The notes under the pieces: model-generated | Told to the model about the DNA's origin: nothing | The model's input: only the letters and a program-made list of their open reading frames with translations | Database searches by the model: none | Shown: positions 1 through 64,000 of the stretch, in pieces | Layout of the letters: every line of letters begins with the position of its first letter | Numbering within the stretch: the first letter of the stretch is position 1 | Source of the DNA: Pseudomonas sp. B21-048 | GTDB taxonomy: Bacteria > Pseudomonadota > Gammaproteobacteria > Pseudomonadales > Pseudomonadaceae | Assembly (NCBI RefSeq): GCF_024748615.1 | Contig: NZ_CP087168.1 | Location: 4,402,001-4,466,000, forward strand | Direction: 5' to 3' | Length of the DNA stretch: 64,000 nucleotides | Translations under genes and position numbers: made by a program

Positions 1-7
1 CGCTCAT
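1..7 (-). CDS. Start of a divergent gene, probably Mrp/ApbC-type P-loop ATPase (partial)
   Basis: Only the first codons are present. On the minus strand an ATG AGC begins at base 7, preceded by GGAG six bases upstream, which is a good ribosome-binding site. In pseudomonads the gene divergent from metG is the Fe-S scaffold ATPase gene mrp/apbC, whose product commonly begins Met-Ser. The identity is inferred from synteny and the start signal alone. Confidence 0.4.
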
Positions 8-84
8 GGGCAACTCCGATAGCAAGACTGGAAAATCAGGCAGGTATCCTACGCCGGACACACATTTGTGGCGAACAGAATACC

Positions 85-112
85 GTGGCGAGCAGGTTTA
101 CCTGCTCGCCAC
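85..112. repeat. Short palindrome of the GTGGCGAGC type
   Basis: Two 12-base arms (GTGGCGAGCAGG and CCTGCTCGCCAC) form a perfect inverted repeat around TTTA, between the divergent start and metG. Related palindromes occur in this window near 13279, 31226, 42507, 43351 and 55550, so this is one member of a dispersed intergenic family. Confidence 0.75.
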
Positions 113-214
113 AAAAGCTCTTTTGCAACAATAAGCCTTCAGGTCGCAGGGGTGAAAAATATGCGCCAGCGCTTTATAGTGGCCGACCTCCGTTTCATCA
201 AGTAGCCGAGCCCC

Positions 215-2266
215 ATGTCCGAGCCACGCAAGATCCTCGTCACCAGCGCCCTGCCCTATGCCAATGGTTCGATTCACCTCGGCCATATGCTGGAATACAT
301 CCAGACCGATATGTGGGTGCGCTTCCAGAAGCATCGCGGTAACCAATGCATTTATGTCTGCGCCGACGACGCCCACGGTTCGGCCATCATGCTGCGCGCG
401 GAAAAGGAAGGCATCACCCCGGAACAACTGATCGCCAACGTCCAGGCTGAACACAGCGCCGACTTTGCCGAGTTCCTGGTGGACTTCGACAACTTCCACT
501 CCACTCACGCTGAAGAAAACCGTGAGCTGTCGAGCCAGATCTACCTGAAGCTGCGCGACGCCGGGCACATCGCCACGCGCTCGATCACCCAGTACTTCGA
601 CCCGGAAAAGAAAATGTTCCTGGCCGACCGCTTCATCAAGGGCACCTGCCCGAAATGCGGCACCGAAGACCAGTACGGCGACAACTGCGAAAAATGCGGT
701 GCGACCTACGCTCCCACCGATCTGAAGGATCCGAAGTCGGCGATCTCCGGCGCCACACCGGTGCTCAAGGATTCCCAGCACTTTTTCTTCAAGCTGCCGG
801 ACTTCCAGGAAATGCTGCAAGCCTGGACTCGCAGCGGCACGTTGCAAGAGGCCGTGGCCAACAAGATCGCCGAATGGCTGGATGCCGGCCTGCAACAGTG
901 GGACATTTCCCGCGATGCGCCGTATTTCGGCTTCGAGATTCCCGACGAGCCAGGCAAATATTTCTACGTGTGGCTGGATGCGCCAATCGGCTACATGGCC
1001 AGCTTCAGAAACCTTTGCAACCGCACGCCGGAACTGGACTTCGACGCGTTCTGGGGCAAGGATTCCACCGCCGAGCTGTACCATTTCATCGGCAAGGACA
1101 TCGTCAACTTCCACGCCCTGTTCTGGCCAGCCATGCTTGAAGGCGCCGGTTTCCGCAAACCGACCGGCATCAACGTACACGGCTACCTGACCGTCAACGG
1201 CCAGAAAATGTCCAAGTCCCGCGGCACGTTCGTCAAGGCGCGGACTTACCTGGATCACCTGTCGCCGGAATACCTGCGCTACTACTACGCCGCCAAGCTG
1301 AGCCGTGGCGTCGACGACCTGGACCTGAACCTCGAAGACTTCGTGCAGAAGGTCAATTCCGACCTGGTCGGAAAAGTCGTCAACATCGCCAGCCGTTGCG
1401 CCGGTTTCATCCATAAAGGCAACGCCGGCGTGCTGGTGGCCGGTAACGCCGCGCCGGAACTGACCGATGCCTTCCTGGCCGCAGCGCCAAGCATTGCCGA
1501 AGCTTATGAAGCTCGCGACTTTGCCCGCGCCATGCGCGAAATCATGGGCCTGGCCGACCGCGCCAACGCCTGGATCGCCGACAAGGCGCCGTGGTCGCTG
1601 AACAAACAGGAAGGCAAGCAGGATGAAGTGCAGGCCATTTGCGCCTTGGGCATCAACCTGTTCCGCCAACTGGTGATTTTCCTCAAACCGGTACTGCCGC
1701 TGCTGGCCGCCGATGCCGAGGCATTCCTGAACGTCGCACCGCTGACCTGGAACGACCATGCCACCTTGCTCAGCAATCATCAGCTGAACGAATTCAAACC
1801 GTTGATGACTCGCATCGACCCGGTAAAAGTACAAGCCATGACCGACGCCTCGAAAGAAGACCTGACCGCCAGCGCAACCGACACCGGCGAAACTGCACCT
1901 GCGGGCAACGGTGAACTGGCCAAGGATCCGCTGTCGCCAGAGATCGAGTTCGATACCTTCGCTGCCGTAGACCTGCGCGTGGCGCTGATCGTCAAGGCCG
2001 AAGCCGTGGAAGGTGCCGACAAGCTGCTGCGCCTGACCCTGGACATCGGTGACGAACAACGCAACGTGTTCTCCGGGATCAAGAGCGCTTACCCGGACCC
2101 GTCCAAGCTCGATGGTCGCCTGACCATGATGATCGCCAACCTCAAGCCCCGCAAAATGAAATTCGGGATCTCCGAAGGCATGGTGATGGCGGCCGGCCCT
2201 GGCGGTGAAGAAATCTACCTGCTGAGCCCCGACAGCGGCGCCAAGCCGGGTCAGCGCATCAAGTAA
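215..2266 (+). CDS. metG: Methionyl-tRNA synthetase
   Basis: Cytoplasmic class I aminoacyl-tRNA synthetase that charges tRNA-Met with methionine. The 683-residue protein has the HIGH-type motif (HLGH) near residue 22, a four-cysteine zinc knuckle (CPKCG then CEKCG) around residues 146-162, and the KMSKS motif near residue 331. A C-terminal tRNA-binding (EMAP-like) dimerisation domain starts around residue 580. The length equals that of the usual long two-domain bacterial form. The start precedes the nucleotide-binding segment [12 protein letters not shown]. It stands alone, with a hairpin just downstream. Confidence 0.98.
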
Positions 2267-2283
2267 AGGTCTGCGGTAAACCG

Positions 2284-2319
2284 ATCCCACAGTCGTGCCC
2301 GGCGCGACTGTGGGATTTT
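2284..2319 (+). terminator. Hairpin terminator after metG
   Basis: ATCCCACAGTCG and CGACTGTGGGAT form a 12-bp stem, followed by a short T stretch (TTTTC), 18 bases after the metG stop. It plausibly ends metG transcription; the T tract is short. Confidence 0.65.
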
Positions 2320-2395
2320 CATGTCTGGCCCACCCTCCTTCCTTGCCGGATAATGCCTAACCTTGTTAGACAGGCCTCCTTTTGCCGGCACGATC

Positions 2396-2965
2396 ATGAC
2401 CGAACTGCTTCTTACGCTTATCAGCGCTACCCTGATCAACAACCTCGTGTTGCACTGGCCGCTGGGCGTAGATCCGGTGCTGGGCAGCGAGCGGCCCCAG
2501 GTCCACGCGCTGGGCCTCGCGACGACGTGCCTGATGCTGATCGTCGGCACACTCGGCTATGCGCTCTATCACTGGCTACTGGTGCCATTGGGGCTGACGT
2601 CGCTGCGTCTGTTCGTATTCCTGCCGTTGAGCGTTCTGCTGATCGGCCCTCTGCTGAAGCTGCTTTCACAGTTATTGGCGAAGCTGTCATTCGATGGCCT
2701 CTGGCCCCTGCTGCTGGGGAATGCCGGGGTGCTTGGGCTGACGTTGCTCAACGCTCAAGACGACAAGGGAATTTTCCACGCCACAGCCCTGAGCCTTGGC
2801 GCCGGGCTGGGTTTCTGGCTGGTGCTGAGTCTGTTCAGCGACTTGCGCCAGCGCACACTCGATAACGATATCCCCCTGCCCTTTCGTGGCCTGCCGATCG
2901 AATTGATCGGCGCCGGATTGATCGCGGTGGTTTTTCTCGGATTCAGCGGGCTGATCAAAACATGA
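2396..2965 (+). CDS. rnfA: Rnf/Rsx electron transport complex subunit A
   Basis: Integral membrane subunit of the Rnf (Rsx) complex, which moves electrons between NADH and ferredoxin-type carriers and in enteric bacteria keeps SoxR reduced. The 189-residue protein is almost entirely hydrophobic, with about six membrane segments and the family's [14 protein letters not shown] first helix. The ATG at 2396 ([16 protein letters not shown]) is chosen over the in-frame start 33 bases upstream because homologues begin there. Its stop overlaps the rnfB start by 4 bases, so the two are translationally coupled. Confidence 0.9.
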
Positions 2966-3969
2966 GTCTGATTCAACGCATCGACGCCCTCTTGCCCCAG
3001 ACCCAATGCGGCAAGTGTGGCCATCCCGGATGCAAACCCTACGCCGAAGGCATCGCCAGCGGCGAGCCGATCAACAAGTGCCCGCCGGGCGGCAGCGAAA
3101 CCATCGCGGCCCTGGCCGACCTGCTGAAAGTGCCAGTACTGGAACTGGACGTCAGTCGCGGTTCGGCACCGGCACAGATCGCTTACATCCGCGAAGCCGA
3201 ATGCATCGGCTGCACCAAGTGCATTCAAGCCTGCCCGGTCGACGCCATTGTCGGCGCGGCGAAATTCATGCACACGGTCATCGTCGACGAATGCACCGGA
3301 TGCGACCTCTGCGTGGCGCCCTGCCCGGTGGATTGCATCGAGATGCATCCGTTACCGCTGGCCACGGTGTTGCCGATTGTCGGCGGGCTGGCATTCAACC
3401 AGGAGGAGCAACAGGCCCGGGCCGCCAAGCGCAATCACGCGCGACGCCGTTTCGAACAGCGCAATGCCCGTTTGCAGCGCGAAGAAGAACAGAAACTCGC
3501 CGAACGCCAGGCCCGTGCCCAACGCGCCGAGCAGCCCAGCGAAGTGACGCTCGACCCGGTTCAGGCCGCACTCGAGCGCGTCCGCGCACAGAAAGCCGCC
3601 AATGCCGATGCGGCACTGAAAAAGGCCAAGGTCGATCTGGCGATGAGTCGGGCGCAATTGAACAAATCGCTGAAAGCTTTCGGGCATCCGCCAACCTTCG
3701 AACAGCAATCGCAATTGATCGTGCTGCAACAGCAATTCGAAGCCGCCGAACAGGCGCTGGCGCAACTGGAAAGCAACGCACCTGTGCTGCCTGCGCCTCC
3801 TGTTCCGGCCAAAGATGCCGAGCTGAAACGGGCGAAGATCCAGTTGGCCATGCGTCGTGCCGAACTCAAGAAAGCTCAAACAAACGAAGCGCCGGCCGAA
3901 CAGATCGAAGTGTTGCAACGTGCGCTCAGCGAAGCCGAGCGTCAGGTGGAGGCTTATGCTGCCCCTTGA
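2962..3969 (+). CDS. rnfB: Rnf/Rsx ferredoxin subunit B, without N-terminal anchor and with a long C-terminal tail
   Basis: Iron-sulfur subunit of the Rnf complex. Residues 12-45 carry the CGKCGHPGC cluster motif and a further Cys (INKCPPGG). Two [4Fe-4S] ferredoxin motifs follow, [12 protein letters not shown] near residue 79 and [12 protein letters not shown] near residue 109. Usual RnfB proteins open with a membrane helix of about 30 residues; here the protein starts directly at [14 protein letters not shown]. Residues about 150-335 are a charged Ala/Lys/Gln/Glu-rich tail with two related units ([17 protein letters not shown] and [17 protein letters not shown]). The segment [16 protein letters not shown] resembles the C-terminal tail of RnfC, and rnfC itself is absent here. 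The rnfD start lies within its last codons. Confidence 0.9.
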
Positions 3970-4948
3970 ATCGGTGGACGAACGCCTTCAGCAGGCCATG
4001 AAGCTGGTATTGCTGGCCACTGTGCCGGGAGTGCTGGTGTTGTTCTGGCTGTACGGCTGGGGCGTATTGATCAACCTGATTCTGGCGGCGGCCACCGCTC
4101 TTGCCGTTGAAGCGGTGGTATTGCAGCTGCGCAAGCAACCTGTAAAACCGACGTTGAGCGATGGCAGCGCCCTCGTCAGTGCAACCCTGTTGGCACTGGC
4201 CTTGCCGCCTTATTGCCCGTGGTGGCTGACAGTCAGTGCTGCGGCGTTCGGACTGTTTTTCGGCAAGCACTTGTATGGCGGCGTCGGTAAAAATCCGTTC
4301 AATCCGGCGATGCTCGGTTTCGCGCTGGTCCTGGTGATGTTTCCCCAGCAAATGACCCATTGGCCGTCATCCCATGGCATGGATTTGTTCGCCGGGCTGC
4401 AACAGGTGTTCGGCTTCAGCGTCGGCCAGGCACCCGACGCATGGGCCCAGGCCACGGCGCTGGACAGTCTGCGAATCAACAAAAGCCTGACCATGGAAGA
4501 ACTGTTCGCCGGCCATCCGGCATTCGGCCGTTTTGGCGGTCGAGGCGTGGAATGGGTCAACCTGGCGTTTCTGGCCGGCGGTGCGTTTCTGCTGCAGCGG
4601 CGGGTATTCAGCTGGCATGCGCCGGTCGGCATGCTCGCCAGCCTGTTCAGCATCAGCCTGTTGTGCTGGAACGGCACGGGCTCCGATTCAAATGGCTCGC
4701 CATTGTTTCATCTGCTTACCGGCGCGAGCATGCTCGGTGCTTTCTTCATCGTGACGGAACCGATATCCGGCGCGAAAAGCCCCATTGCCCGATTACTGTT
4801 CGGCGCAGGCGTGGGGTTACTGACATACCTGATTCGGACGTGGGGCGGGTATCCGGACGGGCTGGCCTTTGCGGTTTTGCTGATGAACCTCTGTGTACCG
4901 GCGCTGGAGCGGTTTGCCGCGTCCAGACAGGAGCAAGCAGCCCCATGA
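3956..4948 (+). CDS. rnfD: Rnf/Rsx electron transport complex subunit D
   Basis: Membrane flavoprotein subunit of Rnf, 330 residues, with about eight to ten hydrophobic helices and the conserved [16 protein letters not shown] segment. The Dxx-x-QAT segment DAWAQATAL contains Thr167, which corresponds to the covalently flavinylated threonine of enteric RsxD. The ATG at 3956 overlaps the end of rnfB by 14 bases; an open frame continues upstream but that part has rnfB-shadow composition. The 3' end overlaps rnfG by 4 bases. Confidence 0.93.
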
Positions 4949-5556
4949 ACCGAGCGATGAGCGTTGTGATCCTGGTAGGGCTGGCAGGCTTGGGGATGGG
5001 CACGACTTACTTCGTGCAGCACACCAGTGCCGCGCGCATTGCCGCCGAACAACGTTTGATCGACAGCCATCAGTTACTGGATCTGCTACCGCCCGACAGC
5101 TACGACAATCAGCCACTGGAACACCCCCTCAGCCTCGAAAGCACTCGCCTGGCCAACAGCACGCTACTGGGTGGCTACCTGGCGTCCAAGGCCGGCAAAC
5201 CGAGCGCCGTATTGATGCGCAGTCAGACACTGGGCTACGCCGGCGCCATTGAGTTGCTGATCGCCATCGACCCCCAAGGCAAGCTAGTGGGGGTCAAAAC
5301 CCTCAAGCAATCGGAAACCCCGGGGCTGGGCGGCAAGCTCGCCGACTGGCCCAATGCCTGGCTTCAGGTGTTTACCGGCAAGTCGCTAATCGACCCCGAT
5401 GACAATGGCTGGGCCTTGAAAAAGGACCAAGGGCAATTCGATCAGATCGTGGGCGCGACCATCACCTCAAGAGCGGTGATCAATGCCACCCATGACGCGC
5501 TGCGCTACTTCGATGAACACCGGCAACAGCTGATCGGGAGCAGCGCTCATGAATAA
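4945..5556 (+). CDS. rnfG: Rnf/Rsx electron transport complex subunit G
   Basis: Periplasm-facing flavoprotein subunit anchored by one N-terminal helix (residues about 5-22). The 203-residue protein ends with the FMN-attachment region DQIVGATITSRAV, in which a threonine is modified by ApbE in characterised relatives. The ATG at 4945 overlaps the rnfD stop by 4 bases; a much longer open frame upstream is a shadow of rnfD. It overlaps rnfE by 8 bases. Confidence 0.93.
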   Translation: MNRAMSVVILVGLAGLGMGTTYFVQHTSAARIAAEQRLIDSHQLLDLLPPDSYDNQPLEHPLSLESTRLANSTLLGGYLASKAGKPSAVLMRSQTLGYAGAIELLIAIDPQGKLVGVKTLKQSETPGLGGKLADWPNAWLQVFTGKSLIDPDDNGWALKKDQGQFDQIVGATITSRAVINATHDALRYFDEHRQQLIGSSAHE

Positions 5557-6139
5557 GTCATCGACCCTGCAGAACTCGCTGATGCTGACGCCGTTGATCG
5601 GCGTCACTGATTCATTGATAACGGCCCTGGGCCTGTGGCTGATGTTTACTCTGGTACTCAGTGCTTACGGTGTGAGCATGGGCGTCTTGCGCTCGCGAAT
5701 GACTCCGGCAACACATTTGCTCGCCTGCCTCTTGCTGGCCGCCACGCTGACCAGTTGCGCGGAATTTTCCATGCAAGCCTGGTCGCTTCAATGGCACCAG
5801 CATCTGAGTTTCTACGCAGGATTGATCGCCCTGCAATGCGTTGTGCTGGAACACAACGGTTTTTTCCAGACCCCACGGCGTGATCGACTGCGCCTGTGTA
5901 GCCTGTTCGGCGCCTTGATGGTGGGCTTGGGGCTGCTGCGCGAGTTCATCGGCAACGGGACACTCGCTAGCCATTTGTCCTGGATGGCCGGTGCCACGCA
6001 AGCGGACTGGCAAGGCTGGACGCTGATCGCCGACGGTGGCCTGCATCTGGCCACACTGGCCCCTGGCGGGTTTATTCTGTTCGGACTGCTGATCGCCGCC
6101 TATCAAGCCTGGACCCACCGTCCGGCGGCCCCACATTGA
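5549..6139 (+). CDS. rnfE: Rnf/Rsx electron transport complex subunit E
   Basis: Integral membrane partner of RnfA. The 196-residue protein begins NSLMLTPLIGVTDSLITALG, close to the family's opening helix, and has about six hydrophobic segments. It overlaps rnfG by 8 bases and is followed 24 bases later by nth, the usual Pseudomonas arrangement. The sequence is rather divergent from enteric RsxE, in line with the altered cluster. Confidence 0.88.
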   Translation: MNKSSTLQNSLMLTPLIGVTDSLITALGLWLMFTLVLSAYGVSMGVLRSRMTPATHLLACLLLAATLTSCAEFSMQAWSLQWHQHLSFYAGLIALQCVVLEHNGFFQTPRRDRLRLCSLFGALMVGLGLLREFIGNGTLASHLSWMAGATQADWQGWTLIADGGLHLATLAPGGFILFGLLIAAYQAWTHRPAAPH

Positions 6140-6163
6140 CCGCCTTCGAGGAACCGCATCGCC

Positions 6164-6802
6164 ATGAATGCCGCAAAACGTCTTGAAATTTTCCGCAGGT
6201 TTCACGAAGACAATCCTGAGCCGAAGACCGAACTGGCCTATTCCTCACCGTTCGAATTGCTGATCGCCGTGATTCTCTCGGCGCAGTCGACCGATGTCGG
6301 CGTGAACAAGGCCACCGCCAAACTGTTCCCGGTGGCCAATACGCCAGCGGCGATCCATGCCTTGGGCGTCGAAGGGCTGTCGGAGTACATCAAGACCATC
6401 GGCCTGTTCAACAGCAAAGCGAAAAACGTGATCGAAACCTGTCGCTTGCTGGTGGAGCGTCATGGAGGTGAAGTGCCGCAGACCCGCGAGGCACTGGAAG
6501 CATTGCCCGGCGTCGGTCGCAAGACCGCCAACGTGGTGCTCAATACCGCCTTTCGTCAGCTGACCATGGCTGTAGACACCCACATTTTCCGGGTCAGCAA
6601 CCGTACCGGCATTGCTCCGGGCAAGAACGTGGTCGAGGTGGAGCAGAAACTGATGAAATTCGTGCCGAAGGAATATCTGCTCGATGCCCATCACTGGCTG
6701 ATTCTCCATGGGCGCTACGTTTGCCTGGCCCGCAAGCCGCGTTGTGGCAGTTGCCGGATAGAGGATTTGTGCGAATACAAGCAAAAGACTTCGGACGATT
6801 GA
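6164..6802 (+). CDS. nth: Endonuclease III
   Basis: DNA glycosylase/AP lyase that removes oxidised pyrimidines. The 212-residue protein has the helix-hairpin-helix LPGVGRKTANVVLN around residues 113-126 with the catalytic Lys in GRKTA, the catalytic Asp in AVDTHIFRVSNR, and the C-terminal [4Fe-4S] cluster (C-x6-C-x2-C-x5-C: CLARKPRCGSCRIEDLC). The length is normal. It is the last gene of the rnf cluster, as is common in gammaproteobacteria. Confidence 0.97.
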   Translation: MNAAKRLEIFRRFHEDNPEPKTELAYSSPFELLIAVILSAQSTDVGVNKATAKLFPVANTPAAIHALGVEGLSEYIKTIGLFNSKAKNVIETCRLLVERHGGEVPQTREALEALPGVGRKTANVVLNTAFRQLTMAVDTHIFRVSNRTGIAPGKNVVEVEQKLMKFVPKEYLLDAHHWLILHGRYVCLARKPRCGSCRIEDLCEYKQKTSDD

Positions 6803-6909
6803 GGCGCTATTGATTTTTTTGATTGATCGATTGAAAAAATCTTTTTTACCCGCCGGTAAATTGTCGATATAAGGAGCGCCAAAGGCAGCCTTAGCCTGGA
6901 GTTAACCTT

Positions 6910-7089
6910 ATGAGTACTGGCAAAGAGCAATTGGACGTAGAAGACGACTTCACCCCCGTTGAGGCCGATGACGCAGAGCCGGTAGTGGAAGTGGCAAAGA
7001 CCAACCTGAGCAAACGCCGTACCATCGACAATCTGCTGGAGGAGCGCCGACTGCAGAAGCAACTGGCCGATTACGATTTTGATTTATGA
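6910..7089 (+). CDS. Small acidic protein, PA3496 family
   Basis: Fifty-nine codons from ATG (6910) to TGA (7089), encoding MSTGKEQLDVEDDF through RLQKQLADYDFDL. The N-terminal half is acidic and the C-terminal half is a basic amphipathic helix (KTNLSKRRTIDNLLEERRL). It lies after nth, where PA3496 lies in P. aeruginosa; that family has been annotated as a putative envelope-integrity protein. No membrane segment or signal peptide is visible. An upstream AT-rich stretch and a strong terminator frame it as its own unit. Confidence 0.8.
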   Translation: MSTGKEQLDVEDDFTPVEADDAEPVVEVAKTNLSKRRTIDNLLEERRLQKQLADYDFDL

Positions 7090-7094
7090 CACTT

Positions 7095-7121
7095 AAAAGC
7101 CTCCCGAAACGGAGGCTTTTT
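7095..7121 (+). terminator. Rho-independent terminator after the PA3496-type gene
   Basis: AAAAGCCTCC and GGAGGCTTTT form a 10-bp stem around CGAAAC, with a T run. Read in reverse it also has T residues, so it could serve the convergent response regulator gene too. Confidence 0.9.
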
Positions 7122-7180
7122 ACTAAGTGCCGCCCCCTGATAAGCGCCCGCTCATCGCGCCTCGTCAAACGCTGGCAGCT

Positions 7181-7807
7181 TTATACCAGGCCATTGCGTT
7201 GAGCCAATTCGATCAGGTCCACCAGTGAACGAGCATTGAGCTTTAGCAGCAAACGCGTTTTGTAAGTACTGACGGTTTTATTGCTAAGGAACATTCCATC
7301 GGCGATCTCCTTGTTTGTCTTTCCTCGGGCCAACTGCTGCAGGACCATCATTTCCCGTCCCGACAAACGATCCACCATGTCGGCTTCACTGGCATTCCCA
7401 AGACTGGAACGCACGGTATGCAGCGCCTGATTAGGAAAGTAACTGTAGCCTGACAGCACGGCCTTTATTGCACTGAGTAATTCAGTGAGATCCTGTTGTT
7501 TACAGACATATCCGGCGGCGCCCGTTTGCATACAACGCATGGAAAAATGCCCTGGCGCCTGAGAGGTCAATATCAGTACTTTAAGAGGCATCGCGGTCGA
7601 TGTCAGGCGCGCAATGACTTCCAGCCCGTCCAGTTTCGGTATCCCAATATCCAGTATGACAATATCCGGCATTAGTTCACGAGCAAGTTGCAATGCATCC
7701 ACACCATTATCTGTTTCTGCAATGACTTCGTAGCCATGACGCTCCATTAGCATACGCACCGCAAGACGAATGACGGGGTGATCATCCACGATCAGCACTT
7801 TATTCAT
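7181..7807 (-). CDS. NarL/FixJ-family response regulator
   Basis: Two-component response regulator of 208 residues. An N-terminal receiver has the acidic pair (VDDH) at residues 7-9, the phosphoacceptor Asp in IVILDIGIPKLDG (about residue 54) and the conserved Lys in YVCKQQ. A C-terminal LuxR-type helix-turn-helix (LSGREMMVLQQLARGKTNKEIA) follows. It resembles the RocA/BvgA/EvgA branch. The start at 7807 (MNKVLIVDD) has GGA at a good distance upstream and is preferred to one 12 bases further out. No cognate kinase is adjacent, so its signal cannot be named. It borders an AT-rich segment. Confidence 0.85.
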   Translation of the reverse strand: MNKVLIVDDHPVIRLAVRMLMERHGYEVIAETDNGVDALQLARELMPDIVILDIGIPKLDGLEVIARLTSTAMPLKVLILTSQAPGHFSMRCMQTGAAGYVCKQQDLTELLSAIKAVLSGYSYFPNQALHTVRSSLGNASEADMVDRLSGREMMVLQQLARGKTNKEIADGMFLSNKTVSTYKTRLLLKLNARSLVDLIELAQRNGLV

Positions 7808-7819
7808 GGGCAAGTCCAA

Positions 7820-8375
7820 TTTTCGCTGTTCGAATTTTTAGAGCCCGCACCATAGCCTAGTCGTTTCACCCATGGCACGCTGTCACCCCCGGCCACTCGC
7901 AGCGAGAGACATGGCCTACAAACAACACGGATTATTCCTACAAAAAATCATTGCACATCATGAATCGAGAGATTGCTATTAGCCGAACGCAGCTCAGCAC
8001 TTCGTCAATTTTTTGTATCGACTTACAACCAAAAAACACACAATGACAGGATTTGGCACTAGTAATCCGACAGACTTCGACCATTAAGCTACCCTTAAAA
8101 ATAACGAGTATTTTTCCAGCTTCAGTGCAACTCGACTTGAACGACTTATGAGCGCACACACAGCAACATTTAACCAGCGGAACAACCCCATATAAATTCA
8201 AAATAAATAAACAGTCATACCTGAACCAGGAGCAACACAGTTACTATGACGACCATCTTCAGCAAAAAAAAAGGAACTCAACATAACACCCTAAAAACCT
8301 CATTAATTAATTATCACCCCGAGATCCACCCCCACAAACAAATCGAGAAGAAATAATATCTCATGAGCAGAAGAC
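7820..8375. other. AT-rich intergenic stretch with no convincing gene
   Basis: About 550 bases with clearly lower GC than the flanks. It includes a minus-strand frame of 87 codons (7938-8201) that is cysteine-rich, has no family resemblance and has no clear ribosome-binding site. Promoters for the two flanking genes must lie here, but I cannot assign them. The composition suggests acquired DNA. Confidence 0.5.
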
Positions 8376-8990
8376 ATGATAAAACTCAAAAAAAGAATCA
8401 CCAACCCCATGACAATCATTGCGATATTTGCACTACTGTCTGAAACATCGGCTGCCGTATCCCTCCCCTTCCTCGACAACAAGGAGAAAGAACTCTATGT
8501 CTGGTTTCTGATTAGTTTTCCCTTTTATTTGCTTTTTCTTTTTTTCGTCACACTCAACTTCAACTATCGATCGCTTTATGCACCCTCCGACTTTGAGAAA
8601 GGGAAGCACTTCATGAAAGTCATGGACAACGCCAACCGGTCAGGAAACGACCCTTCCTGGGTACCGCCAGAAAGCTCGACCCAGCACCACGTACGTCTGC
8701 CCGAACACTTAAAAGACCTGCATATCATTGATACACGCTGGATGAACAACAAAATGGCATTCAGCGCCCTGATGGAGAAAATTCAGCAAGCACAGGAAAA
8801 CCCTGCGCAAGTGATCGTATTTCTCACCTGCGCCGAGTCGGAGACGCTGCTTAGGGAAAGTGCGCTGCGGTTTTCAAAGCACCCCAGGAAACGCAACGGC
8901 GCAACGTTCTGCATTGCTTACAATTTGAATTCATACGGCCTGACGATGATTGATCAAAATCTTTTCAGGCACACAACAGCCAGCTCTTGA
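8376..8990 (+). CDS. Unknown protein with two predicted membrane helices
   Basis: I do not recognise this 204-residue protein. It opens with a short basic segment and two hydrophobic stretches (residues about 12-30 and 42-64), then a soluble domain of about 140 residues. That domain begins YAPSDFEKGKHFMKVMDNANRSG and includes an LHIIDTRW...QVIVFLTCAE segment. This layout fits an inner-membrane protein with a cytoplasmic C-terminal domain. GC is lower than in the neighbours and rare codons (AAA, ATA, TTT) are common. It lies between a response regulator and argG with no operon partner. Confidence 0.6.
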   Translation: MIKLKKRITNPMTIIAIFALLSETSAAVSLPFLDNKEKELYVWFLISFPFYLLFLFFVTLNFNYRSLYAPSDFEKGKHFMKVMDNANRSGNDPSWVPPESSTQHHVRLPEHLKDLHIIDTRWMNNKMAFSALMEKIQQAQENPAQVIVFLTCAESETLLRESALRFSKHPRKRNGATFCIAYNLNSYGLTMIDQNLFRHTTASS

Positions 8991-9084
8991 AGAGCCATGG
9001 GGGAAAGAAGCGAAGAAGGGAATTAACAGAGACAAGAACCAAAGCTGAACACGCAGTGTACGACAGGGTACCCCTCTTTCAGAT

Positions 9085-9110
9085 GTGTGGCCTCATCAAC
9101 GAGGCCACAT
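9085..9110 (-). terminator. Hairpin downstream of argG
   Basis: TGTGGCCTC and GAGGCCACA form a 9-bp stem around ATCAAC, 23 bases past the argG stop on the minus strand. No T run follows, so it may stabilise the 3' end rather than act as a classical terminator. Confidence 0.5.
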
Positions 9111-9132
9111 ATCCATTACCGACTCAAAGGTC

Positions 9133-10350
9133 TCAGAAAAGCTTCCGGCCTTTGTTCGCCGCAATGCGCATGCGCAAGGCGTTGAGCTTGATGAAGCCTG
9201 CCGCATCGGCCTGGTTGTAGGCGCCGCCATCTTCCTCGAAGGTCGCGATGTTGGCGTCGAACAACGACTCGTCGGACTTGCGGCCAGTGACGATCACATT
9301 GCCCTTGTACAGCTTCAGACGCACTACGCCGTTCACGTGGGCCTGGGAAGCGTCAATCATCTGTTGCAGCATCAGACGCTCAGGGCTCCACCAGTACCCG
9401 GTGTAGATCAGGCTGGCGTATTTAGGCATCAACTCGTCTTTGAGGTGAGCCACTTCGCGGTCCAGGGTGATCGATTCGATCGCACGGTGAGCGCGCAGCA
9501 TGATGGTGCCGCCCGGGGTCTCGTAGCAGCCGCGGGACTTCATGCCGACGTAGCGGTTTTCGACGATGTCCAGACGGCCGATACCGTGTTCGCCACCGAT
9601 ACGGTTCAAGGTCGCCAGCACGGTGGCCGGGGTCATTTCGACGCCGTCCAGGGCGACGATATCGCCGTTGCGGTAGGTCAGCTCCAGGTACTGCGCCTTG
9701 TCAGGAGCCTTCTCCGGGGAGACGGTCCATTTCCACATGTCTTCTTCGTGCTCGGTCCAGGTGTCTTCCAGCACGCCGCCTTCATAGGAGATGTGCAGCA
9801 GGTTGGCATCCATCGAGTACGGGGATTTTTTCTTGCCGTGACGCTCGATAGGGATCGCGTGCTTCTCGGCGTAATCCATCAGCTTCTCACGGGACAGCAG
9901 GTCCCATTCGCGCCACGGAGCGATCACTTTCACACCTGGTTTCAAGGCGTAGGCGCCCAGTTCGAAACGAACCTGGTCGTTGCCCTTGCCGGTCGCGCCG
10001 TGGGAAATGGCATCAGCGCCGGTTTCGTTGGCGATTTCGATCAGGCGTTTGGCGATCAACGGACGAGCGATGGAAGTACCCAACAGGTACTCACCCTCAT
10101 AAACGGTGTTGGCGCGGAACATCGGGAACACGAAATCGCGCACGAATTCTTCGCGCAGATCGTCGATGTAGATTTCTTTTACGCCCATGGCCTGTGCCTT
10201 GGCGCGGGCCGGTTCGACCTCTTCGCCCTGACCCAGGTCAGCGGTGAAGGTCACTACTTCACAGTTATAAGTATCCTGCAGCCACTTGAGGATCACCGAA
10301 GTGTCCAGGCCGCCGGAATACGCCAGAACGACCTTGTTTACGTCCGCCAT
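9133..10350 (-). CDS. argG: Argininosuccinate synthase
   Basis: Joins citrulline and aspartate with ATP hydrolysis in the penultimate step of arginine synthesis. The 405-residue protein has the PP-loop AYSGGLDTS near residue 10, the citrulline/aspartate-binding segment [15 protein letters not shown] near residue 115, and the family's TPGGTIM segment. The start at 10350 ([14 protein letters not shown]) has GGAG seven bases upstream and is preferred to the 12-codon longer frame. A strong ArgR-like double site lies 55-96 bases upstream. The large open frame on the other strand is a GC shadow. Confidence 0.98.
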
Positions 10351-10404
10351 GCCATCACTCCACGGGGTTCTACGGAAAGCCGTCAAGTCTACCGCTCATG
10401 CAGA

Positions 10405-10446
10405 ATAAATTACAGAGGCGCGACAGCTTATGACGACGAAGCGACA
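10405..10446 (-). promoter_or_regulatory. Probable ArgR operator upstream of argG
   Basis: Read on the argG strand, two TGTCGC hexamers are spaced exactly 21 bases apart. They form TGTCGC-N8-CA-N5 followed by TGTCGC-N8-AA-N5. This fits the direct-repeat consensus TGTCGC-N8-AA-N5 described for Pseudomonas ArgR. The site is 55 bases upstream of the argG start, in range to overlap its promoter. Confidence 0.7.
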
Positions 10447-10479
10447 GATTATGTCGAGCGAGCGACGATTTCAGCAGGT

Positions 10480-11388
10480 TCAGGAGGTTGTAGCGCTACC
10501 CGCGGAAGCGGTGGCTTGAGGCGCCGGTTTCTCGATGGGTGCTCCCCGTTCGAGGCGTACGGCAACCCGGCGGTTCTTCGCCCGGTTGGCGGCATTGTTG
10601 TTCGGCGCCAGTGGATAACGTTCGCCGTGAAAACGCAGGGTGACCTGCGATTCCTGGATACCGTTGGCCTTGAAGAAGTCCATTACCGCCAACGCCCTGC
10701 GTCGTGACAGTTCGCGGTTGGTCAGGCGGTTGCCACTGTTGTCGGAATGGCCGTCGAGTTCAATGTGATTGACCGTCGGATCGGCCTTCATGAATTCCAG
10801 CATGACCTGCAGATGCGCCTTGGCCCGGGCGTCGAGATCGACGCCCTCCCCCGGAAAGCCGATTTCGGACTGCTTCACCTGTTCGAAATTCTGCGGCAGC
10901 AACTTCGCCACGCACCCCTGATAGTTACTGTAGGCCTTGCTGAATTTGACCGGCAGCAAACGGACTTCAGATACCCGACCGTCGCCCGATGAGTGTCGAA
11001 TGACCGGGCTACGACCGTCCATCAAACCGCTGATCAAGCGTCCGGCCTGAACTTGCGAGCTATTGAACAGCACGTTGCCACTGCCGATTCTCACCGAGCC
11101 CAGATTGATGTCGCCACGCCCCGGCTGCCATGGCGCAGCGGCCGCCAGCAAAGTCGCCGAGCCACCGCCGATCATCGAGTTGTAGGCCTTCAATCGAAAT
11201 GTCGCCTGCTCGCCGGCGCGACGTACGAACTCTCCCGAACCGAAATCGGCGATCGGTTGACTCAGGCGGCATTCGAACTTGTCACCCTCGACCGTCCACT
11301 CAATGCTCTCCAGACGCGTCTGGAAAGTGAGCGCCATCGCAGGAAGGCAGGCAAACACACTGAGCAAGGCTAAATAACGCTGGCGCAC
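10480..11388 (-). CDS. motY: Flagellar motor protein MotY (OmpA-like, PG-binding)
   Basis: Periplasmic component of the T-ring that positions flagellar stators. A GTG start at 11388 gives 302 residues beginning with a signal peptide (RQRYLALLSVFACLPAMA). A MotY-type N-terminal beta domain follows, then a C-terminal OmpA domain from about residue 170 with the peptidoglycan-binding segment HSDNSGNRLTNRELSRRRA. The location between argG and pyrC is that of motY in P. aeruginosa. The GTG start is chosen because it directly precedes the signal peptide and has GGAG upstream; the 13 codons further upstream look non-coding. Confidence 0.88.
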   Translation of the reverse strand: MRQRYLALLSVFACLPAMALTFQTRLESIEWTVEGDKFECRLSQPIADFGSGEFVRRAGEQATFRLKAYNSMIGGGSATLLAAAAPWQPGRGDINLGSVRIGSGNVLFNSSQVQAGRLISGLMDGRSPVIRHSSGDGRVSEVRLLPVKFSKAYSNYQGCVAKLLPQNFEQVKQSEIGFPGEGVDLDARAKAHLQVMLEFMKADPTVNHIELDGHSDNSGNRLTNRELSRRRALAVMDFFKANGIQESQVTLRFHGERYPLAPNNNAANRAKNRRVAVRLERGAPIEKPAPQATASAGSATTS

Positions 11389-11545
11389 GGGAGGCTCCAC
11401 TGGCTTCTGCAACAAAAAGACCGACACACATATTTACGGCATACCTGTTGGATATCGGAAGCTTGCCGCAAAACTTGATAGCGAGTGCCTGGAGGACTCT
11501 TTTCCGGTAGCATTCCCCTGAGTTTGACCCGCCTGGAATCCCCTC

Positions 11546-12592
11546 ATGTCCGACCGCCTGACCCTGCTGCGTCCCGACGACTGGCATATTCATCTTCGCG
11601 ATGGTGCTGTATTGACCAATACCGTCGCGGATGTCGCGCGCACCTTTGGTCGCGCCATTATCATGCCCAACCTGGTACCACCGGTGCGCAATGCGGCTGA
11701 AGCCAATGGCTATCGCCAGCGGATTCTCGCCGCACGCCCGGCCGGCAGCCGTTTCGAACCGCTGATGGTTCTGTACCTGACCGATCGCACCCAGCCCGAA
11801 GAAATTCGTGAAGCCAAGGCCAGCGGTTTCGTTCACGCCGCCAAGTTGTACCCGGCCGGCGCGACCACCAACTCGGACTCTGGCGTCACCAGCATCGACA
11901 AGATTTTCCCTGCACTGGAGGCCATGGCCGACGTCGGGATGCCCTTGTTGGTTCACGGTGAAGTCACCCGTGGCGATGTCGACGTTTTCGATCGCGAAAA
12001 AATCTTCATCGATGAGCACCTGCGCCGGGTAGTCGAGCGTTTCCCGACCCTCAAAGTGGTGTTCGAACACATCACCACCGCTGACGCCGTGCAGTTCGTC
12101 AACGAAGCTTCGGCCAACGTCGGCGCAACCATCACCGCGCATCACCTGCTGTACAACCGCAACCACATGCTGGTGGGCGGGATTCGGCCGCACTTCTATT
12201 GCCTGCCGATCCTCAAGCGCAATACCCACCAGGAAGCCCTGCTCGACGCCGCTACCAGCGGCAGCGACAAGTTCTTCCTCGGCACCGACTCGGCCCCCCA
12301 TGCCCAGCACGCCAAGGAAGCGGCTTGCGGCTGTGCCGGTTGCTACACCGCTTATGCCGCGATCGAGATGTATGCCGAAGCCTTTGAACAGCGCAACGCG
12401 CTGGACAAGCTCGAAGCCTTCGCCAGCCTCAACGGCCCGCGTTTCTACGGCCTGCCAGTGAACACCGATCGCATCACCCTGGTTCGCGAAGAGTGGACCG
12501 CCCCAACCAGCCTGCCGTTTGGCGAGCTGACCGTAATCCCGCTGCGCGCCGGTGAAAAACTGCGCTGGCGCCTGCTGGAGGAACACGCGTGA
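11546..12592 (+). CDS. pyrC: Dihydroorotase
   Basis: Zinc enzyme that cyclises carbamoyl-aspartate to dihydroorotate in pyrimidine synthesis. The 348-residue protein has the HIHLRDG metal site at residues 14-20, the carboxylated Lys in AAKLYPAG (about residue 100), the metal-binding HGE and EHITT segments, and the catalytic Asp in LGTDSAPH. The length is that of the E. coli type. It is divergent from motY and overlaps rnt by 4 bases. Confidence 0.98.
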
Positions 12593-13266
12593 GTGAAGAC
12601 CATTTCGACGACGAACAGGACGGTCATGGCGGCGGAGGCGGTTCCCGTCATCCAATGGCTGCCAGGTTCCGTGGTTACCTGCCAGTCGTCGTCGACGTAG
12701 AAACCGGTGGTTTCAACTCGGCCACCGACGCCCTGCTGGAAATCGCCGCCACCGTGATTGGCATGGATGAAAAAGGTTTTGTGTTCCCTGAGCACACCTA
12801 CTTCTTCCGGGTCGAACCATTCGAAGGCGCGAACATCGAAGCGGCTGCCCTGGAGTTCACCGGGATCAAGCTCGATCATCCGCTGCGCATGGCCGTGAGT
12901 GAAGAAGCGGCCCTGAACGATATCTTCCGCGGTGTGCGCAAGGCCCTGAAAGCCAATGGTTGCAAACGGGCGATTCTGGTCGGGCACAACAGCAGCTTCG
13001 ACCTGGGTTTCCTCAATGCCGCTGTCGCGCGCCTGGACATGAAACGCAACCCGTTTCACCCATTCTCCAGTTTCGATACGGCGACCCTCGCCGGTCTGGC
13101 CTACGGTCAAACCGTATTGGCCAAAGCCTGCCAGGCAGCAGATATCGACTTCGACGGTCGCGAGGCCCACTCGGCCCGCTACGACACCGAGAAGACGGCT
13201 GACCTGTTCTGCGGCATCGTCAATCGCTGGAAACAAATGGGCGGCTGGGAAGACTACAACGACTGA
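12589..13266 (+). CDS. rnt: Ribonuclease T
   Basis: DEDD-family 3'-5' exoribonuclease that trims tRNA and other stable RNA ends. The 225-residue protein shows ExoI VDVETGGF (residues about 35-42), Exo[12 protein letters not shown] and Exo[16 protein letters not shown], so the four acidic residues and the His are all present. It overlaps the end of pyrC by 4 bases (ATGA), implying co-translation. Confidence 0.97.
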
Positions 13267-13278
13267 TCCGTCACTGAT

Positions 13279-13310
13279 GTGTGGCGAGGGAGCAAGCTCT
13301 CTCACCACAC
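13279..13310. repeat. Imperfect GTGGCGAGGGAGC palindrome
   Basis: GTGTGGCGAGGGAGC, AA, GCTCTCTCACCACAC. The arms differ at two positions. It lies between the convergent genes rnt and prx, just before their shared terminator. Confidence 0.75.
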
Positions 13311-13337
13311 ATGAACAGCATGGGTTTATCCCGCTCA

Positions 13338-13370
13338 TAAAAAAACCGGCCTTATCAGCCGGTTTTTTTA
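13338..13370. terminator. Bidirectional terminator between rnt and prx
   Basis: AAAAAAACCGGC and GCCGGTTTTTTT flank a 7-base loop. The stem has an A run before and a T run after, so it can end both convergent transcripts. Confidence 0.92.
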
Positions 13371-13385
13371 TGCCTCGAACGTGCC

Positions 13386-13988
13386 TTACAGCGCAGCAGC
13401 GTTTTCGGTCAGGTAAGCCGCAACACCTTCGGTGGAAGCGGTCATGCCTTTGTCGCCTTTTTTCCAGTTGGCAGGGCAAACTTCGCCGTGCTCTTCGTGG
13501 AATTGCAGCGCGTCAACCAGACGGATCAGCTCTTCGATGTTACGGCCCAACGGCAGGTCGTTGATGATCTGCGAGCGGACAACGCCTTTATCGTCGATCA
13601 GGAACGCGCCACGGAAAGCCACGCCGCCTTCGGACTCAACGTCGTAGGCCTTGGCAATTTCGTGCTTCAGGTCGGCCGCCATGGTGTAGCGGACTTCGCC
13701 GATGCCACCATTGTTGACCGGGGTGTTGCGCCAGGCGTTGTGGGTGAAGTGCGAGTCGATCGAAACGGCGACCACTTCCACGTTGCGTGCCTTGAAATCA
13801 GACATGCGGTTGTCCAGAGCGATCAGCTCGGACGGGCACACGAAGGTGAAGTCCAGTGGGTAGAAGAACACCAGGCCGTATTTGCCTTTGATGGCCGAGG
13901 ACAGGGTGAAGCTGTCTACGATTTCGCCATTGCCGAGTACGGCCGGTACGGTGAAGTCAGGGGCTTGTTTGCCTACGAGTACGCTCAT
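13386..13988 (-). CDS. AhpC-type 2-Cys peroxiredoxin
   Basis: Thiol peroxidase that reduces hydrogen and organic peroxides. The 200-residue protein has the peroxidatic Cys51 in DFTFVCPSE and the resolving Cys in EVCPANW near residue 170. The start at 13988 (MSVLVGKQAPDF) is the family start; 36 further upstream codons in frame have no homology character. It sits beside bfd and bfr, grouping peroxide and iron handling. No reductase gene (ahpF) is adjacent, so its electron donor is not shown. Confidence 0.93.
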   Translation of the reverse strand: MSVLVGKQAPDFTVPAVLGNGEIVDSFTLSSAIKGKYGLVFFYPLDFTFVCPSELIALDNRMSDFKARNVEVVAVSIDSHFTHNAWRNTPVNNGGIGEVRYTMAADLKHEIAKAYDVESEGGVAFRGAFLIDDKGVVRSQIINDLPLGRNIEELIRLVDALQFHEEHGEVCPANWKKGDKGMTASTEGVAAYLTENAAAL

Positions 13989-14203
13989 TGAATATCTCCT
14001 GATGTAATAACGTGAAGAACAGGGTTCGCGCCAGCCTGCCACCCTCAGGCGACAGCCCTGTGACATGAACCCTCTTTGCAAAAGGCCGACCATCATACAC
14101 CGCGTTTTTCGCCTGTCCTTAGCGGTTTTTTCTCATCGAAGGTGTTAGAAGAAACCGTTCGTCAGTCATACGCCCTTATGAAGAAAACCTTCAGAAACAA
14201 CTT

Positions 14204-14218
14204 TGACAATCATTCTCG
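14204..14218 (+). promoter_or_regulatory. Fur-box-like site upstream of bfd
   Basis: TGACAAT-C-ATTCTCG matches the 7-1-7 Fur consensus TGATAAT-N-ATTATCA at 11 of 14 positions, 53 bases before the bfd start. Iron control of bfd, high in iron limitation, is established in pseudomonads, which supports the assignment. Confidence 0.6.
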
Positions 14219-14270
14219 TTAACATTAAGATCCATCGCAATTGAGTCACAACCAGCGACGGTTCTCACTT

Positions 14271-14489
14271 ATGTATGTCTGCCTCTGCACTGGCGTCACC
14301 GACGGTCAAATCCGCGATGCAATCTATGAAGGTTGCTGCAGCTATAAGGAAGTCCGTCAGGCTACCGGCGTAGCCAGCCAATGCGGTAAATGCGCCTGCC
14401 TTGCCAAGGAAGTGGTCCGCGAGACCCTGGGCAAATTGCAAACGGCTCAGGCGGCGATCCCCTACCCCGCAGAATTTACCGCCGCGTAA
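14271..14489 (+). CDS. bfd: Bacterioferritin-associated ferredoxin
   Basis: Small [2Fe-2S] protein that reduces bacterioferritin to release stored iron. The 72-residue protein begins MYVCLCTGVTDGQI and has the four cluster cysteines as C-x-C near residue 4 and C-x2-C in SQCGKCACLA, the BFD-like fold. The start at 14271 is the family start; an in-frame ATG 30 bases upstream would add an unrelated lead. bfr lies downstream behind its own terminator. Confidence 0.95.
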   Translation: MYVCLCTGVTDGQIRDAIYEGCCSYKEVRQATGVASQCGKCACLAKEVVRETLGKLQTAQAAIPYPAEFTAA

Positions 14490-14505
14490 CTACCGTATTT
14501 CAAAG

Positions 14506-14531
14506 AACCGGACTTGATGTCCGGTTTTTTT
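14506..14531 (+). terminator. Rho-independent terminator after bfd
   Basis: AACCGGAC and GTCCGGTT form a stem around TTGAT, followed by a run of T. Confidence 0.92.
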
Positions 14532-14688
14532 ATGTCTTGAAATCAACCGCTTAGAGGCGAGACGCGGAACACAAACATTCTTATTCCGATTAATTTTCAT
14601 TTAAGTTTCAATAACTTAGGTTTGACACCCTTAATTACGCGGCTCAAACTCTGCCTTATAGACAGCGAATACAGGGCAGGACCCCATC

Positions 14689-15162
14689 ATGAAAGGCGAC
14701 ATTACAGTCATCCAGCATCTCAACAAGATCCTTGCCAATGAGCTGGTCGCGATCAATCAATACTTTTTGCATGCCCGCATGTACGAAGATTGGGGCCTGA
14801 ACAAGCTCGGTAAGCACGAGTACCATGAATCCATCGATGAGATGAAGCACGCCGACAAGCTGATCAAGCGCATCCTGTTCCTTGAAGGTCTGCCGAACGT
14901 CCAGGACCTGGGCAAGCTGCACATCGGTGAACACACCAAGGAAATGCTTGAGTGTGACTTGAAAATCGAGCGCGACGGCCATGCCGATCTGAAAGTCGCT
15001 ATCGCTCACTGCGAAACTGTCGGCGACTTCGGTAGCCGTGAACTGCTCGAAGACATTCTTGAATCTGAAGAAGAACATATCGACTGGCTGGAAACCCAAC
15101 TGGGCCTGATCGATAAAGTCGGTCTTGAGAACTATCTGCAATCGCAGATGGGCGAAGAGTAG
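14689..15162 (+). CDS. bfr: Bacterioferritin
   Basis: Haem-containing iron-storage ferritin that forms a 24-mer. The 157-residue protein has the ferroxidase ligands: a Glu in [12 protein letters not shown], the E-x2-H pair in [13 protein letters not shown], and later Glu/His in [11 protein letters not shown]. The haem-ligand Met is in DEMKHA near residue 52. This is the BfrB-like form. TTGACA at 14622 may be part of its promoter, but no good -10 is evident. Its stop codon lies inside a repeat element (see findings). Confidence 0.96.
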
Positions 15163-15308
15163 GAGCTGCCGCAGGCTGCGATCTTGGCGTTGGCGACGGC
15201 AATATTGCAGCAACTTTTTAAACATAATAAAAAGCCCCGCTCTTTTACAGAGGCGGGGCTTTTTACGTGCTGAAGATCAAAAAGATCGCAGCCTGCGGCA
15301 GCTCCTAC
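15159..15308. repeat. 150-bp inverted-repeat element carrying a terminator
   Basis: Perfect 25-base arms (GTAGGAGCTGCCGCAGG... at 15159-15183 and its complement at 15284-15308) flank about 100 bases that contain the bfr terminator. The sequence type is a well-known dispersed repeat of the P. fluorescens group. The left arm supplies the bfr stop codon TAG. Confidence 0.85.
15229..15264. terminator. Terminator between bfr and grxD
   Basis: AAAAAGCCCCGCTCT and AGAGGCGGGGCTTTTT form a 15-bp stem with A and T runs on either side. It can act on both the bfr and grxD transcripts, which converge here. Confidence 0.93.
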
Positions 15309-15318
15309 GAGGAGTGAA

Positions 15319-15660
15319 TCAGGCGTCGGTCTTGTTGGCAGCAGCTGCTTCAACAGCGGCTTTGATCGTCGCTTGCAACGAACCGTCGGCCGCCATTTCA
15401 GTCATGATGTCGCTACCGCCGACCAGTTCGCCGCCGACCCACAGTTGCGGGAAAGTTGGCCAGTTGGCGTACTTTGGCAGGTTGGCGCGGATTTCCGGGT
15501 TCTGCAGGATGTCCACATAGGCAAACTTTTCGCCACAGGCCATGACAGCCTGAGCGGCTTTCGCGGAGAAGCCACACTGTGGGGCATTCGGCGAGCCTTT
15601 CATGTAAAGCAGAATGGTGTTGTTGGCAATCTGCTCTTTAATCGTTTCGATGATATCCAT
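15319..15660 (-). CDS. grxD: Monothiol glutaredoxin
   Basis: CGFS-type glutaredoxin that carries and transfers [2Fe-2S] clusters with glutathione. The 113-residue protein has Cys29 in QCGFS, the glutathione-binding WPTFPQLWVGGELVGG segment, and the GGSD motif. The start has GAGG six bases upstream. It sits near bfd and bfr, as in other pseudomonads. Confidence 0.96.
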   Translation of the reverse strand: MDIIETIKEQIANNTILLYMKGSPNAPQCGFSAKAAQAVMACGEKFAYVDILQNPEIRANLPKYANWPTFPQLWVGGELVGGSDIMTEMAADGSLQATIKAAVEAAAANKTDA

Positions 15661-15757
15661 GGAGCACCTCGGCTGAACTTTCCGACTCAGTGGTCGGCAC
15701 GGTGGCGCATTGTAACGGAAACCCGAGCGCCATGCTCGGCCTCCCCGACAGTCATGT

Positions 15758-17866
15758 TCACGCCGCCGCCACGGTCACCGGTACGCCGTTCAACGCCGCA
15801 TTGCCCGACAACTCATCGAGCTGACATTCGTCAGTCAGATCATTGGCGCTGGAACCGGGTTGACCGCAGGCAATCGTCATCTGCACACCCGGTCGCGCAT
15901 GACCCCAACCGTGAGGAAGGCTGACCACACCTTTCATCATATCCAGGCTGGCGACCACTTCAACCTCGATCACGCCGACCCGCGAACTGACACGTACCCG
16001 TTGCCCATCGCTGAGCCCGCGGCTGGCCAAATCATCCGGGTTCATCAACAGTTGATGGCGCGGCTTGCCCTTCACCAATCGGTGATAGTTGTGCATCCAT
16101 GAGTTGTTGCTGCGCACATGACGGCGGCCAATCATCAGCAGCTCATCGGCGGCCGGTGCTTGCAGTGCCGCGAAGCGCGCCAGGTCGGCGAGGATCTCGA
16201 CAGGCGCTGCCTGGACTCGCTGATTGGCCGTCTTCAGGCGTGGCGCCAGGTTGGGTTTGAGCGCCCCGAGATCGATACCGTGAGGATGATCGAACAAGGT
16301 CGCCAGCGACAACTTGTGTTCCGAAACGTCGCCATACAGGCCCATCCGCAGCCCTCGGTCGATCATCTGCGCCGGCGCGATGGTCGGTTTCAGTTCCTTG
16401 CCGGTCTTGGTCGCAAAGGCTTTGGCCAGCCCCACGAAGATTTCCCAGTCATGCAGCGCACCTTCGGGCTTGGCGAGGATCGCCCGGTTGAAGCGGGTGA
16501 CGTTGCGCACCGCGAACAGGTTGAACGTGGTGTCGTAATGATCGTTTTCCAGCGCCGAAGTCGACGGCAGGATCAGGTCGGCATAACGCGTGGTTTCATT
16601 GATGTACAGGTCAACGCTGACCATGAACTCCAATCCATCCAGTGCCTGCTCCAATTGTCGGCCATTGGGCGTGGACAGCACCGGATTACCCGCCACGGTA
16701 ATCAGCGCGCGGACCTGCCCTTCCCCTTCGGTGAGCATCTCTTCGGCCAGCGCCGATACCGGCAATTCTCCAGCGTATTCCGGACGCCCGGACACCCGGC
16801 TCTGCCATCGGTTGAAATGCCCGCCCGAGGTCGACGCCACCAGATCCACCGCAGGCTCCGTGCACAACGCACCGCCCACCCGGTCGAGGTTCCCGGTGAC
16901 CAGATTGATCAGTTGCACCAGCCAATGGCACAGGGTGCCGAACGCCTGGGTCGAAATGCCCATGCGGCCGTAGCAGATCGCTGTCGGCGCTGCCGCGAAG
17001 TCCCGTGCCAGTTGGCGGATCTGCTCGGCGGGCACCGCGCACAGCGGGCTCATGGCCTCGGCAGTGAAGCCTGCGATCGCCTCCCGCACCTCATCCAGGC
17101 CATCGACCGGCAAATGACTGTCGCGGGTCAGACCTTCGGCGAACAAGGCATTGAGCAGCCCGAACAACAGCGCCGCATCGCCACCGGGGCGCACGAACAG
17201 ATGCTGATCGGCGATCGCCGCCGTTTCGCTGCGACGCGGATCGACCACCACCACTTTGCCGCCCCGGGCCTGAATCGCCTTCAGGCGCTTCTCTACATCC
17301 GGCACGGTCATGATGCTGCCGTTGGAGGCCAGTGGATTGCCGCCCAGGATCAGCATGAAATCGGTGTGATCGATGTCCGGGATCGGCAACAGCAAGCCGT
17401 GGCCGTACATCAAGTGACTGGTCAGGTGATGGGGCAACTGATCGACCGACGTCGCGGAAAACCGGTTGGGGGTTTTCAGCAGGCCGAGGAAGTAATTGCT
17501 ATGGGTCATCAACCCGTAGTTGTGCACGCTGGGGTTGCCCTGATAAACCGCCACCGCGTTCTGCCCATGACGTTCCTGAATCACCGCTAGGCGTTCGGCC
17601 ACAAGGTTGAAAGCATCTTCCCACTCGATAGACTGCCATTCGCTGCCTACTCGCAGCATCGGCTGACGCAGGCGATCCGGATCGTTCTGAATGTCTTGCA
17701 GGGCAACCGCTTTGGGACAGATATGCCCACGGCTGAAGGTATCTTGTGGGTCACCCTTGATCGAGGTGATTTGTACGCCGCTGCCTTCGACCTCAGTGGT
17801 TTCGATGGTCAGGCCGCAGATGGCTTCACACAGGTGGCACGCACGGTGATGGAGAGTCTTGGTCAT
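15758..17866 (-). CDS. Molybdopterin-dependent oxidoreductase, formate dehydrogenase/nitrate reductase-like
   Basis: Bis-MGD enzyme of the DMSO reductase superfamily, 702 residues. The N-terminus binds a [4Fe-4S] cluster through Cys10, Cys13, Cys17 and Cys50. The catalytic domain spans about residues 55-560 and the C-terminal molybdopterin dinucleotide-binding domain about 580-695 (NPDDLASRGLSDGQRVRV, LPHGWGHARPG). No twin-arginine signal is present, so it is cytoplasmic. There is no selenocysteine-type stop and no adjacent electron-transfer subunit. The substrate cannot be told from sequence. A 9-base inverted repeat (17878-17886 and 17910-17918) lies just upstream. Confidence 0.85.
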   Translation of the reverse strand: MTKTLHHRACHLCEAICGLTIETTEVEGSGVQITSIKGDPQDTFSRGHICPKAVALQDIQNDPDRLRQPMLRVGSEWQSIEWEDAFNLVAERLAVIQERHGQNAVAVYQGNPSVHNYGLMTHSNYFLGLLKTPNRFSATSVDQLPHHLTSHLMYGHGLLLPIPDIDHTDFMLILGGNPLASNGSIMTVPDVEKRLKAIQARGGKVVVVDPRRSETAAIADQHLFVRPGGDAALLFGLLNALFAEGLTRDSHLPVDGLDEVREAIAGFTAEAMSPLCAVPAEQIRQLARDFAAAPTAICYGRMGISTQAFGTLCHWLVQLINLVTGNLDRVGGALCTEPAVDLVASTSGGHFNRWQSRVSGRPEYAGELPVSALAEEMLTEGEGQVRALITVAGNPVLSTPNGRQLEQALDGLEFMVSVDLYINETTRYADLILPSTSALENDHYDTTFNLFAVRNVTRFNRAILAKPEGALHDWEIFVGLAKAFATKTGKELKPTIAPAQMIDRGLRMGLYGDVSEHKLSLATLFDHPHGIDLGALKPNLAPRLKTANQRVQAAPVEILADLARFAALQAPAADELLMIGRRHVRSNNSWMHNYHRLVKGKPRHQLLMNPDDLASRGLSDGQRVRVSSRVGVIEVEVVASLDMMKGVVSLPHGWGHARPGVQMTIACGQPGSSANDLTDECQLDELSGNAALNGVPVTVAAA

Positions 17867-17877
17867 GGCCAGTCTCT

Positions 17878-17918
17878 GTTTTGTTCTGGGCGGGCAATGT
17901 CGGCCGCGGGAACAAAAC
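17878..17918 (-). promoter_or_regulatory. Inverted repeat upstream of the molybdopterin oxidoreductase
   Basis: GTTTTGTTC and GAACAAAAC, a perfect 9-base inverted repeat with a 23-base GC-rich interior, begin 12 bases before the oxidoreductase start. It may be a regulator site or a leader hairpin; no known consensus is recognised. Confidence 0.4.
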
Positions 17919-18000
17919 TATGGCGCGCGACTCACCCCTTTGCCAGCGACGTTCGTCTTGTGAATTGGCGACCATCAGGCCAGCCGATGGCGGCAAGGGA

Positions 18001-18291
18001 TCAGTTCGACGGCAGACTCGGCGGCGCCTGCAGCTGAATCTCCTCGATGGTTTCGATCTGCTCGTGGGCAACATGCACGCCGGTGAGCTCGCCGATCAGG
18101 CGCCAATGCTCGTCGAGCCCGGCGCTGATGGTGGCCATGCGATCAATCATCCGCCGGCCGGCCACTTTCGTGACTTCGTCTTCACTGCGCAACAACTCGA
18201 AAGACATTGAGGTCATGGAAGCGGTGAGGTGGGTCAAGGAACGTGCCGTGAGGCCGAGGAGTTCCATTAACAGCTGTTCTTTCGATTCCAT
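18001..18291 (-). CDS. Conserved small alpha-helical protein of unknown function
   Basis: A 96-residue protein, mostly helical and amphipathic (LLMELLGLTARSLTHLTASM), with no signal peptide, cysteine or membrane segment. GGAG eight bases before the start supports translation. It lies 134 bases upstream of the molybdopterin oxidoreductase on the same strand and could be co-transcribed with it. I do not recognise the family. Confidence 0.7.
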   Translation of the reverse strand: MESKEQLLMELLGLTARSLTHLTASMTSMSFELLRSEDEVTKVAGRRMIDRMATISAGLDEHWRLIGELTGVHVAHEQIETIEEIQLQAPPSLPSN

Positions 18292-18693
18292 TCCAGAGGC
18301 TCCTGCATCGCTCTAATCCTAGTTATAACCCAGCACTTTGCATTAGCAAATGTTTCGAGCAAGACACATTGCCCGCCAAAAGCTCGAATGACAGGTCAAA
18401 AACCGACCGCCAGCATAACGCCCGCGCCCTGTTTGATTGCCAAGCCCGATGAGCCCGGTGTACAAATGGTCAGCTGCTGTCAGGAAACAGGCTTCAAAAG
18501 CGCTATCGCGGTCACCCCGTAGCCCCTCTGAAATCCCCTAAACACCGTAGCCTATTGGCGTAACGCGACATTTAATGTCAATATCGCGCCCACCCCTATT
18601 TCGTCGCCCCGTGCGGCTTACGCCGCAGGTCTCGCCCGTTTTTCAGTTAAACAAGGCTTTGAGTATCTGCGGTCTGTTGCAAAAAGGTAGTCA
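18292..18693. other. Intergenic region upstream of argF
   Basis: About 400 bases between the divergent 96-residue gene and argF. The only assignable element is the ArgR-like double site at 18550-18591. No small open frame with a ribosome-binding site and no terminator-like hairpin is evident. Confidence 0.6.
18550..18591 (-). promoter_or_regulatory. Probable ArgR operator upstream of argF
   Basis: On the minus strand TGTCGC-GTTACGCC-AA-N5 is an exact match to the Pseudomonas ArgR half-site TGTCGC-N8-AA-N5. It is preceded 21 bases upstream by a weaker half (GGGCGC-N8-CA). It lies 103-144 bases before the argF start. Repression of argF by ArgR is established in P. aeruginosa. Confidence 0.6.
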
Positions 18694-19617
18694 ATGATGA
18701 GCGCAAGGCACTTTCTCTCCCTGATGGATTGCACGCCCGAAGAGCTGGTCAGCGTGATCCGTCGAGGCGTTGAGCTCAAAGACCTGCGTAACCGCGGCGT
18801 ACTGTTCGAGCCTTTGAAGAACCGCGTCCTGGGGATGATTTTCGAGAAATCCTCGACCCGCACCCGTATCTCGTTTGAAGCCGGCATGATCCAGCTCGGT
18901 GGCCAGGCGATCTTCCTGTCGCCACGCGATACCCAATTGGGCCGTGGCGAGCCAATCGGCGACGGCGCCATTGTCATGTCGAGCATGCTCGACGCGGTGA
19001 TGATCCGTACCTTTGCCCATAGCACCCTGACCGAGTTCGCCGCCAACTCCCGTGTGCCGGTGATCAACGGCCTGTCCGATGACCTGCACCCGTGCCAGCT
19101 GCTGGCCGACATGCAAACCTTCCTCGAACATCGTGGTTCGATTCAAGGCAAGACCGTGGCCTGGATCGGCGATGGCAACAACATGTGCAACAGCTATATA
19201 GAAGCGGCGATCCAGTTCGACTTCCAGTTGCGCATCGCCTGCCCGGAAGGTTACGAGCCTAACCCTGAGTTCGTGGCTAAAGCCGGCGATCGGGTGACCA
19301 TCGTCCGCGATCCGCAGGAAGCCGTGCGCGGCGCGCATCTGGTGAGTACCGACGTCTGGACCTCCATGGGCCAGGAAGAGGAAACCGCCAAGCGCCTGAA
19401 GTTGTTCGCACCGTTCCAGGTCAACCGTGCCCTGCTCGACCTGGCCGCGCCGGACGTGCTGTTCATGCATTGCCTGCCGGCCCACCGTGGCGAGGAAATC
19501 AGCCTTGACCTGCTCGACGACTCGCGCTCAGTAGCCTGGGATCAAGCCGAAAACCGTCTTCACGCACAAAAGGCCCTGCTCGAATTTCTCGTCCCGCCTT
19601 CGTATCACCACGCATGA
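18694..19617 (+). CDS. argF: Ornithine carbamoyltransferase, anabolic
   Basis: Makes citrulline from ornithine and carbamoyl phosphate in arginine synthesis. The 307-residue protein has the carbamoyl-phosphate motif SSTRTR near residue 52, the HPCQ-type segment [10 protein letters not shown], and the ornithine-binding Cys in MHCLPAHRG. Its location beside an ABC ATPase gene matches the anabolic argF of P. aeruginosa, not the arc operon enzyme. AAAGG six bases upstream supports 18694, though the next codon is also ATG. It overlaps the downstream ATPase by 4 bases. Confidence 0.97.
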
Positions 19618-20723
19618 GCCAGCCATTACTGCTGAACCTGCGCAACCTGGCCTGCGGTTACCAAAACCAGCGGGTTGTGCAGAACCTCAACCTGCATTTG
19701 AATGCCGGCGATATCGGTTGCCTGCTGGGGTCTTCAGGTTGCGGCAAAACCACCACTCTTCGCGCGATTGCCGGTTTTGAACCGGTACACGAAGGTGAAA
19801 TCCAGTTGGCGGGCGAAACCATCTCCAGCGCCGGTTTCACCCTCGCCCCGGAGAAGCGCCGGATCGGCATGGTGTTCCAGGATTACGCGCTGTTTCCGCA
19901 TTTGAGCGTGGCCGAGAACATCGCCTTCGGGATCCGTAAGCATCCACAAAAAGATCGCGTGATTGAAGAGCTGCTTGAACTGGTCAATCTGAAAAACCTC
20001 GGCAAGCGCTTTCCCCATGAGCTGTCCGGCGGCCAGCAGCAACGTGTCGCCCTCGCCCGCGCCCTGGCGCCGGAACCGCAGCTGCTGTTGCTCGATGAAC
20101 CGTTCTCCAACCTCGACGGCGAATTGCGACGCAAGCTCAGCCATGAAGTACGCGCCATTCTCAAGGCTCGCGGCACCAGTGCGATTCTGGTGACCCACGA
20201 TCAGGAAGAAGCCTTCGCGGTCAGCGACCACGTGGGCGTTTTCAAGGAAGGTTGCCTGGAGCAGTGGGACACGCCCTACAACCTCTATCACGAACCATTG
20301 ACGCCATTCGTGGCCAGTTTCATTGGCCAGGGTTACTTCATTCGCGGTCAGTTGAGCAGCCCGGAGTCGGTGCAGACCGAGTTGGGTGAATTGCGCGGTA
20401 ACCGTGCCTACACTTGGCCAATCGGTTGTGCCGTGGATGTGTTGCTGCGTCCGGACGATATCGTCTATGCGCCGGACAGCCCACTGAGGGCGCAGATTGT
20501 TGGCAAGAGCTTCCAGGGGGCATCAACCCTGTACCGCTTGCAGTTGCCTACGGGCGCACAGCTGGAGTCGATTTTCCCGAGTCATGCCGATCATCTGGTC
20601 GGTGCTGAAGTCGGCATTCGGGTGGCGGCTGAACACCTGGTGCTGTTCCAGGCGAACGGCAGCACGGCGGCGCAGATTCCGGTGATCGAATCCGGTGTTC
20701 GGCGGTACAGCACCGCCAGTTGA
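19614..20723 (+). CDS. ABC transporter ATP-binding protein, Fe3+/polyamine (FbpC/PotA) type, orphan
   Basis: ATPase of an importer, 369 residues. Walker A is GSSGCGKTT near residue 39, the signature is [15 protein letters not shown], Walker B is [12 protein letters not shown], and the H-loop is in [11 protein letters not shown]-terminal regulatory OB/TOBE-like region covers about residues 245-355. No permease or binding protein is adjacent, so the transported substrate is not shown; the domain layout favours ferric iron, sulfate or polyamines. The ATGA overlap with argF couples its translation to arginine synthesis. Confidence 0.88.
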
Positions 20724-20770
20724 CACCAGAATCTGCGTAAGATCGCCGCACCGCTCGCGCCTACAAAAAA

Positions 20771-21553
20771 TCATCCGAGCATTAATTTTCCGCTTGCGAT
20801 CAGCGTCGCATTCCCACCAATACTCACTCGATCCCCTTCCAGCCGGCAGAACAACTCCCCACCCCGTGCCGAACACTGATAAGCCGTCAGACTCGACTTG
20901 CTCAAGCGTTCCGACCAATACGGAATCAGGCTGCAATGGGTCGAACCGGTCACCGGGTCTTCGTCGATGCCGATCGCCGGAGCAAAGTATCGCGACACAA
21001 AATCATGCTTGTTACCCCTGGCCGTCACAATGGCACCCGGCCACGGCAGTTTTGCCAGCGCAATCATGTCCGGCTGACAATCGAGCACCGCTTGCTCGGA
21101 CTCCAGTACCACGAACAATTCTTTCGAACCCAGCACTTCGACTGTTTTCACACCCAAGGCGCGCTCGACTTCCAGGATCACATCCACTTCTGTCGGCACG
21201 ACGGCCGGGAAATCCAGCCACAAGCGCTTGCCCTCACGGCCGACACTCAGCGGGCCGGCCTTGCAGATGAAGTCCAGCCGTTCGACCGGTTCCTTATAGA
21301 TTTCAAACAGAACATAAGCGCTGGCCAAGGTCGCATGGCCGCACAGCGGGACTTCGGTGGTCGGGGTAAACCAGCGGATGTGCCAGACGGCCCCCTCACG
21401 CACCAAAAATGCAGTTTCGGCGAGGTTGTGTTCGGCGGCGATTTTTTGCATCAACTCATCGTCGAGCCAGGTATCGAGCCGGTACACCATCGCCGGGTTG
21501 CCACTGAACGGCCGATCACTGAACGCGTCGACCTGATGAAACGCTAGCTGCAT
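20771..21553 (-). CDS. PhzF-family isomerase-like protein
   Basis: A 260-residue member of the PhzF (diaminopimelate-epimerase fold) family. The N-terminal half has the DAFSDRPFSGNP signature and the catalytic Glu46 in HNLAETAFLV. The C-terminal half has the ...DEDPVTGSTHCSLIPYW signature. No other phenazine gene is nearby, so it is probably a stand-alone housekeeping member rather than part of phenazine synthesis. The start has GGAG seven bases upstream. Confidence 0.9.
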   Translation of the reverse strand: MQLAFHQVDAFSDRPFSGNPAMVYRLDTWLDDELMQKIAAEHNLAETAFLVREGAVWHIRWFTPTTEVPLCGHATLASAYVLFEIYKEPVERLDFICKAGPLSVGREGKRLWLDFPAVVPTEVDVILEVERALGVKTVEVLGSKELFVVLESEQAVLDCQPDMIALAKLPWPGAIVTARGNKHDFVSRYFAPAIGIDEDPVTGSTHCSLIPYWSERLSKSSLTAYQCSARGGELFCRLEGDRVSIGGNATLIASGKLMLG

Positions 21554-21668
21554 GCCACTTCTCCTTTTTCAAGTCGACGAGCATGAAGCCACGAAGAGCC
21601 CTTAACCATATACAGAACGAATCAATTTCCACCATACAGGGCCGGGCTGAACGCCCGAGGCCCTCTGC

Positions 21669-22139
21669 TCAGGCGCGACCGATATCGGCGAATTTCGCCT
21701 GGGTGTGCTCGGCCAATACGGTGGGCGCCAGTTCAACTTCCAGACCGCGCCGCCCGGCGCTGACGAAGATGCTGGAAAAAGGCTGAGCTGAACGGTCAAT
21801 AAAGGTGCGCAGGCGCTTCTTCTGCCCGAGCGGGCTGATACCGCCTAATAGATACCCCGTCGATCGTTGTGCAGCCGCAGGATCGGCCATTTCGACTTTT
21901 TTCACGCCAGCGGCCTGCGCCAGCGCCTTCAGGTCCAGACTTCCGGCGACCGGCACCACGACCACCAACAATTCCCCCTTTTCACTGGCCGCCAGCAATG
22001 TCTTGAACACCTGCGCGGGATCCAGCCCCAGCTTTTCCGCAGCCTCCAGACCGTAGGACGCAGCCTTCGGATCATGTTCGTAACTGTGCACACGATGTTC
22101 GGCACGAACTTTTTTCAACAAATCCAATGCAGGGGTCAT
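21669..22139 (-). CDS. ybaK: Cys-tRNA(Pro)/Cys-tRNA(Cys) deacylase YbaK
   Basis: Hydrolyses mischarged Cys-tRNA(Pro) as a free-standing editing domain. The 156-residue protein begins [20 protein letters not shown] and contains [20 protein letters not shown] and [19 protein letters not shown], both characteristic of the YbaK/EbsC family. The length is typical. GGAG precedes the ATG by five bases. Confidence 0.92.
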
Positions 22140-22510
22140 GGCAGCTCCAGGCGTGGCGGCAGCAGAAAAAATACTGCGCAGGATTCTAGGTCATTGATCG
22201 ATAAAAGGCTCTATTGCGGCGTCTTTTCAGAGGACTGCCCTGGTATTCGGCCGCACGTTCATTTTCCATCGCCAAGTGATCGACACGGTCATTCATGCGA
22301 CTAATAGTTGAAATGTGACTGATGATTCACTTTCGACCTTTGACAGCAGCGTTTCTTGTCTATATTTTTTCGAATTTGAATATGGCACGAATGTCTCACA
22401 GCAACACCCAGCAGCAAGCCGCGCACAGGATGGGGATCCTGCCTCTCGGTGAAAATCGCGCTTTGACCTTGACGAAAAAGCGCCAGACAACAACAAAAAC
22501 GAGGTTTTCA
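22140..22510. other. Intergenic region between ybaK and glpF
   Basis: About 370 bases between divergent genes. It contains a GlpR-like site at 22365-22384 and a GAGG ribosome-binding site before glpF. An in-frame extension of glpF reaches back to 22322 but crosses the operator and has no family resemblance, so I treat it as non-coding. Confidence 0.6.
22365..22384 (+). promoter_or_regulatory. GlpR-like operator upstream of glpF
   Basis: TTTTTTCGAATTTGAATATG matches 16 of 20 positions of the E. coli-type GlpR consensus WATKYTCGWWWNCGAMCATW. It lies 126 bases before the glpF start. GlpR itself is encoded at 25040. Confidence 0.55.
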
Positions 22511-23362
22511 ATGACAACTGCTTTACAACAACCGTCGCTCTCGAGCCAATGCATGGCCGAGTTCATGGGGACTGCGCTGCTGATTTTTTTCGGTACAGGC
22601 TGCGTTGCCGCCCTCAAGGTGGCGGGTGCCAGCTTCGGACTGTGGGAAATCAGCATCATCTGGGGGATTGGCGTCAGCATGGCGATCTACCTCACCGCCG
22701 GCGTTTCCGGCGCGCACCTCAACCCTGCCGTGAGCATCGCGCTGAGCATTTTCGCTGACTTCGAAAAGCGCAAACTGCCTTTCTATATCTTCTCCCAAGT
22801 GGCCGGCGCCTTCTGCGGGGCACTATTGGTTTACACGCTGTACAGCAACCTTTTCTTCGATTTCGAACAAGCCCAGCAAATGGTTCGTGGCACCCAGGCC
22901 AGCCTTGAATTGGCCTCGGTGTTCTCAACCTTTCCCAATCCTGCCCTGTCCACCGCTCAGGCCTTTTTGGTGGAAGTGATCATCACCGCCCTCCTGATGG
23001 GCGTGATCATGTCGCTGACCGATGACAACAATGGCCTGCCCAAAGGGCCGCTGGCACCGCTGCTGATCGGCCTGCTGATTGCCGTGATTGGCAGTTCGAT
23101 GGGGCCGCTGACCGGTTTCGCGATGAACCCGGCCCGTGACTTCGGTCCTAAACTAATGACTTTCTTCGCAGGCTGGGGTGAAATTTCCTTCACTGGCGGG
23201 CGCGATATCCCGTACTTCCTGATCCCGATTTTTGCACCGATTGTCGGTGCCTGCCTCGGTGCCGCAGCTTATCGCGGGCTGATTGCCCGTCATCTGCCCG
23301 GCGCCATACCTGCTACAAAGGATGCAGCACCGGCCATTGACGGCAAACCCAGAACGTCTTGA
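22511..23362 (+). CDS. glpF: Glycerol uptake facilitator (aquaglyceroporin)
   Basis: Membrane channel for glycerol. The 283-residue protein has six hydrophobic segments and both NPA half-helices: HLNPAVS (first) and GFAMNPARDFGPKL (second, with the Asp typical of glycerol channels). The ATG at 22511 has GAGG six bases upstream. It heads glpFK, with 76 bases to glpK. It is probably repressed by GlpR and induced by glycerol 3-phosphate. Confidence 0.96.
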   Translation: MTTALQQPSLSSQCMAEFMGTALLIFFGTGCVAALKVAGASFGLWEISIIWGIGVSMAIYLTAGVSGAHLNPAVSIALSIFADFEKRKLPFYIFSQVAGAFCGALLVYTLYSNLFFDFEQAQQMVRGTQASLELASVFSTFPNPALSTAQAFLVEVIITALLMGVIMSLTDDNNGLPKGPLAPLLIGLLIAVIGSSMGPLTGFAMNPARDFGPKLMTFFAGWGEISFTGGRDIPYFLIPIFAPIVGACLGAAAYRGLIARHLPGAIPATKDAAPAIDGKPRTS

Positions 23363-23417
23363 AACCGTTGGCGCGTGATCCTGCCGCTGTGGCCCCGCGC
23401 CTGATCTCACTTCCTAA

Positions 23418-24944
<1,527 letters not shown>

Positions 24945-25039
24945 ACCAAGGCCGGAGTTCGTATCCGGTTGTAACTGGTAGGGAGCGGATTCCTGCGGCA
25001 TCATGGGCAAATTTTGCATGGCAGCCCAAAGGAAGCCCC

Positions 25040-25795
25040 ATGAATCTGCCTCCCCGTCAGCAGCAAATCCTCGAACTGGTCCGCGAACGCGGCTATGTCA
25101 GCATTGAGGAAATGGCTCAGCTGTTCGTCGTTACACCGCAAACCATCCGCCGCGATATCAATCAACTGGCAGAAGTCAATCTGTTGCGTCGCTACCACGG
25201 CGGCGCAGCCTATGATTCCAGTGTCGAAAACACCGCCTACGCCATGCGCGCCGATCAGATGCGTGATGAAAAGCAACGTATTGGCGAAGCCATTGCCGCG
25301 CAGATTCCCGATCACGCCTCGCTGTTCATCAACATCGGCACCACCACCGAATCCATCGCTCGAGCGCTGCTCAACCACAACCACCTGAAGATCATCACTA
25401 ACAACCTGCACGTCGCTTCGATGCTCAGCGCCAAAGACGATTTCGACGTGCTGCTGACAGGCGGCAACGTACGGCGTGACGGCGGTCTGGTCGGGCAGGC
25501 CAGCGTCGATTTCATCAACCAGTTCAAGGTCGACTTTGCCCTGGTCGGCATCAGCGGTATCGATGAAGACGGCAGCCTGCTGGATTTCGATTATCAGGAA
25601 GTACGGGTATCCCAGGCGATCATCGCCAACGCCCGTCAAGTAATCCTCGCGGCGGACTCCAGCAAATTCGGACGCAACGCCATGATTCGCCTGGGCCCGA
25701 TCAGCCTGATCGATTGCCTGGTCACTGATCAGCAGCCTTCGCCGGCCCTGACGCAGTTGTTGAGCCAGCACAAGATTCGGTTGGAAGTGGTTTAA
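25040..25795 (+). CDS. glpR: Glycerol-3-phosphate regulon repressor, DeoR family
   Basis: Represses the glp genes until glycerol 3-phosphate binds. The 251-residue protein has an N-terminal DeoR helix-turn-helix ([23 protein letters not shown], residues about 20-42) and a sugar-phosphate-binding domain ([30 protein letters not shown]). It sits between glpK and glpD, its usual Pseudomonas place. Targets are the sites at 22365 and 26011-26050. Confidence 0.95.
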
Positions 25796-25808
25796 CCCCC
25801 CCCGACTC

Positions 25809-25916
25809 TCGTTCCCACGCTCTGCGTGGGAATGCCGCCTGGGACGCTCCGCGTCCCACCTCAAGCGCTGACGCAGAGCGTCTATTGATGCATTCCCACG
25901 CAGAGCGTGGGAACGA
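25809..25916. repeat. 108-bp palindromic repeat, CGTTCCCACGC type
   Basis: The outer arms TCGTTCCCACGCTCTGCGTG... and ...CACGCAGAGCGTGGGAACGA are inverted, with inner GGGACGCTCCGCGTCCC and ACGCAGAGCGT palindromes. A second copy lies at 53746-53856. It is intergenic between glpR and glpD. Confidence 0.85.
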
Positions 25917-26010
25917 TCTGTGCGCAAATGTTCGAAAATTTTCCTTTAACTGCCCTTCGATCAGTATTTTCAATCGAAGGTGGCTGGTTGCGCGCGTCTT
26001 TATGGGCTAA

Positions 26011-26050
26011 TATTTTCGTAAATGAACATTGATGTTCGAATTACAATATA
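26011..26050 (+). promoter_or_regulatory. Tandem GlpR-like operators upstream of glpD
   Basis: TATTTTCGTAAATGAACATT (26011-26030) matches 19 of 20 positions of the GlpR consensus. The adjoining 26031-26050 matches about 16 of 20. A further half-site (AATGTTCG) occurs at 25927. The tandem ends 26 bases before the glpD start, well placed to block its promoter. Confidence 0.75.
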
Positions 26051-26076
26051 GAAATTCAAAAGCCCGAGGCCAGCCG

Positions 26077-27615
26077 ATGCCCACTTCTACCTTGCCTACG
26101 CCCCCTCTCGCCGAGGTTTACGATATCGCCGTCATCGGTGGTGGGATCAATGGCGTGGGGATCGCAGCGGATGCCGCCGGTCGCGGTCTTTCGGTATTCC
26201 TTTGCGAAAAGGATGATCTGGCCAGCCACACCTCGTCTGCCAGCAGCAAGCTGATCCACGGCGGCCTGCGCTACCTCGAACATTACGAATTCCGCCTGGT
26301 GCGCGAAGCCCTCGCCGAACGCGAAGTGCTGCTGGCGAAGGCGCCGCACATCGTCAAACAAATGCGCTTCGTGTTGCCACACCGTCCGCACTTGCGGCCC
26401 GCCTGGATGATCCGCGCCGGCCTGTTCCTTTATGATCACCTCGGCAAACGGGAAAAACTCAAAGGCTCGAAAAGCCTGAAGTTCGGTCCGGACAGCGTAC
26501 TGAAAAGCGAAATCACCCAAGGCTTCGAATATTCCGATTGCTGGGTTGATGACGCACGCCTGGTCGTACTGAACGCCATGGCCGCCCGCGAGAAAAGCGC
26601 TCATGTCCACACCCAAACCCGTTGCGTCGGTGCTCGTCGCACCAAAGGCCTGTGGCATCTGCACCTGGAACGCGCCGATGGCAGCCTGTTTTCGATCCGC
26701 ACCAAAGCGCTGGTGAATGCAGCCGGCCCGTGGGTCGCCAAGTTCATCCGCGACGACCTGAAGATGGAATCGCCCTATGGCATTCGACTGATACAAGGCA
26801 GCCATTTGATCGTGCCGAAACTGTATGAAGGCGAACACGCGCACATTCTGCAGAATGAAGATCAACGCATCGTCTTCACCATTCCGTACCTGAACCACTT
26901 CACCCTGATCGGCACCACCGACCGCGAGTACACCGGCGACCCGGCGAAAGTTGCAATCACCGAAGGCGAAACCAATTACCTACTCAAAGTGGTCAACGCC
27001 CACTTCAAGAAGCAACTCAGCCGCGACGATATCCTGCACAGCTATTCCGGTGTTCGTCCGCTGTGCAACGACGAATCCGACAACCCGTCGGCCGTCACCC
27101 GCGACTACACCCTGGCGTTGTCGGGCAGTGCCGAAGAAGCGCCGCTGCTGTCAGTGTTCGGCGGCAAACTGACGACTTACCGCAAACTGGCCGAATCGGC
27201 GCTGGCGCAACTGGCCCCCTACTTCACGCACATCCAGCCAAGCTGGACCGCCAGCGCTACCCTGCCTGGCGGCGAAGACATGACCACCCCGCAAGCCTTG
27301 AGCTCGCGGATTCGCGACCAATTCGACTGGCTGCCCACCGAGATCGCCCGTCGCTGGGCCACCAGTTACGGCAGCCGCACCTGGCGCATGCTCGAACGCG
27401 TGGAAAAACTCAGTGACCTGGGCGAACACCTCGGCGGCGGCCTCTACACCCGCGAAGTCGATTACCTGTGCAGCGAAGAATGGGCGACCACTGCCGAGGA
27501 CATCCTATGGCGCCGCACCAAGCTTGGGTTGTTCACGACGTCGGCAGAACAGCAAAAACTTAAGGAATACTTGAACAAGGTCGAACAGAACCGCCGCAAG
27601 ATCGAAGCGGCCTGA
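26077..27615 (+). CDS. glpD: Aerobic glycerol-3-phosphate dehydrogenase
   Basis: Membrane-associated FAD enzyme that oxidises glycerol 3-phosphate to dihydroxyacetone phosphate and feeds electrons to ubiquinone. The 512-residue protein has the FAD-binding GGGINGVGIAADAAGRG near residue 18, the SSKLIHGGLRYLE signature near residue 55, and a C-terminal helical DAO domain from about residue 390. The ATG at 26077 is the family start; an in-frame ATG at 26029 lies inside the operator. Confidence 0.97.
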   Translation: MPTSTLPTPPLAEVYDIAVIGGGINGVGIAADAAGRGLSVFLCEKDDLASHTSSASSKLIHGGLRYLEHYEFRLVREALAEREVLLAKAPHIVKQMRFVLPHRPHLRPAWMIRAGLFLYDHLGKREKLKGSKSLKFGPDSVLKSEITQGFEYSDCWVDDARLVVLNAMAAREKSAHVHTQTRCVGARRTKGLWHLHLERADGSLFSIRTKALVNAAGPWVAKFIRDDLKMESPYGIRLIQGSHLIVPKLYEGEHAHILQNEDQRIVFTIPYLNHFTLIGTTDREYTGDPAKVAITEGETNYLLKVVNAHFKKQLSRDDILHSYSGVRPLCNDESDNPSAVTRDYTLALSGSAEEAPLLSVFGGKLTTYRKLAESALAQLAPYFTHIQPSWTASATLPGGEDMTTPQALSSRIRDQFDWLPTEIARRWATSYGSRTWRMLERVEKLSDLGEHLGGGLYTREVDYLCSEEWATTAEDILWRRTKLGLFTTSAEQQKLKEYLNKVEQNRRKIEAA

Positions 27616-27635
27616 TCGGCAATCCGGTTAAAACG

Positions 27636-27669
27636 AAGCCCCTGAATCTCACGATTCAGGGGCTTTTTT
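27636..27669 (+). terminator. Rho-independent terminator after glpD
   Basis: AAGCCCCTGAATC and GATTCAGGGGCTT form a 13-bp stem around TCAC, followed by T residues. Confidence 0.94.
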
Positions 27670-27695
27670 CCTCCCGTAGGAGCGAGGGTGATTCA

Positions 27696-27740
27696 TTCGG
27701 TTTTCCGAACGCGACTTGCCGGTCGATTCGGTTAACCGGA
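27696..27740 (+). promoter_or_regulatory. Two phased AauR-type activator sites
   Basis: TTCGGTTTTCCGAA at 27696-27709 matches exactly the TTCGG-N4-CCGAA element reported for AauR of P. putida. TTCGGTTAACCGGA at 27727-27740 is a close second copy. Their centres are 31 bases apart, about three helical turns, so both dimers face the same side. They lie 80-120 bases upstream of the sigma-54-like promoter. Confidence 0.8.
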
Positions 27741-27817
27741 TTGTCCAGTGCAAAAAAATCACGCCATGAATATTTAATATCCTTATAAATCAATAACTTG
27801 ATCTGTATCGCCTGGCC

Positions 27818-27833
27818 TGGCACGACTCATGCT
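27818..27833 (+). promoter_or_regulatory. Sigma-54 promoter of the acidic amino acid transporter
   Basis: TGGCAC-N5-ATGCT has the invariant GG (27819-27820) and GC (27831-27832) with exactly ten bases between, as in -24/-12 promoters. It lies 115 bases before the binding-protein start and downstream of the two activator sites. Confidence 0.8.
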
Positions 27834-27947
27834 CTACACTCTTGAACGAATACCTGTTGCGCCAACACGTCAGGGTCATCAGGCATTCGCAGCACCGAAG
27901 GGCCGATGAACTGGCTCCATAAAAAAAACAATGTCGAGGAAAATTTG

Positions 27948-28862
27948 ATGCGCATCGTTCCCCATCTCCTGGGCGCAGCCATTGCTGCCGCTCTGATTAG
28001 CACTCCAGTTTTCGCAGCCGAACTCACCGGCACACTGAAGAAGATCAAAGAGTCCGGCACCATCACCCTCGGGCATCGTGACGCTTCCATTCCGTTTTCC
28101 TACATCGCGGACGCTTCCGGCAAACCGGTTGGCTACTCCCACGATATCCAGCTGAAAATCGTTGAAGCCATCAAGAAAGACCTGGACATGCCCAACCTCC
28201 AGGTCAAATACAACCTGGTAACCTCGCAAACCCGTATCCCGCTGGTGCAGAACGGCACCGTGGACGTCGAATGCGGCTCCACCACCAACAACGTCGAACG
28301 TCAGCAGCAAGTTGACTTCTCCGTCGGCATCTTCGAAATCGGCACCAAGCTGCTGGCCAAGAAAGATTCCCCTTACAAAGACTTCGCCGACCTTAAAGGC
28401 AAGAACGTCGTGACCACCGCCGGCACCACGTCCGAGCGCATCCTCAAGTCGATGAACGCCGATAAGCAAATGGGCATGAACGTGATCTCCGCCAAAGACC
28501 ATGGCGAGTCCTTCCAGATGCTGGAAACCGGCCGTGCCGTGGCTTTCATGATGGACGACGCCTTGCTGGCCGGTGAAATGGCCAAGGCCAAGAAGCCGAC
28601 TGACTGGGCCGTAACCGGGACTGCGCAGTCCAATGAAATTTACGGTTGCATGGTTCGCAAAGGCGACGCACCGTTCAAGAAAGCTGTCGACGACGCCATC
28701 ATCGCGACCTACAAGTCCGGCGAGATCAACAAGATCTACGAAAAATGGTTCATGCAGCCAATTCCGCCAAAAGGCCTGAACCTGATGTTCCCGATGAGCG
28801 AAGAGCTCAAGGCCCTGATCGCCAATCCGACCGACAAAGCGGCTGACGAAAAGAAATCCTGA
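27948..28862 (+). CDS. gltI: Glutamate/aspartate ABC transporter, periplasmic binding protein
   Basis: Captures acidic amino acids in the periplasm (AatJ in P. putida naming). The 304-residue precursor has a signal peptide (MRIVPHLLGAAIAAALISTP, cleaved after VFA) and the family-3 solute-binding signature region LGHRDASIPFSYI. ECGSTTNNVERQQQVDFS is typical of the Glu/Asp binders. The ATG at 27948 starts the signal peptide; 14 upstream in-frame codons are unlikely to be translated. It heads gltIJKL. Confidence 0.95.
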   Translation: MRIVPHLLGAAIAAALISTPVFAAELTGTLKKIKESGTITLGHRDASIPFSYIADASGKPVGYSHDIQLKIVEAIKKDLDMPNLQVKYNLVTSQTRIPLVQNGTVDVECGSTTNNVERQQQVDFSVGIFEIGTKLLAKKDSPYKDFADLKGKNVVTTAGTTSERILKSMNADKQMGMNVISAKDHGESFQMLETGRAVAFMMDDALLAGEMAKAKKPTDWAVTGTAQSNEIYGCMVRKGDAPFKKAVDDAIIATYKSGEINKIYEKWFMQPIPPKGLNLMFPMSEELKALIANPTDKAADEKKS

Positions 28863-28877
28863 TTTCTGACTAACCTT

Positions 28878-28910
28878 ATCCCCTGAGAGGGCCTGCGCCC
28901 TTTCAGGGAT
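28878..28910 (+). other. mRNA hairpin between binding protein and permease genes
   Basis: ATCCCCTGAGAGGGC and GCCCTTTCAGGGAT form a strong stem 16 bases after the gltI stop, without a T run. Such hairpins protect the binding-protein message and give it excess over the permease; that role here is inferred. Confidence 0.65.
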
Positions 28911-29056
28911 TTGTCACTCCCTGCTGGCATTTCTGGAAACACTCGAACCGGTGGCTATCGAGCCGCTCGTGTGTGCCTGAACTTCAAGGTTCGGGCGGGA
29001 ACGGAGCTTCCCCAGGCGGGCATTTGCACATCGAACGAATCCGAGGGGAGACCCTA

Positions 29057-29803
29057 ATGAATTACAACTGGGACTGGGGCGTGTTCTTCAAGTCCACCGG
29101 CGTGGGCAGCGAGATTTATTTCGACTGGTACCTCTCCGGTTTGGGCTGGACCATTGCCATCGCCGTCGCCGCCTGGATCATCGCGCTGCTGCTGGGCTCG
29201 ATTCTGGGCGTCATGCGTACGGTGCCGAATCGCATCGTATCGGGCATCGCGACCTGCTACGTCGAACTCTTCCGTAACGTGCCGCTGCTGGTTCAGCTGT
29301 TCATCTGGTACTTCCTGGTGCCCGACCTGCTGCCTGCGGACATCCAGGAGTGGTACAAGCAGGATCTCAACCCGACCACCTCGGCCTTCCTCAGCGTCGT
29401 CGTGTGCCTGGGTCTGTTCACCACCGCTCGGGTTTGCGAACAAGTTCGCACCGGTATTCAGGCGCTGCCTCGCGGTCAGGAATCCGCTGCCCGCGCCATG
29501 GGTTTCAAGCTGCCGCAGATCTACTGGAACGTGCTGCTGCCCCAAGCTTACCGCATCATCATTCCGCCGCTTACCTCGGAATTCCTGAACGTGTTCAAGA
29601 ACTCCTCCGTAGCGTCGCTGATCGGCCTGATGGAGTTGCTCGCGCAAACCAAACAGACCGCCGAGTTCTCCGCCAACCTGTTCGAAGCCTTCACCTTGGC
29701 AACGCTGATCTACTTCACGCTGAACATGGGCCTGATGTTGCTGATGCGCGGTGTCGAGAAGAAAGTTGCCGTACCAGGCCTGATCTCCGTAGGGGGTAAA
29801 TGA
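29057..29803 (+). CDS. gltJ: Glutamate/aspartate ABC transporter permease
   Basis: Inner-membrane permease, 248 residues, with about five helices and the EAA loop (GIQALPRGQESAARAMGFKLPQ) that contacts the ATPase. The ATG at 29057 has GGGGAG upstream; the open frame extends 28 codons further back without homology. Its stop overlaps the gltK start by one base. Confidence 0.94.
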   Translation: MNYNWDWGVFFKSTGVGSEIYFDWYLSGLGWTIAIAVAAWIIALLLGSILGVMRTVPNRIVSGIATCYVELFRNVPLLVQLFIWYFLVPDLLPADIQEWYKQDLNPTTSAFLSVVVCLGLFTTARVCEQVRTGIQALPRGQESAARAMGFKLPQIYWNVLLPQAYRIIIPPLTSEFLNVFKNSSVASLIGLMELLAQTKQTAEFSANLFEAFTLATLIYFTLNMGLMLLMRGVEKKVAVPGLISVGGK

Positions 29804-30474
29804 TGGAATTCGACTTCTCGGGCATCATCCCTTCCCTGCCGGGCTTGTGGAACGGCATGGTCATGACCCTGCAACTGATGGCGCTGGGCGTGATCGGCGG
29901 GATCATCCTCGGTACCATCCTGGCGCTGTGCCGTCTGTCCCACAGCAAACTGCTGTCGAACCTGGCCGGCGCGTACGTTAACTACTTCCGCTCGATCCCG
30001 CTGCTGCTGGTCATCACCTGGTTCTACCTGGCGGTGCCGTTCGTACTGCGCTGGATCACCGGCGAAGACACCCCGATCGGCGCGTTCGCCTCGTGCATCG
30101 TGGCCTTCATGATGTTCGAAGCGGCGTACTTCTGCGAAATCGTCCGGGCCGGCGTGCAGTCGATTCCCAAGGGCCAGATGGCGGCTGCCCAGGCCATGGG
30201 CATGACTTACGGCCAGATGATGCGTTTGATCATCCTGCCGCAAGCGTTCCGCAAGATGACCCCGCTGCTGCTGCAACAGAGCATTATCCTGTTTCAGGAC
30301 ACCTCGCTGGTTTACGCGGTGGGTCTGGTGGACTTCCTCAATGCCTCGCGCGCCAGTGGCGACATCATCGGCCGCTCCAATGAGTTTTTGATCTTCGCCG
30401 GTTTCACATACTTCATCATCAGCTTTGCCGCCTCGCAGCTGGTCAAGCGTCTGCAAAAAAGGTTTGCCGTATGA
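29803..30474 (+). CDS. gltK: Glutamate/aspartate ABC transporter permease
   Basis: Second permease subunit, 223 residues, with the EAA loop [20 protein letters not shown] and about five helices. Of two adjacent ATGs, the one at 29803 lies six bases after GGGGG and overlaps the gltJ stop as TGATG. It overlaps gltL by 4 bases. Confidence 0.94.
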
Positions 30475-31205
30475 TCTCTATCAAGAATGTCAACAAGTGG
30501 TATGGCGACTTCCAGGTACTGACTGACTGCAGCACCGAGGTCAAAAAAGGCGAAGTGATCGTGGTGTGCGGGCCATCCGGTTCCGGCAAATCCACCCTGA
30601 TCAAATGCGTCAACGCGCTGGAACCGTTCCAGAAAGGCGACGTGATCGTCGATGGCACGTCCATCGCCGACCCGAAAACCAACCTGCCGAAACTGCGTTC
30701 GCGCGTCGGCATGGTGTTCCAGCATTTCGAACTGTTCCCGCACCTGAGCATCATGGATAACCTGACCATCGCGCAAATCAAGGTGCTGGGCCGCAGCAAG
30801 GAAGAAGCCAGCAAAAAAGCCCTGCAACTGCTTGAGCGCGTAGGCCTCTCCGCCCACGCCAAAAAGCACCCGGGCCAGCTTTCTGGTGGTCAGCAACAGC
30901 GTGTGGCGATTGCCCGTGCGCTGGCGATGGACCCGATCGTCATGCTGTTCGACGAACCGACCTCGGCACTGGACCCGGAAATGGTCAACGAAGTACTCGA
31001 CGTGATGGTGCAACTGGCCCACGAAGGCATGACCATGATGTGCGTAACCCACGAAATGGGCTTCGCCCGTAAAGTGGCGGACCGGGTGATTTTCATGGAC
31101 CAGGGCAAGATCATCGAAGACTGCAAGAAAGAAGAGTTCTTCGGCGACATCAACGCCCGTGCCGAGCGTACGCAGCACTTCCTCGCGAAAATTTTGCAGC
31201 ACTAA
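30471..31205 (+). CDS. gltL: Glutamate/aspartate ABC transporter ATPase
   Basis: ATP-hydrolysing subunit (AatP-like), 244 residues. Walker A is [13 protein letters not shown] near residue 34, the signature is [15 protein letters not shown], Walker B is [14 protein letters not shown], and the H-loop is in CVTHEMGFA. It is the last transporter gene; a large repeat element separates it from the sensor kinase. Confidence 0.96.
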
Positions 31206-31225
31206 GCAATACACCGCTCCCCAAT

Positions 31226-31372
31226 GTGGGAGCGGGCTTGTGTGGCGAGGGGGCTTGCCCCCGTTCGGCTGCGAAGCAGTCGTAAACCCGTTGCATGCGG
31301 TTTGACTTCTAAATGCCGGGGCCGCTTCGCGACCCAACGGGGGCAAGCCCCCTCGCCACAGGCCGCTCCCAC
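31226..31372. repeat. 147-bp composite palindrome between gltL and the sensor kinase gene
   Basis: The arms GTGGGAGCGGGCTTGTGTGG... and ...CGCCACAGGCCGCTCCCAC are inverted over about 40 bases. They include GGCGAGGGGGCTTGCCCCC, which is itself palindromic, and AACGGGGG/CCCCCGTT. The interior (about 60 bases) has its own GC-rich hairpins. It is a larger member of the GTGGCGAGGG family. Confidence 0.8.
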
Positions 31373-31427
31373 AGGGGGCCCGTGGGTATATGGATATTTG
31401 TGTTGTGGTTGACCCAAGGCATCTGTG

Positions 31428-33329
31428 ATGAAATGCGACTCCACCCTCTATCGCGCCACGCCGCCATCACTCGCCGTGAAACCCCGTTTGATTCGCCATC
31501 TGTTCCTGCCGCCGCTGGTCATCGCATTGATGGTCGGATTGGGTTACATCGGCTTCTGGGTCAGTGAACACTACGGAATTCGCGGCCTCAGCGAGAACGG
31601 CCAGCGTCAGCTGGAACTGCACGCCCGCGCCGTCGAGAGCGAAATCAGCAAATACACCTACCTGCCCAGCCTGCTGGAACTCGAATCCAGTGTTTCAAAG
31701 CTGTTGAGCGACACATCGCCGGAACACCGGCAGACGGTCAACGAATACCTCGAAGGCCTGAACCGGCGCAGCCGCAGTCGGGCTATCTATGTGATGGATA
31801 CCACCGGTCGGGTGGTGGCGACCAGTAACTGGCGGGATGTCGACAGTTACCTCGGTGAAGACCTGTCCTTCCGCGCTTATTTCCAGAATGCCGTGCGCGG
31901 TCAGCCGGGGCGTTTCTACGGCATCGGCAGCACCAGTGGCGAACCCGGCTATTACCTGGCTCATGGCTTGGAAGAGCACGGCAAGATCATCGGCGTCGCC
32001 GTGGTCAAGGTCCGCCTCGAAGCCATGGAAGAACGCTGGCAGCGTGCGCGCCTGGAAGCCTTCGTCAGCGACGAGAATGGCATCATCATCCTCTCCAGCG
32101 ATCCGGCGCGGCGGCTTAAATCGGTTGTGCCATTGAGCGAAGAAACCAAGGAAAAACTGGCTCGTAGTCTGCAGTACTACTGGTTTCCACTGAACGAACT
32201 GCAACCGCTGGCACGTGAACGACTGGCTGAAGGCGAGGAAAAACTGACCTTCCCCGCCAACAGCGAATTGATGTCCGATGAAGAGAACATCAGCTACCTC
32301 TCGCAAACCCGTCCTCTAAGCGATACACCCTGGAATTTCACCCTGCTCACGCCTTTGCAAGACTTGCGGCGTGAAGCGATCAATCAGGGGATTCTGGTGG
32401 CGGTGGCGTTTGCCCTGGTGGCGTTTCTGCTGATTGCCTGGAACGAACGGCGCAAGGTCATTGCCACCCGCCTCGCGGCGCGGGAAGCCTTGCAGGAAGC
32501 CAACAATCAACTGGAGCGTCGGATTACCGAACGCACCACCGATCTGCGCGCCAGCAACGAACAGCTCAAGGGCCAGATCCGCGAACGGCGGCAGGCCGAA
32601 GAGACATTGCGCCGCGCCCAGGATGAACTGGTCCAGGCCGGTAAACTGGCCGCCATCGGCCAGATGTCCACCAGCATCGCCCATGAATTGAACCAGCCGC
32701 TGGCCGCCTTGCGGACCTTGTCCGGTAATACCGTGCGCTTTCTGGAACGCGGTCAGCTGGACGTGGCCAGCACCAACCTCAAGACCATCAATGAACTGAT
32801 CGACCGCATGGGCCGGATCACCGCCAGCCTGCGTTCCTTTGCCCGGCGTGGCGATGACAAGGGCCAGGCCAGCTTTGGTAAAGCCGTGGATGCCGCCCTG
32901 CAATTGCTCGGTAGCCGGATGGAAAGCGCACATCTGCACTTACATCGCGACCTCGAAGACGTGCAGGTGCAGATCGACCAGACCCGGCTGGAGCAGATTC
33001 TGGTCAACCTGATCGGCAATGCGCTCGACGCCATGCAGTCGCAGCCCCAACCGGCGTTGTGGCTCGAAGGCGAGGAGTTCGACGGTAAATATCGCCTGCG
33101 GGTGCGCGACAACGGCCACGGCATCGATGCCGAAGCGCGCAAGCATCTGTTCGAGCCGTTCTTCACCACCAAACCCGGCGAACAAGGCCTGGGCCTCGGC
33201 CTGACTTTATCGGCGAGCCTGGCCGCCGCCACCGGCGGGCATCTGGGTGTCGAGCACCCGGCCAGCGGTGGCACCACCTTCGTCCTCAGTTTACCGTTGG
33301 TAAGCCCCACTCCCGCCGAGCCAATATGA
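31428..33329 (+). CDS. aauS: Sensor histidine kinase for acidic amino acids (AauS/DctB type)
   Basis: Membrane kinase, 633 residues. One helix at residues about 24-45 and another near 325-345 flank a periplasmic double-Cache sensor of about 275 residues. A coiled coil follows, then the H-box (IAHELNQPLAALRT), the N-box (ILVNLIGNALDAM), the G1 box (RDNGHGID) and the G2 box (GLGLGLTLS). DctB-like kinases sense C4-dicarboxylates or acidic amino acids; the adjacent transporter favours glutamate/aspartate. The ATG at 31428 follows AAGG. It overlaps aauR by 4 bases. Confidence 0.88.
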   Translation: MKCDSTLYRATPPSLAVKPRLIRHLFLPPLVIALMVGLGYIGFWVSEHYGIRGLSENGQRQLELHARAVESEISKYTYLPSLLELESSVSKLLSDTSPEHRQTVNEYLEGLNRRSRSRAIYVMDTTGRVVATSNWRDVDSYLGEDLSFRAYFQNAVRGQPGRFYGIGSTSGEPGYYLAHGLEEHGKIIGVAVVKVRLEAMEERWQRARLEAFVSDENGIIILSSDPARRLKSVVPLSEETKEKLARSLQYYWFPLNELQPLARERLAEGEEKLTFPANSELMSDEENISYLSQTRPLSDTPWNFTLLTPLQDLRREAINQGILVAVAFALVAFLLIAWNERRKVIATRLAAREALQEANNQLERRITERTTDLRASNEQLKGQIRERRQAEETLRRAQDELVQAGKLAAIGQMSTSIAHELNQPLAALRTLSGNTVRFLERGQLDVASTNLKTINELIDRMGRITASLRSFARRGDDKGQASFGKAVDAALQLLGSRMESAHLHLHRDLEDVQVQIDQTRLEQILVNLIGNALDAMQSQPQPALWLEGEEFDGKYRLRVRDNGHGIDAEARKHLFEPFFTTKPGEQGLGLGLTLSASLAAATGGHLGVEHPASGGTTFVLSLPLVSPTPAEPI

Positions 33330-34654
33330 ACAACGACCTAAGTGTACTGATTGTCGAAGACGACCCCCATGTATTGCTCGGTTGCCAACAGGCGCTGACC
33401 CTGGAAGACATTCCCTGCGTGGGCGTCGGCAGCGCCGAAGAAGCGCTGGAGCGGGTCGGCGATAACTTCGCCGGCATCGTCATCAGCGACATCCGCCTGC
33501 CGGGCATCGATGGCCTGGAACTGCTGACCCGGCTCAAGGCCCGCGATCGCAGCCTGCCAGTGGTGCTGATTACCGGCCACGGCGACATCTCCATGGCCGT
33601 CGGTGCGATGCAGAAAGGCGCCTACGATTTCATGGAAAAACCCTTCTCCCCAGAACGTCTGGTGGACGTCGCCCGCCGCGCGCTAGAGCAACGTAGCCTG
33701 GCACGGGAGGTTTCTTCGTTGCGCCGGCAACTGGCCGAGCGCGATTCCCTCGAAGGCCGGATCATCGGACGCTCGCCGGCCATGCAGAACCTGCGGGAAC
33801 TGATCGCTAACGTTGCCGACACCTCGGCCAACGTGCTGATCGAAGGGGAGACCGGCACCGGCAAGGAATTGGTCGCGCGCTGCCTGCACGATTTCAGCCG
33901 TCGGCACACCAAACAGTTCGTCGCGCTGAACTGCGGTGGCCTGCCGGAGAACCTGTTCGAAAGTGAAATATTCGGCCATGAGGCCAACGCCTTCACCGGT
34001 GCCGGCAAGCGGCGGATCGGCAAGATCGAACACGCCGATGGCGGCACGCTGTTCCTCGATGAAGTGGAAAGCATGCCGCTGCCGTTGCAGATCAAACTGC
34101 TGCGAGTGTTGCAGGAACGCACCCTCGAACGCCTCGGCTCGAACCAGAGCGTGGCGGTGGATTGCCGGGTGATCGCCGCGACCAAATCCGATCTGGATCA
34201 ATCGAGCAAGGCTGGCGAATTTCGCAGCGACCTGTATTACCGCCTGAACGTGGTGACCCTGGAATTGCCACCGCTACGCGAACGCCGCGAAGACATCCTG
34301 CAATTGTTCGAGCACTATTTGCAGCAGTCATCCCTGCGCTTCGACCGCGCAGTGCCGGAACTGGACAATCAGACTCTGTCGACCCTGATGAGCCACGACT
34401 GGCCGGGTAACGTGCGCGAACTGCGCAACGTCGCCGAGCGTTTCGCACTGGGCCTGCCGGCCTTCAAAAAATCCGGCACCAATGGCAGCAATCAGGGCCT
34501 GGCCTTCGCCGAAGCGGTGGAAGCCTTTGAGCGCAACTTGCTCAGCGACGCCTTGCAGCGCAGCGGCGGCAACCTGACCCAAGCCAGCCTGGAACTGGGG
34601 ATGGCCAAGACCACGCTGTTCGACAAAGTGAAGAAATACGGGCTGAGCCACTGA
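33326..34654 (+). CDS. aauR: Sigma-54-dependent response regulator (AauR type)
   Basis: NtrC-family activator, 442 residues. The receiver domain has its phosphoacceptor Asp in IVISDIRLPGIDG (about residue 55). The AAA+ domain has Walker A GETGTGKE near 175 and Walker B GGTLFLDEV. The C-terminal Fis helix-turn-helix is NLTQASLELGMAKTTLFDKV. The sigma-54 contact loop reads NAFTGA instead of GAFTGA. Likely targets are the two sites at 27696-27740 before gltI. Confidence 0.9.
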   Translation: MNNDLSVLIVEDDPHVLLGCQQALTLEDIPCVGVGSAEEALERVGDNFAGIVISDIRLPGIDGLELLTRLKARDRSLPVVLITGHGDISMAVGAMQKGAYDFMEKPFSPERLVDVARRALEQRSLAREVSSLRRQLAERDSLEGRIIGRSPAMQNLRELIANVADTSANVLIEGETGTGKELVARCLHDFSRRHTKQFVALNCGGLPENLFESEIFGHEANAFTGAGKRRIGKIEHADGGTLFLDEVESMPLPLQIKLLRVLQERTLERLGSNQSVAVDCRVIAATKSDLDQSSKAGEFRSDLYYRLNVVTLELPPLRERREDILQLFEHYLQQSSLRFDRAVPELDNQTLSTLMSHDWPGNVRELRNVAERFALGLPAFKKSGTNGSNQGLAFAEAVEAFERNLLSDALQRSGGNLTQASLELGMAKTTLFDKVKKYGLSH

Positions 34655-34746
34655 TGGATCTGATGTTCAAAGCCACTCTGGGCGCGGCGGTGGCTTGGTT
34701 GATGGCGACGGTGCTTGTGACTGTCTGGGTTCGCCTCCAGACCTGA
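34654..34746 (+). CDS. Possible 30-residue single-helix membrane peptide
   Basis: ATG at 34654 overlaps the aauR stop (TGATG) and the frame runs 30 codons to TGA. The product, MDLMFKATLGAAVAWLMATV followed by LVTVWVRLQT, is one hydrophobic helix with a basic C-terminal end. The start overlap suggests translational coupling to aauR. Nothing comparable is recognised, and a short hydrophobic frame could be chance. Confidence 0.45.
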   Translation: MDLMFKATLGAAVAWLMATVLVTVWVRLQT

Positions 34747-34883
34747 CCACCAACCGTCGCGAGTACTGTGATGAGTAACAGCATTTTGGGAAGCGTCTGA
34801 CATCAATTCGTGTAAACCCTTGTTAGCGTGGCATTGAACCCGGCTTCAGGACGTTCAGTTGTGACTGACCATGGAAGGTCTTT

Positions 34884-34895
34884 TGCACCGGTGCA
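34884..34895. promoter_or_regulatory. Perfect 12-base palindrome upstream of vgrG
   Basis: TGCACCGGTGCA lies 46 bases before the vgrG start, next to a second small inverted repeat (GACC-N6-GGTC at 34867-34880). It could be an operator for the effector island; no known consensus is matched. Confidence 0.35.
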
Positions 34896-34940
34896 TCAAC
34901 GTCCCGAAGCCTATTCCACGCATAGGACAAGGAGTCATGG

Positions 34941-37010
34941 ATGTTCGACGCCAACCCACACGCCCGTTTCAGCCTGACTGTCGACGATTTAATGCACGAC
35001 CTTCAGGTGCTTTCATTCAGCGGCAAGGAATTCATCAGCCAGCCTTACGCCTTTGATCTCGAACTGGTCAGCGAACGACGGGACCTCACCGCGAAAATCC
35101 TGCTGCACAAACGCGCCTTTTTGGCCTTCAACGACAGCGGCGCTGGCATTCACGGGCAGGTGTACGATTTTGCCCGAGGCAGCCCAGGTAAACGCCTGAC
35201 CCGCTACCGCATGACCTTGGTTCCTCAGCTGGCCTATCTGGCGCATCGCACCAACCAGCGGATTTTTCAAAACCTGTCGGTCCCGCAGATCATCCAGCGG
35301 CTACTCGCGGAACACGGGATCCTCGAAGACACCTGCCTGTTCCAGCTCGGCTCGACTTACCCTCCACGTGACTTTTGCGTTCAATACCATGAGTCCGATC
35401 TGGGTTTCATACAGCGACTGTGCGAGGAAGAGGGTCTGCATTACCACTTTCGCCATCGCCGCGATCAGCATGTGCTGGTGTTCGGTGACGACCAGACCGT
35501 GTTTCCCCTGCTCGACGGTGCGACGCCTTTCAAGCAGGACAGCGGCATGGTCGCGCAAAAGCCGGTAGTCAATTTCTTTGATGTGTGGGAGCAAACCCGC
35601 CCCAACCGAAGCGCTCGCCGCGCCTACGACTTTGAGAAAGCCCGTATTCAGCTCGAGTCCAGCTATCGCCCCACCCTCGACACTGCCCAGCCGGATCTGG
35701 AGATTTACGATTACCCGGGCCACTTTACCCAGCGTGAGCGGGGTAAGCGCCTGAGTCTGCGTGAGCTGGAACGCCATCGTGCCGATTGCGAGGAAGCGCA
35801 GGGGAAAAGCGATCAGGCCTCACTGGCCGCCGGGCACTTTTTGCAACTGTCCGAGCATCCCATTGATGAATGGAACCAGCTGTGGTTGCTGACTGAGGTT
35901 CAGCACGAAGGCCGGATGCCGCAAGTCCTCGAAGAGAGTGCGGTGAGTAACGCCGCCGATATCGAACAGGGTTTTCAAGGCTATCGCAACCAATTCGTCG
36001 CCACGCCCTGGGAGGTGTTCTACCGCCCGCCACAGATCCACGACAAACCGAGAATGTCCGGCAATCAAACGGCCGTGGTCACCGGCCCCGAGAATGAAGA
36101 GATCCACTGCGACCAATATGGTCGGGTGAAGGTGCAGTTTTTCTGGGATCGCGAAGGCCGTTACGACGACAAAAGCAGTTTTTGGGTGCGGGTGGCCACC
36201 GGTTGGGCCGGCAATGCGTATGGCAGTAGCACACTCCCGCGAGTGGGCATGGAAGTACTGGTCAGCTTTCTCGAAGGCGACCCGGATCAACCAGTGATCA
36301 GCGGATGTTTTGTGAACAGCAAGAATTCAACGCCTTATGAATTGCCCAAGCACAAGACCCGCAGCGTGTTTCGCTCCCGCAGTTCGCCCGACAGCACGGG
36401 TTTCAATGAACTGCACCTGGAAGACCGTACCGGCCAGGAGTTGATTTACCTGCGTGCCCAGCGAGATATGGAGCAGAAGGTTGAAAACGACAGCCGCCTG
36501 GAAGTGGGCAACGAACGTCGGGAAACCGTTAACGGCGACAGCTTCACCGTACTGAAAGCCAAAGAACATCGAACCATTACCGGGGACCGGCAAGTCCAGC
36601 TCCAGGCCAGTGACTACCTGCACGTCGCCGGCAACAGCCACACCCTGGTCGATGGGATGCTGGTGACCAAAGCGGGCCGGGAAATTGTCCTCGAGGCTGA
36701 TTACCTGGTTCTGAAAGCGCGCCTGGGTGTCAGTATCAGCACCGGCAGCGAACACTTTGTGATGGGCCCCGGTGGAATTTTCAGCAGCAGCCAAATCCAG
36801 ATTGGCGGTACGCCCGTGCCGGCCCCGGACGCATCGCTAGCGATGCCGGGATCCATTGATGCCTTGTCTGCGCCCCCCGAATTGCCCCCGATCATCGCGC
36901 CTTCCCAGAATGAGCTAATGGCGGTCAGTCACGCGCTGGAGGCGGATTTCTGCCCCCTCTGCGAAGCCTGCCGGGCTGGCCTCTGCCCGACTGAAGGAGC
37001 TGCCGCATGA
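34941..37010 (+). CDS. vgrG: Type VI secretion spike protein VgrG
   Basis: Forms the trimeric spike that is fired with its effector. The 689-residue protein has the gp27-like domain (residues about 1-370) and the OB-fold gp5-like domain (ENEEIHCDQYGRVKVQFFWD near 385, SFLEGDPDQPVISG). A beta-helical DUF2345-like stalk follows. It ends with a short tail containing CPLCEACRAGLC. GGAG six bases upstream supports the ATG at 34941. It heads a five-gene effector unit; no structural T6SS genes are in the window. Confidence 0.93.
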   Translation: MFDANPHARFSLTVDDLMHDLQVLSFSGKEFISQPYAFDLELVSERRDLTAKILLHKRAFLAFNDSGAGIHGQVYDFARGSPGKRLTRYRMTLVPQLAYLAHRTNQRIFQNLSVPQIIQRLLAEHGILEDTCLFQLGSTYPPRDFCVQYHESDLGFIQRLCEEEGLHYHFRHRRDQHVLVFGDDQTVFPLLDGATPFKQDSGMVAQKPVVNFFDVWEQTRPNRSARRAYDFEKARIQLESSYRPTLDTAQPDLEIYDYPGHFTQRERGKRLSLRELERHRADCEEAQGKSDQASLAAGHFLQLSEHPIDEWNQLWLLTEVQHEGRMPQVLEESAVSNAADIEQGFQGYRNQFVATPWEVFYRPPQIHDKPRMSGNQTAVVTGPENEEIHCDQYGRVKVQFFWDREGRYDDKSSFWVRVATGWAGNAYGSSTLPRVGMEVLVSFLEGDPDQPVISGCFVNSKNSTPYELPKHKTRSVFRSRSSPDSTGFNELHLEDRTGQELIYLRAQRDMEQKVENDSRLEVGNERRETVNGDSFTVLKAKEHRTITGDRQVQLQASDYLHVAGNSHTLVDGMLVTKAGREIVLEADYLVLKARLGVSISTGSEHFVMGPGGIFSSSQIQIGGTPVPAPDASLAMPGSIDALSAPPELPPIIAPSQNELMAVSHALEADFCPLCEACRAGLCPTEGAAA

Positions 37011-37861
37011 TGGATACACTCCCCCGCCAGTGGATGACCGAACAGCGGCGCTTTGGCCATGAAGTATGTCTGGTGCTGGGCTCGGAGAATGAGCGCGAAA
37101 CGCGCCAGTTATTGCTGAACTCCAGCCAATTTGAACAGTACTTGGGCGTCTACAGCGGCACCCACATCACTGACCTGGCTGACGCCGGTCCGTTCATTTT
37201 CACCTTGGACCAACCCGGCGACCGCCGTATTGACGAATTGCTCGAGCACCCGCAGCGAAACTGGGGCTGGCTGGTCAGCCTGCCAAAAGGCGAACTGCGC
37301 AAACTGGTGAGTCACTGGCAGGAGCGCCTGATCATCGGCACGCGTCCCCATCGGGCGCTGTATCGCTTTCACGACAATCGAGTATTGGCCCGCGCGCTTG
37401 AACAGTTGCCCGTCGACGCCTACCCGGCCTACCTCGGGCCGTCGATCAGTGTGTGCTACTGGAACGGTACAGGCTGGAAAACCGCCTTCAGCCCTGCCCC
37501 CGGCACCTATCCAGTGCCTGATGAACCACTCTGGTTACGCTCACCGATCCCCCATCCGCAGGCCAAGGAGATTCGCCGGCTCAATGCCCACCGTTTTTTG
37601 TTGGCAGAGCATCTGAAAGCCTACGTCAGACTCGCCGAACTGCATGACCCAGACACCTGGTTACGCGACCGACTGGCCTTGGCGCAGGCATGGGGCTGGC
37701 TGGAGCCGGAGCAATTGGCGTTTCTGCTGACCCAGAGTTTGCAGGCGCCCGCGTACACGCTGGCGCCGCACTGGCAGGCGCGTCCTGATGAAACGCCCAT
37801 TGAGCATTTCGAGCGGGTGCATCAGGTAACGGAGTTTTTGCAAGGAGAAGCCCCGCTATGA
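37007..37861 (+). CDS. DUF4123-type effector adaptor/chaperone
   Basis: A 284-residue protein with the pattern of DUF4123 (Tap/TEC) adaptors, which load a specific effector onto VgrG. The opening RFGHEVCLVLGSENERETRQLL, the GWLVSLPKGELRKLVSHWQERLII and the YRFHDNRVLARALEQLP segments fit this family. It has no signal peptide. It overlaps vgrG and the next gene by 4 bases each, so the spike, adaptor and lipoprotein messages are tightly coupled. Confidence 0.85.
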   Translation: MMDTLPRQWMTEQRRFGHEVCLVLGSENERETRQLLLNSSQFEQYLGVYSGTHITDLADAGPFIFTLDQPGDRRIDELLEHPQRNWGWLVSLPKGELRKLVSHWQERLIIGTRPHRALYRFHDNRVLARALEQLPVDAYPAYLGPSISVCYWNGTGWKTAFSPAPGTYPVPDEPLWLRSPIPHPQAKEIRRLNAHRFLLAEHLKAYVRLAELHDPDTWLRDRLALAQAWGWLEPEQLAFLLTQSLQAPAYTLAPHWQARPDETPIEHFERVHQVTEFLQGEAPL

Positions 37862-38631
37862 AACGCGCATTACGAACCGCTAGCTTGGGTTGTTGTCTCG
37901 CGTTAACCGCAGGCTGCGCCACCAGCCAGCCGAACACATTCACCTTCACCGCCGATTTACCGCCCGACTTCACCTACCAGGCCATTGCCGTGTATGTGCC
38001 CGCCAAAGGCGAAACCTGCACCGTGCCCGGCGGGCGAAATACTGAAGTCGGGTACAACATGAAATGGCGTGAAAACTACCAGCCAAACGCTGAGATTGCC
38101 CTGCGCCGAACGGTCAGTGGGTGCCCGTTGGTCATTAGCCGTATCAAGCTGGATATCAATGCGACCTACGGCAAAACCCGGAGAGATTTTGGCGGGGATT
38201 CTGCAGGGGTCGTCATTCGCGATGAATTGGACCAACAGTACAAACGTGCCTTCAACGAGGCAGGTGAAAGTACCTTCTTCGGTGAATGCCAATGGCTGTT
38301 TCGCACTTCAGGCAAACCACGCATCCTCAGAAAAATCCTTGATTGCAAAAAAACCGATGCGCAGGGCGAACCGGGGCGGGGTCGTCCGTTTTCGGCATAC
38401 ACCCTCGATCAACTGCCGGGTAAAACCGTGAGGATGCGCATCAAGTTGGCGGATGAGGAAAGGCCTGGTTGGGGAGACACGTGGGTCAAAGTGCCGAATG
38501 GCTGGAAGCGTTGCATGGGCAAGGGCTTTGAAGATCAGGATGCGTATTGCTTTGGCAACTACAAAGACTTCAGCGGTTTTCTAATGCCCGACGGACGGCA
38601 ATGCACCATTTACCCAGGCTGCACTGAATAA
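37858..38631 (+). CDS. Lipoprotein, probable lipase immunity protein (copy 1)
   Basis: A 257-residue lipoprotein with lipobox LTAGC (Cys near residue 20) and Ala at +2, which predicts outer-membrane sorting and a periplasmic domain. It resembles DUF3304-type proteins found in T6SS effector clusters, as far as I can judge from memory. Six further cysteines could form disulfides. Together with copies 2 and 3 it precedes the lipase gene, which fits neutralisation of a phospholipase in the periplasm. It overlaps the adaptor gene by 4 bases. Confidence 0.7.
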   Translation: MKRALRTASLGCCLALTAGCATSQPNTFTFTADLPPDFTYQAIAVYVPAKGETCTVPGGRNTEVGYNMKWRENYQPNAEIALRRTVSGCPLVISRIKLDINATYGKTRRDFGGDSAGVVIRDELDQQYKRAFNEAGESTFFGECQWLFRTSGKPRILRKILDCKKTDAQGEPGRGRPFSAYTLDQLPGKTVRMRIKLADEERPGWGDTWVKVPNGWKRCMGKGFEDQDAYCFGNYKDFSGFLMPDGRQCTIYPGCTE

Positions 38632-38644
38632 GGACATCTCCCCC

Positions 38645-39439
38645 ATGACAACGTCATATCCACTGGTGAAGTCGCTGTTTAAAAGCCCCGTTTTAGGCTG
38701 TTGTCTCGCGTTAACCGCAGGCTGTGCCACCAGCCAGCCGAACACATTCACCTTCACCGCCGATTTACCGCCCGACTTCGCCTACCAGGCCATTGCCGTG
38801 TATGTGCCCGCCAAAGGCGAAACCTGCACCGTGCCCGGCGGGAGAAATACAGAAGTCGGGTACAACATGAAATGGCGTGAAAACTACCAGCCAACCGCTG
38901 AAATCGCCCTGCGCCGAACGGTCAGTGGGTGCCCGTTGGTCATTAGCCGCATCGAGCTGAAAATCTATGGGACTTACGGTAAAGCCCGGGGAGATTTTGG
39001 CGCGGATATCGCCAGCGTGTTCATTCGCGACGAGGTGGAAAATCAGTACAAAAGTGTCGTTAACGACGCCGGCGAAAGCACCTTCGATGGTGAATGCCAA
39101 CGGCTATTCCGCACCGTCGGGCCACAACGACGCATCGTAAAACTCCTCAACTGCAAAACAATCAACGCACAGGGCGAGCGCGGACGTGGCCAGCCCTTCG
39201 CTGCGTACACCCCGGACCAACTGCCGGGGAAAACCGTGAGGATGCGCATCAAGTTGGCGGATGAGGAAAGGCCTGGTTGGGGAGACACGTGGGTCAAAGT
39301 GCCGAATGGCTGGAAGCGTTGCATGGGCAAGGGCTTTGAAGATCAGGATGCGTATTGCTTTGGCAACTACAAGGACTTCAGTGGTTTTCAGATGCCCGAT
39401 GGAAAGCAATGCACCATTTACCCAGGCTGCACTGAATAA
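38645..39439 (+). CDS. Lipoprotein, probable lipase immunity protein (copy 2)
   Basis: A 264-residue paralogue of the preceding gene, with a longer signal region (MTTSYPLVKSLFKSPVLGCC) and the same lipobox. Its N-terminal 70 mature residues and C-terminal 60 residues are almost identical to copy 1, even at the DNA level. Its centre (about residues 105-195) differs and is partly shared with copy 3. It starts 13 bases after copy 1 with AAGGAC upstream. Confidence 0.7.
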   Translation: MTTSYPLVKSLFKSPVLGCCLALTAGCATSQPNTFTFTADLPPDFAYQAIAVYVPAKGETCTVPGGRNTEVGYNMKWRENYQPTAEIALRRTVSGCPLVISRIELKIYGTYGKARGDFGADIASVFIRDEVENQYKSVVNDAGESTFDGECQRLFRTVGPQRRIVKLLNCKTINAQGERGRGQPFAAYTPDQLPGKTVRMRIKLADEERPGWGDTWVKVPNGWKRCMGKGFEDQDAYCFGNYKDFSGFQMPDGKQCTIYPGCTE

Positions 39440-39452
39440 GGACATCTCCCCC

Positions 39453-40247
39453 ATGAAAACGTCGTATCCACTGGTGAAGTCGCTGTTTAAAAGCCCCGTT
39501 TTAGGCTGTTGTCTCGTATTAACCGCAGGCTGTGCCACCAGCCAGCCGAACACATTCACCTTCACCGCCGATTTACCGCCCGACTTCACCTACCAGGCCA
39601 TTGCCGTGTATGTGCCCGCCAAAGGCGAAACCTGCACCGTGCCCGGCGGGCGCAATACCGCAGTCGGATACAACATGAAATGGCGTGGAAACTACCAGCC
39701 AAACGCTGAGATCGCCCTGCGCCGAACGGTCAGTGGGTGCCCACTGGTCATTAGCCGTATCGAGCTGGAAATCTATGGGACTTACGGTAAAGCCCGGGGA
39801 GACTTTGGTGCGGATATCGCCAGCGTGTTCATTCGTGAAGAGGTGGAAGATCAGTACAAAAGCGTCGTCAACGAAGCCGGCGAAAGCACCTTCTATGGTG
39901 AATGCCAACAGCTATTTCGCACCTCAGGTAAGCCTCGCATCCTCAGAAAACTCCTCAATTGCAAAACAATCAACGCACAGGGCGAGCGCGGACGTGGCCA
40001 GCCCTTCGCGGCGTACACCCCGGACCAATTGCCGGGAAAAACCGTGAAGATGCACATCAAGCTCGCCGATGAGGAACGGCCTGGCTGGGGAGACACCTGG
40101 GTCAAAGTGCCGAACGGCTGGAAGCGCTGCATGGGCAAAAGCTTTGAGGACCAAGATGCTTACTGCAATGGCAATTACACAGAGTTCAGCACTTTCACAA
40201 TGGTGGATGGGCGTGTTTGCACCATTTATCCCGGCTGTACCGAATAA
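39453..40247 (+). CDS. Lipoprotein, probable lipase immunity protein (copy 3)
   Basis: A 264-residue third paralogue. Its N-terminus matches copy 2 almost base for base. Its centre combines the copy 2-like YGTYGKARGDFGADIAS segment with the copy 1-like RTSGKPRILRKL segment. Its last 25 residues diverge (YCNGNYTEFSTFTMVDGRVC). The start at 39453 lies at the same position relative to the signal peptide as in copy 2; the open frame upstream is the end of copy 2 in another frame. The lipase gene begins 12 bases later. Confidence 0.7.
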   Translation: MKTSYPLVKSLFKSPVLGCCLVLTAGCATSQPNTFTFTADLPPDFTYQAIAVYVPAKGETCTVPGGRNTAVGYNMKWRGNYQPNAEIALRRTVSGCPLVISRIELEIYGTYGKARGDFGADIASVFIREEVEDQYKSVVNEAGESTFYGECQQLFRTSGKPRILRKLLNCKTINAQGERGRGQPFAAYTPDQLPGKTVKMHIKLADEERPGWGDTWVKVPNGWKRCMGKSFEDQDAYCNGNYTEFSTFTMVDGRVCTIYPGCTE

Positions 40248-40259
40248 GGAGCGTTCAAA

Positions 40260-42446
40260 ATGACGTCATTGGAGAAAGAGCTGCAATCACGGTTAAGCAG
40301 TCGCGTACTCGCCTGTCCCGTGCAAGGTAAGTGGAGCAGTTTTCAGTTGGTTGACGAGTTTGGTTCAGGCGAACCCTATGCCGGATTGGCCTACATCGTA
40401 ACCGATTCGGAAGGAAAAACCTACGAAGGTAGTCTGGATGCTACCGGCACCGGCAAGATTACTAATCACTTCGCAGGCCCCATCGCACTCATCTTTGATC
40501 AGAATTACCAAGGGGAGGAGATGGTTTATGTGCGTGCGATCGAAAGACCTCATTACCCCCTAAAAATCACTGAACTCCAGGTCCGAGCCGAACAAACCCG
40601 CTACCTGAACCAAAACTCCACCCGCACCAAAGAAAACCCTGCACAAGTCTGCGCGGATGAGTATTTCCAGGTGGAAGTGCGCCATCTGGTCAAGCATGTC
40701 TCGCACCTGCCTCCTGAGGTCTATCGCCATTACCCACACGGTACGGGGCGGGAGAAACTCATGGGTAAACATGGCGCACTTGGCATTGCCCTGTTGCCGT
40801 TGCAACACACCGTGCTGGAAGTGCGCCCGCTGCGGGCCTTGCGGCCCATGCTCTCGACCGACCCTGAATTCTGTGCGCTCAACCTGTACCAACTGGCGCT
40901 AATGGCCACCTTGAGCTATTGCCCCTTTGGTCAGCAGCCCGATAATCAACCCGTCAGAACCAGGACCGTGAGCTTCCCCCTGCAACCAAGCGTCGGTAAC
41001 TGGTTCGGGGATGCACTGGCCAAATCTGATGAACTTTGGAAAGTCGATGCAGCGCAAACAAAAGCGTACTACCCACTGTACGAGGATGTGCCGTATTCCA
41101 AGCGACTGGAGATCGTGCCCTTCGACCCAGATCTCTATCCAGTAAACAAGCCAGAGCTCGAAGGTGACCAGGAACATCCCGCCAAAATTCACTTCTTAGA
41201 CGACAGGAAACTTGGCTCGGAATCCACCGATACCCAGGCCTTCATCGCCCATCACGACGAGCTGATCCTGATTTCGGTACGTGGCACCTATGAAATCGTC
41301 GCGGATGGCCTGCGCGACGTCGATGCATTTCAAGCGCCGTTTGAAGACACAGACAGCAAGGTGCACCGTGGTTTTTACCAGGCAGCGCAGAGTGCTTATA
41401 ACTTCGTCGTGGAATACCTCGACAGATTTTACGCTGGTCAAAAACTACTGATCTGCGGCCACAGCCTGGGGGGCGCAGTGGCGTTACTGCTCTCAGAAAT
41501 GCTGCGTCGCAGGCCGGAAGCCTACAACATCCAGCTCTACACCTACGGCGCCCCCCGCGCCGGCGATGCCAATTTCGTAAAAGGTGCCAAGGGTCTGGTG
41601 CATTACCGCATGGTCGCCCACAACGACCCGGTGCCGAGCGTGCCCGGCACCTGGATGGACACCAAGGTTGACGTTTTCGGGACCGGGGCGGCGCTGACCT
41701 TCGTCAACGTACCCGTTGGCCTCTCGGTATTTGTCGCCGGCATCACTAACTGGAACGGCGAACCCTACGAACACCACGGCACCCTGCATCACGCGATGCC
41801 GGTGCAGTTCAGCCGCAAGGAAATGTCCATGATCCTGTGGGAGCCCGGCTGCGACACCATTGCCCAGCATGCCGCCTGCTCGGTGGCCATCCAGCAAAAA
41901 AATGGCCTCCCGGATCGACCTTCGCTGCTGACCCAACTGTTTAATGCCGGTAACCACTCGATGGTCGGCAGCTACATTCCTGCCTGTTGGGCCTCACTCA
42001 AGCGTTCGCAGGAAGCACTGGGGGCAAAACGCTCCCTCGTCACCGACCTGGAGTTTGCATGGGTCGAGCAGGCACTCCAAAGAATTACCGCTCAGTTGCG
42101 AGCCAGGCGAGGTCATTTATCGAACCAAACCCTGAAATATCAACAAACTCACGAAGCGCAAATCAACGCCTTCATTCTTGAGATCGACAAAATACACGTG
42201 ACGCTCGATCGACTGAAAAAATTGCGGTACGAGCGCGTCACCGAAAAAAAGGTCTACGGATCGCTGTCGACTCAGCCTGAGCGGCTGGCAGAAAACCTGC
42301 AACGCTGGCTTGCCCATGCAGAAAATCAAGTCGTTGAGCAGTGGGCCATGGCGCCGAAGGGCGTAAACGAAGACGCGCTATTGACGTCGATCTACGGGCA
42401 TACCATAGGGGCGCCGCATACCCTCGACATCGATTCGATTACTTGA
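40260..42446 (+). CDS. Class-3 lipase-type T6SS effector
   Basis: A 728-residue probable antibacterial phospholipase. Residues about 20-110 form a beta-rich domain of the kind found before other VgrG-linked lipases. The alpha/beta hydrolase core has the nucleophile motif GHSLGG at 400-405 (Ser402), a probable catalytic Asp456 in AHNDPV, and candidate His residues at 505-511. About 200 helical residues follow. No signal peptide is present, as expected for delivery by VgrG. RBS GGAG precedes the ATG. It is the last gene of the vgrG unit, with immunity genes upstream instead of downstream. Confidence 0.82.
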   Translation: MTSLEKELQSRLSSRVLACPVQGKWSSFQLVDEFGSGEPYAGLAYIVTDSEGKTYEGSLDATGTGKITNHFAGPIALIFDQNYQGEEMVYVRAIERPHYPLKITELQVRAEQTRYLNQNSTRTKENPAQVCADEYFQVEVRHLVKHVSHLPPEVYRHYPHGTGREKLMGKHGALGIALLPLQHTVLEVRPLRALRPMLSTDPEFCALNLYQLALMATLSYCPFGQQPDNQPVRTRTVSFPLQPSVGNWFGDALAKSDELWKVDAAQTKAYYPLYEDVPYSKRLEIVPFDPDLYPVNKPELEGDQEHPAKIHFLDDRKLGSESTDTQAFIAHHDELILISVRGTYEIVADGLRDVDAFQAPFEDTDSKVHRGFYQAAQSAYNFVVEYLDRFYAGQKLLICGHSLGGAVALLLSEMLRRRPEAYNIQLYTYGAPRAGDANFVKGAKGLVHYRMVAHNDPVPSVPGTWMDTKVDVFGTGAALTFVNVPVGLSVFVAGITNWNGEPYEHHGTLHHAMPVQFSRKEMSMILWEPGCDTIAQHAACSVAIQQKNGLPDRPSLLTQLFNAGNHSMVGSYIPACWASLKRSQEALGAKRSLVTDLEFAWVEQALQRITAQLRARRGHLSNQTLKYQQTHEAQINAFILEIDKIHVTLDRLKKLRYERVTEKKVYGSLSTQPERLAENLQRWLAHAENQVVEQWAMAPKGVNEDALLTSIYGHTIGAPHTLDIDSIT

Positions 42447-42506
42447 ACAAACACAACCGGGCTTTGCCCGAGAAGCCCCAGTAATATGGGGCGGAAGGCG
42501 CCGCCC

Positions 42507-42596
42507 GTGTGGGGAGCGAGCCTGCTCGCGATGATGTCGGCACAATCGGCATTGGTGTGGCTGACAGACCGCTATCGCGAGCAGGCTCGCACACAC
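42507..42596. repeat. 90-bp inverted repeat, GAGCCTGCTCGCGAT type
   Basis: GTGTGGGGAGCGAGCCTGCT... at 42507-42532 pairs with ...AGCAGGCTCGCACACAC at 42574-42596, around a 41-base interior. It is a familiar intergenic repeat class of P. fluorescens genomes. Confidence 0.8.
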
Positions 42597-42759
42597 TGGA
42601 TTTTGGGGTGTATGAGAGGGTGTGTTTAGTTCTGTTTAGCGTTACTTCCTGAAAGCTACAGCGCCTTGCGCCGTCGCCTACAACCACGTCAGAATCCGCC
42701 GGCTTGTGCGCCTGGAGGCCCGTCGGTAACTTGGTTCGTGTCACTGATTCCCAGTGATC

Positions 42760-42968
42760 GGGTTTAGTAGCCTGGATTACCCCTCAAGACGGTTGCACAA
42801 GCGTCATTTAGTCAGGTTTTCACCTGTACTTGATGGTGGCTGTGCGCATGGCACCCTCGGGTGCGCCGGGTTTGAGGGGTAACTCCGGTCTACTAACTTG
42901 CGCACAGCTGCCACCCATCCGTTTAGTAGCGAGACGGGTTGTAGCTCTACTAAAAGGTATATCCCTCA
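42760..42968 (+). ncRNA. Structured leader with GTTTAGTAG/CTACTAA repeats, P4/Ash-like
   Basis: GGTGGC-TGTGCGCA (42835-42848) pairs with TGCGCACA-GCTG-CCACC (42899-42915), enclosing two smaller hairpins, GGCACCC/GGGTGCGCC and CCGG...CCGG. Outside and inside it, GTTTAGTAGCC and GTTTAGTAGC alternate with the complementary GGTCTACTAAC and GCTCTACTAAA, allowing mutually exclusive pairings. The layout recalls the immunity-region RNA of satellite phage P4 and Ash-type leaders. The function before the DUF6124-like gene is unknown. Confidence 0.5.
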
Positions 42969-43325
42969 ATGTTCAAAATCACTCCAAACCCACCGGAAAC
43001 AGACGACGTTTCCCCGTACGAAACCCCAGGCTCCAAAAAGCTCAACGAAGCCGCCGACCGCGCCCTCGATTACTACCTCAAACCGATCATTCCCAAAGAC
43101 ACCCCACGCAAACCCAGCACCCTTTACTTCGTCGCCCCCGACGCCGATAACGAAACCCTGCTGGTCAATGCCTGCGAATCGCTGGCGGCGGCGAGCGTGA
43201 TGTTGAGTGATTTCGCGGGGCTGCTGAACGGCCCGCAGCGCAACACCCTGCTCGGCATCCAGCACTCCATCATGTTGGGTGAACTGGCGGTGAACCGGAT
43301 GCTTGATAACTTCGTTCCAACGTAA
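42969..43325 (+). CDS. Small DUF6124/DUF3077-like Pseudomonas protein
   Basis: A 118-residue protein opening with a polar, proline-rich segment and containing RALDYYLKP...LYFVAPDADNETLLVNACESLAAASVMLSDFA. The helical C-terminal half ends LGIQHSIMLGELAVNRMLDN. This pattern fits a family abundant in several copies per genome in fluorescent pseudomonads, with no known role. There is no signal peptide or membrane helix. AAGG lies ten bases upstream. It is preceded by the structured leader and followed by a perfect palindrome. Confidence 0.75.
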   Translation: MFKITPNPPETDDVSPYETPGSKKLNEAADRALDYYLKPIIPKDTPRKPSTLYFVAPDADNETLLVNACESLAAASVMLSDFAGLLNGPQRNTLLGIQHSIMLGELAVNRMLDNFVPT

Positions 43326-43350
43326 AACAGCCTCTACTGTAATTGAGGCG

Positions 43351-43388
43351 CTCTTGTGGCGAGGGAGCTTGCTCCCTCGCCACAAGAG
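43351..43388. repeat. Perfect 38-base palindrome after the DUF6124-like gene
   Basis: CTCTTGTGGCGAGGGAGC, TT, GCTCCCTCGCCACAAGAG. The 18-base arms match completely. It lies between convergent genes and may end or stabilise both transcripts. Confidence 0.85.
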
Positions 43389-43414
43389 CCCGCTCTCACA
43401 ATTGGATTGGGGGG

Positions 43415-44449
43415 TTACAGAAGATTGTGTTCGGCCACTGGATCGATCTGCGCCCAGTGTGAAGTGTCTTCGCGATGGGCCTGCAAGTACGGCAACACCG
43501 CCGCCAACAACGGCGCCTTGAACGCCTCTTGAAAACGATGCGCCAACCCCGGGATCAGCTTCAACTGACTGCCACGGATATGCGCCGCCAGATGCACGCC
43601 GTGCATCACCGGCAACAGCGGATCGGCAGTGCCGTGCACCACCAGCGTCGGCACCCGCAGTTGGTTGAGCAGGTCCACACGACTGCGCTCGGCGAGGATC
43701 GCCATGATCTGGCGCTTGACGCCTTCAGGGTTGAACGCCCGGTCATAAGACAGCGCCGCTTGATGCAGCAGCGCCTGCCGATCATCAGTGACCGAGGGAC
43801 TGCCCAGCGCCGCGAGCAAATCGGCCTGTTGCTCCAGCGCCACCTCGCGATTCGGCGCGCTGCGTCGCGCGAGTAACTGCACCAGCGCCGCACTCGGTGC
43901 CGGCAAACCTTCGGCACCCGAGCTGGTCATCAGCAACGTCAGGCTCTCGACCCGTTGCGGAGCCATGGCCGCCATATGCTGGGCGATCATCCCGCCCATG
44001 CTCGCGCCCAGTACGTGGAATTGCTCGACGTGCAAGGCATCCATCAGTCCAAAGGCATCGTCGGCCATGTCGGTCAGGGTGTACGGCGCCGATACCGGCA
44101 AACCGAGTTTGTAGCGCAGCACTTCAAAGGTCAGGTTGGCGTCGACAGGCGTCTGCCGCCAAGTGGAGAGGCCCACATCGCGATTGTCATAGCGGATCAC
44201 CCGAAAACCCTGCTGACACAGCGCAACCACCACCTCGTCCGGCCAGTGAATCAGCTGCCCACCCAGGCCCATCACCAACAACAACGCAGGGTCCGAGGCA
44301 CGGCCAATGCTCTGGTACGCCAGGCTCACCTGCTTCAGATCGACCCGCTCGGTCGGAACATTGACATCGCACCGCGTAGCCGCCAGGGACGACAGGCTGA
44401 ACAATAAAGCGGCCAGAAAAGTGGCCGCCGATAAAAATAAAGCACGCAT
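43415..44449 (-). CDS. Exported alpha/beta hydrolase
   Basis: A 344-residue alpha/beta-fold hydrolase. The start at 44449 gives a signal peptide ([20 protein letters not shown], cleaved after SLA). The core has an oxyanion segment [10 protein letters not shown], the nucleophile elbow [10 protein letters not shown] (Ser in GASMGG), a late Asp in [10 protein letters not shown] and a His in LAHRF. It resembles esterases or lipases of the proline iminopeptidase/3-oxoadipate lactonase type. The frame extends 37 codons further upstream without support. The substrate is unknown. Confidence 0.8.
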
Positions 44450-44734
44450 GAAAAACACCGAAACGCAGAACTCCAGTAGAGCGCGAGTCTGATGAAGTTT
44501 GTTCAAGCGCGCTGCCACAGTTACGTGACAGTTTGATGAAGATTGCCGAGCGGTCATCAACCCGCACGTTCGAGCGCGTTCGACCGTCGATCATCGCTAT
44601 AAAAATGGCCCGTAACCTGGCGTTTGATAAACCACACAACCCTATAACTATGTACCACCATCCCCCTTCTCAACTGACCTCTAATGGCCACGCCGGTACA
44701 ACCCAGCCCTCTTGTCCTTTGGAGATCAGTCGCC

Positions 44735-47700
44735 ATGCCCGACGCCACCAAGCCCCTACTGGCCGATTTCGGCTTTACCTACCCGCTTGCACCCAACCCC
44801 GATCAGAGCCTGTTGCTGACAGCCTCCGAACGCTGGCGCGACTGTCGCCGACAGTGGCTCGAACTCATGGAGCAAAGCCCGCAGGCGCGCGCCTCGATTA
44901 CCCGCTTGCTCAAGGACCACTGGGATCTGGACGGAAATCGGGTCGGTCTGGGAGTCTTCACCACCAGCACCCGGCCAGAACACTTTGTCAGCCTGACCCA
45001 TGCCTGCGCCTTTGTGCTGCAACAGCCCACGATTGAGGTTTCACTCAACACGCATTGCGTGGTGATCGGTCTTGCACGGGAACACCGCCTCTACGGCAAG
45101 TCCCCTTTCGAACTGCTCGAACAGCTGAAAACCCTGAACCCGGAGCGCCTGCTCAATCACGAATGGGAGCGTTGGTGGAAAGCCCGGGCACCCGGGACGG
45201 CGGTGTCGCACAGAGCACTGGCTATCCAGCTGTATCGCCAGCACTTCGAAGCCTCCAGCCAAGTGGCCCATGCCCAGCGCACCTTGACGGCCGAACAGAT
45301 GAAGTCCCTGCTGACGCTGATCGATGCCCCCAGCGCTAACGCGGCTGTCGGCGCCCCCCTGATGACTATCAAGCAACTGGCGCTCAGGACTGACAGTTAC
45401 CGTGTCGAGTTGCCCGGGGTTTTACTCATCAGCACCGAACAACCGGCCGCACAGTTACTGTACCTGCCAGAGCAGCAACCGGCATGGAGGCACTTCCAGC
45501 ACCGTCATCAAATGGAAAACTGGCTGATCGCACACCCGCAAAACGCTATCGGGATGTCTCGGCTCGACGACGTCAGCCTCGAATACACCCGCCTCCAAAC
45601 CACGCCGCTGGAGGTAGCCGCCGAACAGCTGATTTCACGTGTATCGGTGGCCTGGATGAACAGTATCCGTCAGGGCAACGGCAGTGATATCGCCGAGCAC
45701 GGCGCCACTGCGCTGGACGCCGCCGACCGACTGGATCGGCAATACCGCCAGGAAGCTGCTTTTGCCGAGCCTGCCCAATTGCCAGCGGATATCATCAGCG
45801 AGGGAGAGACCGGTGACAGCGTTCCGCAGTTCGGCTTGCTCACCCCCGATATTGCGCTGGACACCCGCCAGAGTGCCCTGGCGTATCACCGCGCAGCCCT
45901 CGAAACCCTGCTTGGCAAAGACTTCGCGGGTGATCATGACTCGCGCCTGCAGAACCTGAAAAAACACCTCGATGCCCTGGCGATAGCCGAACAGGCCAGC
46001 CACACCGCCGCATCCGCCTTGCTGGACACCCGCAACGCGCTGAAGATGCTGGAACTGCGCCATACATCGAACCCGCAATACACCGCGCTGTATCAGGCAC
46101 GGCTAGCGGGGTTGCGCAGCGAGGCAGAGATTCAATTGACCCTGAATCAGCTCAGCCCTGAAGAACACCGCTGGGTTCTAGCGGTTCTCGATACGCCAGC
46201 TGCGCCGCGCAATGCAGACGTTGCGGTCGCGCAGCTGACCCTGTCGGCCACCGAAGGCGACGGCAGCGCTCAAACCGAGGCACTGGACGGCGTACTGCTG
46301 ATCACGCACCCCTCCGTGCTGCGCGGTGTCGCGTCCCACAGTCTATTGTTGTACTGGCCCGGCCGGTTCGGTGGTTTGCAGCGTTTCGCCTCTCGGCGAA
46401 CACTGGAACAAGCACTGTTCAAACTGAGTACCAACGATGACGTGTTGGCCTTGCATCTGAGCGAGCTGGGCGGCGACCCATTCGAATATGCCCTGCAAAA
46501 TCAGCTCTACCGCTGCGAACAGCAGGCTGCGCGATTGATTGCCGATAACTCCGTGCCAGCCCAGCTCCAGCAACGTACCGTGGCGCTGGAAAAACTGCGG
46601 GAACACACCCTCGCCTGTCTGACCGTGCCGATGCCTGCCGCCCGGGAACTGGCCTTCGCCCAACGCCTCGAGCAAAACCACAGCAGCACCCTGGCTAAAG
46701 TGCTGCCGCAGTGGCTCGGCACGTTGTCCGATGCTCGGCGAGTGCAGTTCAAGCGTCTGTTCAAGGCTTACATTGCGGCCATGAAGCGCTCCCATGAGTT
46801 ACTCGAACGGGATCTGCCGCCACGGGATGATTTCAGCAAAAAACGCATCGACACGCGCCTGCGTCAGGACTTCGCCCTCAAGCAAGGCTTTGAGGTCATG
46901 CTGGATCTGCCCGATTCAACCACCTGGCAGAAGGTTGTGACCGATGGCGCGGCACCGGGAACGCCCCAGGAGAATGTGCTGGTAGCCAGTAAAAACCGCA
47001 GCCAGCTGTCCCTCGTCGAACTGGCCCAAACCAATATCGATCAGGCGCTGTGGTGGCGACTGTCGCTCATGCGGGTCGAGATCTCTACAGATGACGAAAC
47101 AGAACGCAAGACGCTGAAAACCGGCCTCACACAACCCTATCTGCGCAGGCTGATCACCGAGCTTGATCTGGCCGGACATTATGAGACACAGATCCGCCAC
47201 GCTTTTCTCGGTGCCCCCACCGCCTCGGCTTTCGACCTTGAATATCGCCGTGAAAGCCTCACCGAGCCATGGCGCCTTATGTTGAAACTGCAAGGCGAGT
47301 TTGCCCTGTTGCAACAACAGATCGATGCCCTTGGACAGCAAGTGCTGGATATCGCCATTGACGCCAATACCCCGCAAGCCTTTGCTGCCCAAGGCAAGCG
47401 AATCGTGCTGCTGCCGGCCCACCTGACAGTCGGCGGTGCGGATACACCGCATCAGGGCCCGAGCACCTTGTCCGGTGTCACCTTCATCGTGGAACAGATC
47501 AGCGGCCTGACACTGCTCTATCTACCGGACAGCCCGGACGGTATCTATCTGCGCCAGTACGACACCCTTGAACGGGCGCGCCAAAACCTGTTCAACCTGT
47601 GCCTGCACACCAACATGGTCAACTATCTGGCCGGACGTGCGTTGCATGGCGACTTCGCCCTTCACGTCAGTCGGATCAATCAGGCCTTGCTGCGAAACTT

Positions 47701-50305
47701 CAATGCGCTGATCGGGGTCGGCATGGCGTGGCCGGCCAGCACGTCTCTGGCGGCGCAGCTGCTCAATGTACATATGGGGCGTTTGCTGGAAGCCCATCGA
47801 AGTACCTCACGCTCCAATGACGCCTTGTACCTGGAGCACTGCGCACTGAAGTCCGGCGCGATGTTCAACTATCTGAAAATGGCCCTGGGCATGGTGCCAT
47901 TCGTGGGCACGGCCATTGCCTTGTATGACGCCTGGGGCAGCGCCAATCTGGCGGTCGCTGCTTTCCTGCGTGGCGATGCCGGTCATGGTCTGGCCGAAGT
48001 GGAGGCGGTGTTGTTGTCGTTGATCGACGCAGCCATGGACACTCTTCCGGGTGCCCACGCGGCTCCCGCTGCTGCCCGTGCGATAACGCGCCATCGTCAG
48101 TTACAAACAATGGCCAGAAAAGCGGGCGCCTTGCAGATGACCTCGCGTCGACAGGCTCGCCGCGTCCTTGATTACTTCCACGGCTACGAATATGAACACG
48201 AAATTTCTCTGGCGGGACTGCAACCCGCCACACACGGCATCTACCGTAATGTCTACCGGCATGCCGAGGGCGATTTCATGATCAGCCAGGGGCGCATCTA
48301 CCGGATCGAGCTGAGCGATGCCCCTCGTGGCTGGCGCTTGCACGGCACCTGGGCTCGCGCCTATAAACAGCCAATCGCCCTCGATGAGGCCGGTAACTGG
48401 AACACTCACTATGCGGTATACGGCACGTTGATGGAGGGCGGCGGCGTGGGCGGCGGCGCGGCGCTCGGGCATCTGGCCGACGGCATGGAGCCGCTCTGGC
48501 CAGCCGCCATCAGGCGTTGGCTGCCCCGCTGGTGGACTGATCGCAACGTGCGCCGCCAACTGACCCTGACCCATACCGCCGACGCCTACACCCGGCGCCT
48601 CGATACCCAGACCCGCAGCACCAATGTTGCCATGGAACGCTACTACGCCAGCGCACCGAACCAGCGTCAGACCTTGCGCGCGCCTCTGGAAAGCGCTTGT
48701 GTAACTGACATCGATATCGCCCAAAACAGCTACCGGAACCTGGCTGATTTGTTGCCCTTGAGCCATGGCAGAAAACGCACTCGGATCGAAGATTTGCAAA
48801 GCCGCAGTGCCTGGGTGGTAGTCGATCGGACGGTGCACCGGATACAGTTCGGCAAAGAACGCCTGCTGGAGCACCTCGACCGCATCGATGAACTGCTCGC
48901 CCGTTCAGACACCACCCCCGGCAGCGATATCGGCACCCACTTGCGCCTGATGGAACAACGTAAGAACGTGCGCAAAGCCTTCCTCCAGGAATTTGATCAA
49001 ATGCATGCCGCGGTGGAGCAGGTCAATCTCTGGAATCGTCGAATCACCCACCGGGAACACAAAGCCAGGATGGCGGCTGACGTGGCGACAGTGAACGAGA
49101 CGTTAAGCGAGACCAACTATCGCTACCTGAAAGCCGCTCATCTTCTGGAGATCATCAGTCGCGTCGATGCCGTCGATGACACCACCTGGGTCTATTTTCA
49201 CGTGCAATTGAAACAGGCCCGCACCGAGGTCGGGCGTGCACTCTTCACCCAACACAACCTGCCGGAAGTGCGCGCCAGCCTGACCCAGCGTCACCGTATA
49301 TTCGAGAACTGCCTGGCGACCTACGCCGAGTTCCGTCGCAACCTGAATGCCTGGACACTGACCTACCCGCAACACCTGGATCTGGAGCAACTCGCACCCT
49401 TTCTGGACAGTCTGGCGAAGATCGAAGAGTACGCGCGTAACGCCCTCAGGCATCGAGCCTCGATCACACCAACGGAGGGAAAAACCGGCAAGAAACTTTT
49501 TGAGACCGAAGACAATCGATTGCTGATCGGTGTCGAGCACACGGACACTGCCACACGACAAAAGCGCTTCACCATCGACGGTATCGACGGTCGCACGGAA
49601 ACCTGGCTACCGCGCTCCAGCGGCAAATACCACCTCAGTGAGCCTGTCGCGACGGTACAACCGCCTCTGTCCTCGGATGTTCAACCGTTGCTGGCCGAAG
49701 CCAGAAAAAGACTCGCGGCGGTGCCCGCCTATAAAAGCAAAGTCGAAGGTTATGCCCGGCAAGACATGCTGCCAGTGGATCTGGAGCACATGATGAGCTT
49801 CGAGGCCACCGAATTGTCGATACGCGCCCAAGCCATCGAACGTCTCTCGCCCCATGATCCGCTGGTGCTGCAATTGTCCGATCAAGCCCGGGATCTGGCG
49901 CGTGCCGGACGCACCTTGCGCATTGAACAGTCCATGAACAGCAAAACCCCCACCGAGGGTTATCTGGACTACCTGCTGGAGCAACGGGTAGTGGACATTC
50001 GCAAGGAAGGCGGATTGCGGGACCTGGGCAAGCGCCCGGACGGTCGACGGGATTTTCTGCAGGAATATGAAGTTCGCGATTTGACCCGCCAGCCGTCACA
50101 ACCGCTATGGTATGCGCACTTTCATTACCCCTCGGCGAAGTCGCCGTTCAACGAATTCGTCAAAGGTCATCTGAAATTGCCTGAACAACGTAACCTGGGC
50201 CTGCAATGGCAACAGGCCCAAGCCAGCAGCGGCGCTCAGGTGGAGTCGATCTGGCGGGGCGACATCGGCAAACCGCTGGCGCTCAAACATTTTCCGTTGC
50301 TGTGA
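44735..50305 (+). CDS. Giant toxin-like protein, dermonecrotic-toxin-type family
   Basis: A 1856-residue protein of a class of very large Pseudomonas proteins often annotated with a dermonecrotic toxin domain. Most of it is helical and rich in Leu, Arg, Gln and Glu. A hydrophobic hairpin at residues about 1041-1120 ([20 protein letters not shown] and [23 protein letters not shown]) could insert in membranes. After it come an [24 protein letters not shown] beta segment and further coiled-coil regions. No signal peptide, T6SS marker or RHS repeats are visible. The ATG at 44735 has GGAG ten bases upstream. No immunity gene is evident beside it. The precise function is unknown. Confidence 0.7.
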
Positions 50306-50310
50306 AGAAC

Positions 50311-50341
50311 GACAACGGAGCGCCCGAAGCGCTCCGTTGTC
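50311..50341. terminator. Hairpin between the giant toxin-like gene and metE
   Basis: GACAACGGAGCG and CGCTCCGTTGTC form a 12-bp stem around CCCGAAG between convergent genes. There is no T run, so termination is plausible but not certain. Confidence 0.65.
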
Positions 50342-50350
50342 AGTCAGATG

Positions 50351-52663
50351 TCAGGCCAGTTGACTACGCAGCAGGCGTGCCGCCGCGACCATGTTCACCA
50401 GTGCGGCTTCTGTTTCCGGCCAGGCACGGGTCTTCAACCCGCAATCGGGATTGACCCACAATCGCTCGGCCGGAATCCGCTTCACTGCTTTGCTCATCAA
50501 CTTCACCATCTCGGCGGTGTCGGGCACCCGTGGTGAGTGAATGTCGTAGACACCCGGCCCAATATCATTCGGGTAGTCAAAGGCTTCGAAAGCCTCCAGC
50601 AGTTCCATGTCCGAGCGCGAGGTTTCGATGGTGATCACGTCGGCGTCCATGGCGGCGATGGACTGGATCACATCGTTGAATTCGCTGTAGCACATATGGG
50701 TGTGAATCTGGGTTTCGTCGCGCACGCCCGATGCACTCAGGCGGAAGGCTTCCACCGCCCAATCGAGGTATTCCTGCCATTGCGCCCGGCGTAGCGGCAG
50801 CCCTTCGCGGAATGCGGCTTCGTCGATCTGCACAATTTTGATCCCGGCGTTTTCCAGGTCCACCACTTCATCGCGCAAGGCCAGGGCCAGTTGCTGCGCC
50901 TGAATTTTGCGCGAGACATCTTCGCGCGGGAACGACCACATCAGCATGGTCACGGGACCGGTGAGCATGCCTTTCATGACCTTGTCGGTGAGGCTCTGGG
51001 CATAGCTGATCCAGTTGACCGTCATCGGCTGCGGACGGCTCAGGTCGCCATAAATGATCGCCGGTTTGACGCAGCGCGAACCGTAGCTCTGGACCCAGCC
51101 AAACCGGGTGAAGGCATACCCCTCAAGCTGTTCGGCGAAGTACTCGACCATGTCGTTGCGTTCGGCCTCACCGTGCACCAGCACGTCCAGGCCCAGGCGT
51201 TCCTGGATTTGCACGGCGTGGCGGATTTCGCTGTGCATGGCATCGGTGTAATCGTTGGCCGACAGCTTGCCTTGTTTGAAGGCCTGACGCGCCAGACGGA
51301 TCGAGGCGGTCTGCGGGAATGAGCCGATGGTGGTGGTCGGGAACGCCGGCAGTTTCAGCCGTGCCTGTTGTTGTTCGATGCGTTTGGCAAACGGCGAGTG
51401 ACGCTGGCTGTCTTTAGCACTGATCGCTTCTATCCGCGCTTGCACCTCGGCTTTGTGGATACGCGGCGATTGGGCGCGACCGGCCTGAATCGCACGGCTT
51501 TCAGCCAGTGCGGTTTGCACCTTGGGCGATTGCGGATCGTTGAGGGCATCACGCAGCACGGCGATTTCACCGCACTTCTGCACGGCAAACGCCAGCCAGC
51601 TTTTTAGTTCCGGGTCGAGTTTGTCTTCACGGGCCAGGTCCACCGGGCTGTGCAGCAGCGAGCAGGAGCTGCTGACCCACAAGTTATCGCCAAAACGCTC
51701 CTGGGCTGGTTGCAGCTGCGCGAGCGCTTGCTCCAGTTCGCAGCGCCAGACATTGCGGCCGTTAACCAGGCCCACCGAAAGAATCTTGTAGGTCGGCAGA
51801 CGATCCAGAATCTGGCCAAGCTGATCCGGTGCGCGCACCGCGTCAATGTGCAAGCCTTGCACCGGTAGGCCGACCGCCAGGCCGAGGTTGTCTTCCAAGC
51901 CACTGAAGTAGGTCGCCACAAGTTTTTTCAGCGGCGAGTATTGAAGGATGTGATAGGCGCGTTCGAAGGCGTTTTTCCAGGCTTGTGGCAGGTCCAGGGT
52001 GAGGATCGGTTCGTCGATCTGCACCCACTCCACGCCTTGGGCCGCGAGGCGACCGAGGATTTCGCCGTAGATCGGCAGCAGGCGCTCCAGCAGATCCAGC
52101 CTGTCGAAGTCGTTGCCTTTCGCCTTGCCCAGCCATAGGTAAGTCAGTGGGCCGATGATTACCGGTTTGACGTTGTGGCCCAGGGCTTTGGCTTCTTCGA
52201 CCTCATCGAACAGCTGTTCCCAGCTCAGTTTGAACTGTTGATCCGCGCTGAATTCCGGGACCAGATAGTGGTAGTTGGTGTCGAACCATTTGGTCAGTTC
52301 TTGTGCGTATTGCGCCTTCGTGTGTTCACCGCCGCAGCAAGCCGCGGTAGCGCCACGGGCCATGGCGAACAAGGTGTCGAGTGTCGGCAGGCCACGGGAA
52401 TCTTTGGCACTGTCGAAACGCTCGGGGATGACACCGAAGGTCAGAGAATGAGTCAGTACTTGGTCGTACCAGGCGAAGTCGCCCACCGGCAGCAGGTCGA
52501 TGCCTGCATCTTTCTGCAATTGCCAGTGAGTGGCGCGCAATTGGCGGCCGACGCTTTTCAATGCGTCCTGATCGAGGTCGCCCTTCCAGTAGGATTCGAG
52601 GGCTTTTTTCAGTTCGCGGTCTGCGCCAATGCGCGGGAAACCAAGTGTGTGGGCCAAGGCCAT
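50351..52663 (-). CDS. metE: Cobalamin-independent methionine synthase
   Basis: Transfers a methyl group from 5-methyltetrahydropteroyl-triglutamate to homocysteine. The 770-residue protein has duplicated barrels, with the C-terminal zinc site through His in HTHMCYSEF, Cys in the same segment, Glu, and Cys in NPDCGLKTR. The start at 52663 ([13 protein letters not shown]) is the family start; 22 in-frame upstream codons cross the promoter. metR is divergent, with a MetR-like box between them. Confidence 0.97.
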
Positions 52664-52728
52664 GGTAAGAGTTCTCTCTATAAAGGACGCTACAAAACAT
52701 GGTGCTATTGTCGACAGCTCACCCAACA

Positions 52729-52741
52729 TGAGACAAACTCA
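52729..52741. promoter_or_regulatory. MetR-like box between metE and metR
   Basis: TGAG-ACAAA-CTCA is a perfect palindrome that fits the enteric MetR pattern TGAA-N5-TTCA at all but one position of each half. It lies 66 bases from the metE start and 43 from the metR start, able to serve both. Confidence 0.65.
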
Positions 52742-52783
52742 ACTTTTTCGTGTTGATCACAAATTTTACTCATGGAGTCATCA

Positions 52784-53701
52784 GTGCTTGAAATCCGTCA
52801 CCTGAAAACCCTGCACGCCTTGCGCGAGGCCGATAGCCTGGTGGATGCGGCCGACCGCTTGCACCTGACCCAGTCGGCGCTGTCCCACCAGTTCAAGGAG
52901 CTGGAAGAACGCATGGGCATGCCGCTGTTCGTGCGTAAGACCAAACCGGTGCGTTTCACCAGTGCCGGTCTGCGGCTGCTGCAACTGGCCGACGCCACCC
53001 TGCCGTTGCTGCGCGGCGCCGAGCGTGACATTGCGCGGCTGGCCGGCGGCACGGCGGGGCGTTTGCACATGGCGATCGAGTGCCACAGTTGCTTTCAGTG
53101 GTTGATGCCGACCATCGACCAGTTCCGCGATGCCTGGCCGGAAGTCGAGCTGGACCTGGCTTCGGGCTTCTCCTTCGCCCCGCTACCGGCATTGGCGCGA
53201 GGCGATCTGGATCTGGTGGTGACTTCCGATCCGCTGGAACTGGCCGGGATCACCTATGTGCCGCTGTTCACCTACGAAGCCATGCTCGCGGTAGCCAACC
53301 AGCATCGCTTGGCGAGCAAGCCGTACATCGTGCCCGAAGACTTGCTCACCGAAACCTTGATCACCTACCCGGTTGAGCGCGATCGGCTGGACATCTTCAC
53401 CCGCTTTCTGGAGCCGGCTGACATCGAACCGGCGCAGGTGCGCACCTCGGAACTGACGGTGATGATGATGCAATTGGTGGCCAGTGGTCGCGGCGTCTGC
53501 GGCATGCCTCATTGGGCACTGCATGAATACAGCTCACGGGGTTATGTGAAGGCCAAGCGACTGGGCGAGAAAGGCTTGTTCGCGACGCTGTATGCCGGGA
53601 TTCGCGCCGACATGCTGGACGCGCCGTACATGCGCGACTTTTTGCTGACGGCCAAGGACACGTCGTTTTCGACGCTGGATGGGGTGAGTGCCGTCCGATA
53701 G
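52784..53701 (+). CDS. metR: LysR-family activator of methionine genes
   Basis: Activates metE (and usually other met genes) with homocysteine as co-factor. The 305-residue protein has an N-terminal helix-turn-helix (LVDAADRLHLTQSALSHQFK) and a substrate-binding domain with IECHSCFQWLMP, as in enteric MetR. A GTG at 52784 (LEIRHLKTLHAL) has GGAG six bases upstream and aligns with known MetR starts, so it is preferred to the ATG at 52772. Confidence 0.95.
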   Translation: MLEIRHLKTLHALREADSLVDAADRLHLTQSALSHQFKELEERMGMPLFVRKTKPVRFTSAGLRLLQLADATLPLLRGAERDIARLAGGTAGRLHMAIECHSCFQWLMPTIDQFRDAWPEVELDLASGFSFAPLPALARGDLDLVVTSDPLELAGITYVPLFTYEAMLAVANQHRLASKPYIVPEDLLTETLITYPVERDRLDIFTRFLEPADIEPAQVRTSELTVMMMQLVASGRGVCGMPHWALHEYSSRGYVKAKRLGEKGLFATLYAGIRADMLDAPYMRDFLLTAKDTSFSTLDGVSAVR

Positions 53702-53745
53702 AGCAACCTATTCCCTTTAGGAGCGAGCAGCGACAAGTCTAGGAT

Positions 53746-53856
53746 GATCGTTCCCATGCTCCGCGTGGGAATGCCTCAACGGACGCTCTGCGTTCGGCTC
53801 TGGAAGGGACGCGGAGCGTCCCGGGCTGCATTCCCACGCAGAGCGTGGGAACGATC
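53746..53856. repeat. 111-bp palindromic repeat, second CGTTCCCACGC-type copy
   Basis: GATCGTTCCCATGCTCCGCG... and ...CACGCAGAGCGTGGGAACGATC are inverted, with inner GGGACGC...GCGTCCC. It is closely related to the copy at 25809-25916. Its right end overlaps the last bases of the GNAT gene. Confidence 0.85.
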
Positions 53857-54370
53857 AAGGCTCAGGGGTGAGCTCGCGCCACATATGGATCTTGTCGAAG
53901 TAGTCTTCGCCGACCCGCACCGCCAGCGGCTCAAGGCCGAATTGCACGAAGCCGCAACGCTGATACAGCTTGAACGCGGCTTCATTGCCGGCGGTGACGG
54001 TCAGCTGGATCACCCGCAGGCCCTGATGGGTCTGCGCTTCAGCCAACGCGGCCTGGACCAGTTGATAACCGAGCCCGCGCTGCCGAACCTTGCTGGTCAC
54101 GTACATGCCAAACAACGTTGCCTTGTGCCGGGCCTTCTCCCGAGACTCAAAGGCCAGGCCGACAATGCCCGCCAATTGGCTGTCCTCGAACGCACCGAGC
54201 ACAACATCCAACGTGCTGGTCAGGCGCGATTCCCACCAACCCAACGGCATCACCGCGCGCTCGCGCACGCTGGAAGTGAATGCCTGGGGATGCACCTCAT
54301 AGGCTTCAAGCATCAGCGCCCGATAATCCAGGGCATGGCTGGCATCAAGCCGTTGAATCCACGTCTTCAC
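53855..54370 (-). CDS. GNAT-family N-acetyltransferase
   Basis: A 171-residue acetyl-CoA-dependent acyltransferase. The acetyl-CoA-binding loop is VRQRGLGYQLVQAALAEA near residue 90, preceded by the beta strand LAGIVGLAFESREKARHKATLFGMYV and followed by LTVTAGNEAAFKLYQRCGF. The substrate is unknown. The start overlaps the stop of the LysE gene by 4 bases. The stop codon sits at the edge of a repeat. Confidence 0.88.
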   Translation of the reverse strand: MKTWIQRLDASHALDYRALMLEAYEVHPQAFTSSVRERAVMPLGWWESRLTSTLDVVLGAFEDSQLAGIVGLAFESREKARHKATLFGMYVTSKVRQRGLGYQLVQAALAEAQTHQGLRVIQLTVTAGNEAAFKLYQRCGFVQFGLEPLAVRVGEDYFDKIHMWRELTPEP

Positions 54371-55005
54371 ACGGCTCGCCGCTGCTCAAGCATCAAGCGC
54401 AACGCCAGCCCGGACAGCACAAACCCCATAAAATAACGCTGCATCGCCAGCCAGTTCGGGTTGTTGACGAACCAGGACGCGATGCCCGCGGCAAACAGCG
54501 CGATCAGCAGATTGACGCTGAAGCTCACGCTGATCTGGGTCAGGCCGAGGATGATGCTTTGGGTGAACACCGAGCCATGCTCAGGCGAGATGAACTGCGG
54601 AAACACCGACAGGTAAAACACCGCGATCTTCGGGTTCAGCGCGCTAGTAAGAAAGCCCATGGTGATCAACTTGCGCGACGAATCCGCCGGCAGCTGCTGC
54701 GCCTCGAACGGCGAGCGCGCACCGGGCTTGACCGCCTGCCAGGCCAGCCACAGCAAGTACAGGGCGCCGGCCCACTTCAATACTTCATAGGCCACCGGAA
54801 CGGCCAGGAATACCGCGGTCAAACCCGCGGCGGCGGCGAACAGGTGCACTAAAAACCCCGCGACCACGCCCAGCAACGAGGTCACTCCGGCCTTGCGCCC
54901 CTGGCAGATCGAGCGCGAGATCAGGTAGATCATGTTCGGCCCGGGCGTGAGCACCATCAGCAGCGCCGCGGCGGCAAAAATCAGCAAGTCTTGAAGCGGG
55001 ATCAT
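54367..55005 (-). CDS. LysE/RhtB-family amino acid exporter
   Basis: A 212-residue inner-membrane exporter with about six helices. It has the family's N-terminal LTPGPNMIYLISRSICQGRKAG segment and GFLTSALNPKIAVFYLSVFPQF. The ATG at 55005 lies six bases after GGAGG; the ATG directly after that GGAGG has no spacer and is less likely. It is co-transcribed with the GNAT gene. The exported substrate is unknown. Confidence 0.9.
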   Translation of the reverse strand: MIPLQDLLIFAAAALLMVLTPGPNMIYLISRSICQGRKAGVTSLLGVVAGFLVHLFAAAAGLTAVFLAVPVAYEVLKWAGALYLLWLAWQAVKPGARSPFEAQQLPADSSRKLITMGFLTSALNPKIAVFYLSVFPQFISPEHGSVFTQSIILGLTQISVSFSVNLLIALFAAGIASWFVNNPNWLAMQRYFMGFVLSGLALRLMLEQRRAV

Positions 55006-55028
55006 GGGCATCCTCCGTCCTTGTACGA

Positions 55029-55463
55029 TCAGGCAGTTTCGATCAGTGAGGCTCGATAAAACGGCAAGATCAGGTCCCGTGTCAATGGCGCCAGCGTGAT
55101 TTCGCCGTCAGTGGCCGGATCGATCCAGCGCACCTCTTCGATCTCCGCCGCCGGGCAAACGTGCGAATCGATGGTCAGCTGAAAGAGTTCGGCCTGTACG
55201 ACATGACCCGGCTCATTGGCGGCCGGTGCCGAGAACTGCCCCAGGTAGGCGGCATGCGCCGGATCGATGACCAGCCCCAGTTCCTCTTCCAGTTCACGGG
55301 CGAGGGCATGGACCGGTTGCTCATGAACTTCGATCTTGCCTCCCGGCTGCATGAACGCCTGGGTACCGCGCTTGCGCACCAGCAGGGTGCGACCGTCGGG
55401 GCCGATCAGCAAGGCAGCGGCAATGCGGATGAGGCGGGGCGAAGCGTCGGATGAAAGCGTCAT
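55029..55463 (-). CDS. NUDIX hydrolase
   Basis: A 144-residue pyrophosphohydrolase. The NUDIX box reads GKIEVHEQPVHALARELEEE followed by LGL, matching G-x5-E-x7-R-E-U-x-E-E-x-G-U. The fold resembles MutT/ADP-ribose-type members, but the substrate cannot be assigned. It is 24 bases upstream of the LysE gene on the same strand. Confidence 0.9.
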   Translation of the reverse strand: MTLSSDASPRLIRIAAALLIGPDGRTLLVRKRGTQAFMQPGGKIEVHEQPVHALARELEEELGLVIDPAHAAYLGQFSAPAANEPGHVVQAELFQLTIDSHVCPAAEIEEVRWIDPATDGEITLAPLTRDLILPFYRASLIETA

Positions 55464-55549
55464 GGATCAGACTGGCCTTGGGTAAAAACAGCAAGGATCA
55501 CATGCGCGCCGGTTATTCGTCACGCCGAAAACTTATCTGCCAGGTGTCA

Positions 55550-55589
55550 AATGTGGGAGGGGCTTGTGTGGCGAGGGGGCTCCCACATT
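55550..55589. repeat. AATGTGGGAG palindrome
   Basis: AATGTGGGAG and CTCCCACATT enclose GGCTTGTGTGGCGAGGGGG. A small member of the GTGGCGAGGG repeat class between convergent/co-directional genes. Confidence 0.7.
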
Positions 55590-55613
55590 GGGTCCGTGCA
55601 AAGGCCAGGAAGC

Positions 55614-56972
55614 TCAACTCGTCTCCAGAAGTGCGCCCTCCACTTCATCCGGCACTTTCACGAAAATGCTGTACTTGGCACCTTCCATCGCTTCGAAAGC
55701 GATCAACTTCTCCACCAGAGGCCCATTCAACACCTTGCCGGCATTGAGCAGCAGCATGCCGTTGTCGGCATTGAGATTACGCGCCAGGATCATGCCTGCC
55801 ACCAGACCCCGGGTGGTCAGCACCTTGACTGTCGGATCGGCCAGCGTCACGTCGCTCAGATAAGTGGCGCAGACCTGAATGAAATCCTCGACCAGTTCCG
55901 GGTCGTAGAAACGACCGGCGTATTGGCGGATATACACCAGGGCTTCGTCACTGTTCATCTGCCGTTCAAGGATCAACCCGCGCTGCAACTCGATGAAATC
56001 CACCGCCAGTTTCAGCAACCGCGAACCAAACGGAATCGCTTCGCCCTTGAGCCGATCAGGAAAACCGCTGCCATCCCAACGCTCTTGATGATGCAGGATT
56101 AGCCGAGCAGCGTCCTTCATTGGGTCGAGCGTCATCAGCAGCGACTCACTCTGCTTCGGATAACCCCGATAGCGCTCGCGGTCGTTGTGATGCAGCAGGT
56201 CCGAGGGCGTGCTCATCATGCTGTCGGTCCAGCTCAACTTGCCGATGTTGTAGAGCGCCGCCGCCATGGTCAGGTCTCGACTGCTGCCTTCGTCCAGGCC
56301 ATGCAGTTTGCAGTACACCCGCACCAGTTCGATGATCTGCCGGTTAGTCTGTTTGGCGGGCGGCAGGCGCAGGTTGGCCAGCAACGAAAACACTTCGGTG
56401 CCGGTGACATAGCTGCGTTTGAGCTCTTCGTAGGCCAGGTCCAGCATGTCGGCGGTCTGTTGCAGCTCGCTGGTGCGGGCCGCGACGTGTTTTTCCAGGG
56501 TGGCGTTGAGCTGCTTCAGTTTCTCGTTCTGATCCCACGTCTCCTGCACCAGACGCAAGCGTTCACGCTCGGAATGTTGATAGGCAAGTGATTGTCGCAA
56601 GGTCAGCAGCATTTCTTCATCGTGCCAGGGTTTGCTGATGTAACGGTGAATCTGCCCTTCATTGATGGCTTTGATAATGGCCGACGGATCGGCATAACCG
56701 GTCAGCATGATCCGGGTGGTGTCGGGATAGCGCTGGTGGACGTGAGCCAGCAGCGTGGCGCCGTCCATATTAGGCATGCGCGCATCCGTCATCACCAGAT
56801 CGACCGGCTGCTGCGCCATGATCTCCAGGGCCTGGGCACCGCTGGTGGCCAGCAGTACCTCGTAAGGCTGACCACGCAGCAGGCGGCGCAGGCTGTTGAG
56901 AATCGACTCCTCATCGTCGACCAGCAATAACTTGGGTTTATCGGTCACAGTCGTGGGGAGTTGCGCTTCCAT
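55614..56972 (-). CDS. Receiver protein with a degraded HD-GYP domain
   Basis: A 452-residue response regulator. The receiver has the acidic pair LVDDEE near residue 20 and phosphoacceptor Asp63 in VMTDARMPNMDG. A coiled coil (residues about 130-185) leads to an HD-GYP-like domain. There the HD pair is replaced by Tyr-Asn (YNIGKLSW, 241-242), the HxxRV histidine is missing, and the GYP segment reads HHQERWDGSGFP (294-305). Cyclic-di-GMP hydrolysis is therefore unlikely. It is divergent from the two GGDEF-EAL proteins and probably works in the same pathway. GAGG precedes the start. Confidence 0.85.
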   Translation of the reverse strand: MEAQLPTTVTDKPKLLLVDDEESILNSLRRLLRGQPYEVLLATSGAQALEIMAQQPVDLVMTDARMPNMDGATLLAHVHQRYPDTTRIMLTGYADPSAIIKAINEGQIHRYISKPWHDEEMLLTLRQSLAYQHSERERLRLVQETWDQNEKLKQLNATLEKHVAARTSELQQTADMLDLAYEELKRSYVTGTEVFSLLANLRLPPAKQTNRQIIELVRVYCKLHGLDEGSSRDLTMAAALYNIGKLSWTDSMMSTPSDLLHHNDRERYRGYPKQSESLLMTLDPMKDAARLILHHQERWDGSGFPDRLKGEAIPFGSRLLKLAVDFIELQRGLILERQMNSDEALVYIRQYAGRFYDPELVEDFIQVCATYLSDVTLADPTVKVLTTRGLVAGMILARNLNADNGMLLLNAGKVLNGPLVEKLIAFEAMEGAKYSIFVKVPDEVEGALLETS

Positions 56973-57231
56973 GGCATTACCTCAAGTCAAAACGGGTGTC
57001 TTTGTCGCGCGCATGGGGCCAACATCCTGACGTTCCCCGAGCCTGACCTACAGGCTAGATGATTTTCGGCCCGACCCAGGAAATGATTCGTTTCAGTCAA
57101 CCGGGCGAAGTGCCGGCCGGACGACTATGCTCAGATCACTCGGATCCAGAACGATACTCGCTCCATCCAGCGATCAGGGAAGGGATACCCTCTATGAGCT
57201 CATTGCACCAACCTGCTGTCGGTCCAGGCGC

Positions 57232-59538
57232 ATGTCAGTGAATACGCTGCTTGCGCGAATCAATCGTCGGATTCTCATCGTCGATGACACCGCGTCGATC
57301 CATGAGGATTTTGCCAAGATTCTCAGCCCGCCATCGATCGAAGACGACAGCCTGATCAGCGCCGAAAACGCCTTGTTCGGTACCCCGGCGTCGGTATCAA
57401 TGCAGAGTTTCGTCATCGATTCCGCATTTCAGGGCCGCGAAGCGCTGGACAAGGTCGAGACCGCGCTGGCGAATGACTCGCCCTACGCGATGGCCTTCAT
57501 CGACATGCGCATGCCGCCGGGCTGGGACGGTCTGGAAACCATCGAACGCTTGTGGCAAGTCGATCCCAAGCTGCAGGTGGCGCTCTGCACCGCGTATTCC
57601 GACTATTCCTGGGAAGACATCGCCGAGCGCCTGGAGCTGGGCGATCGCCTGCTTATCCTGAAAAAACCCTTCGATGCCATCGAGATCCGCCAGATGGCCA
57701 GTGCATTGACCGCCAAGTGGCAAATGACCGAAGACGCAGCACTGAAAATGTCCTTGCTGGAGAACGCGGTCGAAGAGCGCACCCGGGAGCTGTCCGACGC
57801 TAACATCATCGTGCAGAACAGCCCGACCATTCTGTATCGGTTGCGGGGCGAACCGTCGTTTCCGTTGATGTACATCTCCCACAACATCACCAAATACGGC
57901 CACGTTGCGGCGGCCCTGGTAGCGTCCTCCAACTGGGCGCAGGAGCTGATCCATCCCGACGATCAATCAAAAGTCGATACGGCCATGGCCCGGGTGCTGG
58001 ACCGCCATGCGGCAGGTGCTTCCATCGAATTCCGGATGCGCACCGGCGACGGCGACTGGCGCTGGGTCGAAAACCGCTATATCCCGGTGCGTGACGATGA
58101 AGGCCGCTTGCTGGAAGTCGAAGGCATCATCATCGACGTCACCGAACGCAAACTGGCCGAGGAAAAAATCGCCCTGCTGGCCCGCACCGACGGGCTCACA
58201 GGGCTGGCCAACCGCGCGACACTGATCGAGCGGCTGCACCAGGCTTTCGCCGCCGCCCGGCGCGGGGCCACCCCCTTCGCCATGTTTTACCTGGACCTTG
58301 ATCACTTCAAACGCATCAACGACACCCTGGGCCACCCGGTGGGCGACCTGTTGTTGCAGGAGGTCGCCAGTCGCATCAAAAACTGCGTGCGCGAAAACGA
58401 CGTGGTCGCCCGCCTGGGTGGCGACGAGTTCGCGATACTGCAACTGGACGTCGGCGACCCGACCCAATCAGCGGCCCTGGCCGCCAAGGTCCGCGATGCA
58501 CTGGTGCTGCCCTACTCCCTGGCCGGCAATGATGTGCGGGTCTCGGTCAGCATCGGCATCAGCAGCTACGCGCCAGTCAGCCTCAGCGCCGACAGCCTGT
58601 TGACCCAGGCCGACATGGCGCTGTATCGCTCCAAGGAAAAGGGCCGCAACCAGTACCACTTCCATTCCGAGGAGATCAATCAGGAAGTGGTCGAGCGCAT
58701 GACCATTGCCAACGACCTGAAAAAGGCCATCGAGCACGACGAACTCGAACTGCGTTACTGGCCGGAAGTGGACCTGAGCAGTGGCAAAATCCTCGGCATG
58801 GAAGCGCAGGTCAGCTGGAACCACCCCCAGCGCGGGTTGCTGGAAGCCCCGGCGTTCCTGCCCGCGGCGGAGAAAACCGGCATCATCATCGGCCTCGGTC
58901 ACTGGGTGCTGGAAGGCGCCTGTCGGCAAATGCGCCAGTGGCGAGACGAAGGCATGGCGCCACCGGTGGTGGCGATAAAATTGTCCCTGGCCCAGCTCAA
59001 GAGCGGTCCCGAGCTGATCTATGACGTGTTGCGCACCACCGCGCGCTGGGAACTGTGCCCGTGGGACCTGCGTTTCGACGTCACCGAAGCGACCCTGGCC
59101 CAGACCAAGTGGACGCACAACGATGTACTGCCGCGCCTGCGTGAGCTGGGGGTGAAAATCGCCATCGACGACTTCGGCACCGAATACTCCTCGTTCGATT
59201 ACCTAAAGACTTATCAGGTCAATCACCTGAAACTCGCCCAGACCTTCATCGACATGGCCGCACGCGACCCGGCCAGTGCAACCACCTTGCGGGCCATCAT
59301 CAACTTTGCCCGCGAAGTAGGGATCGGCATTATCGCCGAGGGCGTCGAGACCCAGGAGCAACGCAGTTCGTTGATGGCCACCGGCTCACCGATGAACGCA
59401 CAGGGCTACTACTTCAGCCAAGCAGTCAGCAGCCAGCAGGCCGCCGAGTTGCTGAAGGCCGGGAGCATCGTGCACGTCAACCACGGAACCGGAACGATGC
59501 CCGACGACCCGCGGCGTGCCACGGAGGACAAGGAATGA
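57232..59538 (+). CDS. Receiver-PAS-GGDEF-EAL protein, likely diguanylate cyclase
   Basis: A 768-residue protein. A receiver of unusual length has Asp91 in FIDMRMPPGWDG. A PAS domain with PAC-like segment covers about 200-315 (ILYRLRGEPSFPLMYISHNI). GGDEF is intact at 396-400 with an upstream I-site (REND), so it can make cyclic-di-GMP and be feedback-inhibited. The EAL domain is degraded: EAL reads EAQ at 524-526, the Asn of the N-motif is Lys (IKLSLAQL), and DDFGTG reads DDFGTE. The start at 57232 aligns with its paralogue. It overlaps the next gene by 4 bases. Confidence 0.88.
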   Translation: MSVNTLLARINRRILIVDDTASIHEDFAKILSPPSIEDDSLISAENALFGTPASVSMQSFVIDSAFQGREALDKVETALANDSPYAMAFIDMRMPPGWDGLETIERLWQVDPKLQVALCTAYSDYSWEDIAERLELGDRLLILKKPFDAIEIRQMASALTAKWQMTEDAALKMSLLENAVEERTRELSDANIIVQNSPTILYRLRGEPSFPLMYISHNITKYGHVAAALVASSNWAQELIHPDDQSKVDTAMARVLDRHAAGASIEFRMRTGDGDWRWVENRYIPVRDDEGRLLEVEGIIIDVTERKLAEEKIALLARTDGLTGLANRATLIERLHQAFAAARRGATPFAMFYLDLDHFKRINDTLGHPVGDLLLQEVASRIKNCVRENDVVARLGGDEFAILQLDVGDPTQSAALAAKVRDALVLPYSLAGNDVRVSVSIGISSYAPVSLSADSLLTQADMALYRSKEKGRNQYHFHSEEINQEVVERMTIANDLKKAIEHDELELRYWPEVDLSSGKILGMEAQVSWNHPQRGLLEAPAFLPAAEKTGIIIGLGHWVLEGACRQMRQWRDEGMAPPVVAIKLSLAQLKSGPELIYDVLRTTARWELCPWDLRFDVTEATLAQTKWTHNDVLPRLRELGVKIAIDDFGTEYSSFDYLKTYQVNHLKLAQTFIDMAARDPASATTLRAIINFAREVGIGIIAEGVETQEQRSSLMATGSPMNAQGYYFSQAVSSQQAAELLKAGSIVHVNHGTGTMPDDPRRATEDKE

Positions 59539-61409
59539 AAAATCCGTTCGTCCAGGCTAACCGGCGCATTCTGATCATCGACGACACGCCTTCAATTCAT
59601 CAGGACTTTCGCAAGATTCTCGGTCCGGATACAGACGACGAACACACACTCGCCAACACTGAAGCAGCGCTGTTCGGCAGCCAGCAGTCGGCACGGCTGG
59701 TATTCCAGCTCGACTCCGCCTATCAAGGCCAGGAAGCGCTCGAACTGGTCAAGCGTGCCCAGGCACAAGGTCGCCCTTACGCCATGGCGTTCACCGACAT
59801 GCGCATGCCGCCTGGCTGGGACGGTCTGGAAACCATCGAACAGCTCTGGAAGGCCGATCCGCATCTGCAAATCGCCCTGTGCACGGCGTTCTCCGATTAC
59901 ACCTGGGAAGCCATGGACGAACGACTGGAATTCGGCGATCAATTGCTGGTGCTGAAAAAACCTTTCGACAGCCTGGAAATCCGCCAGATGGCCAGCGCCC
60001 TGACCTGGAAGTGGCAGATGGCGCAGGACGCGGCCATGAAAGTGCTGACCCTGGAGCAAACCATCGAGGCCCGGGTCCATGAGCTGCTCAAGGTATCGCA
60101 CTTGTTGCAGTACGACGTATTGACCGAGCTGCCCAACAGCACCTTGCTGGGCGACCGGCTGAACCAGTCACTGGCCTTGTCCAGACGCCATGACAAACAG
60201 CTGGCCGTGATGTTTCTGGGGCTCGATCGCTTCAAGCGCATCAACAATGCCTTGGGTCACCCCACGGGTGATGAGATGCTCAAACGCGTCGGGCAAAACC
60301 TGGTGGCTTGCGTGCGCGCGTCCGACTCGGTGTTTCGCTACGGCTCCGATGAGTTTGTGGTGATCCTGGCTGACATCCATCACCCCCAACAGACCAAGGG
60401 CATCGCCGAAAAGCTCTTGAACGCCATCCGCGCGCCTCAACACATTGCCGGCCACGACCTGAGCGTGACGGCCAGCCTGGGCATCAGCATCTATCCCGAG
60501 GACGGTTTCGACGCCATCGCACTGATCAAGAAAGCCGAAACCGCCATGCGCAACGTCAAGGAAAGCGGCCCGAACGATTTCAGCTTTTTCATTGATGAGA
60601 TGAACCAGCGCGCACGGGAACAGCAGAGCATCGAGTCGGGCATTCGTCTGGCACTGGAGCGCAACGAGTTTGTCCTGCACTACCAGCCCAAACTCGACCT
60701 GGGCAGCGGTAAGGTAGTCGGTGCCGAGGCATTGATCCGCTGGCAAAAGCCTGGGCATGGCTGGATTTACCCGACAAATTTCATTGGTGTGGCCGAAGAC
60801 AGTGGCTTGATCGTACCGTTGAGCAAATGGGTGCTGACCCAAGCCTGTCGACAAGCCCGAGCCTGGCAAGCGAATGGTCTGCCCAGGCTGTATATGTCGG
60901 TGAATGTGTCGGCCATCGATTTCCGACAACGGGATTTTGTCGAAGGTATCGAACAGATACTCAAACAAACCGGTATGGAACCTGCCTTGCTGGAGCTGGA
61001 AATTACCGAAGGCGTATTGATGCAGAACGTCGATGCCACAATGGTCGCGCTGAATCGGCTCAAGGCATTGGGCGTACGGCTGGCCATCGATGACTTCGGC
61101 ACCGGCTATTCCAGCCTGAGTTACCTGCAACGGTTTCCCATCGACGTGTTGAAAATCGACCAGTCATTCATTCGTGGCTTGAGCCGCGACAGCAATGACG
61201 CCGCCTTGGTCAGCGCCATCATCAGCCTGGGCAAGAGCCTCAAACTGACCGTCATTGCCGAAGGGGTGGAAACCCTCGAACAGTTGAATTTTCTCAAGGC
61301 CCTTCAGTGTGAAGAAGGCCAGGGTTACTACTTCAGCAAAGCCGTGGAGCCGGAGGCCTTCGTGCAATACCTGAGATTTGTGCAGTCCGCTCCATCCAGC
61401 ACCAAATGA
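59535..61409 (+). CDS. Receiver-GGDEF-EAL protein, likely cyclic-di-GMP phosphodiesterase
   Basis: A 624-residue paralogue of the preceding gene without the PAS domain. The receiver has Asp88 in FTDMRMPPGWDG. The GGDEF site reads GSDEF (270-274), so cyclase activity is doubtful, although the I-site RASD is kept. The EAL domain is complete: EAL at 398-400, NVSAIDF, ELEITEG, DDFGTGYSS, KIDQSFI and VIAEGVE. The ATGA overlap with its partner couples their translation. Confidence 0.9.
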   Translation: MKNPFVQANRRILIIDDTPSIHQDFRKILGPDTDDEHTLANTEAALFGSQQSARLVFQLDSAYQGQEALELVKRAQAQGRPYAMAFTDMRMPPGWDGLETIEQLWKADPHLQIALCTAFSDYTWEAMDERLEFGDQLLVLKKPFDSLEIRQMASALTWKWQMAQDAAMKVLTLEQTIEARVHELLKVSHLLQYDVLTELPNSTLLGDRLNQSLALSRRHDKQLAVMFLGLDRFKRINNALGHPTGDEMLKRVGQNLVACVRASDSVFRYGSDEFVVILADIHHPQQTKGIAEKLLNAIRAPQHIAGHDLSVTASLGISIYPEDGFDAIALIKKAETAMRNVKESGPNDFSFFIDEMNQRAREQQSIESGIRLALERNEFVLHYQPKLDLGSGKVVGAEALIRWQKPGHGWIYPTNFIGVAEDSGLIVPLSKWVLTQACRQARAWQANGLPRLYMSVNVSAIDFRQRDFVEGIEQILKQTGMEPALLELEITEGVLMQNVDATMVALNRLKALGVRLAIDDFGTGYSSLSYLQRFPIDVLKIDQSFIRGLSRDSNDAALVSAIISLGKSLKLTVIAEGVETLEQLNFLKALQCEEGQGYYFSKAVEPEAFVQYLRFVQSAPSSTK

Positions 61410-61454
61410 ACGATGTGCAACGACACCCAGGCTCCCTGCGCAAGGAATCATAAG

Positions 61455-62414
61455 ATGTCGAGCCCCTTCTACTCCCTGTTTTTCGCGCCTCTACTCGGAT
61501 GTTGTCTGATAGCCAACGGAGCACCGCTGGACGAACCGCTCAAACCCTTGCCCGCGGTGCCTGAGCTGAATCCATTGCAAGTCGAACTCGGTCGTCGGTT
61601 GTTCAACGAACCACGCCTGTCGGTCAACAACAGCCTGTCCTGCGCCAGTTGCCATCGCCTGGAAAGCGGAGGCGCCGACGACAAGGCGTTGTCTATCGGC
61701 TTCAAAGGCGATCCCCTGACGATCAACACCCCGAGCGTGTTCAACGCCAGTCTGAATTTCCGGCAATTCTGGAACGGCCGCGCCGACACCCTGGAAACAC
61801 AGGCCCACGAAGTGGTGCAGAGCCCCAGCGAAATGGGCAGTCATTGGGAGCATGTCGTTCAGACACTGGTCGCCGACCCGGCTTACAAAAGCGCGTTCGC
61901 CAAGGCCTACCCGGACGGCGTGACCATGAACAATGTGCAAAATGCCTTGGCCACCTACGAGCGCACGCTGATCAGCGCCAACTCGCGTTTCGACCAATAC
62001 CTGCTGGGCAATACCGAGATTCTGACGATCGATGAAAAGTACGGTTACCAACGCTTCAAGGACTACGGCTGCATCGCCTGCCATCAGGGGGTGAATATCG
62101 GCGGCAACATGTTCCAGAAATTCGGGGTCATGGGCGATTACTTCCAGATTCGAGGCAACCCCACTGAAGCCGATCTGGGGCGCTATCTGGTGACCAAGGC
62201 GGAAGAAGACCGCAACGTATTCAAGGTTCCGAGCCTGCGCAACGTCGCCGTGACCGCGCCGTACTTTCACGACGGCTCGGCCAAGACGCTCGAAGAAGCG
62301 GTAGACGTGATGTTCAAGTTCCAGCTGGGGCGCGTGCCTTCCGACCAGGACAAGACCTTGATCATCAAATTCCTCAAGACCCTGACCGGTGAGTGGGGAG
62401 GCAAACCTTTATGA
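61455..62414 (+). CDS. Di-haem cytochrome c peroxidase/MauG-family protein
   Basis: A 319-residue periplasmic protein with a signal peptide (MSSPFYSLFFAPLLGCCLIA, cleaved near NGA). Two haem c sites are present, CASCH near residue 62 and CIACH near 206. The intervening INTPSVFNASLNFRQFWNGRA and later VPSLRNVAVTAPYFHDGS segments mark the family. It probably reduces hydrogen peroxide with electrons from cytochrome c or azurin; a MauG-like oxidative role cannot be excluded. The start at 61455 is the signal-peptide Met. It overlaps the kinase gene by 4 bases. Confidence 0.9.
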   Translation: MSSPFYSLFFAPLLGCCLIANGAPLDEPLKPLPAVPELNPLQVELGRRLFNEPRLSVNNSLSCASCHRLESGGADDKALSIGFKGDPLTINTPSVFNASLNFRQFWNGRADTLETQAHEVVQSPSEMGSHWEHVVQTLVADPAYKSAFAKAYPDGVTMNNVQNALATYERTLISANSRFDQYLLGNTEILTIDEKYGYQRFKDYGCIACHQGVNIGGNMFQKFGVMGDYFQIRGNPTEADLGRYLVTKAEEDRNVFKVPSLRNVAVTAPYFHDGSAKTLEEAVDVMFKFQLGRVPSDQDKTLIIKFLKTLTGEWGGKPL

Positions 62415-64000
62415 AAACATACCACCGTCGCAACCTGGCATTGCTCAGTGGCGTGGCCTTGCTATTGGCCTCGACACTGCTGTTTCTGTACCTCAAATCA
62501 AGCTCCGACCAGACCTCGACGTACGCCGAGTCCCGGGGACTGATCGGCCAGATCAAACAGCTCAATGCGCAGTGGGAAACCGAGATTCTCAAGGCCAGAA
62601 TTGCCATCAGCCACAATTACGATCCGCTGGTTGCACCGCTGAACGAGATGACCCAGTTGTGGGAGCAATTCGAGACCATGGAGTCCAATCACGGCCGCAA
62701 TGACCCCATCTGGCATTCCGGCCATGACGCATACCGCACCGCCGTTCAGGAAAAAACCCGGCTGGTGGAGCAGTTCAAATCCCACAACGCGGTGCTGCGC
62801 AACTCACTGGCGTTTTTGCCCACCGCCGAAGACGACATCCAGGAGCCGCTTACCCGGTTGCTCGACGAAGACAAACTGCAACTCCAGAACATTGCCACCG
62901 ACACCTACGACTTGCTGCTCAGCAGTCTGGAGTTCGCCCAGGTCACCTCCGACGAAAGAGCGGCCGACATCCTGGTCGGGCTGAACAAACTGGGGGTGAA
63001 CAAGGAGCGATTACCGGAGCAGTTTCATAGCCCGATCGATGTTCTGAGCAATCACATCGCGCTGATCCTGCGCGAACAACCCGTGGTCAATCGGCTGCTG
63101 GAAAACATCGAAGCCGTTCCTGTGGCCGCACGACTGGACGACATTACTGCTCTGCTGAACCAGGATCAGCAGCAAACCGATGCAGCCAACCGGCGCTACC
63201 ACTTCTACATGCTGGTGTTTTCGACGTTGCTGGTATTGGTGCTGGTGTACCTGGCAATCCGCTTGATGCGCAGTTTCGGGGAGATCAACCGGGTCAACAA
63301 GGAACTGCAAACCGCCAACGACGTCCTCGAACAACGGGTCGAAGAGCGCACCCGCGAACTCAAGGATACCCAGAGCGAACTGCTCGACACCGCGCGCCAA
63401 GCCGGCATGGCTGAAATCGCCACTAACGTGCTGCACAACGTCGGCAACGTACTCAACAGCGTGAACATCTCGGCCGACCTGGTCACCCGTAAGCTGCGTG
63501 GCAGCAAGACCCAGGGATTGGGCAAGGCGATGCAGCTGATCAATACACATAAAGACGACCTGGGCGCTTTTTTGACCCAGGACGAGAAAGGAAAACTGCT
63601 GCCCGGTTACCTGAACCAATTGGTGGATGCCATTGCCCTTGAACAACAGGGCATGGCCGACGAACTCGCGCAACTGAGCAAAAGCGTCGATCACATCAAG
63701 GACATCGTCGCCACCCAGCAGTCCTACGCAGGCGCCAACAGCCTGATGGAACCGCTGCACATCAGCGAATTGCTGGAGGACGCCCTGCGGATGAACGCCG
63801 GCGCCCTGACCCGGCATCACGTCACGGTGGTCAAGGAGTACGGCGACGTCCCACAGGTCATGGGCGACAAGCACCGGTTATTGCTGATCCTGATCAACCT
63901 GATCAGCAACGCCAAATACGCCATGACTGACCTCAGCAATCGCCCGCGGCAAATGACCCTTGGGGTGAAAGTCGTCGAAGACACGATCCTGCAAATCAGC
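62411..64000 (+). CDS. Membrane sensor histidine kinase with helical periplasmic domain (3' end missing)
   Basis: 530 codons are in the window with no stop. TM1 (residues about 9-27) and TM2 (about 264-283) flank a helical periplasmic domain of about 235 residues that recalls the DAHL sensor type. A coiled coil follows (VLEQRVEERTRELKDT). The H-box is unusual, AEIATNVLHNVGNVLNSVNI with His342. The N-box (LILINLISNAKYAM) lies near residue 495. The 4-base overlap with the peroxidase gene, and the receiver proteins upstream, suggest one signalling operon. Confidence 0.85.
   Translation, partial: MKTYHRRNLALLSGVALLLASTLLFLYLKSSSDQTSTYAESRGLIGQIKQLNAQWETEILKARIAISHNYDPLVAPLNEMTQLWEQFETMESNHGRNDPIWHSGHDAYRTAVQEKTRLVEQFKSHNAVLRNSLAFLPTAEDDIQEPLTRLLDEDKLQLQNIATDTYDLLLSSLEFAQVTSDERAADILVGLNKLGVNKERLPEQFHSPIDVLSNHIALILREQPVVNRLLENIEAVPVAARLDDITALLNQDQQQTDAANRRYHFYMLVFSTLLVLVLVYLAIRLMRSFGEINRVNKELQTANDVLEQRVEERTRELKDTQSELLDTARQAGMAEIATNVLHNVGNVLNSVNISADLVTRKLRGSKTQGLGKAMQLINTHKDDLGAFLTQDEKGKLLPGYLNQLVDAIALEQQGMADELAQLSKSVDHIKDIVATQQSYAGANSLMEPLHISELLEDALRMNAGALTRHHVTVVKEYGDVPQVMGDKHRLLLILINLISNAKYAMTDLSNRPRQMTLGVKVVEDTILQIS

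Follow-up and report, generated by a model that had tools for sequence, protein, structure and literature searches.

A widespread rnfC-less rnf operon of Pseudomonas keeps its flavin sites and has lost three of the four cysteines of the intramembrane [2Fe-2S] site

Introduction

In Rnf complexes, electrons pass from RnfB to the [2Fe-2S] cluster of RnfA and RnfE, then to the FMN of RnfG, the FMN and the riboflavin of RnfD, and through RnfC to NAD+. Four cysteines of RnfA and RnfE hold this cluster within the membrane, and it is the known electron route across it. The Rsx operon of E. coli is followed by nth, as is the locus described here. Endonuclease III as a terminal operon gene is named in the reference list of PMC4014512, and in A. 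vinelandii a long C-terminal helix of RnfC touches RnfB (excerpt of PMC12174285). For the NQR/RNF-like unidirectional flavinylated systems a one-way flow has been proposed (Meheust 2021; excerpt of PMC8238504); in these RnfD forms a fusion protein with an NAD-binding domain, its FMN threonine is not conserved, and most members come from Actinobacteria and candidate phyla (excerpt of PMC10979944).

Here we analyse a window of 64,000 nucleotides from Pseudomonas sp. B21-048 (contig NZ_CP087168.1, positions 4,402,001 to 4,466,000) that carries an rnf operon without rnfC.

Results

The operon and the search for RnfC

The rnf genes lie between metG (215-2266) and nth (6164-6802, after rnfE). They are, all on the + strand, rnfA (2396..2965, 189 aa) for a membrane subunit of six helices that has lost both [2Fe-2S] cysteines, rnfB (2962..3969, 335 aa), rnfD (3956..4948) for the membrane flavin subunit, rnfG (4945..5556) for the periplasmic FMN subunit, and rnfE (5549..6139, 196 aa) for a second six-helix membrane subunit, with one of its two [2Fe-2S] cysteines lost. 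Gene starts were set by reading at the first suitable ATG. The frames overlap by 4, 14, 4 and 8 bases, and therefore no rnfC is concealed between them; the order rnfA-B-D-G-E with an overlap at each junction is as the first-pass annotation had claimed. An inverted repeat followed by TTTT, found by reading at 2284..2316 (+) downstream of metG and absent from the terminator-scan list, may separate metG from the operon. A consensus scan gave no promoter.

The curated models score rnfB (TIGR01944, 215 bits), rnfD (TIGR01946, 358 bits) and rnfG (TIGR01947, 151 bits; PF04205 FMN_bind also matches) over their cut-offs. RnfA reaches 110.8 bits with TIGR01943 against a curated cut-off of 229.3, and RnfE 73 bits with TIGR01948 against 213; RnfA was further aligned to chain A of 8ahx, 9eri and 7zc6, and RnfE to 8ahx_E. 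The structure models support the fold only: that of RnfA (pLDDT 80, below 50 in the loop around Asp26) best matches RnfA/NqrE chains, and that of RnfE (pLDDT 75) has 8ahx_E as its best PDB match (E 0.003).

Across the complete 5.71 Mb genome TIGR01945 gave no match over cut-off, and PF01512 matched only two frames, of 465 and 568 aa, which we label NuoF and formate-dehydrogenase beta. An RnfC with its NAD/FMN domain is thus absent from the genome. PF02508 (RnfA/RnfE/NqrD/NqrE) finds two proteins genome-wide, both in the rnf operon and with RsxA and RsxE as best models, and hence no second RnfA/RnfE or NqrD/NqrE pair.

Distribution in Pseudomonas

The rnfC-less state is usual in a large Pseudomonas clade and extends well beyond this strain. 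Family searches of 298 sampled Pseudomonas genomes showed RnfB and RnfD without RnfC in 151 (among them G001, G034, G147, G164 and G267 with only a weak RnfD match, E 1 × 10−53 to 1 × 10−57), RnfB without RnfD and RnfC in 69, and RnfD without RnfB and RnfC in 22. In the RnfC-positive genomes G021, G057, G072, G093 and G103 the only RnfC is a shorter, second one; the locus read in G093 (L031) is ABDGE at the metG-nth slot. Surveyed across the genus, the ABDGE gene set recurs in 118 loci including the window (111 distinct), an uneven sample since most (80) were picked for a good match to the window RnfD. This recurrence makes an assembly error unlikely, and two of the loci (L106, L122) lie in records labelled as complete genomes. 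The parts also occur separately among the loci read: RnfB alone in 20, all of them arranged metG-rnfB-nth and scattered over five distinct groups in the MetG+Nth tree, and RnfADGE without RnfB in 22. By parsimony, rnfC would have been lost once at the base of the clade.

An unanchored RnfB with a tail from RnfC

The Fe-S part of RnfB (3007..3324, +) holds 12 cysteines, for one cluster in residues 16-40 and for two in residues 81-121, as expected of an Rnf subunit; this pattern is found in 111/111 ABDGE and 20/20 orphan RnfB. Only 15 residues precede the first cysteine in the window, and 15-18 across the 111 ABDGE proteins, which is too short for a membrane helix, so the anchor is missing. The RnfB of complete clusters has 48 residues there, with a strongly hydrophobic segment (14/14). 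RnfB without its N-terminal helix, as first annotated, is therefore confirmed.

The tail (3406..3966, +) is homologous to the C-terminal region of RnfC: it scores 94.4 bits (E 6.6 × 10−28) against an RnfC-tail HMM and shows 75 identities over 197 alignment columns with the L050 RnfC tail. The RnfB tail of L031, the earliest branch on the tree, reaches 251 bits, and all 138 Pseudomonas RnfB tails score 46-251 bits, with 414 shuffles at 10.7 or below. The likeness to RnfC pointed out by the first-pass annotation is thus homology, which fits its proposal, in the form of a deletion-fusion that placed the 3' end of rnfC behind rnfB. The two repeats that it quoted are present; its tail length of about 185 residues has to be corrected to about 205 past the last Fe-S motif.

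We considered and rejected the same fusion for orphan RnfB of other bacteria. Among the 28 class-level loci with a parsable tail, ten carry rnfB but neither rnfA nor rnfC within the ~3.5 kb read, and their tails have 74-116 residues. With the profile built from Pseudomonas RnfC tails, none of the ten exceeds 6.4 bits; as shuffles reach 5.1 bits, homology of these tails to RnfC is not established. A look-alike motif spotted by eye is a lead.

Loss of the intramembrane [2Fe-2S] ligands

Beyond the earlier annotation, the bigger point, judged from sequence, is the loss of the ligands of the [2Fe-2S] cluster. Complete clusters keep all four cysteines (14/14); the window keeps one. RnfA Asp26 (2471..2473, +) replaces the first (cysteine in 14/14 complete clusters; Asp in 106 of the 111 distinct ABDGE loci, cysteine in none), and Ala110 (2723..2725, +) the second (cysteine in 14/14 complete clusters; Ala in 102/111 ABDGE and 17/22 ADGE, cysteine in none). 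The first RnfE cysteine is replaced by Thr14 (5588..5590, +), a position occupied by cysteine in 14/14 complete clusters and by A, T, V, S, L, M or P in 111/111 ABDGE. The sole survivor is RnfE Cys97 (5837..5839, +), present in 110/111 ABDGE (L164 ends before it) and 21/21 ADGE, i.e. in 131/131 loci covered. Cys70 of RnfE (5756..5758, +), which is not a ligand, is often kept (99/111 ABDGE, 21/21 ADGE, 14/14 complete); it is missing from L248 and L249, which have Cys97 as well.

Across 133 distinct rnfC-less RnfD loci neither RnfA ligand position holds a cysteine, and position 14 of RnfE lacks one in all 132 loci where it was read, while both RnfA cysteines are retained in 25/25 loci read from other families. 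Among ADGE loci, the RnfA row of L184 is unreliable because its rnfA is broken across frames, and L179 has no rnfE match, yet a 197-aa frame sits in the right place. Cysteines close to, not at, a lost ligand occur in 8/22 ADGE loci (at VNHLC), in 6/111 ABDGE loci at RnfA 108 and in a few RnfE, so that another metal site is possible in some loci.

Flavin sites and ApbE

The predicted covalent FMN threonines of RnfD and RnfG, aligned to 8ahx chains D and G, are both in place. RnfD Thr167 (4454..4456, +), predicted from its motif to carry FMN, lies in QATAL, which the alignment with A. vinelandii RnfD pairs with MTGATAL; the threonine is found in 117/118 ABDGE loci (one Ser), 22/22 ADGE and 14/14 complete clusters. 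Its putative RnfG counterpart, Thr172 (5458..5460, +) in GATIT, is found in 118/118 ABDGE, in 20 of 22 ADGE (two Ser) and in 14/14 complete clusters. The serine of LTGASML was tried as a lost RnfD FMN threonine and ruled out, because the A. vinelandii alignment puts the motif at QATAL.

The flavin transferase ApbE tracks the flavin subunits, as expected of an ApbE-flavinylated system. It is present in 216/216 genomes with RnfD (TIGR01946, E ≤0.001) versus 16/82 without (ApbE: PF02424, E ≤1 × 10−20), and in 173/173 rnfC-less genomes with RnfD versus 16/82 others; the Fisher p of 3 × 10−51 for the ApbE-RnfD association counts genomes, not independent events, and ignores kinship. In this genome apbE sits 2.45 Mb from rnf and may also serve a NosR-like protein.

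Evolutionary rates and integrity

Median omega was below 0.5 for every gene, and 0.12-0.27 for the membrane genes in ABDGE loci (L164, L113, L049, L056, L047 and L060, with genes cut or split or metG cut or missing, were left out of the dN/dS analysis). Median dN of RnfA/RnfE relative to MetG was 0.6/2.3 in complete clusters, 7.1/14.9 in ABDGE and 20.9/23.6 in ADGE. RnfB has a relative rate of 2.0, whether or not the membrane genes accompany it. Among the 118 ABDGE loci the shortest frames have 182 (rnfA), 276 (rnfB) and 323 residues (rnfD); rnfG is split in one locus (L113), and in another (L164) the contig stops within rnfE.

Discussion

Because three of the four RnfA/RnfE ligands are lost in the rnfC-less loci examined, the complex should not work in the known way, and its gene names probably describe a machine that it has ceased to be. 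The earlier idea that it may take electrons from another donor presumed that the rest of the machine works as known, and is unsupported in that form. We tentatively favour, at a little short of an even chance, a re-tooled Rnf derivative with a one-way RnfD-to-RnfG flavin path rather than a ferredoxin:NAD+ oxidoreductase. On the sequence evidence, the loss of rnfC left the RnfC tail on RnfB, alongside the loss of its membrane anchor, and the same lineage dismantled the four-cysteine site while retaining the flavin sites and the RnfB clusters. Taking the first membrane crossing and the last step from the canonical route would leave the RnfD-RnfG flavin chain. A cytosolic or membrane donor (soluble RnfB where present, quinol elsewhere) would deliver electrons at the RnfD riboflavin, and they would pass one way to the FMN of RnfD, the FMN of RnfG and a periplasmic acceptor. 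RnfA and RnfE would stay as a scaffold or gate without the cluster wire, and RnfB would have an additional job of its own. In Bacteroides, a toxin sensitivity that needs the membrane subunits persists in mutants lacking RnfB and RnfC (excerpt of PMC12718326), so these subunits can evidently hold up on their own. Against this one-way path, RnfADGE loci without RnfB indicate that RnfB is not required as donor, and the relative rate of RnfB does not change with the presence of the membrane genes. The fast change of RnfA and RnfE (7 and 15 times MetG, versus 0.6 and 2.3 in complete clusters) fits decay too, and counts against it as well, as do the damaged genes of L113 and L184, the possible second client of ApbE and the cysteines near lost ligands in some loci.

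Slow decay, in which RnfA, D, G and E are a dispensable remnant being lost and only the RnfB with its RnfC tail matters, is a serious rival, although we think it unlikely. It accounts for the rise in RnfA/RnfE rates from complete to ABDGE to ADGE loci, for the repeated loss of membrane genes that left RnfB alone in five tree groups, and for the split rnfG of L113 and the broken rnfA of L184; it sits badly with frames that stay long in all 118 ABDGE loci (at least 182, 276 and 323 residues for rnfA, rnfB and rnfD), with the low omega of the membrane genes, with near-invariant FMN threonines and RnfE Cys97, with ApbE tracking RnfD, and with RnfADGE persisting after the loss of RnfB. That same separability would suit two independent devices that share an inherited operon and exchange no electrons: RnfADGE would be a flavin chain carrying electrons from quinol to the periplasm, and RnfB a soluble ferredoxin whose client is unrelated. 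Each is found alone (69 and 22 of the 298 genomes), the RnfB anchor is gone, and NqrB has a known quinone step at riboflavin (excerpt of PMC12174285). We nevertheless doubt this reading, since 151/298 genomes keep both, in one overlapping operon where read, and the RnfB tail derives from RnfC, the subunit taking electrons from RnfD. Nor does RnfB look like a general ferredoxin: P. aeruginosa given an additional copy of its complete-type rnfB still needed fprA, whereas a copy of fdx1 relieved the need (excerpt of PMC5302815).

A specific client is a highly improbable explanation, in which RnfB survives beside nth as electron or cluster donor to Nth (endonuclease III, [4Fe-4S]) or SoxR. The metG-rnfB-nth arrangement in 20/20 orphan loci of the genus, and rnfB adjoining nth without rnfA or rnfC in 9/30 class-level loci, would fit; endonuclease III has been proposed to belong to RNF in a role called obscure (excerpt of PMC4014512), and in E. 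coli SoxR is believed to be reduced by RsxABCDGE (excerpt of PMC12174285). The neighbourhood is weak evidence, however, because it is ancestral, nth following rnfE in complete clusters too, and a literature search for RnfB and endonuclease III showed no experiment linking them. That a normal Rnf complex borrows RnfC or NuoF from elsewhere is almost certainly wrong: the genome does encode a protein with the same FMN domain (the 465-aa frame), but no rnfC over cut-off, and even a borrowed subunit should not mend a chain that lacks its [2Fe-2S] ligands.

Extending the one-way flavin path, we regard it as possible, if rather doubtful, that the loss of one subunit yielded two separable devices: an NAD(H)-free membrane flavin relay to the periplasm without intramembrane Fe-S, in which RnfA/RnfE form a gate that holds no cluster and depends on a single cysteine, and a soluble electron carrier made of RnfB and its RnfC tail, together a distinct and widespread Pseudomonas redox system under Rnf names. 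Database names such as RnfA and RnfB imply a ferredoxin:NAD+ chemistry for which the sequences give no support, and a published survey that asked for RnfB within a flavinylation gene cluster could have such loci among its RNF systems (excerpt of PMC8238504). The clade is a natural experiment on which Rnf parts can go together, and allows a test of what RnfA/E do independently of the [2Fe-2S] cluster. It includes plant and soil strains, where a small flavin relay could be purified and its acceptor sought.

Comparison with known systems

Na+-NQR offers parallels in NqrA, which has also lost all redox cofactors, and in NqrB, the RnfD homologue, which meets quinone; it differs in its NqrD/NqrE pair, as both PF02508 proteins of this genome belong to the rnf operon. 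The subunit families are those of E. coli RsxABCDGE, without RsxC, the component present in the SoxR reducer and missing from this complete genome, and without the [2Fe-2S] site. With RnfABCDGE (A. vinelandii Rnf1, A. woodii, C. tetanomorphum) the locus shares homologous A, B, D, G and E, their order save for rnfC, the FMN sites and the RnfB Fe-S motifs, and with complete Pseudomonas clusters the metG/nth neighbourhood; it differs in the absence of RnfC, the loss of three of four [2Fe-2S] cysteines and the unanchored RnfB with an RnfC tail. From the unidirectional flavinylated systems it is set apart by an unfused RnfD (PF03116 only, with no PF00175 NAD-binding domain), a kept FMN threonine and the persistence of RnfA/E, and it shares with them RnfD-type and RnfG-type flavin subunits without the full semicircular path.

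The rnf cluster of the window and the absence of rnfC

The five rnf genes of the window lie between metG (215-2266) upstream and nth (6164-6802) downstream, in the order rnfA (2396-2965), rnfB (2962-3969), rnfD (3956-4948), rnfG (4945-5556) and rnfE (5549-6139), with overlap between all neighbours. All five proteins were recognised by NCBIfam (TIGR) models. RnfB, RnfD and RnfG were over their cut-offs, yet RnfA and RnfE fell far under their curated ones (110.8 bits vs 229.3, and 73.2 vs 213.4, respectively), a first hint of an unusual membrane pair. After metG, a strong inverted repeat and a short run of T (2284-2316), found alike in several relatives, suggests that the operon may have a promoter of its own.

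The first-pass annotation had reported the cluster to be devoid of rnfC, and this extends to the whole genome: no match over the cut-off of the rnfC model was found in its single contig (5.71 Mb, 99.95% complete). The FMN domain PF01512 matched two frames, of 465 and 568 aa. We take the former to be probably NuoF, because the ferredoxin part of the rnfC model has a match in a 183-aa frame 4.7 kb downstream of it. PF02508, which covers RnfA, RnfE, NqrD and NqrE, had only two matches in the genome, both in the rnf operon of the window.

Distribution in the genus

Family searches covered 298 genomes of the genus. RnfC was present in 43, RnfB and RnfD without RnfC in 151, RnfD without the other two in 22, RnfB without the other two in 69, and none of the three in 13. 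Loci picked from the family-search listings and a titled-genome search were then read for gene content: 14 complete clusters, 118 of the window type (rnfABDGE, 111 distinct), 22 with neither rnfB nor rnfC (rnfADGE), 20 with rnfB alone between metG and nth, and 6 of other rnf types. The gene order described in the first-pass annotation is thus found at 118 loci, with strains of P. fluorescens, P. mandelii, P. frederiksbergensis, P. chlororaphis and P. umsongensis among the titled genomes. The rnfADGE clusters (L033, L036, L044 and L167-L185) come from 22 genomes.

A MetG+Nth tree of 109 of 174 loci (13 complete, 54 rnfABDGE, 22 rnfADGE and 20 RnfB alone) placed the complete clusters apart from every rnfC-less locus included (support 1.0 on the complete side). 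Since every locus that we read in other families and in another genus of the same family also has a complete cluster, rnfC was most simply lost once. L031 was the first branch among rnfC-less loci, where inner support is low (0.3); rnfADGE appeared in two places and RnfB alone in five, parsimony giving eight changes.

A second, shorter RnfC (frames of 480-594 aa) had 11 matches among the 298 genomes. It adjoined an RnfD-type protein in all four such loci read (L062, L063, L064 and L066), and no further Rnf gene matched nearby in the 9-11 kb read; at L063 (2722-6866) apbE lies beside the pair on the opposite strand. The two are possibly a separate RnfC-RnfD flavin system.

The tail of RnfB

From 13 complete Pseudomonas clusters we took the C-terminal part of RnfC (321-472 residues past its final Fe-S motif; L053, the 14th cluster, stayed unparsed and outside) and made a profile of it, with which we scored the RnfB tails, i.e. 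the region after the last Fe-S motif, of 118 rnfABDGE and 20 RnfB-alone loci. Every tail matched, at 48.3-250.8 and 45.9-174.3 bits respectively, against a maximum of 10.7 for 414 shuffled tails and of 4.2 among the 353 control proteins listed by hmmsearch (654 given). The likeness to the RnfC C-terminus proposed earlier for the window RnfB therefore holds (94.4 bits). The top-scoring tail, that of L031, could be aligned to an RnfC tail from end to end (140 identities in 386 columns, gaps counted), and those of L248 and L249, laid out as the window and outside the tree, scored 207.0 and 206.5 bits. Judging from these similarities, the tail is derived from the C-terminal region of RnfC; a deletion fusing the ferredoxin part of rnfB directly to what follows the corresponding part of rnfC would have given the present RnfB. 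The 12-Cys pattern of RnfB is kept in 111/111 distinct rnfABDGE and 20/20 orphan proteins. In A. vinelandii, a long C-terminal helix of RnfC contacts RnfB and RnfH, its role being given as not understood in the available text of a review (PMC12174285).

At class level, eight loci from other families (L187, L190, L192-L194, L196, L199 and L200) carry an RnfB without rnfA or rnfC, adjoining nth. Their tails have 74-116 residues, for which no RnfC homology was established.

Cluster ligands in RnfA and RnfE

Between them, RnfA and RnfE have four inner half-helices whose cysteines, one in each, bind a mid-membrane [2Fe-2S] cluster that accepts an electron from RnfB and passes it to RnfG (PMC12174285). 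Aligned to solved structures, the window proteins carry Asp26 and Ala110 (RnfA) and Thr14 and Cys97 (RnfE) at these positions. All four positions are cysteine in 14/14 complete clusters. Among the 111 distinct rnfABDGE, cysteine is found in none at RnfA 26 (106 D, 2 A, 1 E, 1 N, 1 gap), RnfA 110 (A in 102) or RnfE 14, and in 110 at RnfE 97, where the sole exception, L164, stops before that residue. The 22 rnfADGE RnfA rows, which include L184 (rnfA broken across frames at 4900-5470, or maybe a sequencing error), have no cysteine at either ligand position, with a gap at 26 in 20; the 21 RnfE that were aligned all keep Cys97 and none has cysteine at 14. Both RnfA cysteines are kept, with rnfC adjoining, in 25/25 loci that we read in other families; a second genus of the same family contributed three clusters, all complete and with the cysteines kept. 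An order-wide search of 390 genomes with the aberrant RnfA alignment exceeded 170 bits in five only, all of the window's genus.

Some cysteines near the lost ligands, as placed by alignment, cut against a simple story of cluster loss. One lies eight residues before the first RnfA ligand, in the motif VNHLC, in 8/22 rnfADGE; another, two residues before the second, in 6/111 rnfABDGE; and a nearby cysteine occurs within the first part of RnfE at nine loci. The VNHLC cysteine sits in a shortened RnfA loop (L044, L167-L169, L171 and L173-L175).

Selection and flavin sites

Selection was estimated from pairs with a MetG dS of 0.1-0.5 (60 rnfABDGE, 60 rnfADGE, 36 RnfB-alone and 30 complete; six loci excluded). 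Median ω in rnfABDGE was 0.20 for RnfA, 0.06 for the RnfB core, 0.12 for RnfD, 0.18 for RnfG and 0.27 for RnfE, and 0.20-0.47 for the membrane genes of rnfADGE. Relative to MetG, dN rose from complete to rnfABDGE to rnfADGE clusters, from 0.6 to 7.1 to 20.9 in RnfA and from 2.3 to 14.9 to 23.6 in RnfE, so that the membrane pair is under looser, not absent, constraint. These data support a slow decay of the membrane part and a changed function alike. The RnfB core went from 0.8 to 2.0, equally with or without membrane genes, which speaks for a separate job of RnfB. At L113 (6549-7599, Pseudomonas sp. TH31) rnfG is split over several frames, which may be a sequencing error.

The predicted FMN-binding threonine of RnfD is kept in 117/118 rnfABDGE (the other is S) and 22/22 rnfADGE, and that of RnfG in 118/118 and 20 (2 S), counting loci, seven of the 118 being duplicates. 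The flavin transferase ApbE was found in 216/216 genomes with an RnfD match vs 16/82 without; among rnfC-less genomes, in 173/173 vs 16/82. The p value of this association is descriptive only because the genomes are related, a caveat against which stand the five separate groups of RnfB-alone loci on the tree. In the source genome apbE is 2.45 Mb away from rnf. Outside the window, a 749-aa frame with an FMN_bind domain (G000:C1:3432245-3432505, L217), presumably NosR-like, is likely a second ApbE substrate there.

Proposed function and comparison with known systems

The window-type complex is very probably not a ferredoxin:NAD+ oxidoreductase. As the simplest working device left, RnfD and RnfG would pass electrons one way, to an acceptor in the periplasm, perhaps fed by RnfB in place of RnfC or by quinol as in NqrB; as a class of mechanism, we propose such a relay only tentatively. 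In Bacteroides, a toxin sensitivity that needs the membrane subunits is reported to persist in mutants lacking RnfB and RnfC (PMC12718326, consulted in part), suggesting that the membrane core can stand alone. No description of the rnfABDGE layout or of the lost cysteines was found in titles and abstract openings of the papers listed, in a search covering subscription journals thinly.

Electron flow in Rnf has been described as a semicircle with two membrane crossings, and smaller NQR/RNF-like systems as sending electrons outward in a single one (Meheust et al., PMC8238504, consulted in part). Compared to the semicircle, the window type has no cluster in the first crossing and no NAD partner in the second, yet, as in Rnf, it keeps the flavin attachment sites of both flavin subunits.
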